DNA of 64,000 bases from Lebetimonas sp. JH292 (GTDB taxonomy: Bacteria; Campylobacterota; Campylobacteria; Campylobacterales; Nautiliaceae), in contig NZ_ATHQ01000001.1 of NCBI RefSeq assembly GCF_000523275.1, positions 319,001-383,000 of the forward strand. Direction: 5' to 3'. Both the position numbers and the translations under genes were made by a program. Below, piece by piece: positions 1 through 64,000 of this stretch. Numbering within the stretch: position 1 is the stretch's first letter; the number at the start of each line of letters is the position of its first letter. Under the pieces are notes generated by a model. It had not been told where the DNA came from and made no database searches. It was given only the letters and a program-made list of their open reading frames with translations.

Positions 1-411
1 CTTCCGAGATTTTGGGCGGGTGTTATGAGTTTATCTATATTTTACGGGGCTTATATTGCAGAAATTCTAAGAGGTGCAATCCAGGCGGTAGATAAAGGGC
101 AACACGAAGCTGCAATGTCACTCGGATTCACACCGATTCAGAAAATGTATCTGATTATTCTGCCGCAGGCCTTAAAAAAAGCGCTTCCCGCACTTATAGG
201 TGAGCTTATTTCATTAATAAAAGACAGTTCACTTGTATCGGTTATATCCATTACAGACCTTACAAAAGTGGGAAGGGAAATAGTTGCAAACACATTCTCT
301 CCATTCGAAGTATGGCTCACGGTAGCTGTTCTTTATTTGATGTTAACTTCAATATTGAGTTTTATAGGACATAAACTTGAAAAAAGAATGAAAGCGCAGG
401 GCGGAATTTAG
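1..411 (+). CDS. Amino-acid ABC transporter permease, C-terminal part (HisM/GlnP family)
   Basis: The reading frame is open from base 1, so the start lies outside the window; the ATG at 25 is internal. The visible 136 residues are the end of a polar amino-acid ABC permease. They contain the EAA loop that contacts the ATPase (EAAMSLGFTPIQKMYLIILP) followed by hydrophobic segments ending in a basic tail. Known role of the family: inner-membrane channel for amino-acid import with a periplasmic binding protein and an ATPase, neither of which is visible here. The stop overlaps the GTG start of the next gene (TAGTG), so the two are probably co-transcribed. Substrate cannot be read from this fragment. 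Confidence 0.85.
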   Translation, partial: LPRFWAGVMSLSIFYGAYIAEILRGAIQAVDKGQHEAAMSLGFTPIQKMYLIILPQALKKALPALIGELISLIKDSSLVSVISITDLTKVGREIVANTFSPFEVWLTVAVLYLMLTSILSFIGHKLEKRMKAQGGI

Positions 412-1286
412 TGGATAGAATATTTAAAAAATATTCTGATTTTTTATTAATACTTACAGCCTTTTTCTGGGGCTCCACTTTTATTTTAATGAAAAAGGCA
501 ATAGAAGATTTACCAACGTTCTCTTTTCTTTTTGCAAGATTTTTTCTGGCTTTTTTATTAATGTTTTTAATTTTTTATAAAAAAATTACTTTAAAAAAAG
601 AAGATATTCTTGCTGCTTGTATTCTGGGATTTTTAAATTTTATAGCTTATGCCACACAGACATATTCTCTTAATTTTGTACCCTCAAATATTGTCGCTTT
701 TATTACTGCATTGTTTGTTGTATTTACCCCGATATTTTCTTTTCTTTTGTTTAAAAGAAACATTAAAATATATTCCATCATGGGAGTTATAATTGCTGTT
801 ATGGGACTTTATTTATTAACCCTCAGCGGAAAACTAATTTTTAATATTTATGAAATTTATCCACTTTTATGTGCAATGTTTTTTGGTTTACATGTAAGTG
901 TAACAGATGTCTTTTCTAAAAAATACAATATTTATACACTTGTAACTTTTCAGTTTTTAGTTGTTGCAATTTTAAGCCTTTTGTTTGTACCGTTTGAATC
1001 TCACAATATAAAAATCTCATCTCTTGTTATTTTTGCGCTTTTTATTACTTCCTTTTTTGCAACGGTATTTGCTTTTTTCGTTCAAACTTATGCACAAAAA
1101 TACACAACTCCAACAAAAACAGCTATTATATTCGCTTTAGAGCCAGTTACAGCTGCATTTTTTGGAATTATGTATGGAGAAAAATTAACCTTATTTCAAA
1201 TATTAGGTGGTTTTTTAGTTATTTTTGCAACAATCATAAACGAAATAGGAGATAAAATTATTAAATTATTAAACGCTAAAAATTAA
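411..1286 (+). CDS. EamA/DMT-family membrane transporter
   Basis: A 291-residue, very hydrophobic protein with about ten membrane segments. The N-terminal stretch FFWGSTFILMKKAIED and the second-half stretch FALEPVTAAFFGIMYGE are typical of the two EamA repeats of drug/metabolite exporters. The start is GTG at 411, overlapping the stop of the upstream permease, so translation is probably coupled. The substrate is unknown; members export amino acids, purines or drugs. The gene converges with the next one and the two share a TTAA at 1283-1286 that holds both stop codons. Confidence 0.85.
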   Translation: MDRIFKKYSDFLLILTAFFWGSTFILMKKAIEDLPTFSFLFARFFLAFLLMFLIFYKKITLKKEDILAACILGFLNFIAYATQTYSLNFVPSNIVAFITALFVVFTPIFSFLLFKRNIKIYSIMGVIIAVMGLYLLTLSGKLIFNIYEIYPLLCAMFFGLHVSVTDVFSKKYNIYTLVTFQFLVVAILSLLFVPFESHNIKISSLVIFALFITSFFATVFAFFVQTYAQKYTTPTKTAIIFALEPVTAAFFGIMYGEKLTLFQILGGFLVIFATIINEIGDKIIKLLNAKN

Positions 1287-1576
1287 CAAATTCTTGGGGC
1301 AATTTTTATTTCAAACAGATTTCTTTTTATATATAAATTACCACTCATCGGGTCATATTCAACCTCTTCAGGAATAAATTCATTTACTTCTTCTTCTAAA
1401 TCAAAATAAATTTTCCTTTCAAAAAACCTCTCTATTGCAACTTTTGAATCAAAAAACTTTCTTTCATTACCGAAAACATATTCAATTAATGCGTCAAATT
1501 CTCTGTATTCATCGTATTCACGTATTTTTCCATGCCAGCTTTCAAGAAAATAATCCAGTGCTTCAATTCCCCTCAT
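1283..1576 (-). CDS. Small acidic hypothetical protein
   Basis: A 97-residue protein that I do not recognise. It is rich in Glu, Phe, Tyr and Arg, has no signal peptide or membrane segment, and looks like a soluble helical protein. An SD-like AGGAGTT stands just upstream of the ATG. It is the last gene of a long minus-strand run and lies 10 bp from the DJ-1 family gene. Its compact spacing and normal codon use suggest a real gene. Confidence 0.6.
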   Translation of the reverse strand: MRGIEALDYFLESWHGKIREYDEYREFDALIEYVFGNERKFFDSKVAIERFFERKIYFDLEEEVNEFIPEEVEYDPMSGNLYIKRNLFEIKIAPRIC

Positions 1577-1586
1577 TTTAAACTCC

Positions 1587-2138
1587 TTAACAGAAATCAG
1601 CCAATAATCCAGCTTTTAACTGCTTATAAACTTCCTCTCCCGCAAATTTTTTAACTATTTCAAGACCAAAACACATAGCTGTTCCAGGGCCTTTACTTGT
1701 CAAAACATTTTTATCCTCTACAACTTTAGCATTACTTACATATCCTTCTTTTCTAATATTTCCTTCCCATCCGGGATACGCTGTGTATCTTTCTTTTAAA
1801 ACTCCGGCGGTTTTAAGGGCATACGGACCTGCACATATAGCACCTACATATTTTCCTTTTTCATCCATCTCTTTTAAAAGTTTTTGAACACTCTCATCAT
1901 TTGCTAAATTAATTGCACCAGGAAGTCCGCCCGGTAATACGATTAAATCCAGCTCATCTGCATTTATAAGTTCTATTTTTGTATCTGGAATTACCCTTAT
2001 ATTATGGGCTCCGTATATTACATCCCCGCCGACACCGGCAACAATTACATCAAGCCCCCCTCTTCTCATTACGTCAATAAGTGAGGTTGCTTCAATTTCT
2101 TCAAACCCGTTAGCCAAAGGAACACACACTTTTGCCAT
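1587..2138 (-). CDS. DJ-1/PfpI (ThiJ) family protein
   Basis: A 183-residue single-domain protein. The N-terminus has the DJ-1 glutamate in LANGFEEIEA, and the nucleophile elbow GAICAGPYAL carries the conserved reactive cysteine. Length matches DJ-1/YajL proteins. Family members act as redox-sensing chaperones, glyoxalases or deglycases; which one applies here cannot be told. Its ATG overlaps the stop of the upstream Uma2 gene at 2138, so the two are likely co-transcribed. Confidence 0.85.
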   Translation of the reverse strand: MAKVCVPLANGFEEIEATSLIDVMRRGGLDVIVAGVGGDVIYGAHNIRVIPDTKIELINADELDLIVLPGGLPGAINLANDESVQKLLKEMDEKGKYVGAICAGPYALKTAGVLKERYTAYPGWEGNIRKEGYVSNAKVVEDKNVLTSKGPGTAMCFGLEIVKKFAGEEVYKQLKAGLLADFC

Positions 2139-2662
2139 TATTGCCTCCTTTTTTTAAATATTTTACCAAAATCTATCTTAATATCACAAATATCAAACTT
2201 AAATACACCATCTCCCTCAAAAACTTTATCAAATTTTGAATTCTTTAACTTAAAAATTCTTACCTTCTCAAAATCTGGATAAACTAAAATATAATATTCA
2301 ACTTTTTCTTTTTCATAAAGTTTAAATTTAATTTCCTCATCTTTATTTGCTGTTGAATCAGAAACAATTTCAACTACAATTTTTGGAGCTGTTTTTGGAT
2401 ATTTTTCTATTTCTTCGCAATAAATTGCAACATCCGGCCTTACAACTGTTTTTTCATTAATAATCCAGTCAAGCTCTGGATAACTATCACACTCGCACTC
2501 TTCTAATTCATTATTAAAATATTGAACTAATCTACTCATTAACAATTGATGCTTACTTACAGGACTTGGAGCCATGGCAAAAGGATATCCTTCAATTAAT
2601 TCCCACTCACCTTTCCAGTTTTTATAATCAAAGTATGTATATGTCGGAGGATTAAAGCTCAT
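2138..2662 (-). CDS. Uma2/DUF820 family putative endonuclease-fold protein
   Basis: A 174-residue protein with the layout of the Uma2 family (PD-(D/E)XK fold): WELIEGYPFAMAPSP near the start, a central VRPDVAIYC with the conserved aspartate, then KIVVEIVSDST with the conserved E-x-x-S, and a downstream lysine in KFKLYEKEKVEYYILV. Nuclease activity is predicted by fold only; cellular roles are largely unknown and the family is often scattered in accessory positions. It sits between housekeeping genes at tight spacing. Confidence in the family is high and in a function low. Confidence 0.8.
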   Translation of the reverse strand: MSFNPPTYTYFDYKNWKGEWELIEGYPFAMAPSPVSKHQLLMSRLVQYFNNELEECECDSYPELDWIINEKTVVRPDVAIYCEEIEKYPKTAPKIVVEIVSDSTANKDEEIKFKLYEKEKVEYYILVYPDFEKVRIFKLKNSKFDKVFEGDGVFKFDICDIKIDFGKIFKKRRQ

Positions 2663-2682
2663 ATTAAGCCTTTTTTATATTA

Positions 2683-3390
2683 TTATAACATATTTTTAAT
2701 ACTAACCCTTAAAAACGGATACTCATCAACTTTTTTGTAAATTATTCCAAACGTCCCTTTAAGTTCCGGAAGTTTTTTAATTTCTTTAACCTCTCCGTCA
2801 ACCTCAACTTTAAAAGATTTAATTCTGTTTGCAATAATAAACTGATGTGAACATAAAAGTTCATTAGCCCTTATAACAAAATTGTCATCGCACGCATAAA
2901 CCACACTGCCGTCAAAACTCGGCAATTCATCTATTTCTTCCAAACAACATTCAAACTCTTTTTGGGTTTCCACTATCTCAGCTAAAATAGGATCGCTGGG
3001 TTCAAAAAACTTAGGCAAATCTACCCCGCTAATTTCAAATTCGCCAAACTCTCTTAAAATAGTTAAAAATTTTTTTATATTTTCATATTTTGGATGCAAT
3101 AAAACATCTCTGCCAACAATTATTTCACCTCTTTTAAGTTTTTCCAAATCATATTCATCAAAATTACTTTCACTCATCAAATATCCGTCATCCATATCGT
3201 CAAAATAATTTTTTACCCTTTCAGGTACTTTTTCATAAGTAAAATGTTTGGCAATCAAAGCAATTACAGCCTCTTCCGCCATCGGTTCGTAAGTTATTGA
3301 ATCTTTATATTTTACCGGATGCAAAAAAATATCTGCATCTATTTTTTTTAAAGGCAGATTTCCTATTGAAATTTTTAATTTTTTATCCAT
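2683..3390 (-). CDS. Hypothetical protein, possible NuoG-like fragment
   Basis: A 235-residue soluble acidic protein with no signal peptide or membrane segment. I do not recognise it with certainty. The middle part (VGRDVLLHPKYENIKKFL) and the C-terminal LKGTFGIIYKK faintly recall the C-terminal region of epsilonproteobacterial NuoG-type subunits, but no Fe-S cysteine motif is present, so this is only a hint. It lies 16 bp after hemN in the same direction, so it is probably the next gene of the haem operon. Confidence 0.5.
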   Translation of the reverse strand: MDKKLKISIGNLPLKKIDADIFLHPVKYKDSITYEPMAEEAVIALIAKHFTYEKVPERVKNYFDDMDDGYLMSESNFDEYDLEKLKRGEIIVGRDVLLHPKYENIKKFLTILREFGEFEISGVDLPKFFEPSDPILAEIVETQKEFECCLEEIDELPSFDGSVVYACDDNFVIRANELLCSHQFIIANRIKSFKVEVDGEVKEIKKLPELKGTFGIIYKKVDEYPFLRVSIKNML

Positions 3391-3406
3391 TTTCCTCTCT
3401 CCTAAT

Positions 3407-4771
3407 TTATACAGATTTTGAAAATACTTTTTGATTTTTCATTTTTTTAAAATATTCATCAAAAGGCAGCACTATATTTCTAATAAGCAAACTTCCTGTC
3501 CTGCTGACTTTTATTTTATTCTTGTCAATTTCAACAAGCCCCCCGTCCACAAATTCCTGCAGCTCATTTATTTCATTTTTAAATTTATCAAAAAAATTAA
3601 TACCAAATTTTTCTTCAAATCTTTTTATATCAAAGCTGAAATTTGCCATCATTTCCATTATTATATATTTTCTGATTTTATCCTCTTTATTTAATATTAC
3701 ACCTCTAAATGTTGGAAGCTTTCCTTCATCAATTACTCTTTCATAATTTTTTAAATCTTTATAATTTTGAAAATATGCATTCTCAGTTTCACTGATGGAA
3801 GTAAGGCCAACTCCTATTAAATCAGCCCCGCCTTTTGTGGTATACCCCTGAAAATTCCTGTGAAGTTCTCCTTTTTCAATCGCTTTAAATAGTTCATCCT
3901 CAGGCTTTGCAAAATGGTCCATCCCAACCATTATATATCCGTTATTTTCAAAAAAATCTATTACATATTTGAAAATTTTTAGTTTTTCTTCAGGGACTGG
4001 AAGGGTAGTTTCATCTATTTTTCTCATACCTTTTTTAAGCCATGGAACGTGAGCATAGTTAAACACTGCAACCCTGTCAGGATTTAACTTAATAACGAGT
4101 TCAAGCGTTTTCTTAAATGTTTCTAAGCTTTGATAAGGGAGGCCGTAAATCAAATCGATATTTATCGATTTTATTCCTGTATCCCTTGCAATGTCAACTG
4201 CTTCTTTGGTTATTTCAAAAGGCTGAATTCTGTTAACAGCCTTTTGAGTCGCTTCATTAAAATCCTGAACCCCAAAACTGATTCTGTTTACCCCGAATTT
4301 TTTCATAACATCCATATGAGATTTAGAAAAAAACCTTGGGTCTATTTCAACACTTATTTCGGCATCACTCTCAAAATTTTTAAAATAGCTATAAATCAAT
4401 TCATAAACTTCTTTTAATTCATCAGGGGTGAAAAATGTGGGCGTTCCCCCTCCAAAATGAAGTTGCCTGACAATTCTGCCTGTATCAAGATATTTACTTA
4501 ATATTTCAAGCTCTTTTTGTAAATATTCAATATATCTTTTTCTTTTATCCGCTTTTGAAGTATATACAACATTGCATCCGCAAAAATAACAGGCACTCCT
4601 GCAAAAAGGCAGATGAAAATAAAGACTTACAGGTTTATCGCTTTTAAATTCATTTATAATATCTTCAGGCTTTAAATCCTTAAATTCAACCGCTGTCGGA
4701 TATGATGTATATCTCGGTGCGTGTCTTGAATATTTGGATAGTTTTTCAAAATCTATTTTTTCATTTATCAT
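3407..4771 (-). CDS. hemN: Oxygen-independent coproporphyrinogen III oxidase
   Basis: A 454-residue radical-SAM enzyme that oxidatively decarboxylates coproporphyrinogen III to protoporphyrinogen IX without oxygen. The cluster motif C-x3-C-x2-C is at about residues 57, 61 and 64 (FCRSACYFCGC), followed by the SAM-binding GGGTPTF near residue 110. The N-terminal YSRHAPRYTSYPTA is diagnostic of true HemN rather than the HemW look-alike, and the length fits. An SD-like AAAGG precedes the ATG. The gene follows hemC across a repeat-filled junction (4783-4848). The anaerobic enzyme fits a strict or micro-aerophile. Confidence 0.95.
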   Translation of the reverse strand: MINEKIDFEKLSKYSRHAPRYTSYPTAVEFKDLKPEDIINEFKSDKPVSLYFHLPFCRSACYFCGCNVVYTSKADKRKRYIEYLQKELEILSKYLDTGRIVRQLHFGGGTPTFFTPDELKEVYELIYSYFKNFESDAEISVEIDPRFFSKSHMDVMKKFGVNRISFGVQDFNEATQKAVNRIQPFEITKEAVDIARDTGIKSINIDLIYGLPYQSLETFKKTLELVIKLNPDRVAVFNYAHVPWLKKGMRKIDETTLPVPEEKLKIFKYVIDFFENNGYIMVGMDHFAKPEDELFKAIEKGELHRNFQGYTTKGGADLIGVGLTSISETENAYFQNYKDLKNYERVIDEGKLPTFRGVILNKEDKIRKYIIMEMMANFSFDIKRFEEKFGINFFDKFKNEINELQEFVDGGLVEIDKNKIKVSRTGSLLIRNIVLPFDEYFKKMKNQKVFSKSV

Positions 4772-4782
4772 TTTTTACCTTT

Positions 4783-4848
4783 TCACTTGGAACTTGGCTA
4801 CTTGGTATCTTGGTAACTTCTCACTACTCACTACTCACTACTCACTAT
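4783..4848 (-). repeat. CCAAG-type plus GTGAGTA heptamer repeat between hemC and hemN
   Basis: On the minus strand this junction reads as about four tandem AGTGAGT heptamers starting just after the hemC stop (preceded by AAATAAAT), then four copies of a CCAAG-centred unit (ACCAAGATACCAAGTAGC type). The purine-rich strand is the transcribed one. The heptamer period puts TAG or TGA in every frame. Related arrays lie at 7865, 27139, 28481, 35302, 52154 and 58733. Confidence 0.75.
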
Positions 4849-5725
4849 TTATTTAAATTCCTTTGCAAAGTCTTTTCCTGCATTTTCCCATTCGTCAAAA
4901 GCAATAACCACCTCTTTTTTTATTAACTTACCATTTCTCTCAAGAATACCTTTTATTTTAATGGAATCATCAGGCATTATTTTTGCATTTACCCCCACAG
5001 GTGCATGACATCCCATATTCAAAGTATCGACAAAATCCCTTTCTATACTGACTTCTACAAATGTTCTCAAATCATGAAGCGGCTTAACGGCTTCGATTAC
5101 TTTTTCATCATTTACAGTTTCAATTCCCAAAGCCCCCTGTCCCATTGCCGGAATAATTAAATCTGTGTCAATAATTTCTATATATTTAACCGATTTTTTA
5201 AGCCCAAGTCTTTTTATTCCGGCATGAGCCAAAATTATTCCGTCATATTCACCGTTTTTTAATTTATTGATTCTTGTATCGACATTTCCTCTTAAATCAC
5301 TGATTATTAAATCATCCCTGAAAGCTTTAATCTGCATAGCACGTCTAATTGAACTGGTTCCTACAACCGCATTAAAAGGTAAATCGGCCAGTGTTTCAAA
5401 TGTTTCACTTAAAAAAACATCTTCAACTGCTTCTCTTTTAGGAACGGCGGCAAGAGTAAAATGTTTTGTGTCATACTCGGTTGGAAAATCTTTAAGAGAA
5501 TGTACAGCAATCTGGGCTTCTCCTCTTAAAAGGGCTTCTTCAACCTCTTTAATAAAAAGCCCTTTTCCTCCAATTTCAGTTAAAGGCTTATCTAAAATTT
5601 TATCCCCTGTAGTGGTCACAATTTTTAAACTTACCTCATGACCCAGATTTTCAAGCCTTTGCTTTAACCCATTCAGCCTGCCATAAAGCTAATTTACTCC
5701 CGCGAGTAGCTATTGTCAATTTCAT
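4849..5725 (-). CDS. hemC: Hydroxymethylbilane synthase (porphobilinogen deaminase), frameshifted
   Basis: HemC joins four porphobilinogens into hydroxymethylbilane on a dipyrromethane cofactor. The start is the ATG at 5725 (SD AAAGGA), reading MKLTIATRGSKLALWQAEWV. An extra base near 5662 then breaks the frame; removing it restores LENLGHEVSLKIVTTTGDKI and joins the long open frame 5619-4849. The cofactor cysteine is seen in NMGCHAPVGV. The repaired protein is about 291 residues, near normal length. HemC is essential for haem and siroheme, so a sequencing error is more likely than a dead gene. An annotation starting at 5619 would miss the substrate-binding N-terminus. Confidence 0.88.
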
Positions 5726-5790
5726 TCAAATCCTTTAAATTTTTTGCATATTATACAATTTTTTAATTTTACATTCTTCACTTTTCATTT

Positions 5791-6771
5791 TCAATTTAAT
5801 ATTTTCGCCGCATCTTTACTGTGATAACTTATAACCATATCGGCCCCGGCTCTTTTAAAGCTTGTTAAAATTTCCATCATTAATGTAGAATAATCCATCC
5901 AACCGTTCATACTTGCCGCTTTTACCATGGAATATTCCCCGCTTACATTATAAACGCAAAGAGGCTTAAGTGTATTTTCTTTAACCGTTTTTATAATATC
6001 CATAAAGCTAAGAGCAGGTTTTACCATTAAAATATCAGCGCCTTGTTCTTCATCTATTAAGCTTTCAAGCAAAGCTTCCCTTGCATTTGCCGTATCCATT
6101 TGATATGTTTTTCTATTTTTTGGGAGATATTCGTTTGCGACAGGTGCACTCTCAGCGGCATCCCTGAACGGTCCGTAAAATGCACTAGCAAATTTGGTTG
6201 AATAACTCATAATCGGAATATGCGAAAATCCGTTATTATCAAGAGCATCTCTTAAAGTAATAACAATATCATCCATCATACCGCTCGGTGCTATCATATC
6301 TGCTCCTGCCTTGGCATGAATTAGTGCCTGTTTTGCACTGATTTCAAGGGTTGCCTCGTTATCAACCGTTTTTAGTTTCGGATTAATAATTCCACAGTGC
6401 CCGTGGTCAGTAAATTCACAAAAACATAAATCTGTAATAATGGCTATTTTATCGCCGAAAGTCTCTTTGGCTTTTCTTACACTTCTGGCAATCAGGCCTT
6501 CTTCGCTTAAAGCATCGCTTCCGCATGAATCTTTTAGTTTTGGGATTCCAAACAAAATTACGGCTTTTATTCCAAGGTTTATACACTCATTTATTTCATC
6601 CAAAAAAGCATTTTCCCCGTTTTGATAAATTCCCGGCATTGAAGGAATTTCATTTTTACCATCAAGCCCCTCTTTTATAAAAACAGGCATAATTAAATCA
6701 TTTTTTGTAATATAGTTTTCCCTTACCAAATCCCTGATATTAGCATTAAGTCTTAATCTTCTTAAATTCAT
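5791..6771 (-). CDS. hemB: Delta-aminolevulinic acid dehydratase (porphobilinogen synthase)
   Basis: A 326-residue enzyme condensing two 5-aminolevulinate molecules to porphobilinogen. The Schiff-base lysines are K193 (SYSTKFASAFYGPF) and K251 (ILMVKPALSF). C116, C118 and C126 in DLCFCEFTDHGHCG form a zinc-type site, so this is a zinc enzyme rather than the magnesium-only type. ATG start with upstream AAAAAGGAG. It lies between hemE and hemC, all on the minus strand, with short spacers. Confidence 0.96.
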   Translation of the reverse strand: MNLRRLRLNANIRDLVRENYITKNDLIMPVFIKEGLDGKNEIPSMPGIYQNGENAFLDEINECINLGIKAVILFGIPKLKDSCGSDALSEEGLIARSVRKAKETFGDKIAIITDLCFCEFTDHGHCGIINPKLKTVDNEATLEISAKQALIHAKAGADMIAPSGMMDDIVITLRDALDNNGFSHIPIMSYSTKFASAFYGPFRDAAESAPVANEYLPKNRKTYQMDTANAREALLESLIDEEQGADILMVKPALSFMDIIKTVKENTLKPLCVYNVSGEYSMVKAASMNGWMDYSTLMMEILTSFKRAGADMVISYHSKDAAKILN

Positions 6772-6827
6772 TTATTCTCCTTTTTCACTGTACATTTTAT
6801 TTTTCTTAATCCTTATTCCTAAATCCT

Positions 6828-7853
6828 TCATCCTCTTTTTAACGTAATTTCTTTACATAAATCCACAAAATATTTTGCATTATCCACAGGCACATCCGGT
6901 AAGATTCCATGCCCCAAATTGAATATATGTCTGTGCCCTTGCATTGTATTAGCAATTTTTTCAACAGCCTCTTTTGTCGCACTTTTTGAATAAAGACGCG
7001 TCGGTTCCATATTTCCCTGAAGGGTATAATTATCTTGAAAAATTTCAAGAGCATAATCCATTGGCGTATTCCAATCAACCCCCAATACATCAAAATCCCC
7101 GTCCATATCACTCATATAAAGCCCTACACCTTTACTAAAAAGTATTACAGGAACATTTGGATATTTTTCTTTTATCTCTTTTGAAATTGTTTTCATATAA
7201 TTCCAGGAAAATTCAAAAAATTTATCCCTCTCAAGCGCACCGCCCCAGCTGTCAAAAACCATTACGGCGTTCGCTCCGGATATAATCTGATTTGAAAGAT
7301 ATTCAATTAATTCCCTGGTATTAAAAGCAAGAAGTCTGTGGAGCATCATAGGATTTGTATAAACAAACTTTTTTATTTTTGCATACTGTTTGCTTCCCCT
7401 TCCTTCCACCATATATGTGGCAATTGTCCAGGGACTCCCGCAAAACCCGATTAAAGCCTTTTCTTTACTTAATTCACTTCTTATTATTTTTACAGCTTCA
7501 TACACATAAGATATTTTTTTATCTGCCTTACAATCAAGTCTGTCTATATCTTCTTCAGAATCTATTGTTTTGTCAAAAACGGGACCGACCCCTTTTTCGA
7601 ATCTCAGAGGTAAACCCATTTCCATTGGAAGATTAAGTATATCGCTAAATAAAATAGCAGCGTCCACATTAAGGCGTCTCACAGGCTGAATAGTAATTTC
7701 AGCGGCAATTTCAGGATTTTTTGTCATATCCAAAAAATTACCGACTTTCCTTCTAATTTCCATATATTCAGGAAGATACCTCCCCGCCTGCCTCATCATC
7801 CAAACAGGGGTATATGGAGTTTTTTTCCCAAAACAGGCATCAATAAAAATCAT
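6828..7853 (-). CDS. hemE: Uroporphyrinogen III decarboxylase
   Basis: HemE converts uroporphyrinogen III to coproporphyrinogen III. The start is placed at the ATG at 7853 ([18 protein letters not shown]), which has AAAGGA at the right distance. The longer frame begins with a GTG at 7871 that lies in the upstream heptamer repeat and adds six residues unlike the family. The signature [13 protein letters not shown] is intact, as are later motifs ([16 protein letters not shown]). Length is about 341 residues. The spacer after its stop (6772-6827) holds a low-complexity purine run of GGATTTAGGAATAAGG type. Confidence 0.95.
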
Positions 7854-7864
7854 CTTATTCCTTT

Positions 7865-7901
7865 CATTCACTACTCACAACTCACAACTCACTACTCACT
7901 A
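7865..7901 (-). repeat. GTGAGTA/GTGAGTT heptamer array between hemA and hemE
   Basis: On the minus strand, TAAATAGTGAGTAG begins at the stop of the frame I assign to the hemA C-terminus. About five heptamers follow (variants GTGAGTA and GTGAGTT), ending in GTGAATG next to the hemE ribosome-binding site. Same family and orientation as the other junction arrays. Confidence 0.75.
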
Positions 7902-9154
7902 TTTAAGTATCCCCTTATCCATATGATAATCACATTTATTAATATCCAAAATATCACCTTTTAAATTAAAAAGTCTTTTTAAAGATGAAACTAAAATATC
8001 AACGTTCCGGGAATCAGCTTATTTTTAAGAGTTATATTGGGATTGTAGTAAAAACCTTTAATGCATTATGAAGTACTTTTTCCACTTCCTCTTTATATTC
8101 AGCCGGAATATATTTTTTTCACAGCATTTTCCAACGAAGCCCCAGCACACTCTTTAGATTTAGCCTGCAAAAATTTTATAATAGGTTCAATTGATACTGA
8201 CTGAAGATATTTATAAAATTCAACAACGCATTTTTCTATTAAATCATTTGCAAAAACAAGTTCTTTTTTTCTTTTTTTCAAATTTTTTTCTGATATATTT
8301 TTCAAATCATCGACTTTAATTATTTCTATGGCTTCATTTTCTGTTATTTCTATATCGCAGGGAATTGCCAAATCAAACCAGATTCTTTGATAATTTGTCA
8401 CTTTAATATGTTCTTTTTTTATAATAGGATCTTTTGATGAGGTAGCTGAAAAAAGAAGTCTGTAATTATTTATAAGTTTTGGCAGTTTTTCCAAAGGGTG
8501 CACGTCAATATTCACCTCATCTCCCAATTCCTCTTTAAGTGCAAATGCGTTTTCCACGGTTCTGTTAACCAAAATTATATTAACACCTTCTTTTATCAAA
8601 TTTTTGCATACAATTTTGGCTGTGTCCCCAACTCCCACAACAACAGCGGAATAACCGCTTAAATTATCGAGTCTGTCTTTTGCTTTTTTTACGGCAATTG
8701 ATGCCACAGAAACAGGTTCTTCTGAAATTTGTGTCTGATTTCTGACTTTTTTTGCACATTTAAAAGAAAAATGAATAAGTCTTGTCAAATCCTGAGCCAT
8801 ATAATGTTTTTCATAAGCTTTTAAAAAAGCTTCCTTAAGCTGCCCTGTAATCTGTGCTTCACCTACAACCATCGAATCCAGACTTGCAGCAACCCTAAAA
8901 GTATGCCTTATAGCATCTCTACCTTCATAAATTTCGGCACTGGTAAATTCTTCTTTTGTAATTACCTTTGAAAAAGCTTTTTCAAACAGCTCATTCAAAT
9001 CTCTTTTTTGATCAAAAAAAACTTCGAATCTGTTACATGTGCTAAGTAGCATTACTTCTTTGAAATCTTTAAAATCTTCCAATTTCAAATTGGCAAGCTT
9101 TCCCCTTAAATTTATATCTGAATTTCTGTAATTAAAACTTATTATAAAATACAT
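7899..9154 (-). CDS. hemA: Glutamyl-tRNA reductase, C-terminus broken by frameshifts
   Basis: HemA reduces glutamyl-tRNA to glutamate-1-semialdehyde, the first step of C5 haem synthesis. The intact part (9154-8099, 351 residues) has the catalytic cysteine motif LLSTCNRFEVFF, the VVGEAQITGQ helix and a Rossmann segment VVVGVGDTAKIV. The frame is lost at an A7 run near 8111-8117. Two further single-base slips (near 8050 and 8007) let coding sense continue as AEYKEEVEKVLHNALKVF, YNPNITLKNKLIP and VDILVSSLKRLF to a stop at 7899. The repaired length of about 418 residues is close to what I expect for epsilonproteobacterial HemA. The gene follows ccsBA by 1 bp. Confidence 0.85.
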
Positions 9155-9155
9155 T

Positions 9156-11594
9156 TTAAGCCTTTGGCGAATATTCGTTTTTTTCTATTTTAAGCGGCTT
9201 ATTTACCTTTTGGTACAGCACCATCGCAAGCCCTAAAATAACCACTGCAAACCAGGCACCCATTCCGGCAAAAATAATATTAATCCATCCGTATCCGTTT
9301 ACCACTTCCTGACCGTAACTGTGAAGTCCCTGAGCAATATAGAAATTTACTCCGAAATATGTCATTAAAATAAAGAAAAAGCTCAAAAAAGCCAATAATG
9401 AAAAAATAAATTCACCTCTGAGTTTTGGCATCATTTTAGCATGAATTATAAGTGCATAAACCACCATTGAAATTAAACTCCATGTTTCTTTCGGATCCCA
9501 ACTCCAATATCTTCCCCAGCTTTCATTTGCCCAAACACCGCCAAGAAATGTTCCGACACTGAGCAAGGCCAAACCTATATATAAAGCGATATAAATGATA
9601 TTATTGAATTCTTTAATTTGTTTTTTTAGTTTGTCTTTATTAACAGCAAACAAAACAAGATTAAGAAGACCCAGCATCGCCCCGACTGCTAAAAATCCGT
9701 AACTGGAGGTAATCACCGCCACATGAACCAAAAGCCAGTATGATTTTAATACCGGGACCAGGTTTGTAATTTGAGGGTCAATATTGTTTAAATGCGCAAC
9801 CATCATAAACATCCCAGCTACAAATAATCCGGCACCAAGTGCAAGCATTGATTTTCTAAAGAAAACAAGCGATGCAAAAGCGGCACCCCATGCAATAAAT
9901 ATAATTGATTCATACGCATCAGACCAGGGGGCATGCCCTGCCACATACCATCTAAGCCCCATATTGAATGTATGAAGCAAAAGAGCCAATGCACCTAAAA
10001 TTACAAAAAAAAGTTCGGTTTTCGGATATTTTTTAAGTCTTAAAACTTCAATAAATCCTAAAATAATAATAATGAGTCCAAGTGTAGAATAAATGCCTAT
10101 AAGCATAGGAAAAATTTGTAAATGATTGTATTTAATTTCCCATTCTATTCTGTTTTTGGAAGGAAGTATATCGGGTGTATATGTTTTTTGAAGTTTATAA
10201 ATATCATCTGCCGCTTTTTTCATTTCATTTATATCAAAAATTTTTATACTGTTTACCAAAGAATTAAATACATTCAAATATGCAGTGGCACTGAAAGGGT
10301 CCATCATACCCTTGTTTACACTTTTTTGAATTTGATAAGGAGAAAACCATGTATTATTCATTTTTTTTGAATCAGGCGTTGGAAAAATTTTAAAAATCTG
10401 AGCAGTGTAAACCATAAAAGAGACATAAACCCTTTCGTTTATTTTTATCCATTCCCTGTCTAACTGTGTTTTTTGAATATCGGGTGTATCAAAAGCCCTA
10501 TTCACCTCTTTTGTAAATTTAAAATCCCCGTTAGGCAAAAAGAAATCGATATAAGGTGCATATTTTCCTTTTAAATGCAGGAGTTTTCTTATTTTAGGAT
10601 GCCCTATATAAATAAGGGGCAGTTTTTGAAAATATTGTGGGTTTGCAAGCATTCCCATAACTATCTGATTATAATCCATTCCCAATAATTTATATTTTTT
10701 TGTAATTTTATGCGCTATATCCAAATCCAACGTATCCATAGGTTCAATTCTGCCGCTTTTTTGCACCAAAATTCTCTCCCATACAGATTCAATAGATTTA
10801 GATTTTTGTATATAAGAATCAATATCAAAAGCATTCGCCGAGTGGGGAAATGTTAAAAATAACAACAATGAAAAAAGACCCCCTGTTTTTAATTTTTTAA
10901 CGGTGATTTGAAATCTGCTTTTTTTATAAAGCATACTTGCTAAAAAGCCTATTGCCATTAACAGATAACCAAAATAAGTCACATACATTCCGGGGTCGTG
11001 ATTGACTGAAAGTATACTTCCGCCTCCGTCCGGGTCATAACTTGCCTGATAAAACCTGTATCCTTTATAAACTAAAATATGATTCATATAAATATGATAA
11101 TGAATTTTTTTATTCCCATCTATTATTGTTACAAAACTGTCATAACTGCTGGGCTGCATACTTCCCGGATAATGTTTTAAAACAAATTTATCAAGCCTTA
11201 CCCTAAAACCCAAATCCTTAATTTCAATATCAGTAGGTCTAGCCCTGTTTTTAATAACGGTTATTTGATTTGCACTTTGCCCGTTTCTTAAATGTAAATT
11301 TCCCTCATATCCGAAATATCTTGTAATTCCTGCACCAAGTAAAATAACAATTACAGAAAGATGAAGAAGGAATATAGGCGTCTTTTTATAAGTTTTATAT
11401 CTGAACATTACCCCTGTTAAATTAATTCCCAAAAGCCACATAATAAGTTCAAACCATTTGGTGCCGTAAACATACTGCCAGGCCTGCAAATCTGTTTTTA
11501 AAAGAGTAGCAGCTCCCATTGCAACAATAAAGATTAAAGAAAGTATTACCGCGAGTTCAATAGAAAAGAAAAAATTATATATTTTTTTTATCAT
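9156..11594 (-). CDS. ccsBA: Fused cytochrome c biogenesis protein CcsBA (ResB-ResC type)
   Basis: An 812-residue membrane protein of the system II cytochrome c synthase, which moves haem across the membrane and attaches it to CxxCH motifs. The N-terminal half has ResB/CcsB-like membrane segments and a large periplasmic domain. The C-terminal half has the CcsA segments with the haem-binding WWD motif (WANESWGRYWSWDPKETWS, about residues 688-706) and flanking histidines (GLRWYVAGHAPW, IAQGLHSYG). Fusion is usual in Campylobacterota. Its start overlaps the upstream thioredoxin stop by 4 bp. It would serve the multihaem NapB, HaoA and tetrahaem cytochrome nearby. Confidence 0.94.
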   Translation of the reverse strand: MIKKIYNFFFSIELAVILSLIFIVAMGAATLLKTDLQAWQYVYGTKWFELIMWLLGINLTGVMFRYKTYKKTPIFLLHLSVIVILLGAGITRYFGYEGNLHLRNGQSANQITVIKNRARPTDIEIKDLGFRVRLDKFVLKHYPGSMQPSSYDSFVTIIDGNKKIHYHIYMNHILVYKGYRFYQASYDPDGGGSILSVNHDPGMYVTYFGYLLMAIGFLASMLYKKSRFQITVKKLKTGGLFSLLLFLTFPHSANAFDIDSYIQKSKSIESVWERILVQKSGRIEPMDTLDLDIAHKITKKYKLLGMDYNQIVMGMLANPQYFQKLPLIYIGHPKIRKLLHLKGKYAPYIDFFLPNGDFKFTKEVNRAFDTPDIQKTQLDREWIKINERVYVSFMVYTAQIFKIFPTPDSKKMNNTWFSPYQIQKSVNKGMMDPFSATAYLNVFNSLVNSIKIFDINEMKKAADDIYKLQKTYTPDILPSKNRIEWEIKYNHLQIFPMLIGIYSTLGLIIIILGFIEVLRLKKYPKTELFFVILGALALLLHTFNMGLRWYVAGHAPWSDAYESIIFIAWGAAFASLVFFRKSMLALGAGLFVAGMFMMVAHLNNIDPQITNLVPVLKSYWLLVHVAVITSSYGFLAVGAMLGLLNLVLFAVNKDKLKKQIKEFNNIIYIALYIGLALLSVGTFLGGVWANESWGRYWSWDPKETWSLISMVVYALIIHAKMMPKLRGEFIFSLLAFLSFFFILMTYFGVNFYIAQGLHSYGQEVVNGYGWINIIFAGMGAWFAVVILGLAMVLYQKVNKPLKIEKNEYSPKA

Positions 11595-12010
11595 TTCCCA
11601 GCCTTATATTTTTGATTTACATCATGAAGGATTTTTAAAAATATCTGGGGTGGTCTCGCACCTATCATTCTATAATAAAGTTCCCCATTTGGTTTAATAA
11701 AAAGTATTGTAGGGGTTGAACCTGTAAAATAATTCTGAACCATCAAAGGCAGATTATCCTGGTCCGCAAGATAAAACACCGGCACAAAATTTTTATTAAT
11801 AAAACCTGCTACTTTATCATCTGTATAAACCTTTGTGGCAAGATATCTGCATGGAGGACAGTTTGTAAGTGATACATCGACCATAATCAGTTTATGCTCT
11901 TGGGAGGCAACATTTTTTGCCGCATTAAAACCCATAGCCCAGTTAACTTTACCGCTCCAATCTATTGCAAAAGCAAAAACAGCAACTATTAAAAACAACC
12001 ATTTTTTCAT
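11591..12010 (-). CDS. Periplasmic thioredoxin-like protein with CPPC motif
   Basis: A 139-residue thioredoxin-fold protein with an N-terminal signal sequence (MKKWLFLIVAVFAFA). The redox centre is CPPC in SLTNCPPCRYLATKV, and the cis-Pro loop lies in FTGSTPTILFI. The gene overlaps ccsBA by 4 bp, so it most likely keeps apocytochrome CxxCH cysteines reduced (the CcmG/ResA role). This is inferred from context, since the motif and length match the SoxW/DUF255-like group rather than classic CcmG. A clear paralogue at 24680-25090 sits next to CcdA. Confidence 0.85.
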   Translation of the reverse strand: MKKWLFLIVAVFAFAIDWSGKVNWAMGFNAAKNVASQEHKLIMVDVSLTNCPPCRYLATKVYTDDKVAGFINKNFVPVFYLADQDNLPLMVQNYFTGSTPTILFIKPNGELYYRMIGARPPQIFLKILHDVNQKYKAGK

Positions 12011-12081
12011 TTAATTACCTTTTTTTTCTGTATTGTAACAAAAAAATTATATGAATACCGATTAAGTTTATAAAAAAGGAA

Positions 12082-12654
12082 TTATTCCGATTTCTCGGAA
12101 GATAAATTTTCTAAAAGATTAGGATGAGCAAAATTAGGCATTGTATAATCGTTATGGCATTTTACACAGCTGACTTTTCCACCGTTTTCTTTAACATTCC
12201 AATAATACATTTTATGAATTTTTTGAATATTATCATCAAGTCCGACAACGTGGTTTTTATCTTTAAGTTCCTCTATTCCTTTATGGCAGTGCAAACACGC
12301 ATTATCATATACATAATGATCCATTTCACAGAAATTTTCTTTAAAATCAACTCTTTTAATAAGCCCTATATGAGCCATTGCATCTCTTGTCCCGCTTATT
12401 CCTTTTGTAATCAAATAAGACATTAAACTTGAATGATCTAAATGGCAATCGGTACAATGATGGGCTGAAAATCCGTGAGGATTGTTTCCTCCGTGAACAC
12501 TGAATTCAAAACTGCTAACCTCCGGTTTCATTTCATGACAGCTTGCACAAAATTGAGGCGTCCCTGTCACATCAACCATTACTGCTGCAAAATACGAAAT
12601 TCCAAGCCCGATAATTGCGCCTATAATCAATGCGCCGAGTGTTGTTTTTTTCAT
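12082..12654 (-). CDS. NapC/NrfH-type tetrahaem cytochrome c, candidate HaoC
   Basis: A 190-residue membrane-anchored quinol dehydrogenase: one N-terminal membrane helix (about residues 6-26) and four CxxCH haem sites with cysteines at 36 (CASCH), 67 (CTDCH), 120 (CLHCH) and 163 (CVKCH). The family passes electrons from menaquinol to periplasmic reductases such as NrfA or HaoA. No nrfA is visible, and Nap here has its own NapGH, so HaoA (21852) is the likely partner; that is inference. Upstream are two 11-bp repeats and an AT-rich -10 like those of haoA. SD AAAGGAAATC. Confidence 0.88.
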   Translation of the reverse strand: MKKTTLGALIIGAIIGLGISYFAAVMVDVTGTPQFCASCHEMKPEVSSFEFSVHGGNNPHGFSAHHCTDCHLDHSSLMSYLITKGISGTRDAMAHIGLIKRVDFKENFCEMDHYVYDNACLHCHKGIEELKDKNHVVGLDDNIQKIHKMYYWNVKENGGKVSCVKCHNDYTMPNFAHPNLLENLSSEKSE

Positions 12655-12690
12655 TGATTTCCTTTTTTTATTGATATTATATATATATTT

Positions 12691-12712
12691 CGTGCTTAAA
12701 AAGTGCTTTTTA
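12691..12712. promoter_or_regulatory. Two 11-bp direct repeats upstream of the tetrahaem cytochrome gene
   Basis: CGTGCTTAAAA at 12691 and AGTGCTTTTTA at 12702 are spaced exactly 11 bp. Read in the direction of the cytochrome gene they are AGCACTTTTT and AGCACGAAAT, followed by a TATATATAAT -10-like box. The same core with the same period is found before haoA (21786) and between the response regulator gene and napA (14955). Candidate binding site for an OmpR-family regulator. Confidence 0.6.
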
Positions 12713-14278
12713 AATTTTTATTACAAAAACCGCCCCGTTATTTGAATTATATGCGTCTAAATTACCGTTAAAATGCTTTGTAACAATAATTTTACTCATA
12801 TAAAGCCCAATCCCCGTTCCCTGGGATTGAAATTTGGTTGTAAAATAAGGTTCAAAAATTTTATCAATTAAATCCTTTCTAATACCTCCTGCATTATCTT
12901 CTATTTCTATTTTTTCTCCTATTTTAATCCAGATTTTTTTATTTTTTATATTTCTTTCATTCAAAACATCGATAGCATTATTAATTATATTCATAATAAC
13001 TTGTAAAAATTCATTTTTGAAGCCTATAATATTTTTTTCTTTTTTTTCAATTAATTCCACATCAATATTGTAATTTTTAAGTCTTCCTTCCAATAAAAAC
13101 AGAACTTCTTTAACAGATTCATTGATATTAAATTCTTTCTTTTCTTTATCTTCTTTAAAAAAGTTCCTGAAATCGTCTATCGTTTTGGACATGTATTCTA
13201 TCTGTTTAATTGCCTTATTTTTAAAATTTTGGATATATTTTTCATCTATTTTATTTTTTTTATATGCTATTTCAATATTTTGAATAAGCAGCGAAAGATG
13301 TGTTAAAGGGTGTCTCCACTGATGCGCTATATTTCCAAGCATCTCTCCCAAAGCAGCAAGTTTGGACTGCTGCATTAAAAGCTGTTCATTCTCTTTTACT
13401 TTTGCCACTTCTTTATCTATTCTTTTATCAAGTTCGTTATAATAATTGTATAAAGGTCTTGAAAAGAATATTCCGAGAGGAACTGCGACAAAAACAGATA
13501 AAATCATCATAACAATTGCCAGTTTTTTGGAGATATCACTTGTTTCCCGGATTAATTTCTTGTTTTGTAAAAAAATAACGTTATATTTGTTATTAAAATT
13601 CAGCACATAAATATCATTACTTATAAACCCCTGGGATTTTTTCATTAAATCTACAACAGGGTATCCGTATATGTCATATATATATTTGACATTTGTAAAA
13701 TCACTGTAATAGATTTTTCCTTTTTTATCTATAACCATAATGTTAAACATATCGTTATATTTTTCAAAAATATTTTTATATTTATAAACAATATTTAAAA
13801 CTTTATTTTTAAGAGGCACCGAAATATTAAAAACAACATTATGATTTTTTATATTTTCTTTTAAAATCAAAGTCTTTAATTTCGGTTTTTGTGATTGATT
13901 TATTAAACACGCTATAGAATTATTTTTTTTACAATAAATATTTTTATTGTTTTGTATCAAAGAAATTTTATATATATTGTCTTCACTTGAAAGAATAAGT
14001 TTAAAAACCCCGAAAAGCAGATTTTCATTAATGTTAAACTCACTTGAAATTAACGGACTTTTTGATATTGCAATAGCCTTATTTACAGCTTTTTGCTTTT
14101 TTGTTTTATATTCTTTTACCAAATTTTTAGCATATAAAATTACATTCTGCTGAAAATTTTCATTTTCAATGTTTGTAAAAAAATATATACTTATGTATAT
14201 AACAACAATAATTATCAAAAAGGCAAATAAAGCAAAGGCTATTGTTAAATCAAACTTAAATTCACTGTTTTTTTTCAA
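12710..14278 (-). CDS. Membrane sensor histidine kinase
   Basis: A 522-residue kinase with membrane helices at about 12-34 and 252-272 enclosing a ~215-residue extracytoplasmic sensor region (probably a Cache-like domain; the ligand is not evident). A coiled linker follows, then HisKA with the phospho-accepting H319 (GNIAHQWRHPL, the form common in Campylobacterota) and an HATPase domain with N-box NNAIDVLN and G-boxes DNAGGI and GTGIGLYMSKI. It overlaps the response regulator gene by 17 bp and lies between the tetrahaem cytochrome and the nap operon. A role in sensing nitrate, nitrite or redox state is inferred from position. Confidence 0.92.
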   Translation of the reverse strand: MKKNSEFKFDLTIAFALFAFLIIIVVIYISIYFFTNIENENFQQNVILYAKNLVKEYKTKKQKAVNKAIAISKSPLISSEFNINENLLFGVFKLILSSEDNIYKISLIQNNKNIYCKKNNSIACLINQSQKPKLKTLILKENIKNHNVVFNISVPLKNKVLNIVYKYKNIFEKYNDMFNIMVIDKKGKIYYSDFTNVKYIYDIYGYPVVDLMKKSQGFISNDIYVLNFNNKYNVIFLQNKKLIRETSDISKKLAIVMMILSVFVAVPLGIFFSRPLYNYYNELDKRIDKEVAKVKENEQLLMQQSKLAALGEMLGNIAHQWRHPLTHLSLLIQNIEIAYKKNKIDEKYIQNFKNKAIKQIEYMSKTIDDFRNFFKEDKEKKEFNINESVKEVLFLLEGRLKNYNIDVELIEKKEKNIIGFKNEFLQVIMNIINNAIDVLNERNIKNKKIWIKIGEKIEIEDNAGGIRKDLIDKIFEPYFTTKFQSQGTGIGLYMSKIIVTKHFNGNLDAYNSNNGAVFVIKI

Positions 14279-14912
14279 TTTTATATCCGCATCCTCTTAC
14301 ATTTTTAATAAAATTTTCTTTTAATTTACTCCTTAATTTTTTAACCTGTGTTCTTAAAGTATTGTCACAAATGGCTTTTTCTTCCCAGACATAATCTTTA
14401 ATTGTTTCGGAATCTACAACATTGTTAATATTTTTAACCAGAATTTCCAAAAAATATTTCTCATTGGGGGTAAGTTCCACTTCTTTATCATTATAAAAAA
14501 GTTTTAATTTTTTTATATCAAATGAATAATTTGCTGTAATTTTTATCCTGTCCGTTTTTTTGAAAACAAGCCTTTTTATTCTCAGTTCAAGCTCTTTTAA
14601 ATCAAAAGGTTTTTTAATATAATCGGCAGCACCGATATTAAAGGCTTTTTCAATATGTTCTACATCTGAATAAGCGGTTATAAAAATCACCGGTGTTGAA
14701 GAAGAATAATTTTTTAATTCTTTATAAAATTCATATCCGTTCATTTCGGGCATATTTATATCCAATAAATATATATCATAATGCTCAGGATAAATCTTTT
14801 CAAGCGCCCTTTTGGGAGTTGAATAATAATCCACTTTATTTCCGCTCATTTCAAAATATTCTTTTATACTCTCACCGATAAATTCATCGTCTTCTACCAA
14901 AAGTATTTTCAT
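14262..14912 (-). CDS. OmpR-family response regulator
   Basis: A 216-residue protein: receiver domain with acidic pocket E7-D8-D9, phospho-accepting D51 (LLDINMPEMNGYEF) and the lysine of YIKKPFDL, then a C-terminal winged-helix DNA-binding domain ending KNVRGCGYKIE. It is divergent from napA. Its own promoter region holds four 11-bp direct repeats (14955-14998). OmpR-type regulators commonly bind tandem 10-11 bp direct repeats as dimers. The arrangement predicts autoregulation and control of nap, haoA and the tetrahaem cytochrome gene. Confidence 0.93.
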   Translation of the reverse strand: MKILLVEDDEFIGESIKEYFEMSGNKVDYYSTPKRALEKIYPEHYDIYLLDINMPEMNGYEFYKELKNYSSSTPVIFITAYSDVEHIEKAFNIGAADYIKKPFDLKELELRIKRLVFKKTDRIKITANYSFDIKKLKLFYNDKEVELTPNEKYFLEILVKNINNVVDSETIKDYVWEEKAICDNTLRTQVKKLRSKLKENFIKNVRGCGYKIEKKQ

Positions 14913-14954
14913 TTTTTTCCTTATTTAAAATAATTGTTTAATTTTATCATAAAG

Positions 14955-14998
14955 AGTGCCTTTTAAGTGCCGTAAATGTGCTTATAAAGTGCCTTAAA
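14955..14998. promoter_or_regulatory. Four tandem 11-bp direct repeats between the response regulator gene and napA
   Basis: AGTGCCTTTTA, AGTGCCGTAAA, TGTGCTTATAA and AGTGCCTTAAA start at 14955, 14966, 14977 and 14988, exactly 11 bp apart. Toward napA they are followed by an AT-rich TTATTATAAA region at 15007-15015. Toward the regulator gene they read GGCACT and end close to a TATGATAAAAT -10-like box. This is the geometry expected for an OmpR-family operator covering a divergent promoter. Confidence 0.65.
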
Positions 14999-15080
14999 AT
15001 TAAATTTATTATAAAAATATGTAACATTTTTGTCAATAAGTTGTATCATAATAGTGTTAAAAAGCGAAAAAGGAGTGCTT

Positions 15081-17874
15081 ATGTCAATGACAAGAAGAGA
15101 TTTTTTAAAAACAACTGCCGCAGTGGCAGCGGCTAGTGCAGCTGGAATTACTGTTCCGGAAGAATTAAAAGCACAGGCCGAAGCAAGTGAAGAAGGATGG
15201 CAATGGGATAAAGCCGTATGCCGTTTCTGTGGAACCGGATGCGGTATTATGGTTGCTACAAAAGGAGGAAAAATCGTTGCTGTAAAAGGTGACCCAGAAG
15301 CTCCGGTAAACAGGGGTATTAACTGTATTAAAGGTTATTTCAACGCAAAAATTATGTATGGTGCAGACAGACTTACCCAGCCGTTATTAAGGCTTGATGA
15401 AAATGGAAATTTCAGCAAAAATGCTCCGTTTAGACCAGTCAGCTGGAAAAGGGCATTTGATGAAATGGAAAAACAGTTTAAAAAATATTACAATGAATTG
15501 GGGCCAACAGGTGTTGCAATATTCGGTTCCGGCCAATATACAATTCAGGAAGGTTATGCGGCTGTAAAATTAGTTAAAGCCGGATGGAGAAGCAACAATA
15601 TCGATCCTAATGCAAGACACTGTATGGCAAGCGCCGTTGTAGGATTTTATCAAACATTTGGAATTGATGAACCAGCCGGTTGTTATGATGATATAGAACT
15701 TACCGACACAGTAATAACCTGGGGTGCGAATATGGCCGAAATGCACCCGATTCTTTGGAGTAGGGTTAGTGATGCAAAATTAAACAATCCTGATAAATAT
15801 AAAGTAGTTAATCTTTCAACTTATAGAAACAGATGTTCAAATCTTGCAGATATGGAAATTATTTTCAGACCAAATACAGACCTCGCAATTATGAATTATA
15901 TCGGAAGGGAAATTATAAAAAGAAATGCCGTAAACTGGGATTTTGTAAAAAAACATACCATCTTTGCAACTGGAACCGTAGATACAGGTTACGGTATGAG
16001 AGAACCAAGTGTAGCTAAAAAACTTGGATATTCAGATAAAGAAATGCAAACAATTAAAAAACAGGCTGCAAAAGAAGTAAGCGAAGAAGAAGCAGTGGCA
16101 TTAAGCGCAATCGGCAAATGGAAAGCCGGAGAAAAAATGGAAATGACTCACAGAAAAGGTCACGCACCGTTTTTCCATTGGCAAATAACTTTTGATGAAT
16201 TTAAAAAAGCGGTTGAACCTTATACACTTGATTATGTAGCAAGCGTTGCAAAAGGCGACCCTGATGAAAGCATTGAAAGTTTTAAAGCAAAACTAAAAAA
16301 ATTAGCTGATTTATATATTAATCCAAACAGAAAAGTTGTATCTTTCTGGACAATGGGATTCAATCAGCATGTAAGAGGTAGCTGGATTAATGAAATAGTT
16401 TATATGGTTCATTTACTTCTTGGAAAGCAATCAGTTCCGGGAAGCGGAGCATTCTCTCTAACAGGTCAGCCAAGTGCTTGTGGAACTGCAAGAGAAGTTG
16501 GAACCTTTGCCCACAGACTTCCGGCAGACTTATTAGTAGCAAATCCAAAACACAGAAAAATTACAGAAAAATTATGGAAAATACCACATGGAACTATTAA
16601 TCCAAAAGTAGGAAGCCATTTTGTAAAAATTATGAGGGATATGGAACAAGGAAAATTAAATGGGCATGGGTTCATGTAAACAACCCTTGGCAAAATACTG
16701 CAAATGCTAATCACTGGTTAAAAATGGCAAGAACCATGGATAACTTTATTGTTGTAAATGAATGTTATCCTGGAGTCAGCGCAAGAGTGGCAGATTTAAT
16801 TTTACCAGTGGCTATGATTTATGAAAAATGGGGAGCATATGGTAATGCTGAAAGAAGAACCCAACACTGGAGACAGCAGGTTGTAGCCCCTGGAAATGCA
16901 ATGACAGATATTTGGACAATGGTAGAATTTTCAAAAAGATTTAAATTAAAAGAAGTATGGTATTGGAAGAAGCTAAAAAAATGGGTTATTCACCTGAAGA
17001 CACATTATATGATGTACTTTATAATAGAGAAGAATATCGCAAAAACTTCCCATGGCCAGATCCTATTGCTAAAAATCCACAAACAGGAAAACTTCATCCA
17101 AACACTGAAGCAGCGGGAGACGGCAGAGAAATTATAGGAAGTGACGGCAAACCGTTTACTGGTTATGGATTCTTTATTCAAAAAGCATTATGGGAAGAAT
17201 ACAGAAAATTTGGTATTGGTCATGGGCATGACCTGGCAGATTTTGATACATATCAAAAAGTAAGAGGTCTAAGATGGCCTGTCGTTAACGGAAAAGAAAC
17301 AAAATGGAGATTTAACACTGAATATGACCCATATGCAAGAAAATTTGCAAAACCAGGTGAAAAATTTGCATTTTACGGACCGCTTTTAAAAACAATTAAA
17401 AGAGGAAATTTGGCTCATCCTGTTAAATCAATGGGTAAAGTTCATTTGGCAAACAAAGCAAAAATATTCTTCAGACCGTTTATGGTTCATCCAGAAGACC
17501 CTAAATATGATAAAGACGGATATAATTTCTGGCTATGTACCGGTAGGGTTCTTGAACACTGGCATACTGGAACTATGACCATGAGGGTTCCGGAATTATA
17601 CAGGGCTATGCCGGAAGCATTATGTTATATGAATCCAAAAGATGCAAAAGCACTCGGATTAAATAGATTTGATTTGGTTGTAATTGAAAGCAGACGTGGA
17701 AAAGTTAAAGCAAGGGTTGAGACAAGAGGCAGAAACAAACCTCCAAGAGGACTTGTAATGGTTCCATGGTTTGATGAAAAAATATTAATCAATAAAGTTT
17801 GTCTTGATGCAACATGTCCTATGAGTAAAGAAACAGATTACAAAAAATCAGCGGTTAAAATTTATAAAGCATAA
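15081..17874 (+). CDS. napA: Periplasmic nitrate reductase catalytic subunit NapA, two frameshifts
   Basis: NapA reduces nitrate to nitrite in the periplasm. The start is the ATG at 15081 with AAAAAGGAG; an earlier in-frame start at 15030 lacks one. The N-terminus is a Tat signal (MTRRDFLKT). The [4Fe-4S] cysteines are C47, C50, C54 and C82, and the molybdenum ligand is C181 in [14 protein letters not shown] missing base in the A4 run at 16652-16655 shifts the frame, and one near 16959 shifts it again. The three frames 15081-16679, 16724-17137 and 16957-17874 together give about 931 residues, normal for epsilonproteobacterial NapA. The lesions look like sequencing errors because the rest of the operon is complete. 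Confidence 0.94.
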
Positions 17875-17883
17875 AGGTAAATT

Positions 17884-18699
17884 TTGGATAGAAGAGGATT
17901 TTTAACACAAATGGCTCAGGCAGCAGCTGCGTCTGCTGTTGCCGGCACTGTTGTCGGAGCTTTTGTAGAAGAAGATAAGGTTAAACCTTTAACTCTTAGA
18001 CCTCCCGGGGCATTAGAAGAGAGAGATTTTATAAAAACATGCATAAGATGCGGATTATGTGTCGAAGCATGTAAAAATAGAGAAAATAAGATGATAATAA
18101 ACGGAGAGGAAATTGATACCTTAAAATTGGCAAGCCCCGGAGATAATGCTCCAATCGGTACACCTTTTTTTATAGCAAGAACGGGGCCTTGTTTTATGTG
18201 CGATGATATTCCGTGTATGTATGCGTGTCCAACAGGTGCTTTAACACCTGAAATGTGCAAAAACGATAAAGGTGAAGTTGCAATCGATTATGCCAAAATG
18301 GGAGTTGCTGTAATAGACCCGAGCAGCTGTATTGCTTTTTGGGGTCTTCAATGTACAGCATGTTACAGAGCGTGCCCGGAAATAGATAAAGCTATAACTA
18401 TTGAATGGAAACAAAATAAAAGAACAGGAAAACACGCTTACAGAATTCCTGTTGTTCACGAAGAATATTGCACAGGCTGCGGAATGTGCGAAAGAGCATG
18501 TGTTACCGAAAAAGCAGCCATTAAAATATTCCCAAGAGAAGTTTTTCTTGGAAAAGCGGGAGACAGATACGTTAAAGGATGGAGCAAAAAAGACCAGCAA
18601 AGGGTTAAAAACGCATCAACAAAAACAACAACAAAAACACCTTGGAGTAAAAAAAGCCCGTTAAATAACTTAAATCAAGGTATAAAATGGAATCAGTAA
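17884..18699 (+). CDS. napG: Ferredoxin-type quinol dehydrogenase component NapG
   Basis: A 271-residue Fe-S protein with a twin-arginine signal right at the start (DRRGFLTQMAQ), using a TTG start codon 9 bp after napA. Four [4Fe-4S] motifs follow: CIRCGLCVEAC, CFMCDDIPCMYACP, CIAFWGLQCTACYRACP and CTGCGMCERAC. With NapH it forms the menaquinol dehydrogenase that feeds NapB in organisms lacking NapC. The last 13 bp overlap the napH start. Confidence 0.94.
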   Translation: MDRRGFLTQMAQAAAASAVAGTVVGAFVEEDKVKPLTLRPPGALEERDFIKTCIRCGLCVEACKNRENKMIINGEEIDTLKLASPGDNAPIGTPFFIARTGPCFMCDDIPCMYACPTGALTPEMCKNDKGEVAIDYAKMGVAVIDPSSCIAFWGLQCTACYRACPEIDKAITIEWKQNKRTGKHAYRIPVVHEEYCTGCGMCERACVTEKAAIKIFPREVFLGKAGDRYVKGWSKKDQQRVKNASTKTTTKTPWSKKSPLNNLNQGIKWNQ

Positions 18700-19527
18700 T
18701 TAAAAACAGATATTTAATTTTAAGAAGGATATCCCAGCTTACAATTTTATTTTTATATTTTGGCGCTAATGCGTGGGGATGGAAAATACTCGTTGGAAAT
18801 TTAAGTTTATCTAAAATTTTTGGCAAAATTCCTTTAACGGACCCGTATGCATTTTTGCAAATGCTTTTTGCTGGTGCTGTAATAAGTACCGATATGATTG
18901 TAGGAGTTATTATTATTGCTGTTTTTTATACTCTTATCGGAGGACGTGCGTTTTGTTCCTGGGTTTGCCCTGTAAATATGATTACAGATTTGGCCGCATG
19001 GCTTAGAAGAAAAACACATCATGAAAAAGACAATTTAATAAGTGCTATGAAGATTAAAAATTTCAGATACTGGTTTGCCGGTATTTTACTTAATAATTTC
19101 AGCTATAAGCGGCGCAGCCGCATTTGAATTTATAAGTCCTATCGGTATTTTTACAAGAGGTGTTGCATTTTCACTAGGATTTGGATGGGTATGGCTGATA
19201 GCTATATTTTTATTCGATGCTTTTGTTTTAAAAAACGGGTGGTGCGGACATGTTTGCCCGTTAGGGGCCACTTATTCAATAATAGGGGCTAAAAGTTTAA
19301 TCAGGGTAAAACATAATAAAGACAATTGCACAAATTGCGGTAACTGTCTGATGATTTGCCCAGAGCCTCAGGTTTTAGCACCTATAATCGGGAAAAAAAG
19401 CGATTTTATATCAGGAATTGAGTGTTCAAACTGCGGAAGATGTATTGAAGTGTGCGAAGATAATGCACTAAAATTTTCTATTAGAAATTACATAAAAGGA
19501 GAAAAAAATGAAAAAGCTAATAATTAG
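18687..19527 (+). CDS. napH: Membrane quinol dehydrogenase component NapH, one frameshift
   Basis: A polytopic membrane Fe-S protein, about 279 residues after repair. The first frame (18687-19127) carries membrane helices and CSWVCPVN. An extra A near 19092 breaks it; removing it continues FAGILL into IISAISGAAAF. The second frame has CGHVCPLGA, more helices and two C-terminal clusters (CTNCGNCLMICPEP, CSNCGRCIEVCEDN). The paired CxxxCP motifs are the NapH hallmark. The gene overlaps napG by 13 bp and napB by 20 bp, so the operon is tightly coupled. A sequencing error is the likely cause of the shift. Confidence 0.92.
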
Positions 19528-19999
19528 CTCTTTAACTGCTGCGGCAATATTAACAGGATGTCAAATGGCAAACACTCAAAAGACATCTGAAAAAACAGTA
19601 AAAGTTACAGGTATAAGACAAACATCATTAAATGCCGGAAGTGAAAATTTACCGGTTGTAAAATATAATAATCAGGCACCGGTTCCAGGACAGGTAAAAC
19701 CTTATAAAAAATCTTTTGTAACGGCTCCCCCTATGATACCTCACAGTGTAGAAGGAATGGTTCCAATTACAATCAAAAACAATATGTGTCTAAACTGCCA
19801 TATGCCTCAAAGTGCAAAAGCTATGGGCGTTACACCTATGCCAAAAGACCATTTTGTTGATAATTTTGAAGGAGACAAAAAAGAACCTAAAGTTGCTGGA
19901 AGCAGATATAACTGTACATTATGCCATGCTCCTCAGGCAAAATTAAACCCTGTTGTTGAAAATAAATTTGAAAATTTAAAAGCAAACACAGGAATGTAA
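19508..19999 (+). CDS. napB: Periplasmic nitrate reductase dihaem cytochrome NapB, with lipobox-like leader
   Basis: A 163-residue dihaem cytochrome c that hands electrons to NapA. The haem sites are CLNCH (about residue 97) and CTLCH (about residue 139), each with the following NapB pattern (HMPQ, HAPQ). SD AAAGGAG precedes the ATG inside the napH end. The leader MKKLIISSLTAAAILTGC ends in L-T-G-C, a plausible lipobox, so this NapB may be a membrane-anchored lipoprotein instead of the usual soluble form. The stop overlaps the next start (TAATG). Confidence 0.92.
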   Translation: MKKLIISSLTAAAILTGCQMANTQKTSEKTVKVTGIRQTSLNAGSENLPVVKYNNQAPVPGQVKPYKKSFVTAPPMIPHSVEGMVPITIKNNMCLNCHMPQSAKAMGVTPMPKDHFVDNFEGDKKEPKVAGSRYNCTLCHAPQAKLNPVVENKFENLKANTGM

Positions 20000-20472
20000 T
20001 GTTAGATAAATCAAAAAGAAATTTTTTCAGGAGAGTAACCTCTCCTTTTAAATCTTTTCTATATCCTCCATATTATAAAAAAAAAGAAGATTTTTTAAAT
20101 TGTATTGAATGTAATGAAAAAGCCTGTGTTAAAGCCTGCCCCGAAAAAATAATAGAATTAAATAATGAAATTCCTATTTTAAATTTTGCATTTAGCGGCT
20201 GCACTTTTTGTGATGAATGTGCAAAAGCATGTGGGAAAGTTTTAAAAACCGAATATAAAAAAAATAAAATAAATGCCGAATTTATAATCAATACAAGAAA
20301 ATGCCTTGCCTGGAATAATACAATCTGTTATTCCTGTCAAGATATTTGCGAAAAAGAAGCAATAATTTATAAAGGAATGTTTAATCCAGTGATTGATTTA
20401 GATAAATGCACGGCATGCGGGTTTTGCATAGGTGTCTGTCCAAACGATTCAATAGAAATCATTATTAAATAA
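19999..20472 (+). CDS. napF: Ferredoxin-type protein NapF
   Basis: A 157-residue protein with four cysteine clusters of ferredoxin type: CIECNEKACVKACPEK, CTFCDECAKACGK, CYSCQDICEKEA and CTACGFCIGVCPND. There is no signal peptide, although the start has a KRNFFRR stretch that could be a degenerate twin-arginine. NapF is a cytoplasmic Fe-S protein thought to help NapA cofactor assembly or export. Its position napB-napF-napL-napD is the standard epsilonproteobacterial order. Confidence 0.9.
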   Translation: MLDKSKRNFFRRVTSPFKSFLYPPYYKKKEDFLNCIECNEKACVKACPEKIIELNNEIPILNFAFSGCTFCDECAKACGKVLKTEYKKNKINAEFIINTRKCLAWNNTICYSCQDICEKEAIIYKGMFNPVIDLDKCTACGFCIGVCPNDSIEIIIK

Positions 20473-20481
20473 AGGAAGAAA

Positions 20482-21424
20482 ATGAAAAAATTAACAATTT
20501 TATTTTTGATAATTATAAATCTGTTTGCTTATGAAAAAATCATATACCCAAGTTATATTTCAAAACTTACATTTAATAAAAAATATTTAATCGCCGGACT
20601 TGAAAACGGTGAAATTATTATAAAAAATTTTAAAACACTTAAAAATATAAATACAATAATCCTACCAAAAATACACGATTTTATGGATGAACTGATTCCC
20701 ATGCCGATATATTCACTCGATATATCGCCTGAAAATAATAATTTATTAATTCTTGCCCAGGGGGAAAATGCATTTAAAATAATCTATTTATATAATTTTT
20801 AAAACAAAAAATTATACAAAAATATTTTCTACAAAAGAAAATTTAATAGAAGCAAAATATATTTCAAAAAACAAGATTTTAATAGGTACACTTGCTGATG
20901 AGGCAATTTTATTTGATTTGAAATTAAAAAAAGAAATTTATCACAAACAGATAGGAAATTATGTTTTTTCCCTTTTTGTTTTAAATAATAAAAATCTTGC
21001 CGCATTCGGAGATGAAAGCGGTATTGTAACAATTATAGATATAAAAAATGGAAAAACGGTTAAAACCGTAAAAGGCTTTAACAAAGGGAAAACATTAACT
21101 CTCGATTTTAAAAAATATTTAATTTTAAATGCCAGTGAGGACAGAAAAGTAAGTATTTATAATTTAAAATATGATAATTTTACAGTTGAAAACAACGTAA
21201 AATTTTTACCTTATGCAGCAGGTATTTCACCAAATTTAAAATATTATGCAATTCAATATAATGAAAAAAACAATATTGCGATATTTGATATGAATAATAA
21301 ACTTATACAAACATTAAAAGGACACACAATGGCACTAAACGGGTTAAAATTTATTAAAAATAATGAAATTATTAGTTTTTCACCGGCAGAAATTATAATT
21401 TGGAAATTAAAGGAGAACAAATGA
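20482..21424 (+). CDS. napL: NapL, WD-repeat-like periplasmic protein, one frameshift
   Basis: NapL is an accessory protein found in epsilonproteobacterial nap operons; its role is poorly known. A signal peptide (MKKLTILFLIIINLFA) starts the first frame, 20482-20802. One extra T in the T5 run at 20796-20800 breaks it; removing it gives NFKTKNYTKIFSTKENLIEA and runs into 20918-21424. The repaired protein has about 313 residues with repeated beta-propeller-like blades (ILIGTLADEAILFDLK, LNASEDRKVSIYNLK, TLKGHTMALNGLKFI). The stop overlaps the napD start by 4 bp. Probable sequencing error. Confidence 0.87.
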
Positions 21425-21765
21425 ATATATCAAGTATAATAGTTAAAACAAAACCTGAGCATTATGATGCGGTTTATATGAATCTTATGGAAAGTGATTT
21501 ATGTGATGTTCATATAGGCGATAAAGAAAAAGGAATAATTATTATTACAATAGAAGGGGAAAATGTTGAAGAAGAAATTGAAAAACTTTCCAAAATAGAA
21601 GATATGCCTTTTATAATAAGTGCAAATATGCATATGAGTTATAATGAAGAAGAATTGGACAAATTAAGAGAAAATATTGATATTAATCAAACTGTAAAAG
21701 AACTCAATACAGAAAAAAAAGCCGAAGAAATAAATTATAAAGGAAGTTTAAAAAATAAATATTAA
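21421..21765 (+). CDS. napD: NapD, chaperone for NapA maturation
   Basis: A 114-residue cytoplasmic protein. The start is the ATG at 21421 (SD AAAGGAG, overlapping the napL stop as ATGA); an in-frame TTG at 21400 would add seven residues lying inside napL and is unlikely. The ferredoxin-like fold with MNISSIIVKTKPEHYDAV and the mid-protein strand GIIIITIEGE matches NapD, which binds the NapA twin-arginine signal until cofactor insertion is complete. Last gene of the nap operon. Confidence 0.88.
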   Translation: MNISSIIVKTKPEHYDAVYMNLMESDLCDVHIGDKEKGIIIITIEGENVEEEIEKLSKIEDMPFIISANMHMSYNEEELDKLRENIDINQTVKELNTEKKAEEINYKGSLKNKY

Positions 21766-21785
21766 TTTAATAAAAAGTTAATTTT

Positions 21786-21812
21786 GGCACTTTTTGGACA
21801 CTTTTTTATAAT
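21786..21812 (+). promoter_or_regulatory. haoA promoter: two 11-bp direct repeats and a -10 box
   Basis: GGCACTTTTTG at 21786 and GACACTTTTTT at 21797 are spaced 11 bp and lead straight into TATAAT at 21807-21812. No good -35 is seen; the repeats occupy that place, as expected for a promoter needing an activator. The core is the reverse complement of the AGTGCC repeats before napA and has the same orientation as those before the tetrahaem cytochrome gene. Transcription would start near 21819. Confidence 0.65.
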
Positions 21813-21851
21813 ACAATATTAAAGAGTAAAAATAAACTCAAAGGAGACAAA

Positions 21852-23393
21852 ATGAAAAAGGCACTTTCAGCCGGAGTTAGTATTGCAGCACTAACAAGTG
21901 TAGCATTTGCTGCAAACAGTTTGGATTCAAACCCAAATTATGTAAAACTTAAAAATTTCAAACCAAATCCTGCGGTTACAAATGAGCAGTGTTTAATGTG
22001 TCATAAAGCTCAAGATCCTGGTATTGTAGCTGACTGGCAACATTCAAAACATGCAAAAGCAGGTGTCGGATGTGTGCAGTGTCACGTTGTACCAAAAGAT
22101 TATCCAACTGCATTTAAAGCACACCCTATGCAGGGAAAAAATTGGACAGTTCAAATTGCGGTTTCATCCGTAACATGTGCAAAATGTCACGCAAAAGAAG
22201 TTACAGAATACCTTAATTCAGGACATGCAAGAGGTGCAGCACAATGGTTGGCATCAAATATGGGTAAACACGGCTTTTTAATGAGCAAACTTGCGTATAA
22301 CTATGAAAATATGAAAGGAAAACATCCTTCATTAAACGGTTACAGTGCAAAAAAAATGGCTGCGGGAATCAGAAAAGACAATTCTGTATTCGCTTCAAAC
22401 CAAAACAATCCAAGACAGGCAGATTTAGGCGTTGCAAATATTTGTGTACAATGCCACGGAACAACTGTAAAATTAGATTCTCAAGGCAGACCGGATGCGG
22501 CAACATGGCCAAGTGACGGTATAGCCACACTTTATCCAGATGGAGGCGTTGGAAACTGTTTAGCATGCCACAGCAGACATAAATTCTCAGCTGCCGAAGC
22601 AAGACAGCCAGCAGCATGTTCAAACTGTCACTTAGGGCCGGACCATCCGGATAAAGAAATTTTTGAATCAAGTGTTCACGGGCATATTTTTGATACAAAT
22701 GAAAAAGATTACAATTTTGAAACAGGAAAACAAATTCCAGGTAAAACCCTTAGAGCCGCAACATGTTTTACATGTCATATGAGTGGAATTAACGGACTTA
22801 AAGCAACTCACAATGTTTCACTTAGACTAAAATGGAATTTATGGGCACCAAAAAGTTTCTTAAGAACAAAAGGTGCTGAAACAGCCGGATGGGCGTTTTG
22901 GAGTCATGGCGGAAAAATCATACCTGGAAAAACTATATTAAGAGGTAATCCAAAAGCAGGTAATCCACAGGGACCTGAAGCTGCAAGAAGCCAGATGAAA
23001 CAAGTTTGTGCGGCTTGTCATGAAGCTACATTTGTAAACAACTATTTCCAAAGAGTTGACGCTCAGGTAAAAAATTATAATAATTACTTTAATGCGGCAA
23101 ATAAAATGCTAAAAGAGCTAAAAGCTAAAGGTTTAATAAAATCTGACGTATGGAGTGATCCGTTCTTTAAATTATATTATTATCTATGGCATCATGAAGG
23201 TAGAAGAATGAGACAAGGTGCAGCAATGGGAAGCCCGGATTATGCTCACTGGCATGGTGTTTTCCAAGTAATGCAAGATATAAGAGAAATGCAAGACATT
23301 TACAACTACAGAATGAAAATGCTTAAAAAATACGGCAATGCCAAAAAAGTTCTTGAAAACGAACCGCCAATGCCTGTTGTTACTCACGAATAA
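21852..23393 (+). CDS. haoA: Octahaem hydroxylamine oxidoreductase-like protein (epsilon-HAO)
   Basis: A 513-residue periplasmic cytochrome with a cleavable signal (residues 1-20) and exactly eight CxxCH sites, with cysteines at 47, 74, 109, 198, 236, 256, 305 and 386. SD AAAGGAG. In ammonia oxidisers HAO oxidises hydroxylamine. Campylobacterota versions are believed to act in reverse, reducing nitrite to hydroxylamine or ammonium, as proposed for Nautilia profundicola together with Nap and a hybrid-cluster protein. Whether the crosslinking tyrosine of oxidising HAOs is absent needs an alignment. It follows napD by 86 bp but has its own promoter, and ends in a hairpin terminator. Confidence 0.93.
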   Translation: MKKALSAGVSIAALTSVAFAANSLDSNPNYVKLKNFKPNPAVTNEQCLMCHKAQDPGIVADWQHSKHAKAGVGCVQCHVVPKDYPTAFKAHPMQGKNWTVQIAVSSVTCAKCHAKEVTEYLNSGHARGAAQWLASNMGKHGFLMSKLAYNYENMKGKHPSLNGYSAKKMAAGIRKDNSVFASNQNNPRQADLGVANICVQCHGTTVKLDSQGRPDAATWPSDGIATLYPDGGVGNCLACHSRHKFSAAEARQPAACSNCHLGPDHPDKEIFESSVHGHIFDTNEKDYNFETGKQIPGKTLRAATCFTCHMSGINGLKATHNVSLRLKWNLWAPKSFLRTKGAETAGWAFWSHGGKIIPGKTILRGNPKAGNPQGPEAARSQMKQVCAACHEATFVNNYFQRVDAQVKNYNNYFNAANKMLKELKAKGLIKSDVWSDPFFKLYYYLWHHEGRRMRQGAAMGSPDYAHWHGVFQVMQDIREMQDIYNYRMKMLKKYGNAKKVLENEPPMPVVTHE

Positions 23394-23399
23394 TTTCTT

Positions 23400-23422
23400 T
23401 GCCCTTTTTGGGCACTTATTTT
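23400..23422 (+). terminator. Rho-independent terminator after haoA
   Basis: TGCCC, a TTTTT loop, GGGCA, then CTTATTTT, 7 bp after the haoA stop. Short GC-rich stem followed by a T-rich tail on the plus strand. Confidence 0.65.
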
Positions 23423-23457
23423 AATTAAAATTTAAAAATGATTATATTTTAACTTCT

Positions 23458-23484
23458 CCAAAACAAAATTAAATTTTGTTTTGG
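23458..23484. terminator. Bidirectional hairpin between convergent haoA and cytochrome gene
   Basis: A perfect 12-bp inverted repeat, CCAAAACAAAAT and ATTTTGTTTTGG, with a 3-base TAA loop. It sits 11 bp beyond the stop of the minus-strand cytochrome gene and 65 bp beyond haoA, so it could end transcription from both sides. Confidence 0.65.
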
Positions 23485-23494
23485 GTTGTTGTAT

Positions 23495-23731
23495 TTATTT
23501 TTTACCAAATTCTTTTGCTACTCTTTTGATATCAGCTTCTTTTAAACCTTTTGCAACATTAACCATCATAGGATTACCTTTTCCGGCTTTATATTCTTTC
23601 ATTTTTGCTTCGATTTGAGCTGGAGTTAGTGTATCTAATTTTTTAGCCATACCGCCATTATGACACATAGCACAGTTATCGCCTGCGAATAAAAATCCGG
23701 CCAATCCTATAAATGCAAATAATTTTTTCAT
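23495..23731 (-). CDS. Small periplasmic monohaem cytochrome c
   Basis: A 78-residue class I type cytochrome with a signal peptide (MKKLFAFIGLAGFLFA), one haem site CAMCH immediately after cleavage, and a possible axial methionine in GNPMMVNVA. It resembles the short c553-like electron carriers of Campylobacterota. It faces haoA across a terminator and heads downstream from CcdA and a CPPC thioredoxin, so it may be an electron shuttle in the same periplasmic network; the partner is unknown. An SD-like AAGGA lies just upstream of the start. Confidence 0.82.
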   Translation of the reverse strand: MKKLFAFIGLAGFLFAGDNCAMCHNGGMAKKLDTLTPAQIEAKMKEYKAGKGNPMMVNVAKGLKEADIKRVAKEFGKK

Positions 23732-23780
23732 ATCAGTCCTTTTTTAATTATTTTTTTTATTATATTTAATAAACATTAAA

Positions 23781-23969
23781 TTATATGTTAGTTTTGGATA
23801 AATTTTTATCAATTTTATAAATTATCAGCATCATTAAAATTATACCTGTCAATTCTATTAAAACTGCTGACGTAACTACTCCTACAGCTCCCAAAAGGGT
23901 TCCTATTATACATAAAAACATCCCGAGTAAAAAAGTTTTATCACTCCAATATTCTTTTACAGCATCCAT
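23781..23969 (-). CDS. Small two-helix membrane protein
   Basis: A 62-residue protein with two predicted membrane helices (about residues 13-31 and 34-52) and a lysine-rich tail. SD AAGGAGAAAC. Family not recognised. It lies 18 bp after ccdA on the same strand, so it probably belongs to the redox/cytochrome maturation operon. Confidence 0.6.
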   Translation of the reverse strand: MDAVKEYWSDKTFLLGMFLCIIGTLLGAVGVVTSAVLIELTGIILMMLIIYKIDKNLSKTNI

Positions 23970-23987
23970 TGTTTCTCCTTATTTAAT

Positions 23988-24680
23988 TTATTTAATTCCT
24001 TTATAAAAAAAATAAATACCTACTAATATTAACAAAATACCGCTTGCTTTTTCAATTAAACCCATATAATTTTTTGCTTTTTGTATAAATCTGATACTCC
24101 AAACGGTAAAAATAGCCATAAGTAAAAACGGAAGAGCAAGCCCGAGAGAATAAACAATCATCATAGAAACACTTTTTGCCGGGTCGGTTGCCGCCATTCC
24201 AACAATTGTGCCAAATATTGGGCCAATACATGGTGTCCATCCAAATGCAAAGGAAACTCCAAGTAAAAAACTCCCGGCATTTTGCAAATTTAATCTTTTT
24301 TCATACTGAAAAATTTTAAATTTAATAAATCCCCCTATATTAAGCCCGAAAATAATTATTACAATTCCTGCAATTACATTTAACCATTTATTTGCAAATA
24401 TATTGCCTATTAAATTTGCCGCAGCTGCACCAATTAAAACAAATACCAAAGCAAAACCCAAAATAAATAAAAAAGAATTAATTAAAATTTTAAGTCTTTC
24501 TTTTTTATTTAAATTCCTCTGTTCAATTTCTTTTGCGCTTATTCCTGTTATATAAAAAAAATATATCGGCACAAGAGGCAATACACAGGGAGAAAAAAAT
24601 GAAAGAACACCTGCGATAAAACTTACGACAAAAGGCATCTTGTCAAAATAATCAAACAGAGAATAAACCATATTTTCCAT
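23988..24680 (-). CDS. ccdA: CcdA/DsbD-family transmembrane thiol transporter
   Basis: A 230-residue protein with six membrane helices and the paired CcdA cysteine motifs: SPCVLPLVPIYF near residue 32 and FGWTPCIGPIFG near residue 150. CcdA carries reducing equivalents from cytoplasmic thioredoxin to periplasmic thioredoxins for cytochrome c maturation. It directly follows the CPPC thioredoxin gene (sharing one base at 24680), its likely client. Confidence 0.92.
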   Translation of the reverse strand: MENMVYSLFDYFDKMPFVVSFIAGVLSFFSPCVLPLVPIYFFYITGISAKEIEQRNLNKKERLKILINSFLFILGFALVFVLIGAAAANLIGNIFANKWLNVIAGIVIIIFGLNIGGFIKFKIFQYEKRLNLQNAGSFLLGVSFAFGWTPCIGPIFGTIVGMAATDPAKSVSMMIVYSLGLALPFLLMAIFTVWSIRFIQKAKNYMGLIEKASGILLILVGIYFFYKGIK

Positions 24681-25090
24681 TATTTGCCTTTTTGATATTT
24701 TTCGTTATACTGTTTTAAAACTTCAAGAAAAATTTTGGCCGGTCTTGAACCGAAAATTCTGTAATAAAGCTTATCATCCGGTGTAATCAACAATACATTA
24801 GGAGCCGCACCAGTAAAATAAACAGAAAACTCAATTGGGACTCTGTCTGTATCGGCATAAATAAATATAGGTATAAAATTTTTGTTTACATAATCAATTA
24901 CAGGTTTGTATTTATAAACAATATTTGCCATATACCAACATGGAGGACAGTGATGAACGGAAATATCGACCATTAAAAGCTTATGTTCTTTTTTAGCCAG
25001 CTCAAATGCATTTTTATAATTTTTTACCCAATGAATATTATTTGCAAAAATAGAAGTCAAAAATAAAAAAATCAAAAACAATTTTTTCAT
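24680..25090 (-). CDS. Periplasmic CPPC thioredoxin-like protein, paralogue of 11591-12010
   Basis: A 136-residue protein with a signal sequence, the redox motif CPPC in SVHHCPPCWYMANIVY, and the cis-Pro region FTGAAPNVLLI. It shares most of its layout with the protein at 11591-12010 (EHKLLMVDIS, KNFIPIF, KLYYRIFGSRPAKIFLE), so the two arose by duplication. Coupled to ccdA and overlapping the HemY-like gene by 4 bp. Likely the reductant for apocytochrome or another periplasmic disulphide target. Confidence 0.85.
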   Translation of the reverse strand: MKKLFLIFLFLTSIFANNIHWVKNYKNAFELAKKEHKLLMVDISVHHCPPCWYMANIVYKYKPVIDYVNKNFIPIFIYADTDRVPIEFSVYFTGAAPNVLLITPDDKLYYRIFGSRPAKIFLEVLKQYNEKYQKGK

Positions 25091-26313
25091 TTCTTTAACC
25101 TTTCAGCAAGTTCGAAAGAATTTTTAATACAGTCATTGAAACTGATGCCATTATAAGCATTGCCTGTTAAATAAATATTAAATTTTTCTGCTTCGGTGAA
25201 TATATCTTCAACCAATTTCTGATGACCCAGAGAATAATTTGGAATTGCGTTTTTATGAAGCTTTAACCACGTTATTTTCGGATTAGCATTTTTGATAATT
25301 TCATATATATCATCAAGCGCTATTTTAATTATTTCTTCTTCATTTAAATCTTTAATTTCAGAATATCTGGCACCTCCGAGCATTGCCCTGATTCCATTTC
25401 TGTTGGGAAAAATATATTTGTCCATCAATATGCCGAGTGTTTTGTTTTTAATAGTTAAAATACCGAAAGATTTAGGTGTTATGCTCTCAAAATCAAGTCC
25501 GACAATGGCAACAGGGTTATAAGGAATTTTTTTTAACAAATCTGAAAGTTTTTCATATTTTTTTAAAATTTCTGATGCCGAATAAGCCTCCGTAGCTATT
25601 ACAATTTTATCAAAATCTTTCAGTTCATCTACATCTTTTATTTCTTTAATTACAAAATTTGCTTTTGTTTTTTCTTTTAGTTTATTAATAAATTCACTCA
25701 TTCCGTATTCAAATGAATGAAGTTCCCCCGTAGGTTCCCCTCCCCTTTTTAATTTAATCATGCCTTTAAAAAGAGAACCGTATTCACATTCGATTTTTTT
25801 CAGTTTGGGAAAAGCGGCATTCATAGAAGTTATTTCAGGAGTAGAGGCGTATATGCCGGCCAACATAGGTATCATCATTTTTCTATAAAATTCTTTGCCA
25901 AGTCTTCTGATTGCAAATTCTTTTACACTCTCTTCCCTCTCACATACGGGTTTTATAAAAAATTCTTTCAAAATCCTAATTTTCCCTTTCAGGCTCATTA
26001 TATCACTTGTTAAAAATTCAACAGGTTTTGAAGGAAGTTTAATCAGTTTATCATCATAAATATATCTGATTTTTGCATTTTCATCGGCTTTTATAGGTTT
26101 TATGCCTATTTTTTCACATAATTCAAGCGTTTTGGGAGAATTATTTAAAAACCCGTTTACACCTTCTTCAAAAAGATAATTCCCAACTTTTTGCGTATAG
26201 GCTTTTCCGCCCCATTTATCTTTTTCAAAAACAGTTATTTCATAATCATTCTGAAGATAATATGCAAGGCTTAACCCGCTTATACCTCCCCCCACAATTG
26301 CTAATTTTTGCAT
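25087..26313 (-). CDS. hemY: Protoporphyrinogen oxidase-like FAD protein (HemY/HemG type)
   Basis: A 408-residue flavoprotein. The N-terminal dinucleotide fold VGGGISGLSLAYYL and FEKDKWGGKAYTQ match HemY and related amine oxidases, and the C-terminal YLTGNAYNGISFNDCI closes the FAD site. The start is set at the ATG at 26313 (SD AGGAGAAAAAA); a longer frame from 26430 would lie within lgt. The reaction is protoporphyrinogen IX to protoporphyrin IX. The partner electron acceptor in an anaerobe is unclear, since classical HemY uses oxygen. It is apart from the main hem cluster. Confidence 0.82.
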   Translation of the reverse strand: MQKLAIVGGGISGLSLAYYLQNDYEITVFEKDKWGGKAYTQKVGNYLFEEGVNGFLNNSPKTLELCEKIGIKPIKADENAKIRYIYDDKLIKLPSKPVEFLTSDIMSLKGKIRILKEFFIKPVCEREESVKEFAIRRLGKEFYRKMMIPMLAGIYASTPEITSMNAAFPKLKKIECEYGSLFKGMIKLKRGGEPTGELHSFEYGMSEFINKLKEKTKANFVIKEIKDVDELKDFDKIVIATEAYSASEILKKYEKLSDLLKKIPYNPVAIVGLDFESITPKSFGILTIKNKTLGILMDKYIFPNRNGIRAMLGGARYSEIKDLNEEEIIKIALDDIYEIIKNANPKITWLKLHKNAIPNYSLGHQKLVEDIFTEAEKFNIYLTGNAYNGISFNDCIKNSFELAERLKK

Positions 26314-27125
26314 TTTTTTCTCCTGTAATAAAAAATTATAAAACCAATTATAACCAAAAAAGAACTTAAAATCTGTCCCATTGTTATATGGCCGACAATA
26401 AATCCAAGCTGAGGGTCCGGCTGGCGCCAAAATTCACACAGACTTCTGAAAACGCCATATGTAATTAAATACAAAGCTATCAATTCCCCTTTGCATTTGT
26501 AAAATTTTTTGTAAAACCAGTAAATAATTATAAAACTAACCAGTCCTTCAAAAAAAGCTTCATATATACCGATAGGATGCCTTAAAGCACCGTCTATATA
26601 AACCCCCCAGGGAACATCGGTAATCCTGCCGACAATTCTTTCGTTTAAAAAATTACCGAGTCTTCCGAAAATATATGCAAGCGGAACAGCAAGGGCTACA
26701 ACATCCACAAGTTTCCACAAATCAATTTTTTTTATCTTTACAAAAAGCAAAGTGGCGAGAATAAATCCTATTACCGCCCCGTGGTAACTCATACCTGCAA
26801 TACCTACAAATTTTCCGCCTTCAAACGGGTTAAACATTTCCCAGGGATGAAGCAGATAATAACTGTTATCCCCGGGCATATAAAATAAAACATATCCGAA
26901 TCTTGCACCCAAAATAATTCCTATTTCAGCCCATATAAAATATTCGTCTATTATCTTTTTACTAAAACCCATTTTTTCACCGAATTTAATCCCCAAATAA
27001 TAACCTAAAACAAGCGCTGTTATATACATAATTGCATACCAGTGAATATGAAAAGGGCCTATATTAAGGGCAACAGGATTTATATAAGAGTAGATATGCT
27101 GCCAAAAATTTATCAAATTAGCCAT
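26301..27125 (-). CDS. lgt: Prolipoprotein diacylglyceryl transferase
   Basis: A 274-residue membrane enzyme that adds diacylglycerol to the lipobox cysteine of prolipoproteins. The signature GRLGNFLNERIVGRITDVPW is intact, seven or so membrane helices are visible, and the N-terminal HWYAIMYITALVLGY fits. Its clients would include the OmpA-like lipoprotein at 37094 and possibly NapB. Its end overlaps the HemY-like start by 13 bp. The junction upstream is filled by a heptamer repeat. Confidence 0.95.
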   Translation of the reverse strand: MANLINFWQHIYSYINPVALNIGPFHIHWYAIMYITALVLGYYLGIKFGEKMGFSKKIIDEYFIWAEIGIILGARFGYVLFYMPGDNSYYLLHPWEMFNPFEGGKFVGIAGMSYHGAVIGFILATLLFVKIKKIDLWKLVDVVALAVPLAYIFGRLGNFLNERIVGRITDVPWGVYIDGALRHPIGIYEAFFEGLVSFIIIYWFYKKFYKCKGELIALYLITYGVFRSLCEFWRQPDPQLGFIVGHITMGQILSSFLVIIGFIIFYYRRKKCKN

Positions 27126-27138
27126 TTTTTATTCTTTT

Positions 27139-27170
27139 CTCTACTCACTACTCACTATTTTCACCATTTT
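27139..27170 (-). repeat. Heptamer repeat spanning the end of the GlpC-like gene
   Basis: On the minus strand: AAAATGGTGAAAATAGTGAG, then TAGTGAGTAGAG. The last seven residues (ENGENSE) and the TAG stop of the upstream gene are encoded by the repeat itself, which continues to within about 14 bp of the lgt start. Confidence 0.7.
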
Positions 27171-28431
27171 CTATTGCCTTGGCAATAAGTTCGACAGGAT
27201 GCATAAATTTTTTATTATCTCCCACTTTATCAAGATGTTCTGTTATCTGCATTCTGCATGCACTGCATTCCGCACTTACAATTTCGGCATCAACCTTTTT
27301 AATCATTTCGGCTTTTTTCAACCCTTCTTTTCTTGCTAAATGAAATTTTTCACTCTGAATTGTAATACCGCCAAATCCGCAGCACATATCCGGATTTTCC
27401 ATTTCATTTATTTGATAATTTTGACTTATAAGAGCTCTCGGTTCTTTTCTTATATTAAACACCTTACCGAAATGACACGCATCATGATATGTGATTTTTT
27501 CTTTTTCTTTTGGAAGTTTTGCAAGCCTTTCTTTTAAATCGGTATATTTATAAAACCATTCGGTGGTTCCAAAAATTTTGGATTTTATTTTTTTATGCCT
27601 TTCCAGCCACTCCGGCATATGGTATGTTATAAATTCTTCATAATCTTTTTTTAACATCGCAGTACATGTGGCTTCCGGGACAATAATTGCATCAACTTCA
27701 TCGATAAAACTTTCAAAATATGTAATATTATATTCTACAAGTTCTTTTACTGTTTTAAAATCACCCGTAAAATAAGCCGGTGCCCCGCAGCAAAGCTGCT
27801 TTTTAGGAATAAAAATATCAACATTCAAAAATTTAAGCACTTTTATCAGGGCATCGCCAACTTCGGTATAATTGTAATTAGCCATACATCCGATAAATAT
27901 AGCAACTTTTTTTTGAGGATTTTGTGTTTTTATCCTTTCTGGATATTTTTTTAAAAAAGGTTTTTTCTTAAAATAAGGGAGTAATCTTCCTTTATGTAAA
28001 AGAGGTATGGAAAAACGGGAGCGCATAGCATTTTTTTCTTGCTCGATCTTAAACCCACATGTCTGAAAATAAAAACCGAGCCTGCTTACCAAATCATAAG
28101 CCCATCTGTTTTTTAAAAGATAAAAAAATGCTCTTTTAAACCAGGCTATTCCAAATTTTTCGGCAATTTCGGCTCTAACATTTTCTATCATAAAATCGGT
28201 GGGAATAGAATTGGGGCATATTTCAACACACTGGTTACACAAAAAACAACTTTCAAAAATATCTTTTGCATTTTTATCAAGCTCAATTTCACCAACTTCG
28301 ACACCCTTCAAGAGATCCAAAAAACCCCTCGGAGATGTGGTTTCGTCAGGATTTATTCCATGAATTGTACATCCCGGAATACACTTTCCACATTTTATAC
28401 ACATATCCGAAAATTCACTGAATTTAAACAC
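27148..28431 (-). CDS. Iron-sulfur oxidoreductase with two CCG domains (GlpC/GlcF/HdrD-like)
   Basis: A 427-residue protein: N-terminal ferredoxin pair (CIKCGKCIPGC and CFLCNQCVEICPN), then two CCG domains (GCMANY...KKQLCCGAP and YHDACHFGKV...PDMCCGFGG). This layout is found in anaerobic glycerol-3-phosphate dehydrogenase subunit C, glycolate oxidase F and heterodisulfide reductase D. The flavoprotein partner is not next to it, so the substrate cannot be named. The C-terminal ENGENSE is supplied by a repeat array. Confidence 0.85.
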   Translation of the reverse strand: MFKFSEFSDMCIKCGKCIPGCTIHGINPDETTSPRGFLDLLKGVEVGEIELDKNAKDIFESCFLCNQCVEICPNSIPTDFMIENVRAEIAEKFGIAWFKRAFFYLLKNRWAYDLVSRLGFYFQTCGFKIEQEKNAMRSRFSIPLLHKGRLLPYFKKKPFLKKYPERIKTQNPQKKVAIFIGCMANYNYTEVGDALIKVLKFLNVDIFIPKKQLCCGAPAYFTGDFKTVKELVEYNITYFESFIDEVDAIIVPEATCTAMLKKDYEEFITYHMPEWLERHKKIKSKIFGTTEWFYKYTDLKERLAKLPKEKEKITYHDACHFGKVFNIRKEPRALISQNYQINEMENPDMCCGFGGITIQSEKFHLARKEGLKKAEMIKKVDAEIVSAECSACRMQITEHLDKVGDNKKFMHPVELIAKAIENGENSE

Positions 28432-28480
28432 CGCGTACCTTTTTTAATAGCAAAATATCAAAACAAAACTATTTTGTCAA

Positions 28481-28512
28481 TTTTCACAACTCACTACTCA
28501 CCATTTTCACTA
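28481..28512 (-). repeat. Heptamer repeat after fliY
   Basis: On the minus strand the array begins with the fliY stop (AATAGTGAAAATGGTGAGTA) and continues GTGAGTTGTGAAAATTG. It fills the 78-bp gap before the next gene together with an AT-rich run; nothing else is seen there. Confidence 0.7.
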
Positions 28513-29313
28513 TTTTTTAAGAGTATTGAGTCTCTCTTCTTTTGTCCCTATAGAAGTAATTTGAATTCCGAAGTTTCCGTCAACGATTACAACTTCTCCT
28601 TCACCTATTTTTTTATCCTCTATCAAAATTTCAAGCGGTTCGTTTGCAAGTTGATTAAGTTCAACGATTGAGCCTATATCCATAAAAACAACATCTTTTA
28701 AAAGCATAACCTTTGTTCCAATCCTCACACGAAGCTGTAATTTTACATCTAAAAGCATTTCCAAATTTTTAACTTCTGGAAGAGGCTTGGATTTATCTGT
28801 CTCTTTTTTTTCTTCAATATGTGTTTTTTTACCGCTGATAATAGAATATATTTTATCATCCAAAAGAATATGACACTCTTTTTTTATATCTTTTATAGAA
28901 CAATTTAAAACGATGTCATCTGCATAATCAAATTTTTCTTTTTCCTGATTAAAAGTAACATCTTTAATCTGAAATTTTAATTTAGGCAGATTTTCCTGTG
29001 CTTCAAGTGTTGTTGAAAGTGATCCGAATATATTGGATACAATTTCTTTTATAGCATCCAAATCGTCTTCATTCATTTCACTTTTCGCCTCTCCCTCACC
29101 CGCAAGCATTAAATCTCCAAGAATTGTGGCAATTTCCGGAGGTATAATAACCGCCAATTCACCTTCTTTGGACTGCAGGGTTATTTTTGCATAAGGAGGC
29201 TCAATATCTACTTTATGTTTTTCTTCTTTCAAAATTACATCAGGAGCTATTCCTATTAACCCCTCCACCACAGATTTTATTTCATTTATCAAAATATCTA
29301 TAAAATTATTCAT
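28510..29313 (-). CDS. fliY: Flagellar motor switch protein FliY
   Basis: A 267-residue protein with an N-terminal CheC/FliM-middle-like part (GLIGIAPDVIL) and a C-terminal FliN/SpoA domain (LLDVKLQLRVRIGTK, IVELNQLANEPLEILI). FliY is the phosphatase-type switch component found in epsilonproteobacteria next to FliM. It is the last gene of the fli/flh run and overlaps fliM by 8 bp. The stop codon is the first triplet of a repeat array. Confidence 0.92.
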   Translation of the reverse strand: MNNFIDILINEIKSVVEGLIGIAPDVILKEEKHKVDIEPPYAKITLQSKEGELAVIIPPEIATILGDLMLAGEGEAKSEMNEDDLDAIKEIVSNIFGSLSTTLEAQENLPKLKFQIKDVTFNQEKEKFDYADDIVLNCSIKDIKKECHILLDDKIYSIISGKKTHIEEKKETDKSKPLPEVKNLEMLLDVKLQLRVRIGTKVMLLKDVVFMDIGSIVELNQLANEPLEILIEDKKIGEGEVVIVDGNFGIQITSIGTKEERLNTLKK

Positions 29314-30379
29314 TTTTCTCCCCTGATGTTATATTTTCTATTTTTTCTTTTCTCATTTGTTCAAGTTTTTCCAAAATCTCTTTTACCTCATCATGCTCGG
29401 TTTTTAAAATGTGTTTGATTTTGATACTTCTTCTGTATCTGCTGACCCCAAAATCTGCAATAAATTTTTCTCTGCCGTCCACTTTAACAACAACTGTGTC
29501 ATCGGCCGGCCTATTTAGCTTTATTATATCACCGACTTCCAAATCAATAATTTCCTTCATACTCATATAAGCATATCCGAGTATTGCCTCGAGCTCTATT
29601 TTTGCCCCTCTTATAAGTGCTCTCAGTTCCTTATTTCTACTTTTTCTGCCTGTTGTCCCGCTTAGCATTAAATCTCTGTTTGCGAGTTTTGGAAGAAGCG
29701 ATTCAATAGAAATAACAGGATAACAAATATTCATCATTCCGCTTGTATGACCGATGACAATTTCCATAACAATCATAACAACAATTTCATTCTGAGCAAC
29801 AATCTGAACAACATTGGGACTTGATTCTTTTGCTTCTATTACCGGAAAAAGTTCCATTATAGGCGACCAGGCTTCTTTCATATTTTGTGTAATAACTCTC
29901 AAAATCTGGTCGAGTAGACTAAGTTCTATATCAGTAAATTCCCTGTTAGATTCATAAGAAGAACCCTCCCCGCCCAAAAGTCTGTCTATCATAGGAAAAA
30001 CAATTGAAGGGTTAATTTCAATTACACCTTTTCCATCAAGCGGTTTTAAAGAAAAAACATTAAAAGATGTCGGACTTGGCAGAGACATTAAAAATTCACC
30101 GTAAGTCATCTGGTCGACTGAATGAAGCTGAATTTCAACAATACTTCTCATAAGTGCGGAAATATCACTTGCAAGATTTCTGGCCATTTTGTCATGTATC
30201 GCCCTGAGAGAACGGAGCTGCTCTTTACTGACCCTGTTTGGCCTTTTAAAATCATATAAAGTAATTTGGCGCTGTTCTAGTATATCAGGAGCTTTTTCAA
30301 GCTCCTCAGGTGCTACGTTTTCTTCCTGAACAACTTCTAAAAGCGCATCAATTTCTTCTTGTGATAAAAGCTCAGCCAT
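29306..30379 (-). CDS. fliM: Flagellar motor switch protein FliM
   Basis: A 357-residue switch-ring protein. The N-terminal LLSQEEIDALLE is the CheY-P binding motif. The middle CheC-like domain (YGEFLMSLPSPTSFNVF, LDQILRVITQNM) and the C-terminal SpoA domain follow. Overlaps both neighbours by 8 bp (fliA upstream, fliY downstream), indicating one operon. Confidence 0.95.
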   Translation of the reverse strand: MAELLSQEEIDALLEVVQEENVAPEELEKAPDILEQRQITLYDFKRPNRVSKEQLRSLRAIHDKMARNLASDISALMRSIVEIQLHSVDQMTYGEFLMSLPSPTSFNVFSLKPLDGKGVIEINPSIVFPMIDRLLGGEGSSYESNREFTDIELSLLDQILRVITQNMKEAWSPIMELFPVIEAKESSPNVVQIVAQNEIVVMIVMEIVIGHTSGMMNICYPVISIESLLPKLANRDLMLSGTTGRKSRNKELRALIRGAKIELEAILGYAYMSMKEIIDLEVGDIIKLNRPADDTVVVKVDGREKFIADFGVSRYRRSIKIKHILKTEHDEVKEILEKLEQMRKEKIENITSGEKNE

Positions 30380-31049
30380 TTAATTTTTTCCTTATTTTTC
30401 TTATAGCATGTGAATGTATCTGGGAAATCCTGCTTTCGCTGACATTTAATATCTCACTTATTTCTCTTAATGAAAGCTCTTCAAAATAATAAAGTTGAAT
30501 CACAAGCTGTTCTTTTTCACCCAACTCTTTTAAAACTTTCTTAATTATATCAATTAATTCTTCCTCTTCAACTTTTTTAGAAATATTTTCAAAATAATTT
30601 AGCTGCTCTTCTATAGGAAAAACATTATATATTTCTCCCGCTTTTTTTGCTTTTTTTATTTTTTCTATATTTTCGTTTAAAACCTCGGCCAAATATTCGT
30701 CACTTGGGACAGTTCCGAATCTGGACATATAATCCTCCGTAATTTTATCAATTTCTTTTACAAGTTTCCTATCAGCCCTGCTTATGGTATCAAGACTTCT
30801 TAAAAAATCGAGCATTGCCCCATAAACCCTTTTTTGTGCATATCCCCAAAAATTATCATTCATTTTAGGGTCATATCTTTTTGATAATTTCACAAGTTCT
30901 TCAAGCCCGATTGAAACCAGATCATTAAAATCAATACTGCTTGGCAGTCTTTCTTTAAGTCTTGCCGCCATTGCCTTTACAGCGGGCATATAATTAACCG
31001 CCAGAGAATCCCTGTATTCTTTTAATGTCTGTTCGTAAGGATTACACAT
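30372..31049 (-). CDS. fliA: Flagellar sigma factor 28
   Basis: A 225-residue sigma-70 family factor that directs late flagellar genes. Region 2 (DFNDLVSIGLEEL, FWGYAQKRVYGAMLDFLR) and region 4 (LREISEILNVSESRISQIHS) are clear; the length is normal for FliA/RpoF. It overlaps fliM and the small upstream gene by 8 bp each. Confidence 0.95.
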   Translation of the reverse strand: MCNPYEQTLKEYRDSLAVNYMPAVKAMAARLKERLPSSIDFNDLVSIGLEELVKLSKRYDPKMNDNFWGYAQKRVYGAMLDFLRSLDTISRADRKLVKEIDKITEDYMSRFGTVPSDEYLAEVLNENIEKIKKAKKAGEIYNVFPIEEQLNYFENISKKVEEEELIDIIKKVLKELGEKEQLVIQLYYFEELSLREISEILNVSESRISQIHSHAIRKIRKKLNG

Positions 31050-31380
31050 GTTTCTTCTTTAGAATTTTTAGTTCTTCTTCTTCAAATTTTTTTAAAAATT
31101 TATAATTTTCATAAATAATATCCTCTTTTTTTTCAAGTTCTTTTATCTGGGAATTAACAATTTTTTCTATTTCGTTTTTATTAAAAATAATATATTTTGA
31201 AAGCATTGTATATTTGATAAAAAAAGAAACACTTGCCAAAGAAAGAATATAAAAAGCAGATGTTGTGATAATCACAAACCAAAAAAAATTATATACATCA
31301 AAATTTTTCAATATTCCAAATATTACAGCAATAAAAAAACCGCTTACAGTAGAAAAATAGATAAAATTTTCCGCCTTCAT
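31042..31380 (-). CDS. Small membrane protein of the flagellar operon (Cj0062c position)
   Basis: A 112-residue protein with two membrane helices (about residues 5-23 and 28-50) and a charged cytoplasmic coiled tail. In Campylobacter a small integral membrane protein of unknown function occupies the same place between flhG and fliA. The gene overlaps fliA by 8 bp. Function unknown. Confidence 0.75.
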   Translation of the reverse strand: MKAENFIYFSTVSGFFIAVIFGILKNFDVYNFFWFVIITTSAFYILSLASVSFFIKYTMLSKYIIFNKNEIEKIVNSQIKELEKKEDIIYENYKFLKKFEEEELKILKKKHV

Positions 31381-31389
31381 TTATTTCCT

Positions 31390-32256
31390 TTAAAACTGAG
31401 AAAATATCTTTTTAAAAAATCTTCCGATTCCTTTATTTTCAGTTTTAAGCACTTTTCGTTCCGAAATTTTTGCTATTTTTTTTGCAATATTATATATCTG
31501 TTCGCTGGAAAACGAATAAGGCTCCTGCTTTGTAAAAAGAGCCCTGTTTATAGAACAGTTGGTAATTATTTTATCTTTTTTTAAATATCCTATCATTTGA
31601 AGTCTTAAATCTTTTTTTAAATTATGTTTAGCCACATTGTTTATTTTTGAAAATATATTAATTGCTTCTTTTTCGCTGTTAACCTCATTTAAAAACATAA
31701 AAATTTTATCTTTTCTTTCACTGATTAATTTAATCATGGCATATGCATCAGTAATGGCGGCAGGTTCAGGTACCGTAACTACAATAATATCATCGCTTGC
31801 CTCAAGAAATATTTGAACTTTTTTATCTATTCCCGCACCCGTATCAATAATAAAAAAATCGTAACTATCTAATATTTCAAATTCCGAGAAAAATTTACTG
31901 AGGGTAACTTCATCTGCAAAATCCATTATTTCTTCACCGCTTTTTCCCGGGATTAAAATAAAATCCTTTTCTATTTCAACAATAATATCTTTTAAGGAGC
32001 ATTCGTTTTTAAGTACATTATATATGTTTTTATCACTTTTAACTTTTAATATTACATCCAGATTAGCTAAGCCTATATCAGCATCAAAAAGAGCAACTTT
32101 AAACCCCAATTTATGCAGGGCATAACCCAAATTTGCCGTAATTGTACTTTTCCCCACACCTCCTTTTCCACTGGTTATCGCTATAAAATGAACATTTGAG
32201 GATTTAGTATTTTTTTCTTGAACCAGTTCTTTGAGTTTATCGGCTTGAGTTTTCAA
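31390..32256 (-). CDS. flhG: Flagellar number regulator FlhG (MinD-like ATPase)
   Basis: A 288-residue ParA/MinD family ATPase with deviant Walker A GKGGVGKSTITANLG, switch region DADIGLANLD and DTGAGI. FlhG limits flagellar number and, in Campylobacterota, also affects division site placement. It overlaps flhF by 4 bp. The N-terminal residues before the ATPase lack a DQAxxLR-type activator helix in full, although QADKLKELV is similar. Confidence 0.94.
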   Translation of the reverse strand: MKTQADKLKELVQEKNTKSSNVHFIAITSGKGGVGKSTITANLGYALHKLGFKVALFDADIGLANLDVILKVKSDKNIYNVLKNECSLKDIIVEIEKDFILIPGKSGEEIMDFADEVTLSKFFSEFEILDSYDFFIIDTGAGIDKKVQIFLEASDDIIVVTVPEPAAITDAYAMIKLISERKDKIFMFLNEVNSEKEAINIFSKINNVAKHNLKKDLRLQMIGYLKKDKIITNCSINRALFTKQEPYSFSSEQIYNIAKKIAKISERKVLKTENKGIGRFFKKIFSQF

Positions 32257-33473
32257 TTAAACTCCTTATTTAAAATACCTTTAAGCAAATAATCGGCCTC
32301 GGCCTGTGTTAAATCATCCGGAACTTCCTGTCCTGTCGAAAAATAACTGACAGGTTTTTTTGTTTCAATTAAAAGAGAAAAAATATTTCCATAATTTTTT
32401 GTTTCATCAAGTTTGGTAAAAACAAGTGTGTCGATAGGCAAAATTGAAAAATTTTTATAAATATCCAGTAAATCATCATATTTAGTTACAGCTGAAAGAA
32501 CCAAATTTATATTAATTTCAGAAAACGTATCCACTTTTAAAAAATTTGATAATTTTTCGATTTTTTCTTTATCATGCTGGCTGCTTCCCACTGTGTCAAT
32601 TAATATATATTCATTATGCCGCAGACTTTCAAGTGCCAGTGAAAAATCGCTCGGGTCCACCACTGTTTCTATAGGAAGTCTCATCATTTTTGCATAAGTC
32701 ATTAATTGCTCAACTGCTCCTATTCTGTATGTGTCGAGTGTTATTATTCCAACTTTATGACGCTTGGAAAGTTTATAAGCGAATCTGGCGGCCAGTTTTG
32801 CAATAGTTGTGGTTTTACCAACCCCGGTAGGCCCCACGAACATCATTATTTTTTTATATGGAGGTGTAATTTCCCTTTCCATTCTTACAGGTATCATTTT
32901 TTTAAGAAGTGTATAAAAATATCTTTTTATCGTTTCAGAATTTTTTCTCATTTTTAAAGGCATATATTTTATTGTAAGTTTCATTATTTCGTCCAAATGT
33001 TTTTCATTAATTCCACTTGAACGGGAAAGTGCATATATTTCACTGAATTCGGGAGGCAACTGTAATTCATTTTTATTTGCAATTTCCCACATACTCGCTT
33101 GTAAAAATTTTAATGTGTCAGAAATTTTTGTAACCTGTTTTTTAAGTTCAATTATTTCGTCATTTTTTTTTGGCGTTAAATTCGGCTGATTTATAATTTC
33201 TTTATTTTCTTTTTTTGAGATAGAAGATATTTCTTTTGCAGCACTTGAAAGTTTTAACATAACCTCTTGTGTATGCGCTTTATCACTCATCGGTTTTCTG
33301 GGCATGATATTGGCTTCTTCAACAGCTACAACAATTTCATACAGACCCGGGCTTGTAAGGGTTTTTTTCTTAATTTCTTTGCTTGAAACAATTACAGCGT
33401 CATCCCCCACCTCTTCTTTTACTTTTTTCAAAGCCTCGGTATAACTTTCAGCCGTATATGTTTTTAACTTCAA
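32253..33473 (-). CDS. flhF: Signal-recognition-particle-like GTPase FlhF
   Basis: A 406-residue protein with an N-terminal basic B region, a central N domain and a C-terminal SRP-type GTPase G domain: GPTGVGKTTTIAKLAARF, DTYRIGAVEQL, DTVGSS and FTKLDET. FlhF sets the polar site of flagellum assembly. It lies 1 bp after folK and overlaps flhG by 4 bp. Confidence 0.95.
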   Translation of the reverse strand: MKLKTYTAESYTEALKKVKEEVGDDAVIVSSKEIKKKTLTSPGLYEIVVAVEEANIMPRKPMSDKAHTQEVMLKLSSAAKEISSISKKENKEIINQPNLTPKKNDEIIELKKQVTKISDTLKFLQASMWEIANKNELQLPPEFSEIYALSRSSGINEKHLDEIMKLTIKYMPLKMRKNSETIKRYFYTLLKKMIPVRMEREITPPYKKIMMFVGPTGVGKTTTIAKLAARFAYKLSKRHKVGIITLDTYRIGAVEQLMTYAKMMRLPIETVVDPSDFSLALESLRHNEYILIDTVGSSQHDKEKIEKLSNFLKVDTFSEININLVLSAVTKYDDLLDIYKNFSILPIDTLVFTKLDETKNYGNIFSLLIETKKPVSYFSTGQEVPDDLTQAEADYLLKGILNKEFN

Positions 33474-33474
33474 T

Positions 33475-33935
33475 TTAATCCTTTAAAATAAGTGGAATTA
33501 ACACCGAATCCCTTTTTTTGAAAAAAGGATGCGGTAAAATTAATTTTTTTGTATTAATTTTTATTTCATTAAATATAATTATATCCAAATCCAACGTTCT
33601 TGGTGCATTTTTAAATGTTCTAACTCTTCCAAATTTTTTTTCCACATATAATAAAAAATTTAAAAGCTCAATTGGAGAAAAATTTGTTTTTATTATCATA
33701 ATGGTATTATAAAAATCATTTTGAGCCAAATATCCAAAAGGGGGGTTTTTATAAATTATTGAAGTTTTTATAATATCTATTTTGGGATGATTTGATAAAA
33801 ACAGATAAAGTTTTTTGAATCTTCTTATACAGTTTCCGATATTACAGCCAATTCCAATTAAAGCAATATTTTTTTTATTGCTTTTTTTATAACTGTCCGG
33901 ATAAAATGTTATATGTATAATTTTTCTATTATCAC
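33475..33935 (-). CDS. folK: 2-amino-4-hydroxy-6-hydroxymethyldihydropteridine pyrophosphokinase, probable frameshift near the start
   Basis: FolK transfers pyrophosphate to 6-hydroxymethyl-dihydropterin in folate synthesis. The frame is open well upstream of the TTG at 33729: it reads NIALIGIGCNIGNCIRRFKK, then NPPFGYLAQNDFYN, then the signature APRTLDLDII. No start codon exists in that frame. A GTG at 33935, 10 bp after AAGGA, joins it if one A is added to the A5 run at 33921-33925. The repaired length is about 154 residues, normal for FolK. The shift is inferred. Confidence 0.8.
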
Positions 33936-33954
33936 TAAATTTAAATCCTTACAT

Positions 33955-34080
33955 TCATTCTTAATTTTCCATTTTTAATTTTCCATTATTCACCGTGGCC
34001 GCTTTTGATAGCCAGGTAAGCTTAATTCGCTTTGCTCATTTGCGCTCATTTTCCGTTCTCCATTTTACATTTTTCATTTT
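33955..34080 (-). repeat. Intergenic repeat module also present inside ftsK
   Basis: The gap between folK and the 54-residue gene has no gene. On the minus strand it holds a 42-bp stretch (34012-34053) with core GAGCAAAGCGAATTAAGC. A copy with three mismatches lies within ftsK at 39457-39498. It is followed by an imperfect hairpin (GGCTATCAAAAGCGGCC) and by tandem GGAAAATTAAAAATGG units. Confidence 0.75.
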
Positions 34081-34084
34081 TAAC

Positions 34085-34249
34085 TTATTTAGGCATTCCC
34101 CTCCCTGCAATATATCCGTATATTCTTCTTATTATTCTTTTGATGACAGGAGTAAAATCTCCTTTTTTTATAGCTCTTTTTATTGCGTTAATATCGCCTA
34201 AATATTTAGCTGTTTTATAAAGAATACTTCTAATTTTACCAATGCTCAT
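34085..34249 (-). CDS. Small basic conserved protein, 54 residues
   Basis: ATG at 34249 with a strong SD (GGAGGGGG) 4 bp upstream. The protein begins MSIGKIRSILYKTAKYLGD and continues NAIKRAIKKGDFTPVIKRI; it is lysine/arginine-rich and helical. Its pattern, K-T-A-x-x-L-G-D-x-N-A followed by a basic tail, matches a small conserved family of unknown function found in many bacteria, as far as I can recall. Nucleic-acid binding is possible given the charge, but this is a guess. Confidence 0.65.
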   Translation of the reverse strand: MSIGKIRSILYKTAKYLGDINAIKRAIKKGDFTPVIKRIIRRIYGYIAGRGMPK

Positions 34250-34287
34250 TTCCCCCTCCTTTTTTAATACAATCCACTATTTATAAT

Positions 34288-35304
34288 TTACACATTTTCG
34301 CTTAACACCTTGGTTTTACCGTTATAATCAATCATAACCATATCCTCTATTCTTACACCAAATTCATTTGGCAGATATATGCCCGGCTCTATTGTAAAAA
34401 CCATACCTTCTTGAATAATTATATCATTTCTTGAATTAACAAAAGGCCATTCGTGAATATCAAGCCCTACCCCATGCCCAAGGGAATGGACAAAATATTT
34501 CCCGTATCCGGCATCTTCTATAATTTTTCTGGCTGTTTTATCAAGAGTGGAAATTCTTTCGCCTACTTTTACGGTTTTAATAGCTTTTTCCTGAGCTTTT
34601 AAAACAATATCATATATTTTTTGCATTTTTCGGTTTTTAAATTTTTGAAATTTACCCATCGATATATTCTTATTTATTGAAACGGTTCTTGTTCTGTCAG
34701 AACAGTATCTTTTATATTTGATTCCCGCATCAAGTAAAAGCAAATCATTTTTTTTAAGTTTTTTATTTGTAAGTTTTGCATGGGGTTTTGCGGCATTTTC
34801 ATTAATTGCCACTATCGGAGCAAAACTGAGTTCTCTTTTTCCCCTACAGGTTAGTTTTTCTTTAAATCTGTATGAAAGTTCATATTCATCGATACCGCTT
34901 TCAATTGCTTTAGAAAATTCATCAAAAGCTTTTGCACCAAGTTTCGCTGCTTTTTTAATTATTTCAAGTTCATTTTGTTTTTTTATCATTCTCTTTTTAT
35001 GTGAATAATTTTTATCATTTTTAAGTTTCACAGCTGCTGATAAATAATCATATTCTTCTTTTGACCAGTTAAGCGGGTCGATAATTAGTTTTTTAACCCT
35101 TTTTTTAAGAATAATTTCTCTTGCTTTTTTTATTAAATTTCTCTCTTCAATAACTTCGGCTTTTGCTTTTTTGGCCTCAAGGGTATATCTCCCGTCTGTT
35201 ATTAAATATTTTTCTCCGTCAAGTGAAAGTAAAATGCAGTTATCGTTTGAATAACCGCATTCATAATAAATTTCGTTTTCTTTATTTAATATAAAATTTT
35301 CCAT
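34288..35304 (-). CDS. pepP: M24 family Xaa-Pro aminopeptidase
   Basis: A 338-residue metallopeptidase removing N-terminal residues before proline. The dimetal ligands are present: LLLDAGIKY, SDRTRTVS, HSLGHGVGLDIHEWP, FTIEPGIY and GVRIEDMVM. The start is put at the ATG at 35304; the GTG at 35313 lies in the repeat and adds only three residues. The 12-bp gap from the aroQ stop consists wholly of repeat sequence, which also provides the GGTGA in the SD position. Confidence 0.9.
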   Translation of the reverse strand: MENFILNKENEIYYECGYSNDNCILLSLDGEKYLITDGRYTLEAKKAKAEVIEERNLIKKAREIILKKRVKKLIIDPLNWSKEEYDYLSAAVKLKNDKNYSHKKRMIKKQNELEIIKKAAKLGAKAFDEFSKAIESGIDEYELSYRFKEKLTCRGKRELSFAPIVAINENAAKPHAKLTNKKLKKNDLLLLDAGIKYKRYCSDRTRTVSINKNISMGKFQKFKNRKMQKIYDIVLKAQEKAIKTVKVGERISTLDKTARKIIEDAGYGKYFVHSLGHGVGLDIHEWPFVNSRNDIIIQEGMVFTIEPGIYLPNEFGVRIEDMVMIDYNGKTKVLSENV

Positions 35305-35340
35305 TTTCACCACTCACTACTCACCATTTTCACTACTTAC
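35302..35340 (-). repeat. Heptamer repeat covering the aroQ-pepP junction
   Basis: Minus strand GTAAGTAGTGAAAATGGTGA, then GTAGTGAGTGGTGAAAATGG. The first part encodes the aroQ C-terminus VSSENGE and its TAG stop. The last part runs into the pepP ATG. Confidence 0.75.
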
Positions 35341-35814
35341 TTTTTTTTGCGCTTCTTTTGCCATTTTAATTTCATTTAAAATCTGCATCATTGCAAGCAA
35401 GCCTAAATGATAACTAAAAGGTCCGAACCCGCTTACCGTTCCGGCTGCAACATCCGAAATAAGGGATTTTTTTCTAAAATCTTCTCTTGATTGAATGTTG
35501 CTCATATGAATCTCAATCACGGGTATAGGAATATTTCTAAGGGCACTGACGGCATCTCTTATTGCAATTGAATAATGAGTTAAAGCGGCTGGATTAATTA
35601 TAATCCCGTCTGTTTTGTCACTAACAGATTCCTGAATTGAATCCACAATATCACCTTCGTGATTTGATTGATAAAATTCAATTTCAAATCCGTTTTGTTT
35701 GGCTACAACCTCCATATTTTTATTGATGTCTTCAAGTTTCATAGACCCGTAAATATTTACTTCCCTGATTCCCAACATATTCATATTCGGTCCGTGTATT
35801 ACTTTAATTTTCAT
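35317..35814 (-). CDS. aroQ: Type II 3-dehydroquinate dehydratase
   Basis: A 165-residue enzyme of the shikimate pathway. Motifs: [16 protein letters not shown] with the catalytic Tyr region, [16 protein letters not shown] and [15 protein letters not shown]. Its core is normal, but the C-terminal tail VSSENGE and the stop come from a repeat array. SD AAAGGAG. In Campylobacter aroQ also stands next to folK and the amidohydrolase gene, here divergent at 35890. Confidence 0.94.
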
Positions 35815-35889
35815 AAAATCTCCTTTTTTATTGTAATTATATTAAAATTTGGCATATAATTTGCTTTAACTTAATAAAAAGGAACAATT

Positions 35890-37104
35890 TTGCTTAAACT
35901 TAAAGCTGATTATGTATTAACTTTTAAAGAAAAAAGTGATATTCTTTTAAATGCCGAAGTATTGTTTGACAAAAAAATAATAAAAGTCGGATATAATTTA
36001 GATGAAACTCCCGCCGTCTATTTAGGTAAAAATTCGGTTTTAATGCCTGCACTTATCAACAATCATACCCATTTAGAATTTTCTTCAAACAAAACCACAC
36101 TAAAATATGGGGATTTTATTACCTGGCTAAATTCTGTTATTCAAAACAGGGAAAATCTTTTTACAAAATGCAATTCCAAATGTTATAAAGATTCAATAAA
36201 TGAAATGAAAAAAAGCGGAATATGTGCTTTCGGGGAAATAAGTTCAAGTGGCAATGATTTAAAATATTTAACCAAACAACCGTTAAAAGTTGTTTATTTT
36301 AATGAAATTATAGGTTCAAACCCGGCTGTTGCTGATATACTGTATCAGGATTTTTTAGCACGTCTTGAAAACAGCAAAAAATATGAAAACGAGAAATTTA
36401 AAACAGGCATTTCTATTCACTCCCCCTATTCAGTCCATCCTGTTTTAATGGATAAAGTTATAGATATTGCTAAAAAAGAAGAAATGGTCATGCAAACCCA
36501 TTTTATGGAAAGCAATGCGGAAAGACTCTGGCTTGACCAAGGAAAAGGAGAATTCAAACTTTTTTTCGAGCAGAATTTTAAACTCTCACATCCGCTAATA
36601 AAACCGATTGAATTTATACAAAAATTTAAAGACACTAAAACAACTTTTATACACTGTGTTCACGCCAATGAAAAAGAATTGGAAGAAATAAGCAATATAA
36701 AAGGATTTATATCACATTGTCCCATATCAAACAGACTTTTAAATACCGGATTACTTAATTTGGAAAATGTTAAAAACAAATTAATAGATTATTCGGTTGC
36801 AACAGACGGAAAAAGCTCAAATTATTCACTTAACCTTTTTAAAGAAATTAGAGCTGCCCTGCTTATGCAAGTTGAACTTCATCCAAAATATTTAGCAAAA
36901 GATTTATTAAAAGCGGTAACAATTAATGCGGCGAAATCTTTGGGACTTAATAACGGCAGTATTGAACCAACAAAAGATGCGGATTTAATAAGTTTCAAAT
37001 TACCTGAGAAGGTTAATGATATTGATAATTTGTTTCTTCAAATTATTTTACATACAAATGAAGTGGATTATTTATACATAAACGGAGAGGAAATTAATCT
37101 GTAA
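35890..37104 (+). CDS. Amidohydrolase, aminofutalosine deaminase-type
   Basis: A 404-residue metal-dependent hydrolase with TTG start (SD AAAAGGAAC). Metal ligands: NNHTHLEF, the histidines of SIHSPYSVHP and MQTHFMES, and VATDGKSSN. Campylobacterota make menaquinone by the futalosine route, and this family in this location (as Cj0067 in C. jejuni) is usually named aminofutalosine deaminase-like. Other deaminase substrates are possible. It overlaps the convergent OmpA-like gene by 11 bp with no terminator between. Confidence 0.8.
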   Translation: MLKLKADYVLTFKEKSDILLNAEVLFDKKIIKVGYNLDETPAVYLGKNSVLMPALINNHTHLEFSSNKTTLKYGDFITWLNSVIQNRENLFTKCNSKCYKDSINEMKKSGICAFGEISSSGNDLKYLTKQPLKVVYFNEIIGSNPAVADILYQDFLARLENSKKYENEKFKTGISIHSPYSVHPVLMDKVIDIAKKEEMVMQTHFMESNAERLWLDQGKGEFKLFFEQNFKLSHPLIKPIEFIQKFKDTKTTFIHCVHANEKELEEISNIKGFISHCPISNRLLNTGLLNLENVKNKLIDYSVATDGKSSNYSLNLFKEIRAALLMQVELHPKYLAKDLLKAVTINAAKSLGLNNGSIEPTKDADLISFKLPEKVNDIDNLFLQIILHTNEVDYLYINGEEINL

Positions 37105-37717
37105 TATTTATAATTTCCACTCTTCTGTTTAATGCTCTGTTTGTTGAAGTTGTATTTGGAACTAAAGGATAATCTTCTCCACATCCTTTTACAACAATCA
37201 TTTTAGGATTTACACCGAATTTTATCAATAATTCAGCCACAGCCTTTGCTCTTCTCAAAGACAATTTTTTGTTATACTCTTTTGAACCAATATTATCAGT
37301 ATGTCCGGCAACTTCGATTTTTTTAATATTAGAATTGGATTTTATTGCAAGGGCGATTTTTTGAATATCTTTATAATATATCTTTTTTACATCTGCCTTG
37401 TTAAAATCAAAATTAATTCTTAATGTTGCAATTATAGGACATCCGTTATGATCAACCGCAAATCCTTTCGGTGTGTTCGGACATTTGTCAAATTTATCTA
37501 TAACACCGTCTCCATCGGAATCTTTTACTTTTTCACTTTTATACACAACCTTTTCTTTATATACGGTTTTTACTTTTTTTAAAGCGGTTTCATTTTTATC
37601 TTTCCATCCCGCAACTTTTTGATTACCGGCCAAATCAACAACATTTGTTGCCAGCGGTTTATCTGCACATCCTGCGAATAAAAATACCAAACTTCCCAAA
37701 ACAATTAATCTTTTCAT
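37094..37717 (-). CDS. OmpA-family peptidoglycan-associated lipoprotein
   Basis: A 207-residue outer-membrane lipoprotein. The lipobox is FAGC at residue 16 of MKRLIVLGSLVFLFAGCADK. A calcium-type thrombospondin repeat (DSDGDGVIDKFDKCPNTPKG) is followed by the OmpA C-terminal domain that binds peptidoglycan (EVAGHTDNIGSKEYNKKLS, NRALNRRVEI). It lies 1 bp after ftsK, so it is likely transcribed from the flgL promoter or within ftsK. Confidence 0.88.
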   Translation of the reverse strand: MKRLIVLGSLVFLFAGCADKPLATNVVDLAGNQKVAGWKDKNETALKKVKTVYKEKVVYKSEKVKDSDGDGVIDKFDKCPNTPKGFAVDHNGCPIIATLRINFDFNKADVKKIYYKDIQKIALAIKSNSNIKKIEVAGHTDNIGSKEYNKKLSLRRAKAVAELLIKFGVNPKMIVVKGCGEDYPLVPNTTSTNRALNRRVEIINITD

Positions 37718-37718
37718 A

Positions 37719-39959
37719 TTATCTCCCTTTTAAAATTTCTCTTTGCCCTTTACTGTTAGGTTTGGAGAGTATCCCCATTTTTTCCATCTGTTCAATTAAA
37801 TTAGCTGCTCTATTATACCCAATATTTAGTCTTCTTTGAAGATAACTTATGCTTGTTCTTTTTTCTTTTAATACTATTTCTTTCGCTTCATCAAATAATT
37901 CATCCAGATCATCGATATTTTCAAGTATTTCACTTTCTTCGTCAAGGGTATTCAAAAAGCTTACGTCATATTCAGGCTCTCTTTGATTTTTTAAGAATTC
38001 CACAACTTTTTCAATTTCCTCTTCACTGGCAAAAGGGGCATGGAGTCTTATAAGCCCTGTAATTCCCGGAGGCGTAAAAAGCATATCACCACGCCCTAAT
38101 AAACTTTCAGCGCCAAATTGATCAAGAATAACCTTGCTGTCAATTTTCTGCCCTACTTTAAAGCTGATTCTGCTTGGCAAATTTGCTTTAATAAGTCCTG
38201 TTACAACATCTACACTCGGGCGCTGGGTAGCAACTATCAAATGTATTCCGCTAGCCCTTGCCATTTGTGCGAGTCTGGCAATAGAATATTCCACATCTTT
38301 ACCGCTTGTCATCATTAAATCGGCTAATTCATCTATAATTATAACTATATACGGCAGTTTTTCTTTTACTTTTTGATTAAACCCCTCAATATTTTTAACC
38401 CTCATTTTAGCCATCAGCTTATAGCGTCTTTCCATTTCCTTAACCATAGCGTTAAGAGCCACTATAGCTTTTTTAGATTCCGTAATTACAGGCGTCAGTA
38501 AATGTGGAATATCGTTATAAATGGAAAATTCAAGCATTTTAGGGTCAATCATTACAAATTTAAGCTCATCGGGTGAGTTTCTGTATAAAAGGGATAAAAT
38601 CATAGCGTTAATTCCCACACTTTTACCACTGCCGGTCGTTCCTGCTATCAATAAATGCGGAAGTCTTTTTAAATCGGTTACAAAAGGCTCCCCTACTATA
38701 TCCTTGCCCAAAGCTATGGTCAGAGGGGATTTTGCTCTTTTGAATATAGAACTTTCAAGAATTTCCCTTAAATAAATTGTCTGCATTTTATCATTTGGTA
38801 TTTCAATCCCCACCACATCTTTCCCGGGAATTGGAGCCTGAATCCTGATTGACTGGGCTTTAAGCGCCATAGCCAAATCATCCTGCAAAGCCAAAATTTT
38901 ACTTACTTTTATATGCGGAAGAGGCTTAAATTCAAATGTGGTAACCACAGGTCCGACATAATATCTTACAACATCGCCTTCTATTTTAAACTGTTTAAGC
39001 TTTTCAATCAATATTTTAATTTTTTTATCAATTTCTGCTTCGTTTATTACTTTTTTCTCATTTTTAGGTTTTGCCAAAAAATCCATTGGAGGAAATTTCC
39101 AGTTTTTAGGCAAATCCCTTTTACCCGTTTCAATCTGGGAGAGCAATTTTTTGGTATCTTCTAAAACTTCAACTTTAGTTACATTTTTCTCTTTTTCATT
39201 TTCTTTTTTACTTTCAATCTCTTCACTTGGCTTCTTGGCTTCTTGGCTACTACTTGCTTCATTTTCAATTATCTCTTTTTCCTCTTCAAAATCATTTTCT
39301 TCATCCAAAAGCCCATTCTCAATTTTTATCTCATTTTCAATTTCTTCACTTGAAACTTGGTCCTTGGTACTTGGTTCTTGCTTCTTGGCAACTTGGCTAC
39401 TATTTTCTTCTTCATTGTCCATTATACATTTTCCACCATAGCCGTTTTTCAAACGGCCAGGTGAGCTTGATTCGCTTTGCTCATTTGCACTCATTTTCAC
39501 ATTTTCACTATTTTTATCATTTTCCATTAAGTTTAATATTTTATCTTCAAAAATCAAAAACACTCCCCAGGCAAACATTACCAATATTAAAATCCAAATG
39601 CCAAATATCCCTATGTATTTTTGCAAAGAAAAAATAAACAGTTTTGCAATTATCCCTTTATCAAAAATTTCATATTGTATTAAAAGTAAAGCAAAAAAAA
39701 TAAAAATTCCGCCTAATACTTTAAGAGAAAAATCAAAATTAAATTTTTCTTTATAAAAAGCATATAAAATATAAATTAAAAAAAGTGGAAAAATATATGC
39801 TATATATCCAAACAACAATAAATTTGTTTTTCCAAGAAACGAACCGAATTTACCTACATATGAAAAAGAAGGAAAAATTGTAGAAAGAAAAAAATAAACA
39901 AAAAACGCAAATAACAATAAATATAAACTTTTTCGCAAAACCAGCCTTTTTAAACGCAA
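37719..39959 (-). CDS. ftsK: DNA translocase FtsK with repeat-derived linker
   Basis: A 746-residue chromosome-segregation motor: four N-terminal membrane helices (residues 10-140), an acidic linker (about 150-280), the RecA-like motor with Walker A GTTGSGKSVGINAM and Walker B YIVIIIDELADLM, and a C-terminal gamma winged helix. The linker has several stretches matching the window's intergenic repeats in frame (SANEQSESSSPGRL, NSSQVAKKQEP, SSSQEAKKPSEE). It sits 2 bp after flgL. The motor domain is intact. Confidence 0.95.
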   Translation of the reverse strand: MRLKRLVLRKSLYLLLFAFFVYFFLSTIFPSFSYVGKFGSFLGKTNLLLFGYIAYIFPLFLIYILYAFYKEKFNFDFSLKVLGGIFIFFALLLIQYEIFDKGIIAKLFIFSLQKYIGIFGIWILILVMFAWGVFLIFEDKILNLMENDKNSENVKMSANEQSESSSPGRLKNGYGGKCIMDNEEENSSQVAKKQEPSTKDQVSSEEIENEIKIENGLLDEENDFEEEKEIIENEASSSQEAKKPSEEIESKKENEKEKNVTKVEVLEDTKKLLSQIETGKRDLPKNWKFPPMDFLAKPKNEKKVINEAEIDKKIKILIEKLKQFKIEGDVVRYYVGPVVTTFEFKPLPHIKVSKILALQDDLAMALKAQSIRIQAPIPGKDVVGIEIPNDKMQTIYLREILESSIFKRAKSPLTIALGKDIVGEPFVTDLKRLPHLLIAGTTGSGKSVGINAMILSLLYRNSPDELKFVMIDPKMLEFSIYNDIPHLLTPVITESKKAIVALNAMVKEMERRYKLMAKMRVKNIEGFNQKVKEKLPYIVIIIDELADLMMTSGKDVEYSIARLAQMARASGIHLIVATQRPSVDVVTGLIKANLPSRISFKVGQKIDSKVILDQFGAESLLGRGDMLFTPPGITGLIRLHAPFASEEEIEKVVEFLKNQREPEYDVSFLNTLDEESEILENIDDLDELFDEAKEIVLKEKRTSISYLQRRLNIGYNRAANLIEQMEKMGILSKPNSKGQREILKGR
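39227..39510 (-). repeat. In-frame copies of the dispersed repeat modules inside ftsK
   Basis: Minus strand, three modules: the 42-bp module at 39457-39498 followed by a perfect hairpin (GCCGTTT, TTC, AAACGGC at 39441-39457); CCAAG-type units at 39345-39404; and shorter CCAAGAAGCC units at 39227-39252. All keep the ftsK frame open, in contrast to intergenic copies that carry stops. Confidence 0.7.
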
Positions 39960-39961
39960 TT

Positions 39962-42550
39962 TTACCTTAAATAATTAAGAAGCGTCAAATCATTTACTTT
40001 TGCGATAGAAGCCAAAAGTGCCTGATATGAAGTTTTCAGTGAATTTAGCCTCATTGTGGCTTCCCCTATGTCGGTATCTATATTTTTTGATTGAAGCGTT
40101 TTAGTATGAATCGTTAATGCATCGACTCTTTCGATACTCATATCAAATTCATTGCTTACAGCACCTATTTTTGCATGAAGCTTTCTTACATGATCACTCA
40201 AATGATCAATCTCTTCAATTGCACCCTGAATTCCAAAATTTCTGGGATTATCCGAATTTCCGTCCGGATAATTAGTTCCGTTTTTTACGGCATTAATTGC
40301 ATTTTGCAACATACCGAAAAAATCCACTTTTGCGCTATCTATTGTAATTGCGTCATTGGCCTGAAAAGAAACATTGTTATTATCATCAAAAATAGAAATA
40401 TCAATTTTTGAAGGATTGTTATTTAAATCTTTTATATAAAATTTTCCGTTTTCCATACCGCTTTTGACTTCTTTTTTTGCATTGTCAAGTGCAGTGAAAT
40501 AACTGTTTTCATCATTATTAGCCGGAACATTTCCGCTTGTAATCATTGAAATTACATCACCGAGCTGCCTGAATGTAAATCCTTTTACTTTTTTTTCTTT
40601 TTGACATATTTTACAGTTATTAGGGTCGGTTTGTGAATAAGTGGTTATAATATCGTGTGCCGGTGTTTTATTGCCCTGGGAATCGAAAATATCATATTTA
40701 CTGCCGTTTATCTCAAAATAACTCAAATGCCCGTCGCTGTCTTCACTGTCTTGAAGAACTATTTTTGCTGTATTAAAATCTCCGTTTTTATCTCTAAACC
40801 TAATTTCAAGCGTTTGTGGCATTTCATCAGTTCCCATAATATCCGTTAAACTTGTATCATCAGTAGCAATTCCTTGGGCATCAGGATTTTCAATTTTATA
40901 AATAACCCCGTCTTTTATATATGTTTTATAATCTTTTATAATTTGAGTTTTATTACCTTCTATTAAATTACCGTTTTTCCCCATAAATAACTTATCAAAA
41001 TTAACTGCGTCCTTACTTCTGAATGCCTGAAGTTTGTTTCCGCTGCTGTCATCTGCCTCTATTGAAACAGAAAATTTGGAGGTGTCATTTTTATTTGTTA
41101 AAGAATTATCTGTTATTATCAGTTTTCCTTTTTCTATTTTTACGTCAACATCTCCAAAATTACTTTTTATTTTGTCTATCAAATCCTGCATGGTTGTAGT
41201 TGATGTAATATTTAAAGTAGCATTTACACTGTTTCCGTTTGTATCTGTCCCTCTTAATGTCAAATGGTCTATTGTCTGAATAGATCCATCACCGCTTCTA
41301 ATTGCTTTTGAGCCTATTACATTTTGAATTAAATCAGAAGGTAAAGCGTCTCTAGAATTATCAATCAATCTAAAAATACTTCCAAATTTAAAAATTCTGT
41401 TATCAAAATAAGCGTTGTTTGCTTTTATTGTATCAAGATTTCTGATTGAATTAAAATTACTTTTTTGAAAAGAGGCAATATAATCCCCGTTTTTAACAAC
41501 ATCTCCAAGTGAATTTTCATCCCTGTCGCTTGCAACCATATAAAAATCCGTAATTAATTTTCCGCTATTTACGTCTTTTATCTGAATTTCACCCATTTTA
41601 TTGATGCTTACATCAACTTTTTTAGTAGTTTGGGTATTTCCGTAAAGTTCCCCTATTTTTTCCAAAAGTGTAGAAACCTTTTCGCTGTTTTTTAATGCAA
41701 TTTTTGAATTTATCGTTTCACCCTGCGGGTTTTTCCCTTTTATATAAAAATAACTTATTCCGTCAGAATATGTTTTTGTAGCCGAATCATAATTATCCTC
41801 TACACCGCTTAGCATTCTAATTTCGCTATCTGCACTAACGGGGATATTTTGGGCAACACTGTCAGAATCGGGTATTTGATTATGCTCTTTTATATGTTTG
41901 TCAATATAAAGTTTTCCGTCACTTCCTCTTACTACAAACTGGGGATTGGCTTTCATTTTGTCAAACTGGGGAATATTTAAGCTTAAATGTTTATTATAAT
42001 CATTATCCCTTCCTAAAAACAGGCTCTTTCCATCAATATTATACTCCCTCTCGACGCCCGCACCCAAAAATGCCTTCACACTTTCGCCGTTTCCCTGATA
42101 TTTTAATTCGTCATTAACAGGCTTTGTATTAAACATACTGCCGCTGAAGATATATTTTCCGTCAATTGAGGTGTTTGCCAAATCCTTTAAATGATTAAGC
42201 TCTCCTTCAAGTTCATCTGCTATTGCTTCACGGCTTGTTTTGTCATTTGTATCGTTTGCGGCGTTTAACAGTTTTGTTTTAAACGAATCGAGTGTTGTTA
42301 CAATATCGTTCATTGTAGTGTCTGTTTCGTTTGCAAATGTCTTGGCAAAATTGGCGGAATTTTTAATCTGGGTAAATGTGTTAAGTTTCTCCTGAAATTT
42401 TAAATCATTTACAAAAACAGTTGGATTGTCATCCATATTTTGAATTTTTTTACCGGTTGATAATTCTGTAGTGGTTTTATTAAGCTCACTTAATGTTCTT
42501 TGCTGATTAATTAAAAAATTATTATACATTGTAAACTGGGTAACTCTCAT
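39962..42550 (-). CDS. flgL: Flagellar hook-filament junction protein FlgL (HAP3)
   Basis: An 862-residue protein with flagellin-like ends: the N-terminal RVTQFTMYNNFLINQQ and ELSTGKKIQNMDDNP, and the C-terminal ATMRLNSLKTSYQALLASI. The long middle part is a variable surface domain. It is far longer than enterobacterial FlgL (about 320) but long FlgL is usual in epsilonproteobacteria. A sigma-54 promoter lies upstream (42587-42604). ftsK follows after 2 bp. Confidence 0.92.
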   Translation of the reverse strand: MRVTQFTMYNNFLINQQRTLSELNKTTTELSTGKKIQNMDDNPTVFVNDLKFQEKLNTFTQIKNSANFAKTFANETDTTMNDIVTTLDSFKTKLLNAANDTNDKTSREAIADELEGELNHLKDLANTSIDGKYIFSGSMFNTKPVNDELKYQGNGESVKAFLGAGVEREYNIDGKSLFLGRDNDYNKHLSLNIPQFDKMKANPQFVVRGSDGKLYIDKHIKEHNQIPDSDSVAQNIPVSADSEIRMLSGVEDNYDSATKTYSDGISYFYIKGKNPQGETINSKIALKNSEKVSTLLEKIGELYGNTQTTKKVDVSINKMGEIQIKDVNSGKLITDFYMVASDRDENSLGDVVKNGDYIASFQKSNFNSIRNLDTIKANNAYFDNRIFKFGSIFRLIDNSRDALPSDLIQNVIGSKAIRSGDGSIQTIDHLTLRGTDTNGNSVNATLNITSTTTMQDLIDKIKSNFGDVDVKIEKGKLIITDNSLTNKNDTSKFSVSIEADDSSGNKLQAFRSKDAVNFDKLFMGKNGNLIEGNKTQIIKDYKTYIKDGVIYKIENPDAQGIATDDTSLTDIMGTDEMPQTLEIRFRDKNGDFNTAKIVLQDSEDSDGHLSYFEINGSKYDIFDSQGNKTPAHDIITTYSQTDPNNCKICQKEKKVKGFTFRQLGDVISMITSGNVPANNDENSYFTALDNAKKEVKSGMENGKFYIKDLNNNPSKIDISIFDDNNNVSFQANDAITIDSAKVDFFGMLQNAINAVKNGTNYPDGNSDNPRNFGIQGAIEEIDHLSDHVRKLHAKIGAVSNEFDMSIERVDALTIHTKTLQSKNIDTDIGEATMRLNSLKTSYQALLASIAKVNDLTLLNYLR

Positions 42551-42586
42551 TTTTAACCTTCCAAGGTCTCATTTTTTTTATATTAT

Positions 42587-42604
42587 CAAGCAATCTTTAT
42601 TCCA
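42587..42604 (-). promoter_or_regulatory. Sigma-54 promoter of flgL
   Basis: Minus strand TGGAATAAAGATTGCTTG: GG and GC are separated by exactly 10 bases, matching the -24/-12 consensus TGGNNN-N5-TTGCTT. It is 37 bp before the flgL ATG. Middle and hook-stage flagellar genes of Campylobacterota are typically RpoN-dependent. Confidence 0.75.
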
Positions 42605-42633
42605 TATCGGCAAAAAAATGTAAATTTAAACCC

Positions 42634-43764
42634 TTAGAATACAATAACGGCCGGTTTTTCCATTTCTTTAGCTTTTTTAGCAAAATTTTCAAGGGTTGTC
42701 TTTATAACCTGTTTTTTAAGCGAATTTATTATTGCAACTTTTTTTAACGGGTCTATTCCTATTTCAAGTGCTTTTTTTTGTATATGTCTTGCACGGCTTA
42801 GTCCCATTAAAACTACTATTCTTAAATTTTCTTTTTTAAGCTCTTCAATCCAGTCAAGATTTATTCTTTTGTCTCTTAAATGAGCTGATACTATTAAAAC
42901 AGTATCTTTTTTTCCTCTGATTGTTAGCGGAATTCCAGCAAAAGTAGGAGCTGATATTGCACTGCTAAGTCCCTCAACAACTTCAACATTTATACCTTCT
43001 TTGGTAATAGCTTCTAATTCCTCAGCACCTCTTCCGTAAATAAATGGATGTCCAGATTTTAATCTGCCGACAATTTTTCCTTCTTTAGCGTATTTTAAAA
43101 TAAGAGCGTTTATTTCTTCTTGTTTTCTTGAATGTTTTCCTTTCTCTTTTCCTACATAAATTTTTTCGCAATTTTCTGGTAATAAATCTAAAATTTCAGG
43201 ATTTATTAAATGGTCATATAATGCTACATCAAGTGTTTTTAATGTATTATAGGCTCTAATTGTAAGCAAATCTGTATCACCGCTTCCGCATCCTATTAAA
43301 AATACTTTTGAAGTCTCTTTTTTTATTGTTTCGTAATCTTTTTTTCTATCTAACTCAAAACTATCAGGCAAAATCCTCTCAATTCTGTCTCTTATTACCT
43401 GAGTCAGTCTCGGACTTTTTCCATTACTACTTACACAAACTTCTAAATCACCTTTTTTAGCAATGCTTCCAAAATAAAAATCACAAAATTCCGGCTTATC
43501 AACCACATTTAATAAAAAATTCTTATTTTCAAGTAAAAGTTTTGTTACATTCTCATTACCAGTTGCATCAATTACTACATCATATCCATTTAAATCGCTT
43601 ATTTCAAATTCTTTTAAGGTTACATCATAAGGAAAATTATCTATTTTTTCTTTTGCTATAATTTCAAATTCAACTCCACATTTATTTAAAACATCAGCCT
43701 TTTGTTTAGCAACTTTTCCTGCACCTATAATTAAAGCTTTTTTAATTTTTAAATTGATAAGCAT
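42634..43764 (-). CDS. cysG: Siroheme synthase: precorrin-2 dehydrogenase fused to uroporphyrinogen III methyltransferase
   Basis: A 376-residue bifunctional protein. Residues 1-145 are a Rossmann precorrin-2 dehydrogenase/ferrochelatase (ALIIGAGKVAKQKADVL). From about 150 comes the methyltransferase: VFLIGCGSGDTDLLTIRA, ALYDHLINPEIL, RLKSGHPFIYGRG and SSAISAPTFAGIPLT. It is shorter than E. coli CysG (457), mostly in the linker and dehydrogenase tail. It would make siroheme for the NirA-like reductase at 48925. It is divergent from the transporter operon. Confidence 0.92.
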   Translation of the reverse strand: MLINLKIKKALIIGAGKVAKQKADVLNKCGVEFEIIAKEKIDNFPYDVTLKEFEISDLNGYDVVIDATGNENVTKLLLENKNFLLNVVDKPEFCDFYFGSIAKKGDLEVCVSSNGKSPRLTQVIRDRIERILPDSFELDRKKDYETIKKETSKVFLIGCGSGDTDLLTIRAYNTLKTLDVALYDHLINPEILDLLPENCEKIYVGKEKGKHSRKQEEINALILKYAKEGKIVGRLKSGHPFIYGRGAEELEAITKEGINVEVVEGLSSAISAPTFAGIPLTIRGKKDTVLIVSAHLRDKRINLDWIEELKKENLRIVVLMGLSRARHIQKKALEIGIDPLKKVAIINSLKKQVIKTTLENFAKKAKEMEKPAVIVF

Positions 43765-43823
43765 TTTCTTCCTTTAATTTTAATGGATTATATCGGAATG
43801 TTTTTTTAAGTTTATTTATAAAA

Positions 43824-43914
43824 TGTATAAATTTTTTAATTTTACTGATTAATTTTTATACAATATATTAATACTATTTTTATCTTTTTATTGTTAAAAT
43901 TCGTCTGTATAAAT
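43824..43914. promoter_or_regulatory. Divergent control region of cysG and the nitrate transporter, TGTATAAAT motifs
   Basis: TGTATAAAT at 43824, its inverted form TTTATACA at 43855 and TGTATAAAT again at 43906. The same 9-mer occurs twice, 28 bp apart, upstream of the nirA-like gene (50754 and 50782, minus strand). It could be a shared operator, or merely extended -10 promoter elements (TG-x-TATAAT-like). Confidence 0.4.
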
Positions 43915-43929
43915 TTAAAAGGAGATTTT

Positions 43930-45321
43930 ATGAAACTTAAAAAATTATTAACAATCGGACTTGGGGTGTCGGTATTCGCTTCAACACTGCTTGCAGATGT
44001 GGAAAAGAAAAAAGTAACAATTGGATTTATTGCACTAACTGACTGTGCACCAATTGTAATTGCAAAAGAGAAAGGTTTCTTTAAAAAAGAAGGACTAAAA
44101 GTTAAATTAGTAAAAGAGGGCGCAGGATGGCCTGGAATTCAGCAAAAAGTAATTAATGGACAATATGATTTTTCACATGCTCTTGCTGGTATGCCAATTG
44201 CTGCAACTCTTGGACTTATGGGACATGCCCATTTAGTTGCACTTTTAAGCTTAGATTATAATGGAAATGCTATTACTTTTGGTAATAAACTGGTAAAAGA
44301 AATGGTTAAATTTGGTCTTGATAAATATAAAAGACCGGTAGGAAGCGAACCACTTAAAAAATATATTGATTACTTAAAACAAAAAGAAGGGAAAAATTAT
44401 AAACCACTTGTATTTGGTATGGTAGGACCATACTCAACTCATAATTATGAAATTAGATACTGGATGGGAACAAGCGGAATAGACCCAGACAGCGATACAA
44501 AATTAAAACCATTCCCGCCTCCAACAATGCCTCAAAACTTAATTGCAGGAAATATTCAAGGTTATTGTGTTGGTGAACCTTGGAATGAAAGAATAGTTAT
44601 GGCAAGAAAAGGCAGTGCCTTAGTTACAAACTATGATATCTGGAATAACAATCCTGAAAAAGTTTTGCAAGCTAGAGCAGATTTTGTAAAAAAATATCCA
44701 AAAACTACAAAAGCTGTAATGAAAGCTATTATTGAAGCCCAAATGTGGCTTGATGAAAGTTGGAAACACAGAAAAGAAGCTGCAAAAATTTTAAGTAAAA
44801 AACAATATGTTTATGCACCTGTAAAAGTTCTTGAAAAATCAATGACAGGAACATTCCAATATGTAGCCGGGCATAAGTCAGAGCCAAATCCAATGTTTAA
44901 CGTATTTGCAAATTATTATGCCGCATATCCGTTTTATTCACACGGAATGTGGTTTATAACTCAAATGTATAGATGGGGACAGTTAAAAAGACCTGTTGAT
45001 ATGAAAAAAGTAATTGAATCAGTTTATAAACCGAAACTGTTCTCAGAAGTTGCAAAAGAAGTTGGTTATAAACTGCCACCAAGTCCATGGAAAGTAGACG
45101 GAATTGATAAATATAATAAATTTATGGATGGAAAAGTATTTGACCCGAACAAAGCTGTTGAATATATTTACAGCTTCAAAGTAAAACATCCGGCAGTTAG
45201 TGAAAATGAGCTTAAAAAAGTAAATACTTGGGAAGGAAGCCTTAAAACAGTTCAGCCAAAATATGAATGCCCATATGGTGTAGCCGGATGTGCAGACCCT
45301 AAATATGTAACAAAAAAATAA
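43930..45321 (+). CDS. nrtA: ABC transporter substrate-binding protein, NrtA/nitrate-nitrite type
   Basis: A 463-residue periplasmic binding protein. The start is the ATG at 43930 (SD AAAAGGAG); the in-frame TTG at 43891 has none. A signal peptide (LLTIGLGVSVFASTLLA) is followed by the NrtA/SsuA fold: IGFIALTDCAPIVIAKEKGF, NGQYDFSHALAGMPIA and GYCVGEPWNERIVM. Nitrate, nitrite, bicarbonate and cyanate binders are related; nitrate or nitrite is inferred from the flanking reductases. First gene of a three-gene ABC operon. Confidence 0.88.
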   Translation: MKLKKLLTIGLGVSVFASTLLADVEKKKVTIGFIALTDCAPIVIAKEKGFFKKEGLKVKLVKEGAGWPGIQQKVINGQYDFSHALAGMPIAATLGLMGHAHLVALLSLDYNGNAITFGNKLVKEMVKFGLDKYKRPVGSEPLKKYIDYLKQKEGKNYKPLVFGMVGPYSTHNYEIRYWMGTSGIDPDSDTKLKPFPPPTMPQNLIAGNIQGYCVGEPWNERIVMARKGSALVTNYDIWNNNPEKVLQARADFVKKYPKTTKAVMKAIIEAQMWLDESWKHRKEAAKILSKKQYVYAPVKVLEKSMTGTFQYVAGHKSEPNPMFNVFANYYAAYPFYSHGMWFITQMYRWGQLKRPVDMKKVIESVYKPKLFSEVAKEVGYKLPPSPWKVDGIDKYNKFMDGKVFDPNKAVEYIYSFKVKHPAVSENELKKVNTWEGSLKTVQPKYECPYGVAGCADPKYVTKK

Positions 45322-45330
45322 AGGTTTTAG

Positions 45331-46146
45331 ATGAAAAAAGTGAATTGGGTTGTAAAAATAATTTTGCCAATACTTACATTTATTGCAATAATAGGGGTTT
45401 GGGATGCCCTTTCAGCCAATATTGAGAATTTACCGGGCCCAAAAGATGTCTGGATTGCAGCATTTGGGGGAAATGTTGACGGAGAAGTTGTAAAAGGGGT
45501 TTTAACTGATCCTTTTTATATAAATTCTGATGAGGATAAGGGTATTTTTTGGCAGGTGTTAGCCTCTTTGGAAAGAGTGTTTGGAGGATTTATCCTGGCG
45601 ATAATAATAGGTGTTCCAATCGGTTTTATGATTGGAATGAGTAAAAAATTTTATTATGCCCTAAATCCTTATATTCAAATATTAAAGCCGGTGTCTCCGC
45701 TTGCCTGGCTTCCACTGTTTTTATTAATTTTTCAGGCAATTAACCCAACGGCAATTGCAACAATTTTTATTACATCAATATGGCCGATTATTTCCAATAC
45801 GGTTTTGGGGGTTCAGAGTGTAAATAAAGATTATATCAATGTTGCAAGAGTACTTAAATTTTCACCGATAGAAATGGTGTATAAAATTATGCTTCCTGTA
45901 TCGGTACCTTATATTTTTACGGGAATGAGACTATCCCTTGGTATAGCATGGATTGTAATTGTCGCTGCCGAAATGCTAACAGGTGGAACTGGTATCGGTT
46001 TTTGGATTTGGGATGAATACAATAATCTAAATTATCCGCATATTATTATTGGAATTATCATAGTTGGGATTGTTGGATGGATATTAGATACCATCATGGG
46101 TAAAATAGCAGACTTTTTTGATTACAGAAAAAGAGGGAGAGCGTAA
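45331..46146 (+). CDS. nrtB: ABC transporter permease, NrtB type
   Basis: A 271-residue inner-membrane permease with about six helices and the EAA loop (INVARVLKFSPIEMVYKIML). The region between the first two helices contains a short periplasmic part. It starts 9 bp after the binding protein gene and its stop overlaps the ATPase start (TAATG), consistent with one operon. Confidence 0.9.
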   Translation: MKKVNWVVKIILPILTFIAIIGVWDALSANIENLPGPKDVWIAAFGGNVDGEVVKGVLTDPFYINSDEDKGIFWQVLASLERVFGGFILAIIIGVPIGFMIGMSKKFYYALNPYIQILKPVSPLAWLPLFLLIFQAINPTAIATIFITSIWPIISNTVLGVQSVNKDYINVARVLKFSPIEMVYKIMLPVSVPYIFTGMRLSLGIAWIVIVAAEMLTGGTGIGFWIWDEYNNLNYPHIIIGIIIVGIVGWILDTIMGKIADFFDYRKRGRA

Positions 46147-46943
46147 TGAGTATTGAAAATTATTTAATTTTAGAAAATATTGAAAAAAGATTTCCTATTC
46201 CGGGAAAAGAAGATTATGTGGCCATAACTGATATAAACTTAACTATCAAAAAAAATGAAATAGTCTCAATCATTGGGCACAGCGGCTGTGGTAAATCAAC
46301 ATTGCTTAATGTAATTTCACAGCTTGAGCCTCAGACAAAAGGTAATGTAATTTTAGAAAACAAAGAAATAAAAGGCCCGGGACCTGACAGGGCGGTGGTT
46401 TTTCAAAACCATTCTCTTCTTCCTTGGCTTAGTGTTTATAAAAATATTGAAATGGCGGTAAAAAAAGTAATGCCTGATTTATCAAAAAATGAATTAAAAG
46501 AAAGAGTGGAAAAATTTATTGACATGGTACATTTAACTCAGGCAAAAGACAAATATCCCGATGAAATTTCAGGCGGTATGAAACAAAGGGTCGGTATTGC
46601 AAGAGCAATTGCAGTAAGACCGAAAGTATTGCTTATGGATGAGCCTTTTGGTGCACTTGATTCATTAACAAGAGCAAATTTACAAGATCATTTAATGAGA
46701 ATTCAGCAAAACGTTAAAAATACAGTTATTATCATTACACACGATGTTGATGAAGCTGTACTTTTAAGTGACAGGGTTGTTATGATGACAAACGGACCTG
46801 CTGCCACTATTGGTGAAATCCTTGAAGTAAATCTCCCTCGCCCAAGAGACAGGGTTGCTCTTCAGGAAGACCCTGAATATATCAGATGCAGAGAAGCCAT
46901 ACTCGAATTCTTATATCAAAAATTTGCAAAAGAAGACGAATAA
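46146..46943 (+). CDS. nrtD: ABC transporter ATPase, NrtD type
   Basis: A 265-residue ATPase with Walker A GHSGCGKSTLLN, Q-loop FQNHSLLPWL, signature SGGMKQRVGIARAIA, Walker B VLLMDEPFGALD and switch histidine IITHDVDEA. It closes the importer operon. It converges on the narB-like gene with 39 bp between and no clear hairpin. Confidence 0.92.
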   Translation: MSIENYLILENIEKRFPIPGKEDYVAITDINLTIKKNEIVSIIGHSGCGKSTLLNVISQLEPQTKGNVILENKEIKGPGPDRAVVFQNHSLLPWLSVYKNIEMAVKKVMPDLSKNELKERVEKFIDMVHLTQAKDKYPDEISGGMKQRVGIARAIAVRPKVLLMDEPFGALDSLTRANLQDHLMRIQQNVKNTVIIITHDVDEAVLLSDRVVMMTNGPAATIGEILEVNLPRPRDRVALQEDPEYIRCREAILEFLYQKFAKEDE

Positions 46944-46982
46944 TATCCATTCTATTCCTCCTTTTTGCCCTCCTTAAAAAAT

Positions 46983-48935
46983 TTAAATTTTTCTTATATT
47001 TACAGGAGTATGGTTGTAGTCCGGCTCTTTACTGACCGGATCTAAAATAGGGTTAGTTAGGAAATTAACTTTTCTATAATGCATTAGAATTGCCACAACT
47101 CCTTTTTTTATTTTACTTTTTTTGACTTTCAATGTAACTTTTCCAAATTTAGATTCAATATTAACTAAATCACCTTCTGCAATTCCTAAATCTTTCATAT
47201 CCTCTTCATTAATTTCTACAAATTCAACTTCATCTTTTATAACCTGTCCTGTTTTTGTCATACTATGCCAGTGGTTTTCATGGCGTGTAGTAATTAGTAA
47301 AAACGGATATTTACTATCAGGTTTTAAGCTTCTGTTTTGTTTTTCAACCCATAAAAGATTTGCTTTTTTATTAGGTGTTAAAGCTTCTTTTAAATTTTCT
47401 CCCCATCTAAAAGGCTTTTCTTTTAATTTTTCATAATCACACTCATAAACGTTCATATCAGGGCTTAGTCTTGTCATCTCTTTATACTCGTTAAACACTT
47501 CTTTACCTGAATTAAAATCAAATCCGCTAAATCCAAGAGCTTTTGCTATATTAGCAAAAACTTCCCAGTCCTGTTTTGTCTGTTTTTTTCTAAAAGGCAT
47601 TTGCAAAGTAATTAATCTATCCAAATTAGTCTGAGTACCTTCCTTTTCTCCCCAAGGAGCAACCGGAATTATCAAATTAGCAAATTTGCTCGTTTCACTT
47701 CCTTTATATGCATTTAGTTCAACTACTAAATCAATTTCACTAAAAGCTTTCTCAGTTTCGCTTCTATTTGGCAAGTGATACACAGGGTCTGTATGAGCTA
47801 CAATTAAGACTTTTAATTTGCCTTTTTTTACCATTTCATCAGCAGTTAGACCAGGTTTATTTGGAATATTTTCAGTTTTCCAAAATTCTTCTACTTTTTT
47901 TACATTCTCAGGAGTATAATCTAAATGAACAGCTAAGGTTGTAGCAAGTCCCCCGACTTCTCTTCCTCCCATAGCATTAGGCTGACCGGTTAGAGATAAA
48001 GGACCGTTTAAATCTTTAAACATTTTACCTGTTAATATAAAAAGATTTATAAAAGCAATATTTTTTTCAACCCCCTCGCTGCTTTGATTAAGCCCCATTG
48101 TCCAGCTTCCGACAATATTTTCATTTTCTCTCCACATCTCAGCTAATTTTTCAAACTTATCTTTGCTAACCCCGGCAAGTTTTAAATATTTATCAATATC
48201 TACTTTTTTTAGTTCTTCAAAATATTCATCATTAAAATTAACTTTTTCTTTTAAAAACTCAAAATCAACCATTCCTTCATCTAAAAACTTTTTAGCAAGA
48301 GCTAAAAATAGATAAATATCCCCACCCACATTTATATCAATATACAAATCAGCTATTTTTGCCGTTTTTGTAAATCTTGGATCAATTACTACTACTTTTA
48401 ATCCATTTTTTTTAGCTCTTTTAATTCTATTGAAAAATACAACATGCGCTTCTGCAATATTGCCTCCGGCTACAATATATAAATCTGAATTAATAGCATC
48501 TTCCATAGTTAAAGGCACATAATCGCTTCCTATTGTTTTTTTATATCCTACAACAGCGCTTGCCATACATGTTCTTGAATTAGTATCAACATTTGCTGTA
48601 TTTATAAATCCTTTACCAAGTTTGTTTGCTATATAATAATCTTCATTTAAAAGCTGGCCTGAGAGATAAAATCCGATTTTCTCAGGAGTTGAAGCTTTTA
48701 TTTTATCTGTAATGATTTTTATTGCTTCTTCATAGCTTATTTCTTTAAACTCTTCATTTTTATTTTTACGAAATAGTGGTTTTAAGATTCTATTATTTAC
48801 AACTTTATCTTCAAGACTTCCTTTTTTGCATATAAGCCCTCTATTTGCAGGATAATCTTTTAGAGGTTTTATTCTGTTTTTAATCTCAAATCCGCATCCA
48901 ACGCCACAATAACTGCAAACACTTTTAAATTTCAT
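46983..48935 (-). CDS. narB: Assimilatory nitrate reductase-like molybdoenzyme (NarB/NasA)
   Basis: A 650-residue bis-MGD enzyme with no signal peptide, so cytoplasmic. The [4Fe-4S] cysteines are C7, C10, C14 and C36; the molybdenum ligand is C123 in [13 protein letters not shown]. The length and lack of flavin domain suggest a ferredoxin-dependent NarB. A formate dehydrogenase is unlikely, since a Cys ligand replaces selenocysteine and nirA overlaps by 11 bp. It would reduce nitrate to nitrite for assimilation. Confidence 0.88.
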   Translation of the reverse strand: MKFKSVCSYCGVGCGFEIKNRIKPLKDYPANRGLICKKGSLEDKVVNNRILKPLFRKNKNEEFKEISYEEAIKIITDKIKASTPEKIGFYLSGQLLNEDYYIANKLGKGFINTANVDTNSRTCMASAVVGYKKTIGSDYVPLTMEDAINSDLYIVAGGNIAEAHVVFFNRIKRAKKNGLKVVVIDPRFTKTAKIADLYIDINVGGDIYLFLALAKKFLDEGMVDFEFLKEKVNFNDEYFEELKKVDIDKYLKLAGVSKDKFEKLAEMWRENENIVGSWTMGLNQSSEGVEKNIAFINLFILTGKMFKDLNGPLSLTGQPNAMGGREVGGLATTLAVHLDYTPENVKKVEEFWKTENIPNKPGLTADEMVKKGKLKVLIVAHTDPVYHLPNRSETEKAFSEIDLVVELNAYKGSETSKFANLIIPVAPWGEKEGTQTNLDRLITLQMPFRKKQTKQDWEVFANIAKALGFSGFDFNSGKEVFNEYKEMTRLSPDMNVYECDYEKLKEKPFRWGENLKEALTPNKKANLLWVEKQNRSLKPDSKYPFLLITTRHENHWHSMTKTGQVIKDEVEFVEINEEDMKDLGIAEGDLVNIESKFGKVTLKVKKSKIKKGVVAILMHYRKVNFLTNPILDPVSKEPDYNHTPVNIRKI

Positions 48936-50688
48936 CTATCACCTCACTCCATACCTGATATTTCCCGCTTACCATATTATCAATAATTTCATAAATTCCG
49001 CCTTTATATCCAAATTCTTTTAAGCTTTTAACTTGTAGCGGATTGAATAGATTGTCAAATGCGTGTGTTTTTGTTATTTGATAAAATAGCTTATCTCCAA
49101 TTTCTTTTATTTCAAAATATTCAATTTTATTTGATTTGAGAGGCAGGGTTGGTAAAAACTCAAAATGTTTAGCATTGAATTTCATAATAAATCCTACTGC
49201 CCACTCGCTCATATTAGTTTCTTTATACCACTCTTCATAAGGCAGTTCACTACCTTTATAAAGTTTCATCATAGGAATAATATATTTTTCAAGTTCATCC
49301 AATGCAACTTTTAAAACTTTTTTGCCTTCTTTTTTAGAATTTCCTCCCACATAAATTTCTACACCCGGGACTATACCGGAATCTTTTTTAACTTTTGCGC
49401 CTACAAATCCAAAATCTCCAACCCCGTGAATCCCGCAACCTTTAACACATGCAGACCAGTGAAATTTAACAATTCCATCAATCGGCACTAAATCATTAAG
49501 CCTGTTTGCCAAATTTATAGCATCGTGTTTATTTTCAATTACCCCAAAAGAGCATGTTTTTATACCTGCACATGCTACGAGATTGTTAAAATATGGATTT
49601 GGAGCATATTTTTTATATAATGAACTTTTTTCAACAATACCGGATACTTCAGTAATATAAAAGTTTTGGTCAAATGTTAATTTAATCACACCTCTGACAC
49701 CTTTTGCAATTCTTGCTGCTTCAATCATATCACTTCCGCTAAAAATTCCAGAAGGAACTATAAATTTATATGCATATTTTCCTGAAACAAGTTCTTCTTT
49801 TAGGAAATAATTTATTTTAATATCTGTTAAAAGCTCACTTGTCTTAACAAATTTATAATCTAAATATTCTTCTAATGCTTTTATGAAATTTTCAATTCCG
49901 ACTTCTCTAATTAAAAATGCAAAGCGGTTTTTATTTCTGTTGTCTCTAAATCCATATTTTTTATAAATTTCTTTAATTCCCCTAAATAACAAAACAGCCT
50001 CGTTAATATCTACAAAAATTTTAGAATCAATTCCCATCATACCGACTCTACCGCCCATAAAAACCCTAAATCCGTATTTTCCTCCGCTTTTAGCAAGTGC
50101 AAATCCCAAATCCTGGGTAAATACGTTTGAAGTGTTCTTAAAATTTCCACAAATACCAATATTGAATTTTCTAGGAAGCGTGCATACTTCTTTTTTTAAA
50201 AACTCTTCTTCTAATTTTTCTCTTAAAATCCTATCATCTATTACCGAGCTTTTAGAAATTCCTGCCATTGGGTCGGTTAAAATACCCCTGAAATTATCAA
50301 CTCCTGTCTGATAGGTTATTACTCCCACACTTTCAAGTTCATTCAATACTTTATAAAGATTTTCTTCTTTAATATATCTAAGCTCAAGCTGGGCTCTTGT
50401 AGTAAGGTCTATATAATTATTTCCGTATTTTTTAGCAATTTCTCCAATTTTAAGAGCTTTTATCGGAGTTAATTCTCCGTCTTGGATTCTTACTCTTAGC
50501 ATATAATCATCTGTATTTTTTTTATAAAAAGCCCCAAAACATTTTAGAAAAAAATTTCTGTCTTCCGGTAATAATTTGTTATTTTTCAGTCTTTCAAGAG
50601 CTTCAAAAGGAGTTGAGGTTTCTTTTATTTTTTCAATTTTATTAATTTTTTTGTGTCTGTTTGAAACTTCTTCTAAAATCTTTAACAT
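48925..50688 (-). CDS. nirA: Siroheme nitrite/sulfite reductase, NirA type
   Basis: A 587-residue siroheme-[4Fe-4S] enzyme with two half-repeats. The cluster/siroheme cysteines are C373, C379, C414 and C418 (CAGIKTC and CVKGC). Siroheme-contact motifs include the TRAQLELRYI region. It reduces nitrite to ammonium with six electrons. Sulfite reductase is the alternative, but the neighbouring nitrate reductase and importer favour nitrite. An SD-like AAAGGA precedes the ATG. Confidence 0.88.
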   Translation of the reverse strand: MLKILEEVSNRHKKINKIEKIKETSTPFEALERLKNNKLLPEDRNFFLKCFGAFYKKNTDDYMLRVRIQDGELTPIKALKIGEIAKKYGNNYIDLTTRAQLELRYIKEENLYKVLNELESVGVITYQTGVDNFRGILTDPMAGISKSSVIDDRILREKLEEEFLKKEVCTLPRKFNIGICGNFKNTSNVFTQDLGFALAKSGGKYGFRVFMGGRVGMMGIDSKIFVDINEAVLLFRGIKEIYKKYGFRDNRNKNRFAFLIREVGIENFIKALEEYLDYKFVKTSELLTDIKINYFLKEELVSGKYAYKFIVPSGIFSGSDMIEAARIAKGVRGVIKLTFDQNFYITEVSGIVEKSSLYKKYAPNPYFNNLVACAGIKTCSFGVIENKHDAINLANRLNDLVPIDGIVKFHWSACVKGCGIHGVGDFGFVGAKVKKDSGIVPGVEIYVGGNSKKEGKKVLKVALDELEKYIIPMMKLYKGSELPYEEWYKETNMSEWAVGFIMKFNAKHFEFLPTLPLKSNKIEYFEIKEIGDKLFYQITKTHAFDNLFNPLQVKSLKEFGYKGGIYEIIDNMVSGKYQVWSEVIDEI

Positions 50689-50753
50689 TTTATTCCTTTT
50701 TTTAAAGATTTTATCAAAAATAGTTCCATTTAATAATCATATTATTGAATAAA

Positions 50754-50790
50754 ATTTATACATTTATGAATAAATTTTTTTATTTATACA
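50754..50790 (-). promoter_or_regulatory. Two TGTATAAAT motifs upstream of nirA
   Basis: Direct copies on the minus strand, 28 bp apart, in the 105-bp gap between xseA and the nirA-like gene. The same 9-mer occurs in the cysG/transporter control region at 43824 and 43906. Either a shared regulator site or -10-like boxes. Confidence 0.4.
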
Positions 50791-50793
50791 GTT

Positions 50794-52137
50794 TTACTGC
50801 CCACCGCTTACTATCTTAAGCGCTTTTGAAAGAATTGAAGTTGTGGCATTTTCAACATAAAATTCATCATCTTTTTTTATACAGTTTAAAGAAACTTTTT
50901 TATCCCCTATCCTAACCTGTGCAAAACCTTCTTTTTCTCTGTTTTTCGGATTCATTCTTTCATATGCGTTTTTAACGGAGTTTAATTCTTTTTCTTTAAA
51001 ATAAATTATTTCATTCATTTTGTTTTTTAACTGATTTTTCAACAAATTTATTTCTTTTTCAAATTCTTCTATTTTTCTAAGCGGAGAAGAAAGAATCATA
51101 CTTTTTTGAAGATTTATAAAATCATTCTCTTTTTTTCTTAAAATTCCATCCGTTAAAATATAAAAATTTTTTTGTAAAACCCTTATTTCATCAAGCCTCA
51201 TATCAAATTTTTTAACAGGTGAATTTGATATAAAAAGCTCTTTTGTATGAATAAGTATTTTTTCTTTTTTTTGCAGAATCTGATTTATTTTATAATTAAA
51301 ACTTTCCATCATTTCATCAATTGAAAGTAAAATTTCATTTTTATCAGGAAGTGCAATTTCCATGGCGTTCGAAGGAGTTGCGGCTCTTTTGTCCGCCACA
51401 AAATCACTTATTAAATAATCAATCTCATGTCCTACCCCTGAAATTACCGGTGTTTTTGCCTTAAATATCGCATCAGCCACAATTCTTTCATTAAAAGCCC
51501 ATAAATCTTCACGGCTTCCGCCTCCTCTTCCGAGTATTATTAAATCAAAACCTTTTCCGTCATCAAAAATATATTCATCCGCCATTTTTATTTTCATTGC
51601 AATATCGCCAGGGGCGCCATCCCCCTGAACCAAAGTATTAAAAAGATAAAATTCACTTAAAAGCCATCTTTTTTTTGCAATCCTCAGCATATCCTGCAAA
51701 GCCGCCGCCGTTCTTGAAGTAACAATTGCTATTCTTTTTGGAAATTTCGGAAGCGGTTTTTTATTTTTTTCATCAAAATATCCGAGGTTTTTTAATTCTT
51801 CTTTTAACTGTTCATAAGCTTTTTGCAGCGCCCCTATTCCGCTTGGGGTAATACTTTGAGCTATTAGTTTGTATTCCCCTCTGGGAACATAAATATTTAC
51901 AGCTCCGTAAACCAGGACTTTTTCACCCTCAGTGAGTTTAAATTTCATTCTTGAAAGATTACTTCTCCACATTGCACAGTTTATAGAAGAATTTTCATCT
52001 TTTAGTGTAAAATAGAGATGCCCTGAATTATGATAAACAGCTTTGCTCACTTCCCCTTCGACATAAACTATTTCAAAATGAGAATCAACAACGGATTTTA
52101 TCTGATTGTTAAGCTGGGTTACACTTATTGCTTTCAT
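50794..52137 (-). CDS. xseA: Exodeoxyribonuclease VII large subunit
   Basis: A 447-residue nuclease subunit. It has an N-terminal OB fold (VEGEVSKAVYHNSGHLYFTL), a catalytic domain (IAIVTSRTAAALQDML, ILGRGGGSREDLWAFNE, GVGHEIDYLISDFVADKRA), a long coiled coil and a short C-terminal beta part. All family hallmarks are present. It starts after the alr gene and a repeat-filled junction. Confidence 0.95.
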   Translation of the reverse strand: MKAISVTQLNNQIKSVVDSHFEIVYVEGEVSKAVYHNSGHLYFTLKDENSSINCAMWRSNLSRMKFKLTEGEKVLVYGAVNIYVPRGEYKLIAQSITPSGIGALQKAYEQLKEELKNLGYFDEKNKKPLPKFPKRIAIVTSRTAAALQDMLRIAKKRWLLSEFYLFNTLVQGDGAPGDIAMKIKMADEYIFDDGKGFDLIILGRGGGSREDLWAFNERIVADAIFKAKTPVISGVGHEIDYLISDFVADKRAATPSNAMEIALPDKNEILLSIDEMMESFNYKINQILQKKEKILIHTKELFISNSPVKKFDMRLDEIRVLQKNFYILTDGILRKKENDFINLQKSMILSSPLRKIEEFEKEINLLKNQLKNKMNEIIYFKEKELNSVKNAYERMNPKNREKEGFAQVRIGDKKVSLNCIKKDDEFYVENATTSILSKALKIVSGGQ

Positions 52138-52153
52138 TTATTGCCTTTTACTC

Positions 52154-52191
52154 TTCTCACCACTCACTACTCACCACTCACAACTCACTAT
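52154..52191 (-). repeat. Heptamer repeat over the alr stop codon
   Basis: Minus strand: AAATAGTGAGTTGTGAGTGG, then TGAGTAGTGAGTGGTGAG. The last residues of Alr (NSEL) and its TGA stop are made by the repeat. About five heptamers with variants GTGAGTT, GTGAGTG and GTGAGTA. Confidence 0.75.
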
Positions 52192-53161
52192 TTATAACTT
52201 CTCTTTTTATTCTCGGGGAAATTTTCACTAAAATATCATAAGTTATAGTGTCAAAATTTTTAACAAACTCTTTCACATCATCAAACACAACCACTTCGTC
52301 AAAATCACCTTCAACTATCATGGAATCCATAGAAATTTTTCCAAGTGCATTTGTGTTTTTTAATTTGCACCCCTCTGTGAAACAAGGCAGTCCGTCACCG
52401 TATCCCACATCAACGGTTGAAACCGTTATATTTTTATCACTCATAAATTTTTTATTATATCCCACACCCTGAAGCGAAAAAATTTTTCTTTTTGAAATTG
52501 TTTTTGCAACTAATTTCATAACTGGTTTAAACCCTTCAATTCCACCGTACATTGCAATTCCGGGACGTACATAATCAAAAGTATAAGGCAGTTTGTCTAA
52601 AGCGGCTGAATTTGCTAAATGAAAATACGGTATTTTTAAACTGTTTTTTTCACAAAAATTAATAACTTTTTTTCTTATTTCTTCAAATCTCTTAAGTTGT
52701 ATAAATGTATCGTTCCCAATTTCATCCGCACAGCAAAAATGGGAAAAAACGCCTCTTAATTCAAAATTTTTTTCTTTTATAATATTTAAAGCCTCATTTA
52801 ACTCATCCGTTAAAATTCCGTTTCTGTGCATTCCTGTATCAATTTTTAAATGAATATAAGGGTGACGGTTTTTTTTAAGCTGAATTACTGAATTAATTCC
52901 GTAAGAAATATTTTTCGCATTTCTGTTAGTACCGGGGTAAAATACAATTACTTCTTCAAAAAAGCTTTTTACCATTTCGGCTTCAGAATTGTTTTTAACA
53001 CAGACTTTTTTAATACCGTATTCATTTAGCATTTTTGAAAAAGTAATTATTCCGTGTCCGTAAGCATTGTCTTTAATTACGGCAAGTATATTAGGATTTA
53101 TTTTTGAAATTTTATCGAGGTTAAAAAAAAGATTTTTTTTGTTTAAATAAACTGTAGCCAT
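52178..53161 (-). CDS. alr: Alanine racemase
   Basis: A 327-residue PLP enzyme supplying D-alanine for peptidoglycan. The PLP lysine is in AVIKDNAYGHG, the phosphate/PLP region in RPGIAMYGG, and the catalytic tyrosine region in VGYNKKF. It is shorter than most (about 360) but typical for this phylum. The C-terminal NSEL is encoded by the junction repeat. Located 24 bp after rpsR. Confidence 0.92.
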   Translation of the reverse strand: MATVYLNKKNLFFNLDKISKINPNILAVIKDNAYGHGIITFSKMLNEYGIKKVCVKNNSEAEMVKSFFEEVIVFYPGTNRNAKNISYGINSVIQLKKNRHPYIHLKIDTGMHRNGILTDELNEALNIIKEKNFELRGVFSHFCCADEIGNDTFIQLKRFEEIRKKVINFCEKNSLKIPYFHLANSAALDKLPYTFDYVRPGIAMYGGIEGFKPVMKLVAKTISKRKIFSLQGVGYNKKFMSDKNITVSTVDVGYGDGLPCFTEGCKLKNTNALGKISMDSMIVEGDFDEVVVFDDVKEFVKNFDTITYDILVKISPRIKREVINSEL

Positions 53162-53185
53162 AAATAAGCCCCGAAAAAGGGGGAA

Positions 53186-53470
53186 TTATTTGGCTTTAAG
53201 AGGTTTGATGGCCTCAAACGGATTTTCGACAACTCTTTTTCTGTCAACTACATAAGGGATTAACGCCACTTGTCTTGCTCTTTTAATGGCTTTTTGAACC
53301 ATATCCTGATGTTTTTTACAGGTACCTGTTAATCTTCTTGGCATAATTTTATATCTTTCAGACAAAGAATATTTAATTAAGTCAATATCTTTGTATCCGA
53401 TATAATCTACTTTCATTTCACAATATTTACATCTTTTTTTTCCGTATTTTTTCTTTGGATCCTGTGCCAT
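53186..53470 (-). CDS. rpsR: 30S ribosomal protein S18
   Basis: A 94-residue protein with the S18 core [19 protein letters not shown] and [11 protein letters not shown]. The N-terminal CKYC pair is seen in some S18 forms with a zinc site. Third gene of the rpsF-ssb-rpsR operon, the standard order in this phylum. Confidence 0.97.
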
Positions 53471-53480
53471 TATCTATCCT

Positions 53481-53945
53481 TTAAAATGGTATTTCGTCTT
53501 CGTCAATATCTATTGACGGTATATCTTTGTTTTGTTTAGGCTGTGAATGTTCTTTAGGTGCTTGCGGCTGAGGAGCTTGATAAGAATTTTCATAATTTCT
53601 GTTTCTCTCAGCTTCCGCTTTTGTTTCCATAAACTGTATTTTTTCAGCAACTACAGAATGTTTGCTTCTTTTTTGTCCGCTGCTGTCAACCCACTGGTCT
53701 AATACCAATCTTCCCTCAACTAATACTTTAGAGCCTTTTCTTAAATATTGATTGGCTATTTCCGCGCTTCTACCAAAAACAGTGACATCTATAAACATAA
53801 CTTCTTTTTTGTTTTCTCCGCTCACACTGTCTTTATATGTTCTGTTTGTTGCAATTCCGAATTTCGCTATTGCCGTCCCTGCAGGGGAATATCTGAGTTC
53901 AACGTCTCTTGTCAAATTCCCTACAAGGATAATTTTATTGTACAT
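53481..53945 (-). CDS. ssb: Single-stranded DNA-binding protein
   Basis: A 154-residue protein: OB fold (YNKIILVGNLTRDVELRYSP, GSKVLVEGRLVLDQWVDSSG), a glutamine/proline-rich linker and the acidic C-terminal tip DIDEDEIPF that recruits partners. It overlaps rpsF by 11 bp. Confidence 0.97.
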   Translation of the reverse strand: MYNKIILVGNLTRDVELRYSPAGTAIAKFGIATNRTYKDSVSGENKKEVMFIDVTVFGRSAEIANQYLRKGSKVLVEGRLVLDQWVDSSGQKRSKHSVVAEKIQFMETKAEAERNRNYENSYQAPQPQAPKEHSQPKQNKDIPSIDIDEDEIPF

Positions 53946-54270
53946 TTTTTGCCATTTCTTCGAAACGTTTTATTTCTTTTTTATTTTCATATTTAACTGT
54001 CATAAATCTTAACAAATCTTCGTTATATCTCATTTGTCTTTCAAGTTCAAGCATTGCGCCTGATGGAGCTTTGTAATAAATTATATAATAATCTCCTCTT
54101 TCAAACTTTTTAATAGGATATGCCAACTGTCTGATTCCTATTTTATCCATAGCAACAACTTCTCCACCTTCTTTAGAAATTACATCCTGAATATTTTGAA
54201 GGTTTTTTTCCTTGTCTTCGTCCGTTAATGTCGGTTTTAAAATAAACATTGTTTCATAATGTCTGAGCAT
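53935..54270 (-). CDS. rpsF: 30S ribosomal protein S6
   Basis: A 111-residue protein matching S6: MLRHYETMFILKPTLTDE and RQLAYPIKKFERGDYYII. First gene of the operon, with SD AAGGAG 5 bp before the ATG. An upstream leader contains a sequence complementary to that SD. Confidence 0.97.
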   Translation of the reverse strand: MLRHYETMFILKPTLTDEDKEKNLQNIQDVISKEGGEVVAMDKIGIRQLAYPIKKFERGDYYIIYYKAPSGAMLELERQMRYNEDLLRFMTVKYENKKEIKRFEEMAKNVQ

Positions 54271-54275
54271 TAATT

Positions 54276-54335
54276 CTCCTTCTGGCTAATTTAGCCCCTT
54301 AGCTTGGAGCAAGGAGGCATTGAAACGAAATTATA
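54276..54335 (-). promoter_or_regulatory. Promoter and candidate autoregulatory leader of rpsF-ssb-rpsR
   Basis: TATAAT at 54330-54335 (minus strand) predicts a transcript start near 54323 and a leader of about 50 bases. In it CCTCCTT (54317-54311) is complementary to the SD AAGGAG (54281-54276), and GGCTAAATTAGCC forms a small internal hairpin. The pairing could hide the ribosome site, as in ribosomal-protein leaders bound by S6:S18. No match to the known motif was checked. Confidence 0.5.
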
Positions 54336-54349
54336 CTAAAAATAAATTT

Positions 54350-56008
54350 TTATTTCAAATAGTATGCCGAATTAGCGGTCGAGAGCTCTTTTACAAGTTT
54401 TCTTAAATCAATAAACCCAAGATATTTCCCATTTTTATCAACAAACGGAACAAATCTGTTTCCTATAAGGCTTATCGCTTTAATCAACTCTTCCATAGAC
54501 GGATTTTCTTTTATACAAAAAGGTTCCCTGGTCATTATGTCTTTTATTTTTATGTTTTTTTTATGCAGCAGGACACTTTTTCTTATATCTGTAAGGGTAA
54601 CTATGCCTATTAATTTTTCCTCTTCATCTACTATAGGCAAAATTGCATACCTGCTTTTTTTTAAAATTTTTGAAGCCATATATACTGAGAGATTTTCTTT
54701 TAGGGGATTTATTTTCACTAAATATTTTTCCAGTTTACAGTTTTTTAAAAAGTTATAAATATCTTTATTATCAATATCTATACCTTTTTGAAGCAATGCC
54801 CTTTTAAAAAAAGAATCTCCCTGAAAACATGAAATTAAATAAACGCTGATGCTTGAAGCCACCAAAATAGGCAAAATCAACTGATAAGAATGGGTAAGTT
54901 CGGTTATAATAATTGAACTTCTAAGAGGTGTTTTTGTAATTCCGGCAAGCATTGAAGAAGCCCCCACCACCGCAAAAATTCTCGGATCTATCCCGTATTT
55001 TGTAAAAATATCTCCAAACCAGAAGCCTCCGAATGAACCTATAAAAATACTCGGAGACATTATTCCTCCAAAAAGCCCGCTTCCTATACTTAAAATAAGC
55101 CCTGCCGTTTTTGCGAGAAAAATTATTAAGATATAATCAAGTGAATAATTATTATTATTTAAAAGTGCGGTAATATGTTCATATCCCACTCCGGCACTTT
55201 CCGGGACAAATGCAACAATCATCCCTACAGCAAAACCTGAAAAAACAATATATCTGTGCCAGTAATGCCTGTTTTTTAACTTAAAAATTCTTAAATATTC
55301 AAGACCCTTTATAATTACAAGACACAACAAAGCAATAAAAACCGCCTCAAAAGGCACAAATATGACATATTCCTCATTCCAATGTAAATGAGGGACAATA
55401 AAAGCCGCAAAATTACCTATAAACTCCCTTGAAATAAAGGTTGCGGTTACAACCGAAACAATAAGGGGGATAATAACATATGAATTTATTTTACCGATTA
55501 TTATTTCAAGCCCCAAAAGCGCCCCGGCTATCGGTGCATTAAATGTTGCGGCAATGGCGGAAGCAATGGCGGCTCCCAGATAAATAGGAAAATTTATTTT
55601 CTCTATTTTCAGTTTTTCCAAAAAAACTTCGCTCAAAAGTCCTCCCATTTTTGCTATAGGGCCTTCCCTTCCGACAGGCACACCGAATCCTATGCTTACG
55701 CTTGTTAAAAACAGAACCAAAAAGCCTTTTATTTTGGAAAATTTACCTTTTAAAAGAATCACCTTTTTTGCAATAAGCTCAAGCGTGACATTTTCAGAAG
55801 ATATTTTAAATTTTTTTACCAAATAATCTGATATAAAAAACAAAAAAGGAACAGAAATCAAATAAAAATAATGGGTTTGAAAAATGTTCAGTTTATCATT
55901 TAAAAATGTAAAAATTTTTATCAGCCACCTGAATAAAATAGCTGAAAAACCGCCTATTGCCCCCAAAAGAAGAGGAATTATAAAAAAATGCCCCGTATTT
56001 TTAAGCAT
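54350..56008 (-). CDS. ClC-family chloride channel/antiporter with CBS pair
   Basis: A 552-residue protein: about ten membrane helices with the gating-glutamate motif GREGPIAKMG (about residues 113-122), then FGGIMSPSIFIGSFGG, and a C-terminal cytosolic CBS pair (ILKKSRYAILPIVDEE and IGNRFVPFVDKNG). The first selectivity motif (GSGIP) is not recognisable. It overlaps the upstream ClC gene by 8 bp, making a tandem pair. Chloride/proton exchange or fluoride export cannot be distinguished by eye. Confidence 0.88.
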   Translation of the reverse strand: MLKNTGHFFIIPLLLGAIGGFSAILFRWLIKIFTFLNDKLNIFQTHYFYLISVPFLFFISDYLVKKFKISSENVTLELIAKKVILLKGKFSKIKGFLVLFLTSVSIGFGVPVGREGPIAKMGGLLSEVFLEKLKIEKINFPIYLGAAIASAIAATFNAPIAGALLGLEIIIGKINSYVIIPLIVSVVTATFISREFIGNFAAFIVPHLHWNEEYVIFVPFEAVFIALLCLVIIKGLEYLRIFKLKNRHYWHRYIVFSGFAVGMIVAFVPESAGVGYEHITALLNNNNYSLDYILIIFLAKTAGLILSIGSGLFGGIMSPSIFIGSFGGFWFGDIFTKYGIDPRIFAVVGASSMLAGITKTPLRSSIIITELTHSYQLILPILVASSISVYLISCFQGDSFFKRALLQKGIDIDNKDIYNFLKNCKLEKYLVKINPLKENLSVYMASKILKKSRYAILPIVDEEEKLIGIVTLTDIRKSVLLHKKNIKIKDIMTREPFCIKENPSMEELIKAISLIGNRFVPFVDKNGKYLGFIDLRKLVKELSTANSAYYLK

Positions 56009-57389
56009 TTTTGTTTTTCATATGAGAATGTAGTGATTTCAAATCCCCTCTGAAAGGATTTTCAAGTCCAAGATAGAGACTGTAACCGAAACTTGTAAGA
56101 TAACTTGTAATAACAGCCGCCGTCATAGGTATCACAACATCATCATGACTCATTTCCGTAATCATTACAATTGCGGCAAGCGGTGTTTTTGCAGCCGCAC
56201 TCAAAGCAGCCCCCATACCGGCCAGTGTAAACATAGCAATTTCATCTGGAAAATAATTTCCGAAAATATTACCCACTGCAGCACCTATTATCAAAACAGG
56301 CAAAACAAGACCGCCGGGAATTCCAAAAGCCAGAGTAAAAGATGTTATAACTATTGTATATAAAATAAAGGCAATGTCCATTTTTATTGTAAAATGATTC
56401 TGGGCTAAATTTGAGAGAATTTCCATATTCGCAGGAGCAGAGAGTATATCGATATTATTGGTGGAATAATAAATTCCTATCAAAAAAGGAATTGAAATAA
56501 GCGTTCCGATTAACGGTCTTCTGTTGACAGGAATTATCCTTGATGTTTTTTGAAGAAAATGAAAAGTTATTGTATAAACATAAATAATTATTGAAATTAC
56601 AATTCCCATTAATATAATATACGGAATATCATTTAAATACCAAATAGGCTTTTTAACCAAATTGATAAATGCGTGATTACCCCTGAAAAATGAAAAAGTC
56701 AGATAACTCGTAATGGATGCAACAATCATAGGCACAAAAGGCCTGTAATCAAAATCATAAGTATTTTCAAGCTCCATTGCAAAAATTGAACTTCCAAGGG
56801 GCGCTTTCAGTAATGCCCCTGTAAAGGCGCCCCCTCCGATTAAACCAAGCATATTTTTAAATTTTCTTGAAAATCCGTATGCTTTGCCAAGCCACTCTCC
56901 TAAACCTACCCCCAGGAAAAAAGAAGGCCCTTCCCTTCCCGCGATAAACCCTCCGGATAAGGTGAAAATAGAAACTATAAGTTTTAATAAAAGAGTTTTA
57001 ACCTTTAAATAAAGAGGGGTTTTTAGATGTAAAACGGCAAAACCTATTCCAGGTCCCCCTATTTTTGAATCCTGGTTTAGGGCAAATCCGGTAATAACAG
57101 AAACCAAAAAAGGATAAATAAATAAATAAATTATATTGGTATTAAGATATTTGTTTATATGAACTATCAACAAATCCATAAAAGAGGCTATTACACCTGT
57201 AGTAATACCGATAGCAATGGCAAACGGGAGCCATTTACCGACAAAAAACAAAATTGAAAGCATATCCACTTTCATAACCTGGGAATGTATGATATTTTTA
57301 TATGTTTTTTTTATGTAATCAATGAAATCCAAATGCTCGTTTTTTCCAAGAATTAGTTTGGCAAAAAAATTTTCCAATTTTTCTTTCAT
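56001..57389 (-). CDS. ClC-family chloride channel/antiporter without CBS domains
   Basis: A 462-residue ClC protein. It has the gating motif GREGPSFFLGVGLGEW, the helix-F region LKAPLGSSIFAMELE and FGIPGGLVLPVLIIGAAVG. The first selectivity loop reads GGPGIGF in place of GSGIP. There is no CBS pair. Its end overlaps the second ClC gene by 8 bp, so the pair may form a heterodimer or serve two functions. Confidence 0.88.
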   Translation of the reverse strand: MKEKLENFFAKLILGKNEHLDFIDYIKKTYKNIIHSQVMKVDMLSILFFVGKWLPFAIAIGITTGVIASFMDLLIVHINKYLNTNIIYLFIYPFLVSVITGFALNQDSKIGGPGIGFAVLHLKTPLYLKVKTLLLKLIVSIFTLSGGFIAGREGPSFFLGVGLGEWLGKAYGFSRKFKNMLGLIGGGAFTGALLKAPLGSSIFAMELENTYDFDYRPFVPMIVASITSYLTFSFFRGNHAFINLVKKPIWYLNDIPYIILMGIVISIIIYVYTITFHFLQKTSRIIPVNRRPLIGTLISIPFLIGIYYSTNNIDILSAPANMEILSNLAQNHFTIKMDIAFILYTIVITSFTLAFGIPGGLVLPVLIIGAAVGNIFGNYFPDEIAMFTLAGMGAALSAAAKTPLAAIVMITEMSHDDVVIPMTAAVITSYLTSFGYSLYLGLENPFRGDLKSLHSHMKNKNA

Positions 57390-57432
57390 TTTTATCCCCT
57401 TGGGATATTATACAAAAATTAAAAATAAATTT

Positions 57433-57462
57433 AATAAAGTTTTAAAAAAAACTTTATTTTTT
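57433..57462 (-). terminator. Hairpin terminator after the 127-residue protein gene
   Basis: An 11-bp stem, AATAAAGTTTT and AAAACTTTATT, with a 4-base loop, about 20 bp after the minus-strand stop at 57482, and followed by further T-rich sequence. Symmetric, so it could work in both directions. Confidence 0.6.
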
Positions 57463-57481
57463 ATCTAAAAAGTAACAATTT

Positions 57482-57865
57482 TTATTTACACTGATAATAT
57501 ATGACTATCTGCTGGGAAGGTATTTTTAATGCGATTTGTGAAACGTTTTTATCTGCGAAAACAATTACCTGTTTATCTTTTGTTACATAAACGTCAAACT
57601 GGTTTTTTATAGTCTGTATATAAGGCAGTGTGTCGTTTTTATCACCTATTTTTAAAAACAAAGAATTATTTAAGGGTTTTATATCTATTTTGTATAAGTT
57701 CTTCAAATCTTTTCTAATCTGTTTATTTGTTTTTACATCATTGGGCACATTAAATATTTTCCCGTTTTTTTTAAACGCAAAACCGAGTGTTTCACAACTG
57801 TAATTTTGATTCAGGTTAAAACCAAAAGAAAATACTGCAATTAAAAATAAAAAAATTTTTTTCAT
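57482..57865 (-). CDS. Exported hypothetical protein
   Basis: A 127-residue protein with a clear signal peptide (MKKIFLFLIAVFSFGF). The mature part has two cysteines (NYSCETLGFAF near the start and YYQCK at the very end) that could form a disulphide joining both ends. Rich in Lys, Asn and Ile. Family not recognised. It lies 10 bp after the sir2 gene and has a hairpin terminator behind it. Confidence 0.65.
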   Translation of the reverse strand: MKKIFLFLIAVFSFGFNLNQNYSCETLGFAFKKNGKIFNVPNDVKTNKQIRKDLKNLYKIDIKPLNNSLFLKIGDKNDTLPYIQTIKNQFDVYVTKDKQVIVFADKNVSQIALKIPSQQIVIYYQCK

Positions 57866-57875
57866 AAATTTTCCT

Positions 57876-58667
57876 TTATAAATATTTTCTGATTTTTTTT
57901 AGCGCATCAAGAGCGCCTTTTTTAATCTCAATATCAGCCCCGTGACTCTCAAGCGGATTTATTCTGATAAGAGTAGCGCCAAAGCTGTTTTTTACTTTTT
58001 CGCTCATATTTCTAACGGTAGGCACTTCACTTCCGGCCCCTATTTCAATAATAACCAGATTATCAACCCTTTGAAGCCAATATTCAAATCTGGCAATCTG
58101 AAGATTTACTCTTTTTTCAATAAATCTGAAATCTCCAAACATTAAAATATTCGGTCTTGCTATTATGCCACAATTTTTGCATTTAGGAAAGTTTAAAGCT
58201 TCAAACTTTTCTTCATCAATTTCAATATTTTCATTGTTTTCCCAAATTTCACTGCTGCACGGTTTAGTGCATTGCAAATAATGAATACTGCCGTGAATTT
58301 CTACAATTTTAAGTTCGCTAAATCCGGCTTTTTGAAACTGAGAGTCAACATTTGAAGTAAAAACAAATTTATCCTGCGAAAGATTTAGTAAAATATTAAA
58401 GCCTTCATGCGGCGTGGTTTCTCTATACATTTTGAGTCTATGACTATAAAAAGCCCATGCTAGTTTTGGATTAATATCAAACCATTTTGGATTTGCCAAA
58501 GCTTCAAATGAAAGTCCAAGTTTTTTTGCTATAGGATAAGCTCTCCAAAATCCTTCTTTTCCTCTAAAATCAGGCAAACCACTATCAACCCCCATCCCGG
58601 CCCCGGCTGTTATTAATATATGGCTTGATTTTTTTATAGCTTCTGCGGCTTTTTTTATATTTTCCAT
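57876..58667 (-). CDS. cobB: Sir2-family NAD-dependent protein deacylase
   Basis: A 263-residue sirtuin: ITAGAGMGVDSGLPDFRG, TSNVDSQFQKAGF, catalytic His in EIHGSIHYLQC, and a zinc site of four cysteines (CTKPC and CKNC). The start is the ATG at 58667 (SD AAGGGGG). A longer frame from 58784 translates the upstream repeat (PLAKRRGGELLVVKYQVAKK), so it is spurious. Removes acyl groups from lysines using NAD+. Confidence 0.9.
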   Translation of the reverse strand: MENIKKAAEAIKKSSHILITAGAGMGVDSGLPDFRGKEGFWRAYPIAKKLGLSFEALANPKWFDINPKLAWAFYSHRLKMYRETTPHEGFNILLNLSQDKFVFTSNVDSQFQKAGFSELKIVEIHGSIHYLQCTKPCSSEIWENNENIEIDEEKFEALNFPKCKNCGIIARPNILMFGDFRFIEKRVNLQIARFEYWLQRVDNLVIIEIGAGSEVPTVRNMSEKVKNSFGATLIRINPLESHGADIEIKKGALDALKKIRKYL

Positions 58668-58673
58668 TTTCCC

Positions 58674-58846
58674 CCTTAATTTTCCATTTTTCAACTTTAT
58701 TGGCTTCTTGGCAACTTGATACTTGACTACTAACAACTCACCACCCCGCCGCTTTGCAAGCGGACGGACAGACTCAAAACTCACTACTCACCATTTTCAC
58801 CACTCACCATTTTCACCACTCACCATTTTCACCACTCACTATTTAA
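58674..58846 (-). repeat. Composite repeat region between moaA and sir2
   Basis: Minus strand from the moaA stop: TAAATAGTGAG, three copies of the 16-mer GTGAGTGGTGAAAATG, a GTGAGTA heptamer, a hairpin (CCGCTTGCAAAGCGG), GTGGTGAGTTGTTAGTAG, CAAGTATCAAGTTGCCAAGA, then GGAAAATTAAGG. It unites all module types seen elsewhere in the window. No gene is seen in it. Confidence 0.75.
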
Positions 58847-59803
58847 TCACCCTCCTGTCTCCCAAAACGCCCTGTCGCTTACTTTTTCTTCTTGCCAGTC
58901 ATTTTTTTCAGGCTTATTTTTTACAACATCTCTTAAAATTTCTGCAGCTTTTTGTATGTTTCCCCCTCTTATAGCCTCTTTTATATTATAACTTTCTGTA
59001 AAGAAAAGACACGGTATTAAATACCCCTCAGCCGTTAATCTGATTCTGTTGCAGCTTTTACAAAATTCTTCATTGTGAGGCTCGATAATACCAAATATAT
59101 TTCCGTCATTTAACATAAAATTCTTGCTCGCCTCGTTTTTTTTCGGAAGTTCTTTAAAAGAATATCTGCTCCTTATTTTTTCCAAAACTTCTTTTGAATC
59201 CACCCTTTTAATACCGGGATAAGCCCTCTCATTTTCCATAAACTCAATAAATCTGATTATCACATTTTTATTTTTTGCAAATTCCAGCAAATCCAAAATT
59301 TCATTATCGTTAATTCCCTTCATAACCACTGTATTTAATTTCACTTGAAATCCAACCTTTATTGCCTCGTCAATTCCTTCTAAAACATTATTCAAGCAGT
59401 CTCTCTGGGCTATTTTTTCGGCAACTTCAGGTTTTAGGGAATCTATTGAAATATTAACTCTTTTAAGCCCGGCATCTTTTAATCTTTTAGCATATTTTTT
59501 TAAATAATAACCATTTGTAGTAAGTGCTAAATCAAGCTCCGGTTTATAATCATGGAGCATTTTTACAAATTTATCCAAATCTTTTCTAACTAAAGGCTCT
59601 CCCCCTGTAAGTCTTATTTTTTTAACACCCTCATCAATGGCCAATTTTAAAAATTCAAACATTTCTTCATAACTTAATACATTTTCCTTAGGCTCCCATT
59701 CAAATGGGGTATTCGGCATACAATAAAGACACCTGAAATTACACCTACTTGTAACCGAAACCCGTATATAGTCTATTGTCCTGTTAAACGAATCTATTAA
59801 CAT
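58847..59803 (-). CDS. moaA: GTP 3',8-cyclase (molybdenum cofactor synthesis protein A)
   Basis: A 318-residue radical-SAM enzyme for molybdopterin synthesis, supplying NapA and NarB. N-terminal cluster CNFRCLYC and C-terminal cluster CKSCNRIRLTAEGYLIPC are complete, with the SAM-site RLTGGEPLVRKDL. The C-terminus ends in ETGG rather than the GG tail being internal; the terminal GG is required in MoaA, and is preserved here directly before the repeat array. Confidence 0.95.
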   Translation of the reverse strand: MLIDSFNRTIDYIRVSVTSRCNFRCLYCMPNTPFEWEPKENVLSYEEMFEFLKLAIDEGVKKIRLTGGEPLVRKDLDKFVKMLHDYKPELDLALTTNGYYLKKYAKRLKDAGLKRVNISIDSLKPEVAEKIAQRDCLNNVLEGIDEAIKVGFQVKLNTVVMKGINDNEILDLLEFAKNKNVIIRFIEFMENERAYPGIKRVDSKEVLEKIRSRYSFKELPKKNEASKNFMLNDGNIFGIIEPHNEEFCKSCNRIRLTAEGYLIPCLFFTESYNIKEAIRGGNIQKAAEILRDVVKNKPEKNDWQEEKVSDRAFWETGG

Positions 59804-59861
59804 AATTAGCCTTATATATAATTTTATATAGCGGATTGTAACATAAAAAATGAAAAAATGC

Positions 59862-59867
59862 TATAAT
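59862..59867 (+). promoter_or_regulatory. Extended -10 promoter of the DUF455 gene
   Basis: TGCTATAAT with the TATAAT at 59862-59867, about 19 bp before the ATG. No clear -35 at 17 bp. A short leader with SD AAAAAGG follows. Confidence 0.5.
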
Positions 59868-59885
59868 TTATAAAAAGGTTTTTAA

Positions 59886-60668
59886 ATGTATTCCATTTTG
59901 GAAAAAGCTATAATTTCAGCTGATGCCAGTGAAAAAGAAAAATTAATAAAAGAAATTAACGTTAATCCCGAATCAAAAGAAAAACCGAAATTTTTTGAAA
60001 AACCAAGCTACGCAAATTTTTGTAAAATTGTCCCTCCTGCCAATGTGCCAAGAAGAAAGGGATTTAAAACAGATGAAAAAAAAGCTGTTTTGCTTCATGC
60101 TTTAATTCATATAGAATATTCAGCTATTGATTTAGCTCTTGACGCCTGTTACAGGTTTAGAAATATGCCGGAAGGATTTTATATTGACTGGCTGGAAGTT
60201 GCCGCTGATGAAATTAAACATTTTAAACTTATAAATAATTTATTAGAAAAAACAGGGCATAAATACGGGGATTTTCCAGTTCATAATTCACTTTTTGAAG
60301 CAAGTCAGAAAACTCAGGATTTACTTAGCCGAATGGCAATAATTCCAAGATGGTATGAGGCAAACGGACTTGATGCAAATGAAAAAATAATCAGTAGACT
60401 ACAAAAATATAAAGACCCTTTTGCACAAGAAGTAATTGCAGTGCTTAAAATCATTTTAAAAGAAGAAATTCCTCATGTGAGCAAAGGAGACAAATGGTTT
60501 AAATGGATTTGTGAAAAAGAAAACTTAGAACCAATTGAAACATATTTTAATATAGTAGATAACTTTTTTAAAGACTGGAAGAAAAAAGATTTAAATGTAG
60601 CCGCAAGGCTAAAAGCCGGATTCAGCTGTGATGAGCTTAATATTTTAAGCGGAGAAAAAGTCTGTTAA
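59886..60668 (+). CDS. DUF455 ferritin-like protein
   Basis: A 260-residue helical protein of the DUF455 group with di-iron type residues: ALIHIEYSAIDLALDA (E and H), VAADEIKHFKLI (ExxH) and ILKEEIPHVSKGD (ExxxH). A redox or RNA-modifying role (MiaE relatives) is conceivable from the fold but unproven. It is divergent from moaA and its stop shares a TTAA with the convergent next gene. Confidence 0.85.
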   Translation: MYSILEKAIISADASEKEKLIKEINVNPESKEKPKFFEKPSYANFCKIVPPANVPRRKGFKTDEKKAVLLHALIHIEYSAIDLALDACYRFRNMPEGFYIDWLEVAADEIKHFKLINNLLEKTGHKYGDFPVHNSLFEASQKTQDLLSRMAIIPRWYEANGLDANEKIISRLQKYKDPFAQEVIAVLKIILKEEIPHVSKGDKWFKWICEKENLEPIETYFNIVDNFFKDWKKKDLNVAARLKAGFSCDELNILSGEKVC

Positions 60669-61264
60669 AAAATTCCGCACTCAACCCTTCCTCCGTCAGC
60701 CAAATCAGCCCTTATTACTTCAAAAATAAGTTTAAGATTTTGCGGTTTTTCCCCTGCAAGTTCTTTTTCCATATCACTTGTAACCGTATGGACTTTTTTT
60801 ATTGTAATGCTTTGTCCGGGGGCTAAATCCACATCTCTGTCTATATAATCCTGCAAAATTTTAACTTCGTCTTTATCTTCTATAATTAAATCACCTTTTA
60901 AATGAACTATTTTTTTAGGATATTTATTTGTAAGGGTATAAGTTAATGTATAATAAGGGATTACATCATCGTGATATTCATAAGAAAAATTACTGGCTTT
61001 TATATTTTTACAGCTATTAAGCACCAATTTATTTTCAAGCTCTTTTTTTTGAGTTTCTTGTTGTTTTTGAACCTGCTCTTGAATTTTTTGTTGAGATTGA
61101 TTTAACTCTTTTTTTAAACTTTCAATTTCTTTATCTCTCTGGTCAACTTTTTTTTCAAGCATATTCATTTTCTGAAGTATCAAATCAAGTTTTTTATTAA
61201 TATCATCGTTGTTTGCCGCAAACATAACTGAAGCGATTAACGCTATAGCAATTATTTTTTTCAT
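60665..61264 (-). CDS. Exported coiled-coil hypothetical protein
   Basis: A 199-residue protein with a signal peptide (MKKIIAIALIASVMFA), a long coiled coil (about residues 22-80; KKLDLILQKMNMLEKKVDQR then Gln/Glu-rich heptads), and a beta-rich C-terminal domain (YYTLTYTLTNKYPKKIVHLK) with two cysteines. It resembles coiled-coil periplasmic scaffolds; family not identified. It starts divergently from tetR. Confidence 0.65.
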   Translation of the reverse strand: MKKIIAIALIASVMFAANNDDINKKLDLILQKMNMLEKKVDQRDKEIESLKKELNQSQQKIQEQVQKQQETQKKELENKLVLNSCKNIKASNFSYEYHDDVIPYYTLTYTLTNKYPKKIVHLKGDLIIEDKDEVKILQDYIDRDVDLAPGQSITIKKVHTVTSDMEKELAGEKPQNLKLIFEVIRADLADGGRVECGIF

Positions 61265-61279
61265 TTTATTCCTTTTTTA

Positions 61280-61308
61280 TTGACATTTTAGCAAAAAAAT
61301 TTTATAAT
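61280..61308 (+). promoter_or_regulatory. Near-perfect sigma-70 promoter of the tetR-efflux operon
   Basis: TTGACA at 61280-61285 and TATAAT at 61303-61308 with a 17-bp spacer. Both hexamers match the consensus exactly. Such a strong promoter fits a unit held off by a repressor, whose palindrome follows at 61314. Confidence 0.8.
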
Positions 61309-61313
61309 TCAAT

Positions 61314-61331
61314 TTACTTATTAGTAAGTAA
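61314..61331. promoter_or_regulatory. TetR-type operator palindrome
   Basis: TTACTTA, TTAG, TAAGTAA: 7-bp perfect inverted repeat. It covers the predicted transcript start, so a bound repressor would block initiation. Similar TTAC...GTAA palindromes are used by TetR-family efflux repressors. Confidence 0.7.
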
Positions 61332-61339
61332 GGAAACAA

Positions 61340-61894
61340 ATGAAACAAAAAATTATTAAAACCGCTTTAAAACATTTTGCAATCAATGGTTATAAAAACA
61401 CATCTATGCAGGACATAGCTAAAGAGCTTAATATTACAAAACCTGCACTTTATTATCATTTTAAAAATAAAAATGATTTATATAATGCAATTTTTATTTA
61501 TTTTTTTTCATAATTGGAATTTAACATCTCAAGTGATATTTTTAAAAATTTAGAACATTATATTGATACCCTGGATAATTTTTTTAAAAAAGAGTCTCTC
61601 CTGGCAAAGCTGCTTTCAAAAGAAATATCATGTGAATTTAGAAATTTAAACGAAGAATCAGTTTCTATAATAAGTAAAATGATACAGGCTTTAAACAAAA
61701 TATTAAAAGACACAAATATAAATCCTTTTTTTATTCAAAATTTAATTATTTCATCTTTTACAACATATTTAAACACAATGGAAATCAGAAAAAAAATAAT
61801 CTCACTTATTACATGCTGTGAAATTTCAAGCGAATTTGATTTAAAAAAAGAACTGATTTTAACAATAACAAATTATATAAAGGCGAAACAATGA
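61340..61894 (+). CDS. TetR-family repressor with in-frame stop
   Basis: The ATG at 61340 (SD AAGGAAAC) starts a 57-residue frame with the complete TetR helix-turn-helix (SMQDIAKELNITKPALYYHF), ended by TAA at 61511-61513. The same frame continues as 61514-61894 with a helical ligand-binding-like domain. The whole would be about 184 residues. Either a true nonsense mutation, which would leave a DNA-binding fragment unable to dimerise and derepress the efflux genes, or a read error in the T8 run next to it. Overlaps tolC by 4 bp. Confidence 0.8.
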
Positions 61895-63163
61895 AAAAAT
61901 TATCTTTCGGATTAATTTTGGCGATTTCTCTGAATGCCACAAATTTAAACGAACTTTTTAATGCAATCAAAAAAACACCCGATACAAAAATTGACAATCT
62001 ATTAATCAAAAAAACAAAAACTCTAAAAAAAGAAATAATTGGCAGTCTGTATCCCAGTGTTTCAATTTTTGCCAGTAGCGAGCATTTTTCATCTCCAACA
62101 AATATAAAACCCCTGCCTCCAACTAAATCACAACAAATTGGAATGCAGCATGGAGGTTATTGGTTTTCTCAAAATATAAATAAAATCGGCTTTTCTGCTT
62201 CTATGCCAATTTTTGTAAAAAATATATACGATACTAAAAGCAAAATTTCCCATCTGTTAATTGCAAGCAAATATAAAGCAAAAATTAATCTTTTAAAAAG
62301 AGAAAGTCTATTAATTACACTTCTTAGTAAATACAACTATTTAATAAAATTAAAAAAAGCTTTAAATGATGAAAAAAATTCAATTGAAACAACTCTTAAT
62401 GCCATTAATGTTGGTGTAAAAGTTGGAAGAATTCCGGCATTTAACGCTCTAAGATTAAAAGATGCCTTAAATCAGATAAATATAAAAATCTCAGGCATTA
62501 ATACACAAATCGATTCCAAACGGTTACAGAAAATTTTATAAATTAACAAAAATAAAATTAAATAAACCGTTACCAATTGAAATAGACTCAAATATTCAAA
62601 AAAAATCTTTTTTAGCTGTTAAACCTTTAAAAGAAAATTTAAAAGCAAGTGAATATGATGTAAAAACAGCAAAAGATTCATTCTGGCCAAAACTTATGCT
62701 ACAAGTAAAAGGATACAGGGCATTTGCTAATGCATATAACAATGATGAACATTTAGCACTAAACTATGCAAGCGCTGGAATTTATATTAGTTGGAATATT
62801 TTTAACAAAAAAAACAATGCTGAAATAGAAAAAGCAAAAATAGACAAACTAAAAAATGCCCTAACAATACAAAAAACAATAAAAGATTTAAATGCAAATG
62901 TTTTAAAAATAACAGCATCTCTTAAAGAGATTAAAAAATCAATTTCTTTAGCTCAAAATTCAATTGAAATAAGAGAAGAGCTATTAAAAGGAGCAAAAGC
63001 GGCGTTTAAATTAAATAGAATGACAGTAGATGATTATTTAAAATATGAAGACAATTTAGCATTTGCTAAAGCCAACTTAGCAAATCTGATAGCAAACAAA
63101 AACTCATTAATCGCTAACTTAGCATTTATTTATGGAAATAACTTAGAAAGGATATTCAAATGA
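61891..63163 (+). CDS. TolC-family outer-membrane efflux protein, one frameshift
   Basis: A signal peptide starts the first frame (61891-62541). One extra base near 62518-62534 breaks it; the next frame then reads KFYKLTKIKLNKPLPIEI and SFWPKLMLQVKGYRAF through to 63163. The repaired protein of about 423 residues has two helical repeats with coiled-coil parts (RIPAFNALRLKDALNQI; RMTVDDYLKYEDNLAFAK) typical of TolC/OprM. It overlaps the adaptor gene as ATGA. Likely a sequencing error. Confidence 0.85.
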
Positions 63164-64000
63164 AAAAATTAATTGCTTGGAGTGTTGTAATATTAGTTAC
63201 AATAGGTTTAGTAATAGGTGGAGTAAAATTAATTAAAAAAAGAAGAGCAGAAGATGCAAAACTAAAAACAGCTACAATTTTTCCAATCGTTATAAAAACT
63301 GTTAATCCTAAAAATCAGGCTACATTAACATATCCATATTTAGCATTAGTTAAAAATAATTCACAAGTTACAGTTACAACAAAATTCGCAGGGGAAATTA
63401 AATGTATTGCAAATCTTGGAGGATATGTTACAAAAGGTGAAACAGTTGCAAAAATAGATGATTCACATTTAAAAGCTTCTCTTAAAGCTACAAATGAAAA
63501 AATCAAATCAATTAAAAATAAACTAAATGCAGAATATGTAACACTTAAAAATTTAATTGCTACTCATAAAAGAACAAAAGCCCTTTTAAATGTAAAAATG
63601 GCAAGTATTGAACAGTATCAAGCAGAAGAGAGTAAATTAGCTTCACTTAAAGCACAAATTGCAGCTGATAAAAATACTTTGCATTCTTTAAAAGCTCAAA
63701 AAGCTGCAATACTTAATGATTTAAAATATACTAATATAACTTCGCCAATTGATGGTGTTATTGCTCAAAAATTTGCAAATAAAGGTGATAATGCATTTCC
63801 AGGAAAACCTCTAATAACTATTGCATCAAATAGTGGAAATTATCTGTTTATAGCAACTCCTGATAATTTCAAAAAAGCTATTTATAAAAATAAAATGTAT
63901 AATTTAATTCCACTTCATTCTACATTTAACGGAGTGCCTGCTTATAAAATTGATGTAAATGATACTAATTTGATTTTAGGAGAAAAAGTAAAAATAAAAC
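63160..64000 (+). CDS. RND/MFP efflux periplasmic adaptor subunit, partial
   Basis: Starts with an ATG at 63160 (SD AAAGGA) and runs off the window after 280 codons with no stop. An N-terminal membrane anchor (LIAWSVVILVTIGLVIGG) is followed by a lipoyl half-motif (GGYVTKGETVAKID), an alpha-hairpin coiled coil, and the second lipoyl half (ITSPIDGVIAQKFANKGD). This is a CmeA/AcrA-like adaptor linking an inner-membrane pump, expected just downstream, to the TolC protein. Confidence 0.88.
   Translation, partial: MKKLIAWSVVILVTIGLVIGGVKLIKKRRAEDAKLKTATIFPIVIKTVNPKNQATLTYPYLALVKNNSQVTVTTKFAGEIKCIANLGGYVTKGETVAKIDDSHLKASLKATNEKIKSIKNKLNAEYVTLKNLIATHKRTKALLNVKMASIEQYQAEESKLASLKAQIAADKNTLHSLKAQKAAILNDLKYTNITSPIDGVIAQKFANKGDNAFPGKPLITIASNSGNYLFIATPDNFKKAIYKNKMYNLIPLHSTFNGVPAYKIDVNDTNLILGEKVKIK

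Follow-up and report, generated by a model that had tools for sequence, protein, structure and literature searches.

The response regulator of OmpR/PhoB type encoded beside napA very probably binds a tandem repeat, AGTGCY-N5-AGTGCY, at three places in the window (the whole stretch of 64,000 nt analysed here, from Lebetimonas sp. JH292, genome G000), and would thereby activate nap, cycB (with the cytochrome-maturation genes downstream of it) and haoA. napA, cycB and haoA constitute the hydroxylamine route of nitrate ammonification, in which haoA is assigned the step from nitrite to hydroxylamine by the reverse-HURM model. The window holds three sites, and the clearest promoter architecture is found at cycB and haoA, both of which were missed by the original prediction. 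The features concerned, in window coordinates, are:

14955..14993, plus strand: site A, upstream of napA, with half-sites AGTGCC at 14955, AGTGCC at 14966, TGTGCT at 14977 and AGTGCC at 14988
15044..15049, plus strand: predicted -10 box of napA, TATCAT, 50 bp after the repeats, in a conserved alignment block
15081..17874, plus strand: napA, first gene of the nap operon, its reading frame interrupted in assembly GCF_000523275.1
15081-21765, plus strand: nap operon (napA, G, H, B, F, L, D)
21786..21802, minus strand: site C, AGTGTCCAAAAAGTGCC, in the -35 position of haoA (on the plus strand)
21812..21817, plus strand: predicted -10 box of haoA, TACAAT, 10 bp from site C (composite match G000:C1:340786-340817)
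21852..23393, plus strand: haoA, octaheme HAO-like cytochrome (PF13447; ortholog primer match in G008)
14262..14912, minus strand: response regulator, OmpR/PhoB type (receiver PF00072, winged helix PF00486), proposed binder of sites A, B and C
12710..14278, minus strand: sensor histidine kinase (HATPase_c), with a double-CACHE-like periplasmic sensor in the structural model
12691..12707, plus strand: site B, CGTGCTTAAAAAGTGCT, in the -35 position of cycB (on the minus strand)
12676..12681, minus strand: predicted -10 box of cycB, TATAAT, 10 bp from the GCAC of site B (composite match G000:C1:331676-331707)
12082..12654, minus strand: cycB, NapC/NrfH-family tetraheme cytochrome (PF03264; NAMH_0559 by primer match in G008)
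11591-12010, minus strand: thioredoxin-like gene, downstream of cycB
9156-11594, minus strand: ccsBA-like gene, downstream of cycB

The cycB, thioredoxin-like and ccsBA-like genes probably form one operon. Within the nap operon, napA (15081-17874), napH (18687-19527) and napL (20482-21424) are each split over different frames in the assembly, reflecting either sequencing error or decay; unlike the split napA of the window, that of nearly all relatives is open over 930-980 codons. An Rfam search of the window returned no RNA element.

Direct reading of the sequence bears out the original prediction of four direct repeats in exact 11-bp steps (cores at 14955, 14966, 14977 and 14988), and the neighbour at 14262 is, as had been claimed, of OmpR type (PF00072 at 105.5 bits and PF00486 at 58.7 bits, both over cut-off). 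Direct repeats with an 11-bp step are likewise the kind of site that such a regulator would be expected to bind, and the motif follows the regulator clade across 399 genomes (see below). In a repeat search site A also appears as a direct repeat of 21 nt, its copies lying 22 bp apart, and a pattern scan of G000 for GTGCY-N6-GTGCY-N6-GTGCY gave two overlapping matches in the 1.64-Mb genome, both inside site A, against none for the reversed pattern. Four copies are peculiar to G000 and three to its congener G001, with two copies in most relatives.

Comparison of the 300 bp before napA in 20 genomes (19 of the family plus G049 of a sister family) recovered the AGTGCY-N5-AGTGCY pair in every one, so that the prediction came through the comparison with related genomes on which it had been staked. 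Same-strand WGTGYY pairs stood 11 bp apart 20 times in these stretches, and no other distance occurred more than twice; the sites of G015 and G019 are one mismatch from the strict pattern, and that of G004 is inverted relative to the other napA sites. Alignment resolves three conserved blocks, namely the repeat, a TATYAT -10 box and the ribosome site, with a distance from repeat to -10 box of 50 bp in 14 genomes, 49 in four and 39 in G049, the last being shorter by about one helical turn.

The repeat at cycB and haoA is oriented opposite to the gene and occupies the -35 position, sites B and C each being one mismatch from the first search pattern in a scan of the window. Wherever the stretch was read, the site precedes cycB (20 of 20 promoters) and haoA (12 of 12), and GCAC lies 10 bp from the -10 box in all of them: the box is TATAAT in 19 cycB promoters and TAGAAT in one; for hao it is TANAAT (11 promoters) or, at the second copy in G006, TATACT. 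For haoA of the window the automatic best -10 was another hexamer 5 bp off; TACAAT stands at 10 bp. Tandem half-sites thus appear to replace the -35 element at a fixed distance from the -10 box, the arrangement of class II promoters. hao keeps the site even where it is far from nap (G005, G008), and nap, cycB/napC and haoA all bear it within single genomes (G000, G008 and others). The second hao gene of G006 (L094:1113-2698) is frame-broken and carries a separate copy of the motif, with TATACT following after 10 bp.

The mechanism that we propose is as follows. The kinase encoded behind the regulator would phosphorylate it, and the phosphorylated regulator would bind AGTGCY-N5-AGTGCY as head-to-tail dimers. 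At cycB and haoA, the two half-sites would stand in for the -35 element 10 bp before the -10 box, in a PhoB-like class II manner; at napA, a site about 50 bp before the -10 box and in the opposite orientation would act in a class I-like manner, with half-sites that should be enough for two dimers in G000. We infer binding and phosphorylation as well as activation at all three promoters, the last from the PhoB- and PceP-like placement of the sites; because the napA site is inverted relative to those of cycB and haoA, its mode of action is less sure.

That inverted and more upstream position leaves some room for the regulator to bind but repress napA, or to act with opposite sign at napA and at the other two promoters, which we consider unlikely. 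In Nautilia profundicola, napA, haoA and cycB/napC rise together on nitrate (4.6-, 8.5- and 7.1-fold by qPCR; Hanson et al. 2013, PMC3701875), and exact matches of the published primers identify G008 as strain AmH of this species, where all three genes carry the site. The fixed distance at napA (49-50 bp, 39 in one genome) keeps the site on one helical face, as for an activator, and involves no overlap with the -10 box. In G004, moreover, the napA promoter is itself of class II form (GGCACTTTTTTGGCAC, 10 bp, TATAAT), and this activating position connects the napA site with activation of the gene. We therefore retain activation at all three promoters.

Counting against the proposal are two further genes that were higher on nitrate in the same study, neither significantly: har (11.7-fold; PMC3701875) and NAMH_1302, encoding a 4Fe-4S protein (4.6-fold; PMC3701875). 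No site was found at har in six genomes checked, and har/hcp was rejected as a direct target for this reason, while orthologs of NAMH_1302 have a site in G005 and G008 only (napA-like in G008) and none in G000, G001, G002 and G007. A 96-aa ORF without Pfam match (L133:2315-2683, G000:C1:1008315-1008683) is conserved, being present in 19 of the 21 genomes searched. Its site is of class II form in G000 and G001, weaker in G005 and G008 and further upstream in G032; the remaining relatives lack the site, which makes the ORF a lineage-specific candidate target only. In the deep-branching G004, additional copies of the motif precede cycB, a YfdX-like gene and a rotamase gene (L144, L145, L146). Single sites occur at other genes in G003, G004, G006 and G010, and some of these are probably due to chance.

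As for the proteins, residues D8, D9, D51 and K101 of the regulator are invariant in an alignment of 20 homologs, so that its phosphoacceptor aspartate and acidic pocket are conserved. The sensor of the kinase is predicted as a mixed alpha/beta domain (pLDDT 83.5) which resembles double-CACHE structures in Foldseek, and Pfam gave no match to a helical-bundle (PilJ/NarX-type) periplasmic sensor. Periplasmic C116 and C124 are invariant even though sensors outside the genus are only 31-41% identical, and a disulfide or redox switch is conceivable; our guess is that the signal is nitrate, one of its reduction products, or the periplasmic redox state. The pair, which we take to be NAMH_0557/0558 from the tags of napA (0556) and cycB (0559), is not mentioned in the literature searched.

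A different transcription factor could bind the repeats, the regulator being adjacent by chance: OmpR-type regulators are many per genome (20 matches in G000), and the neighbouring one is a predicted binder. We likewise consider this unlikely, on account of the distribution of motif and regulator. Orthologs of the regulator occur in 19 of 21 family genomes (relatives being 71-90% identical), the two genomes lacking one being 57% and 70% complete, and 18 of these 19 have napA at most a few kb away, the exception being G012 with separate contigs. Among 27 Campylobacterota genomes of other families without the ortholog, two of which were excluded for too little upstream DNA, the site before napA was found in none of the 25 counted; two of them (G044, G047) encode a regulator ~50% identical, and there the motif precedes a different cytochrome. 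G049 has the site before napA and the regulator ortholog on another contig.

Combining repeat and -10 box into one pattern gave matches, among 60 genomes, in all 23 whose regulator is at least 48% identical, and in G016, where the contig breaks off within the kinase gene, with none in the 36 remaining genomes and none in the reversed control. Across 399 genomes of the order, the composite motif was found in 43 of 46 with a regulator homolog (E <= 1e-52) vs. 11 of 353 without, and outside the family of the window in 24 of 27 vs. 10 of 351, counts whose statistics overstate independence since the genomes are related, and whose co-occurrence p-values should not be read literally, as the pattern was also drawn partly from the same family. 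The three genomes with a homolog and no motif, and the eleven with a match and no homolog, count against the proposal; of the latter, some genomes are incomplete and some matches look like coding coincidences. Matches of the AGCACTATYCCRGCACC type, which recur across several genomes, resemble conserved coding sequence and were set aside.

The motif also separates close from distant relatives of the regulator: among 80 loci, it was present at 27 of the 34 whose identity reaches 44% and at none of the 46 below. The recognition helix, where extractable, reads NT[LI]RTx[VIM][KR]K[LI]R in the former group, and NPTIRAEI or ANIRVQI in most of the latter. The joint occurrence of motif and clade extends over at least seven families and varied gene contexts, even where sites and regulator lie on different contigs, which argues against an unrelated factor and for the neighbouring regulator as the binder. 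In distant families, the site is found upstream of a cytochrome that has 12 CXXCH motifs and is a distant relative of ExtM, mostly at 10 bp from the -10 box. At L168, L169, L172, L176, L180 and L182, in Arcobacter- and Sulfurospirillum-like genomes, homologs of the pair lie beside this 12-CXXCH, distantly ExtM-like cytochrome and thioredoxin-like genes, with the same motif.

The original prediction had also made site A an operator of its own regulator, and here it did not hold as a conserved feature. In G000 the array lies 43 bp from the start of the regulator gene, with TAAAAT 9 bp past the last GCAC on that strand; this -10 spacing is, however, not kept in G001, G008 and G009 (in G009 the site abuts the ribosome site of the regulator), and 2.5-3 kb of other genes separate regulator and napA in eleven genomes (G002, G003, G007, G010, G013, G014, G015, G017, G018, G019, G020), where the site stays with napA. 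Since it is the distance to napA that is fixed and that to the regulator that varies, the operator belongs to napA and conserved autoregulation was rejected as a general feature; that the array serves mainly to control the two-component genes is thus very improbable, while control of the regulator through site A is possible in G000. In several of the eleven genomes, the gene before the regulator has a TOBE-like end as in molybdate transport genes (judged by eye). A molybdenum riboswitch (RF01055, 71-78 bits) was found in the gap between regulator and napA at four of five such loci searched, all of one genus (L097:7702-7820, L099:13962-14079, L101:8240-8358, L103:9833-9952), between napA and divergent genes leading into the regulator-kinase pair, which brings molybdenum supply together with nitrate control in a single island.

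Finally, the half-sites are short and the DNA is A+T-rich, yet a chance origin of the repeats was rejected as next to impossible, given a triple unique in its genome, a pair present in all 20 genomes, 18 genomes with the strict pattern before napA against 0.002 expected from dinucleotide shuffles, and the distribution of the composite motif.

For Nautiliales of hydrothermal vents, which convert nitrate to ammonium via nap and a reverse hydroxylamine module, the pathway gains a candidate regulator, and this candidate, three exactly placed promoters and a predictive motif make its control directly testable. The motif is also specific enough for regulon annotation in draft genomes. More tentatively, and with rather less than even confidence, we suggest that the clade acts as a switch of periplasmic cytochrome respiration throughout the Campylobacterota, with a fixed DNA code (AGTGCY-N5-AGTGCY, 10 bp to the -10 box) and targets that changed between lineages: in Arcobacter- and Sulfurospirillum-like genomes the 12-heme cytochrome with its distant likeness to ExtM, and in Nautiliales nap-cycB-hao. 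It would be the counterpart of NarXL/NarQP in the phylum, sensing a nitrogen oxide or the periplasmic redox state via a double-CACHE-like domain that carries the two invariant cysteines. If one code does serve a different cytochrome in other families, this would be a case of a regulator whose DNA code was retained as its pathway switched.

Among known systems, PhoB binds the pho box as head-to-tail half-sites in an 11-bp register, replacing the -35 element ~10 bp before the -10 box. The half-site register and the -35 placement at cycB and haoA are alike; the half-site sequence differs, the targets are respiratory rather than phosphate-related, and the regulator scores 100 bits with the PhoB equivalog model against a cut-off of 296.2. 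NarXL/NarQP of Enterobacteria and NssABC of Wolinella likewise control nap-type nitrate respiration, but NarL and NarP are LuxR-type and the Nss proteins belong to another regulator class; the output domain here is Trans_reg_C, with no LuxR-type domain reported by Pfam, and so not of the NarL/NarP kind. Orthologs of NarP and FNR are absent from the phylum according to a review (PMC6682613). RacRS of Campylobacter jejuni, whose site at ggt lies ~80 bp upstream of the transcription start (PMC4456614), is similar in its two-component control of respiration-linked genes and differs in its known targets, which are ggt, aspA and others rather than nap or hao (PMC4456614, PMC6682613), in a comparison made at the level of targets and site position.

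Closest in setting is PceP/PceS (TCS2) of tetrachloroethene respiration in Sulfurospirillum, with direct repeats either overlapping the -35 element or 50 bp further upstream (PMC7755780). PceP is likewise an OmpR-family regulator of anaerobic respiration in Campylobacterota with the same two site placements, and its further-upstream repeats lie, like site A, between the two-component operon and a divergent gene. In contrast, its half-site is CTATW with N17 between bound copies, its genes are others, and it acts on its own operon, a trait not conserved here; our sites are AGTGCY-N5-AGTGCY in 11-bp steps rather than CTATW-N17-CTATW, and the likeness is one of placement only. The literature searched contained no description of the motif, the regulon or a regulator of the nitrate-ammonification pathway. 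Motif and regulon appear to be new, in an architecture which resembles those of PhoB and PceP and within a kind of system that is known.
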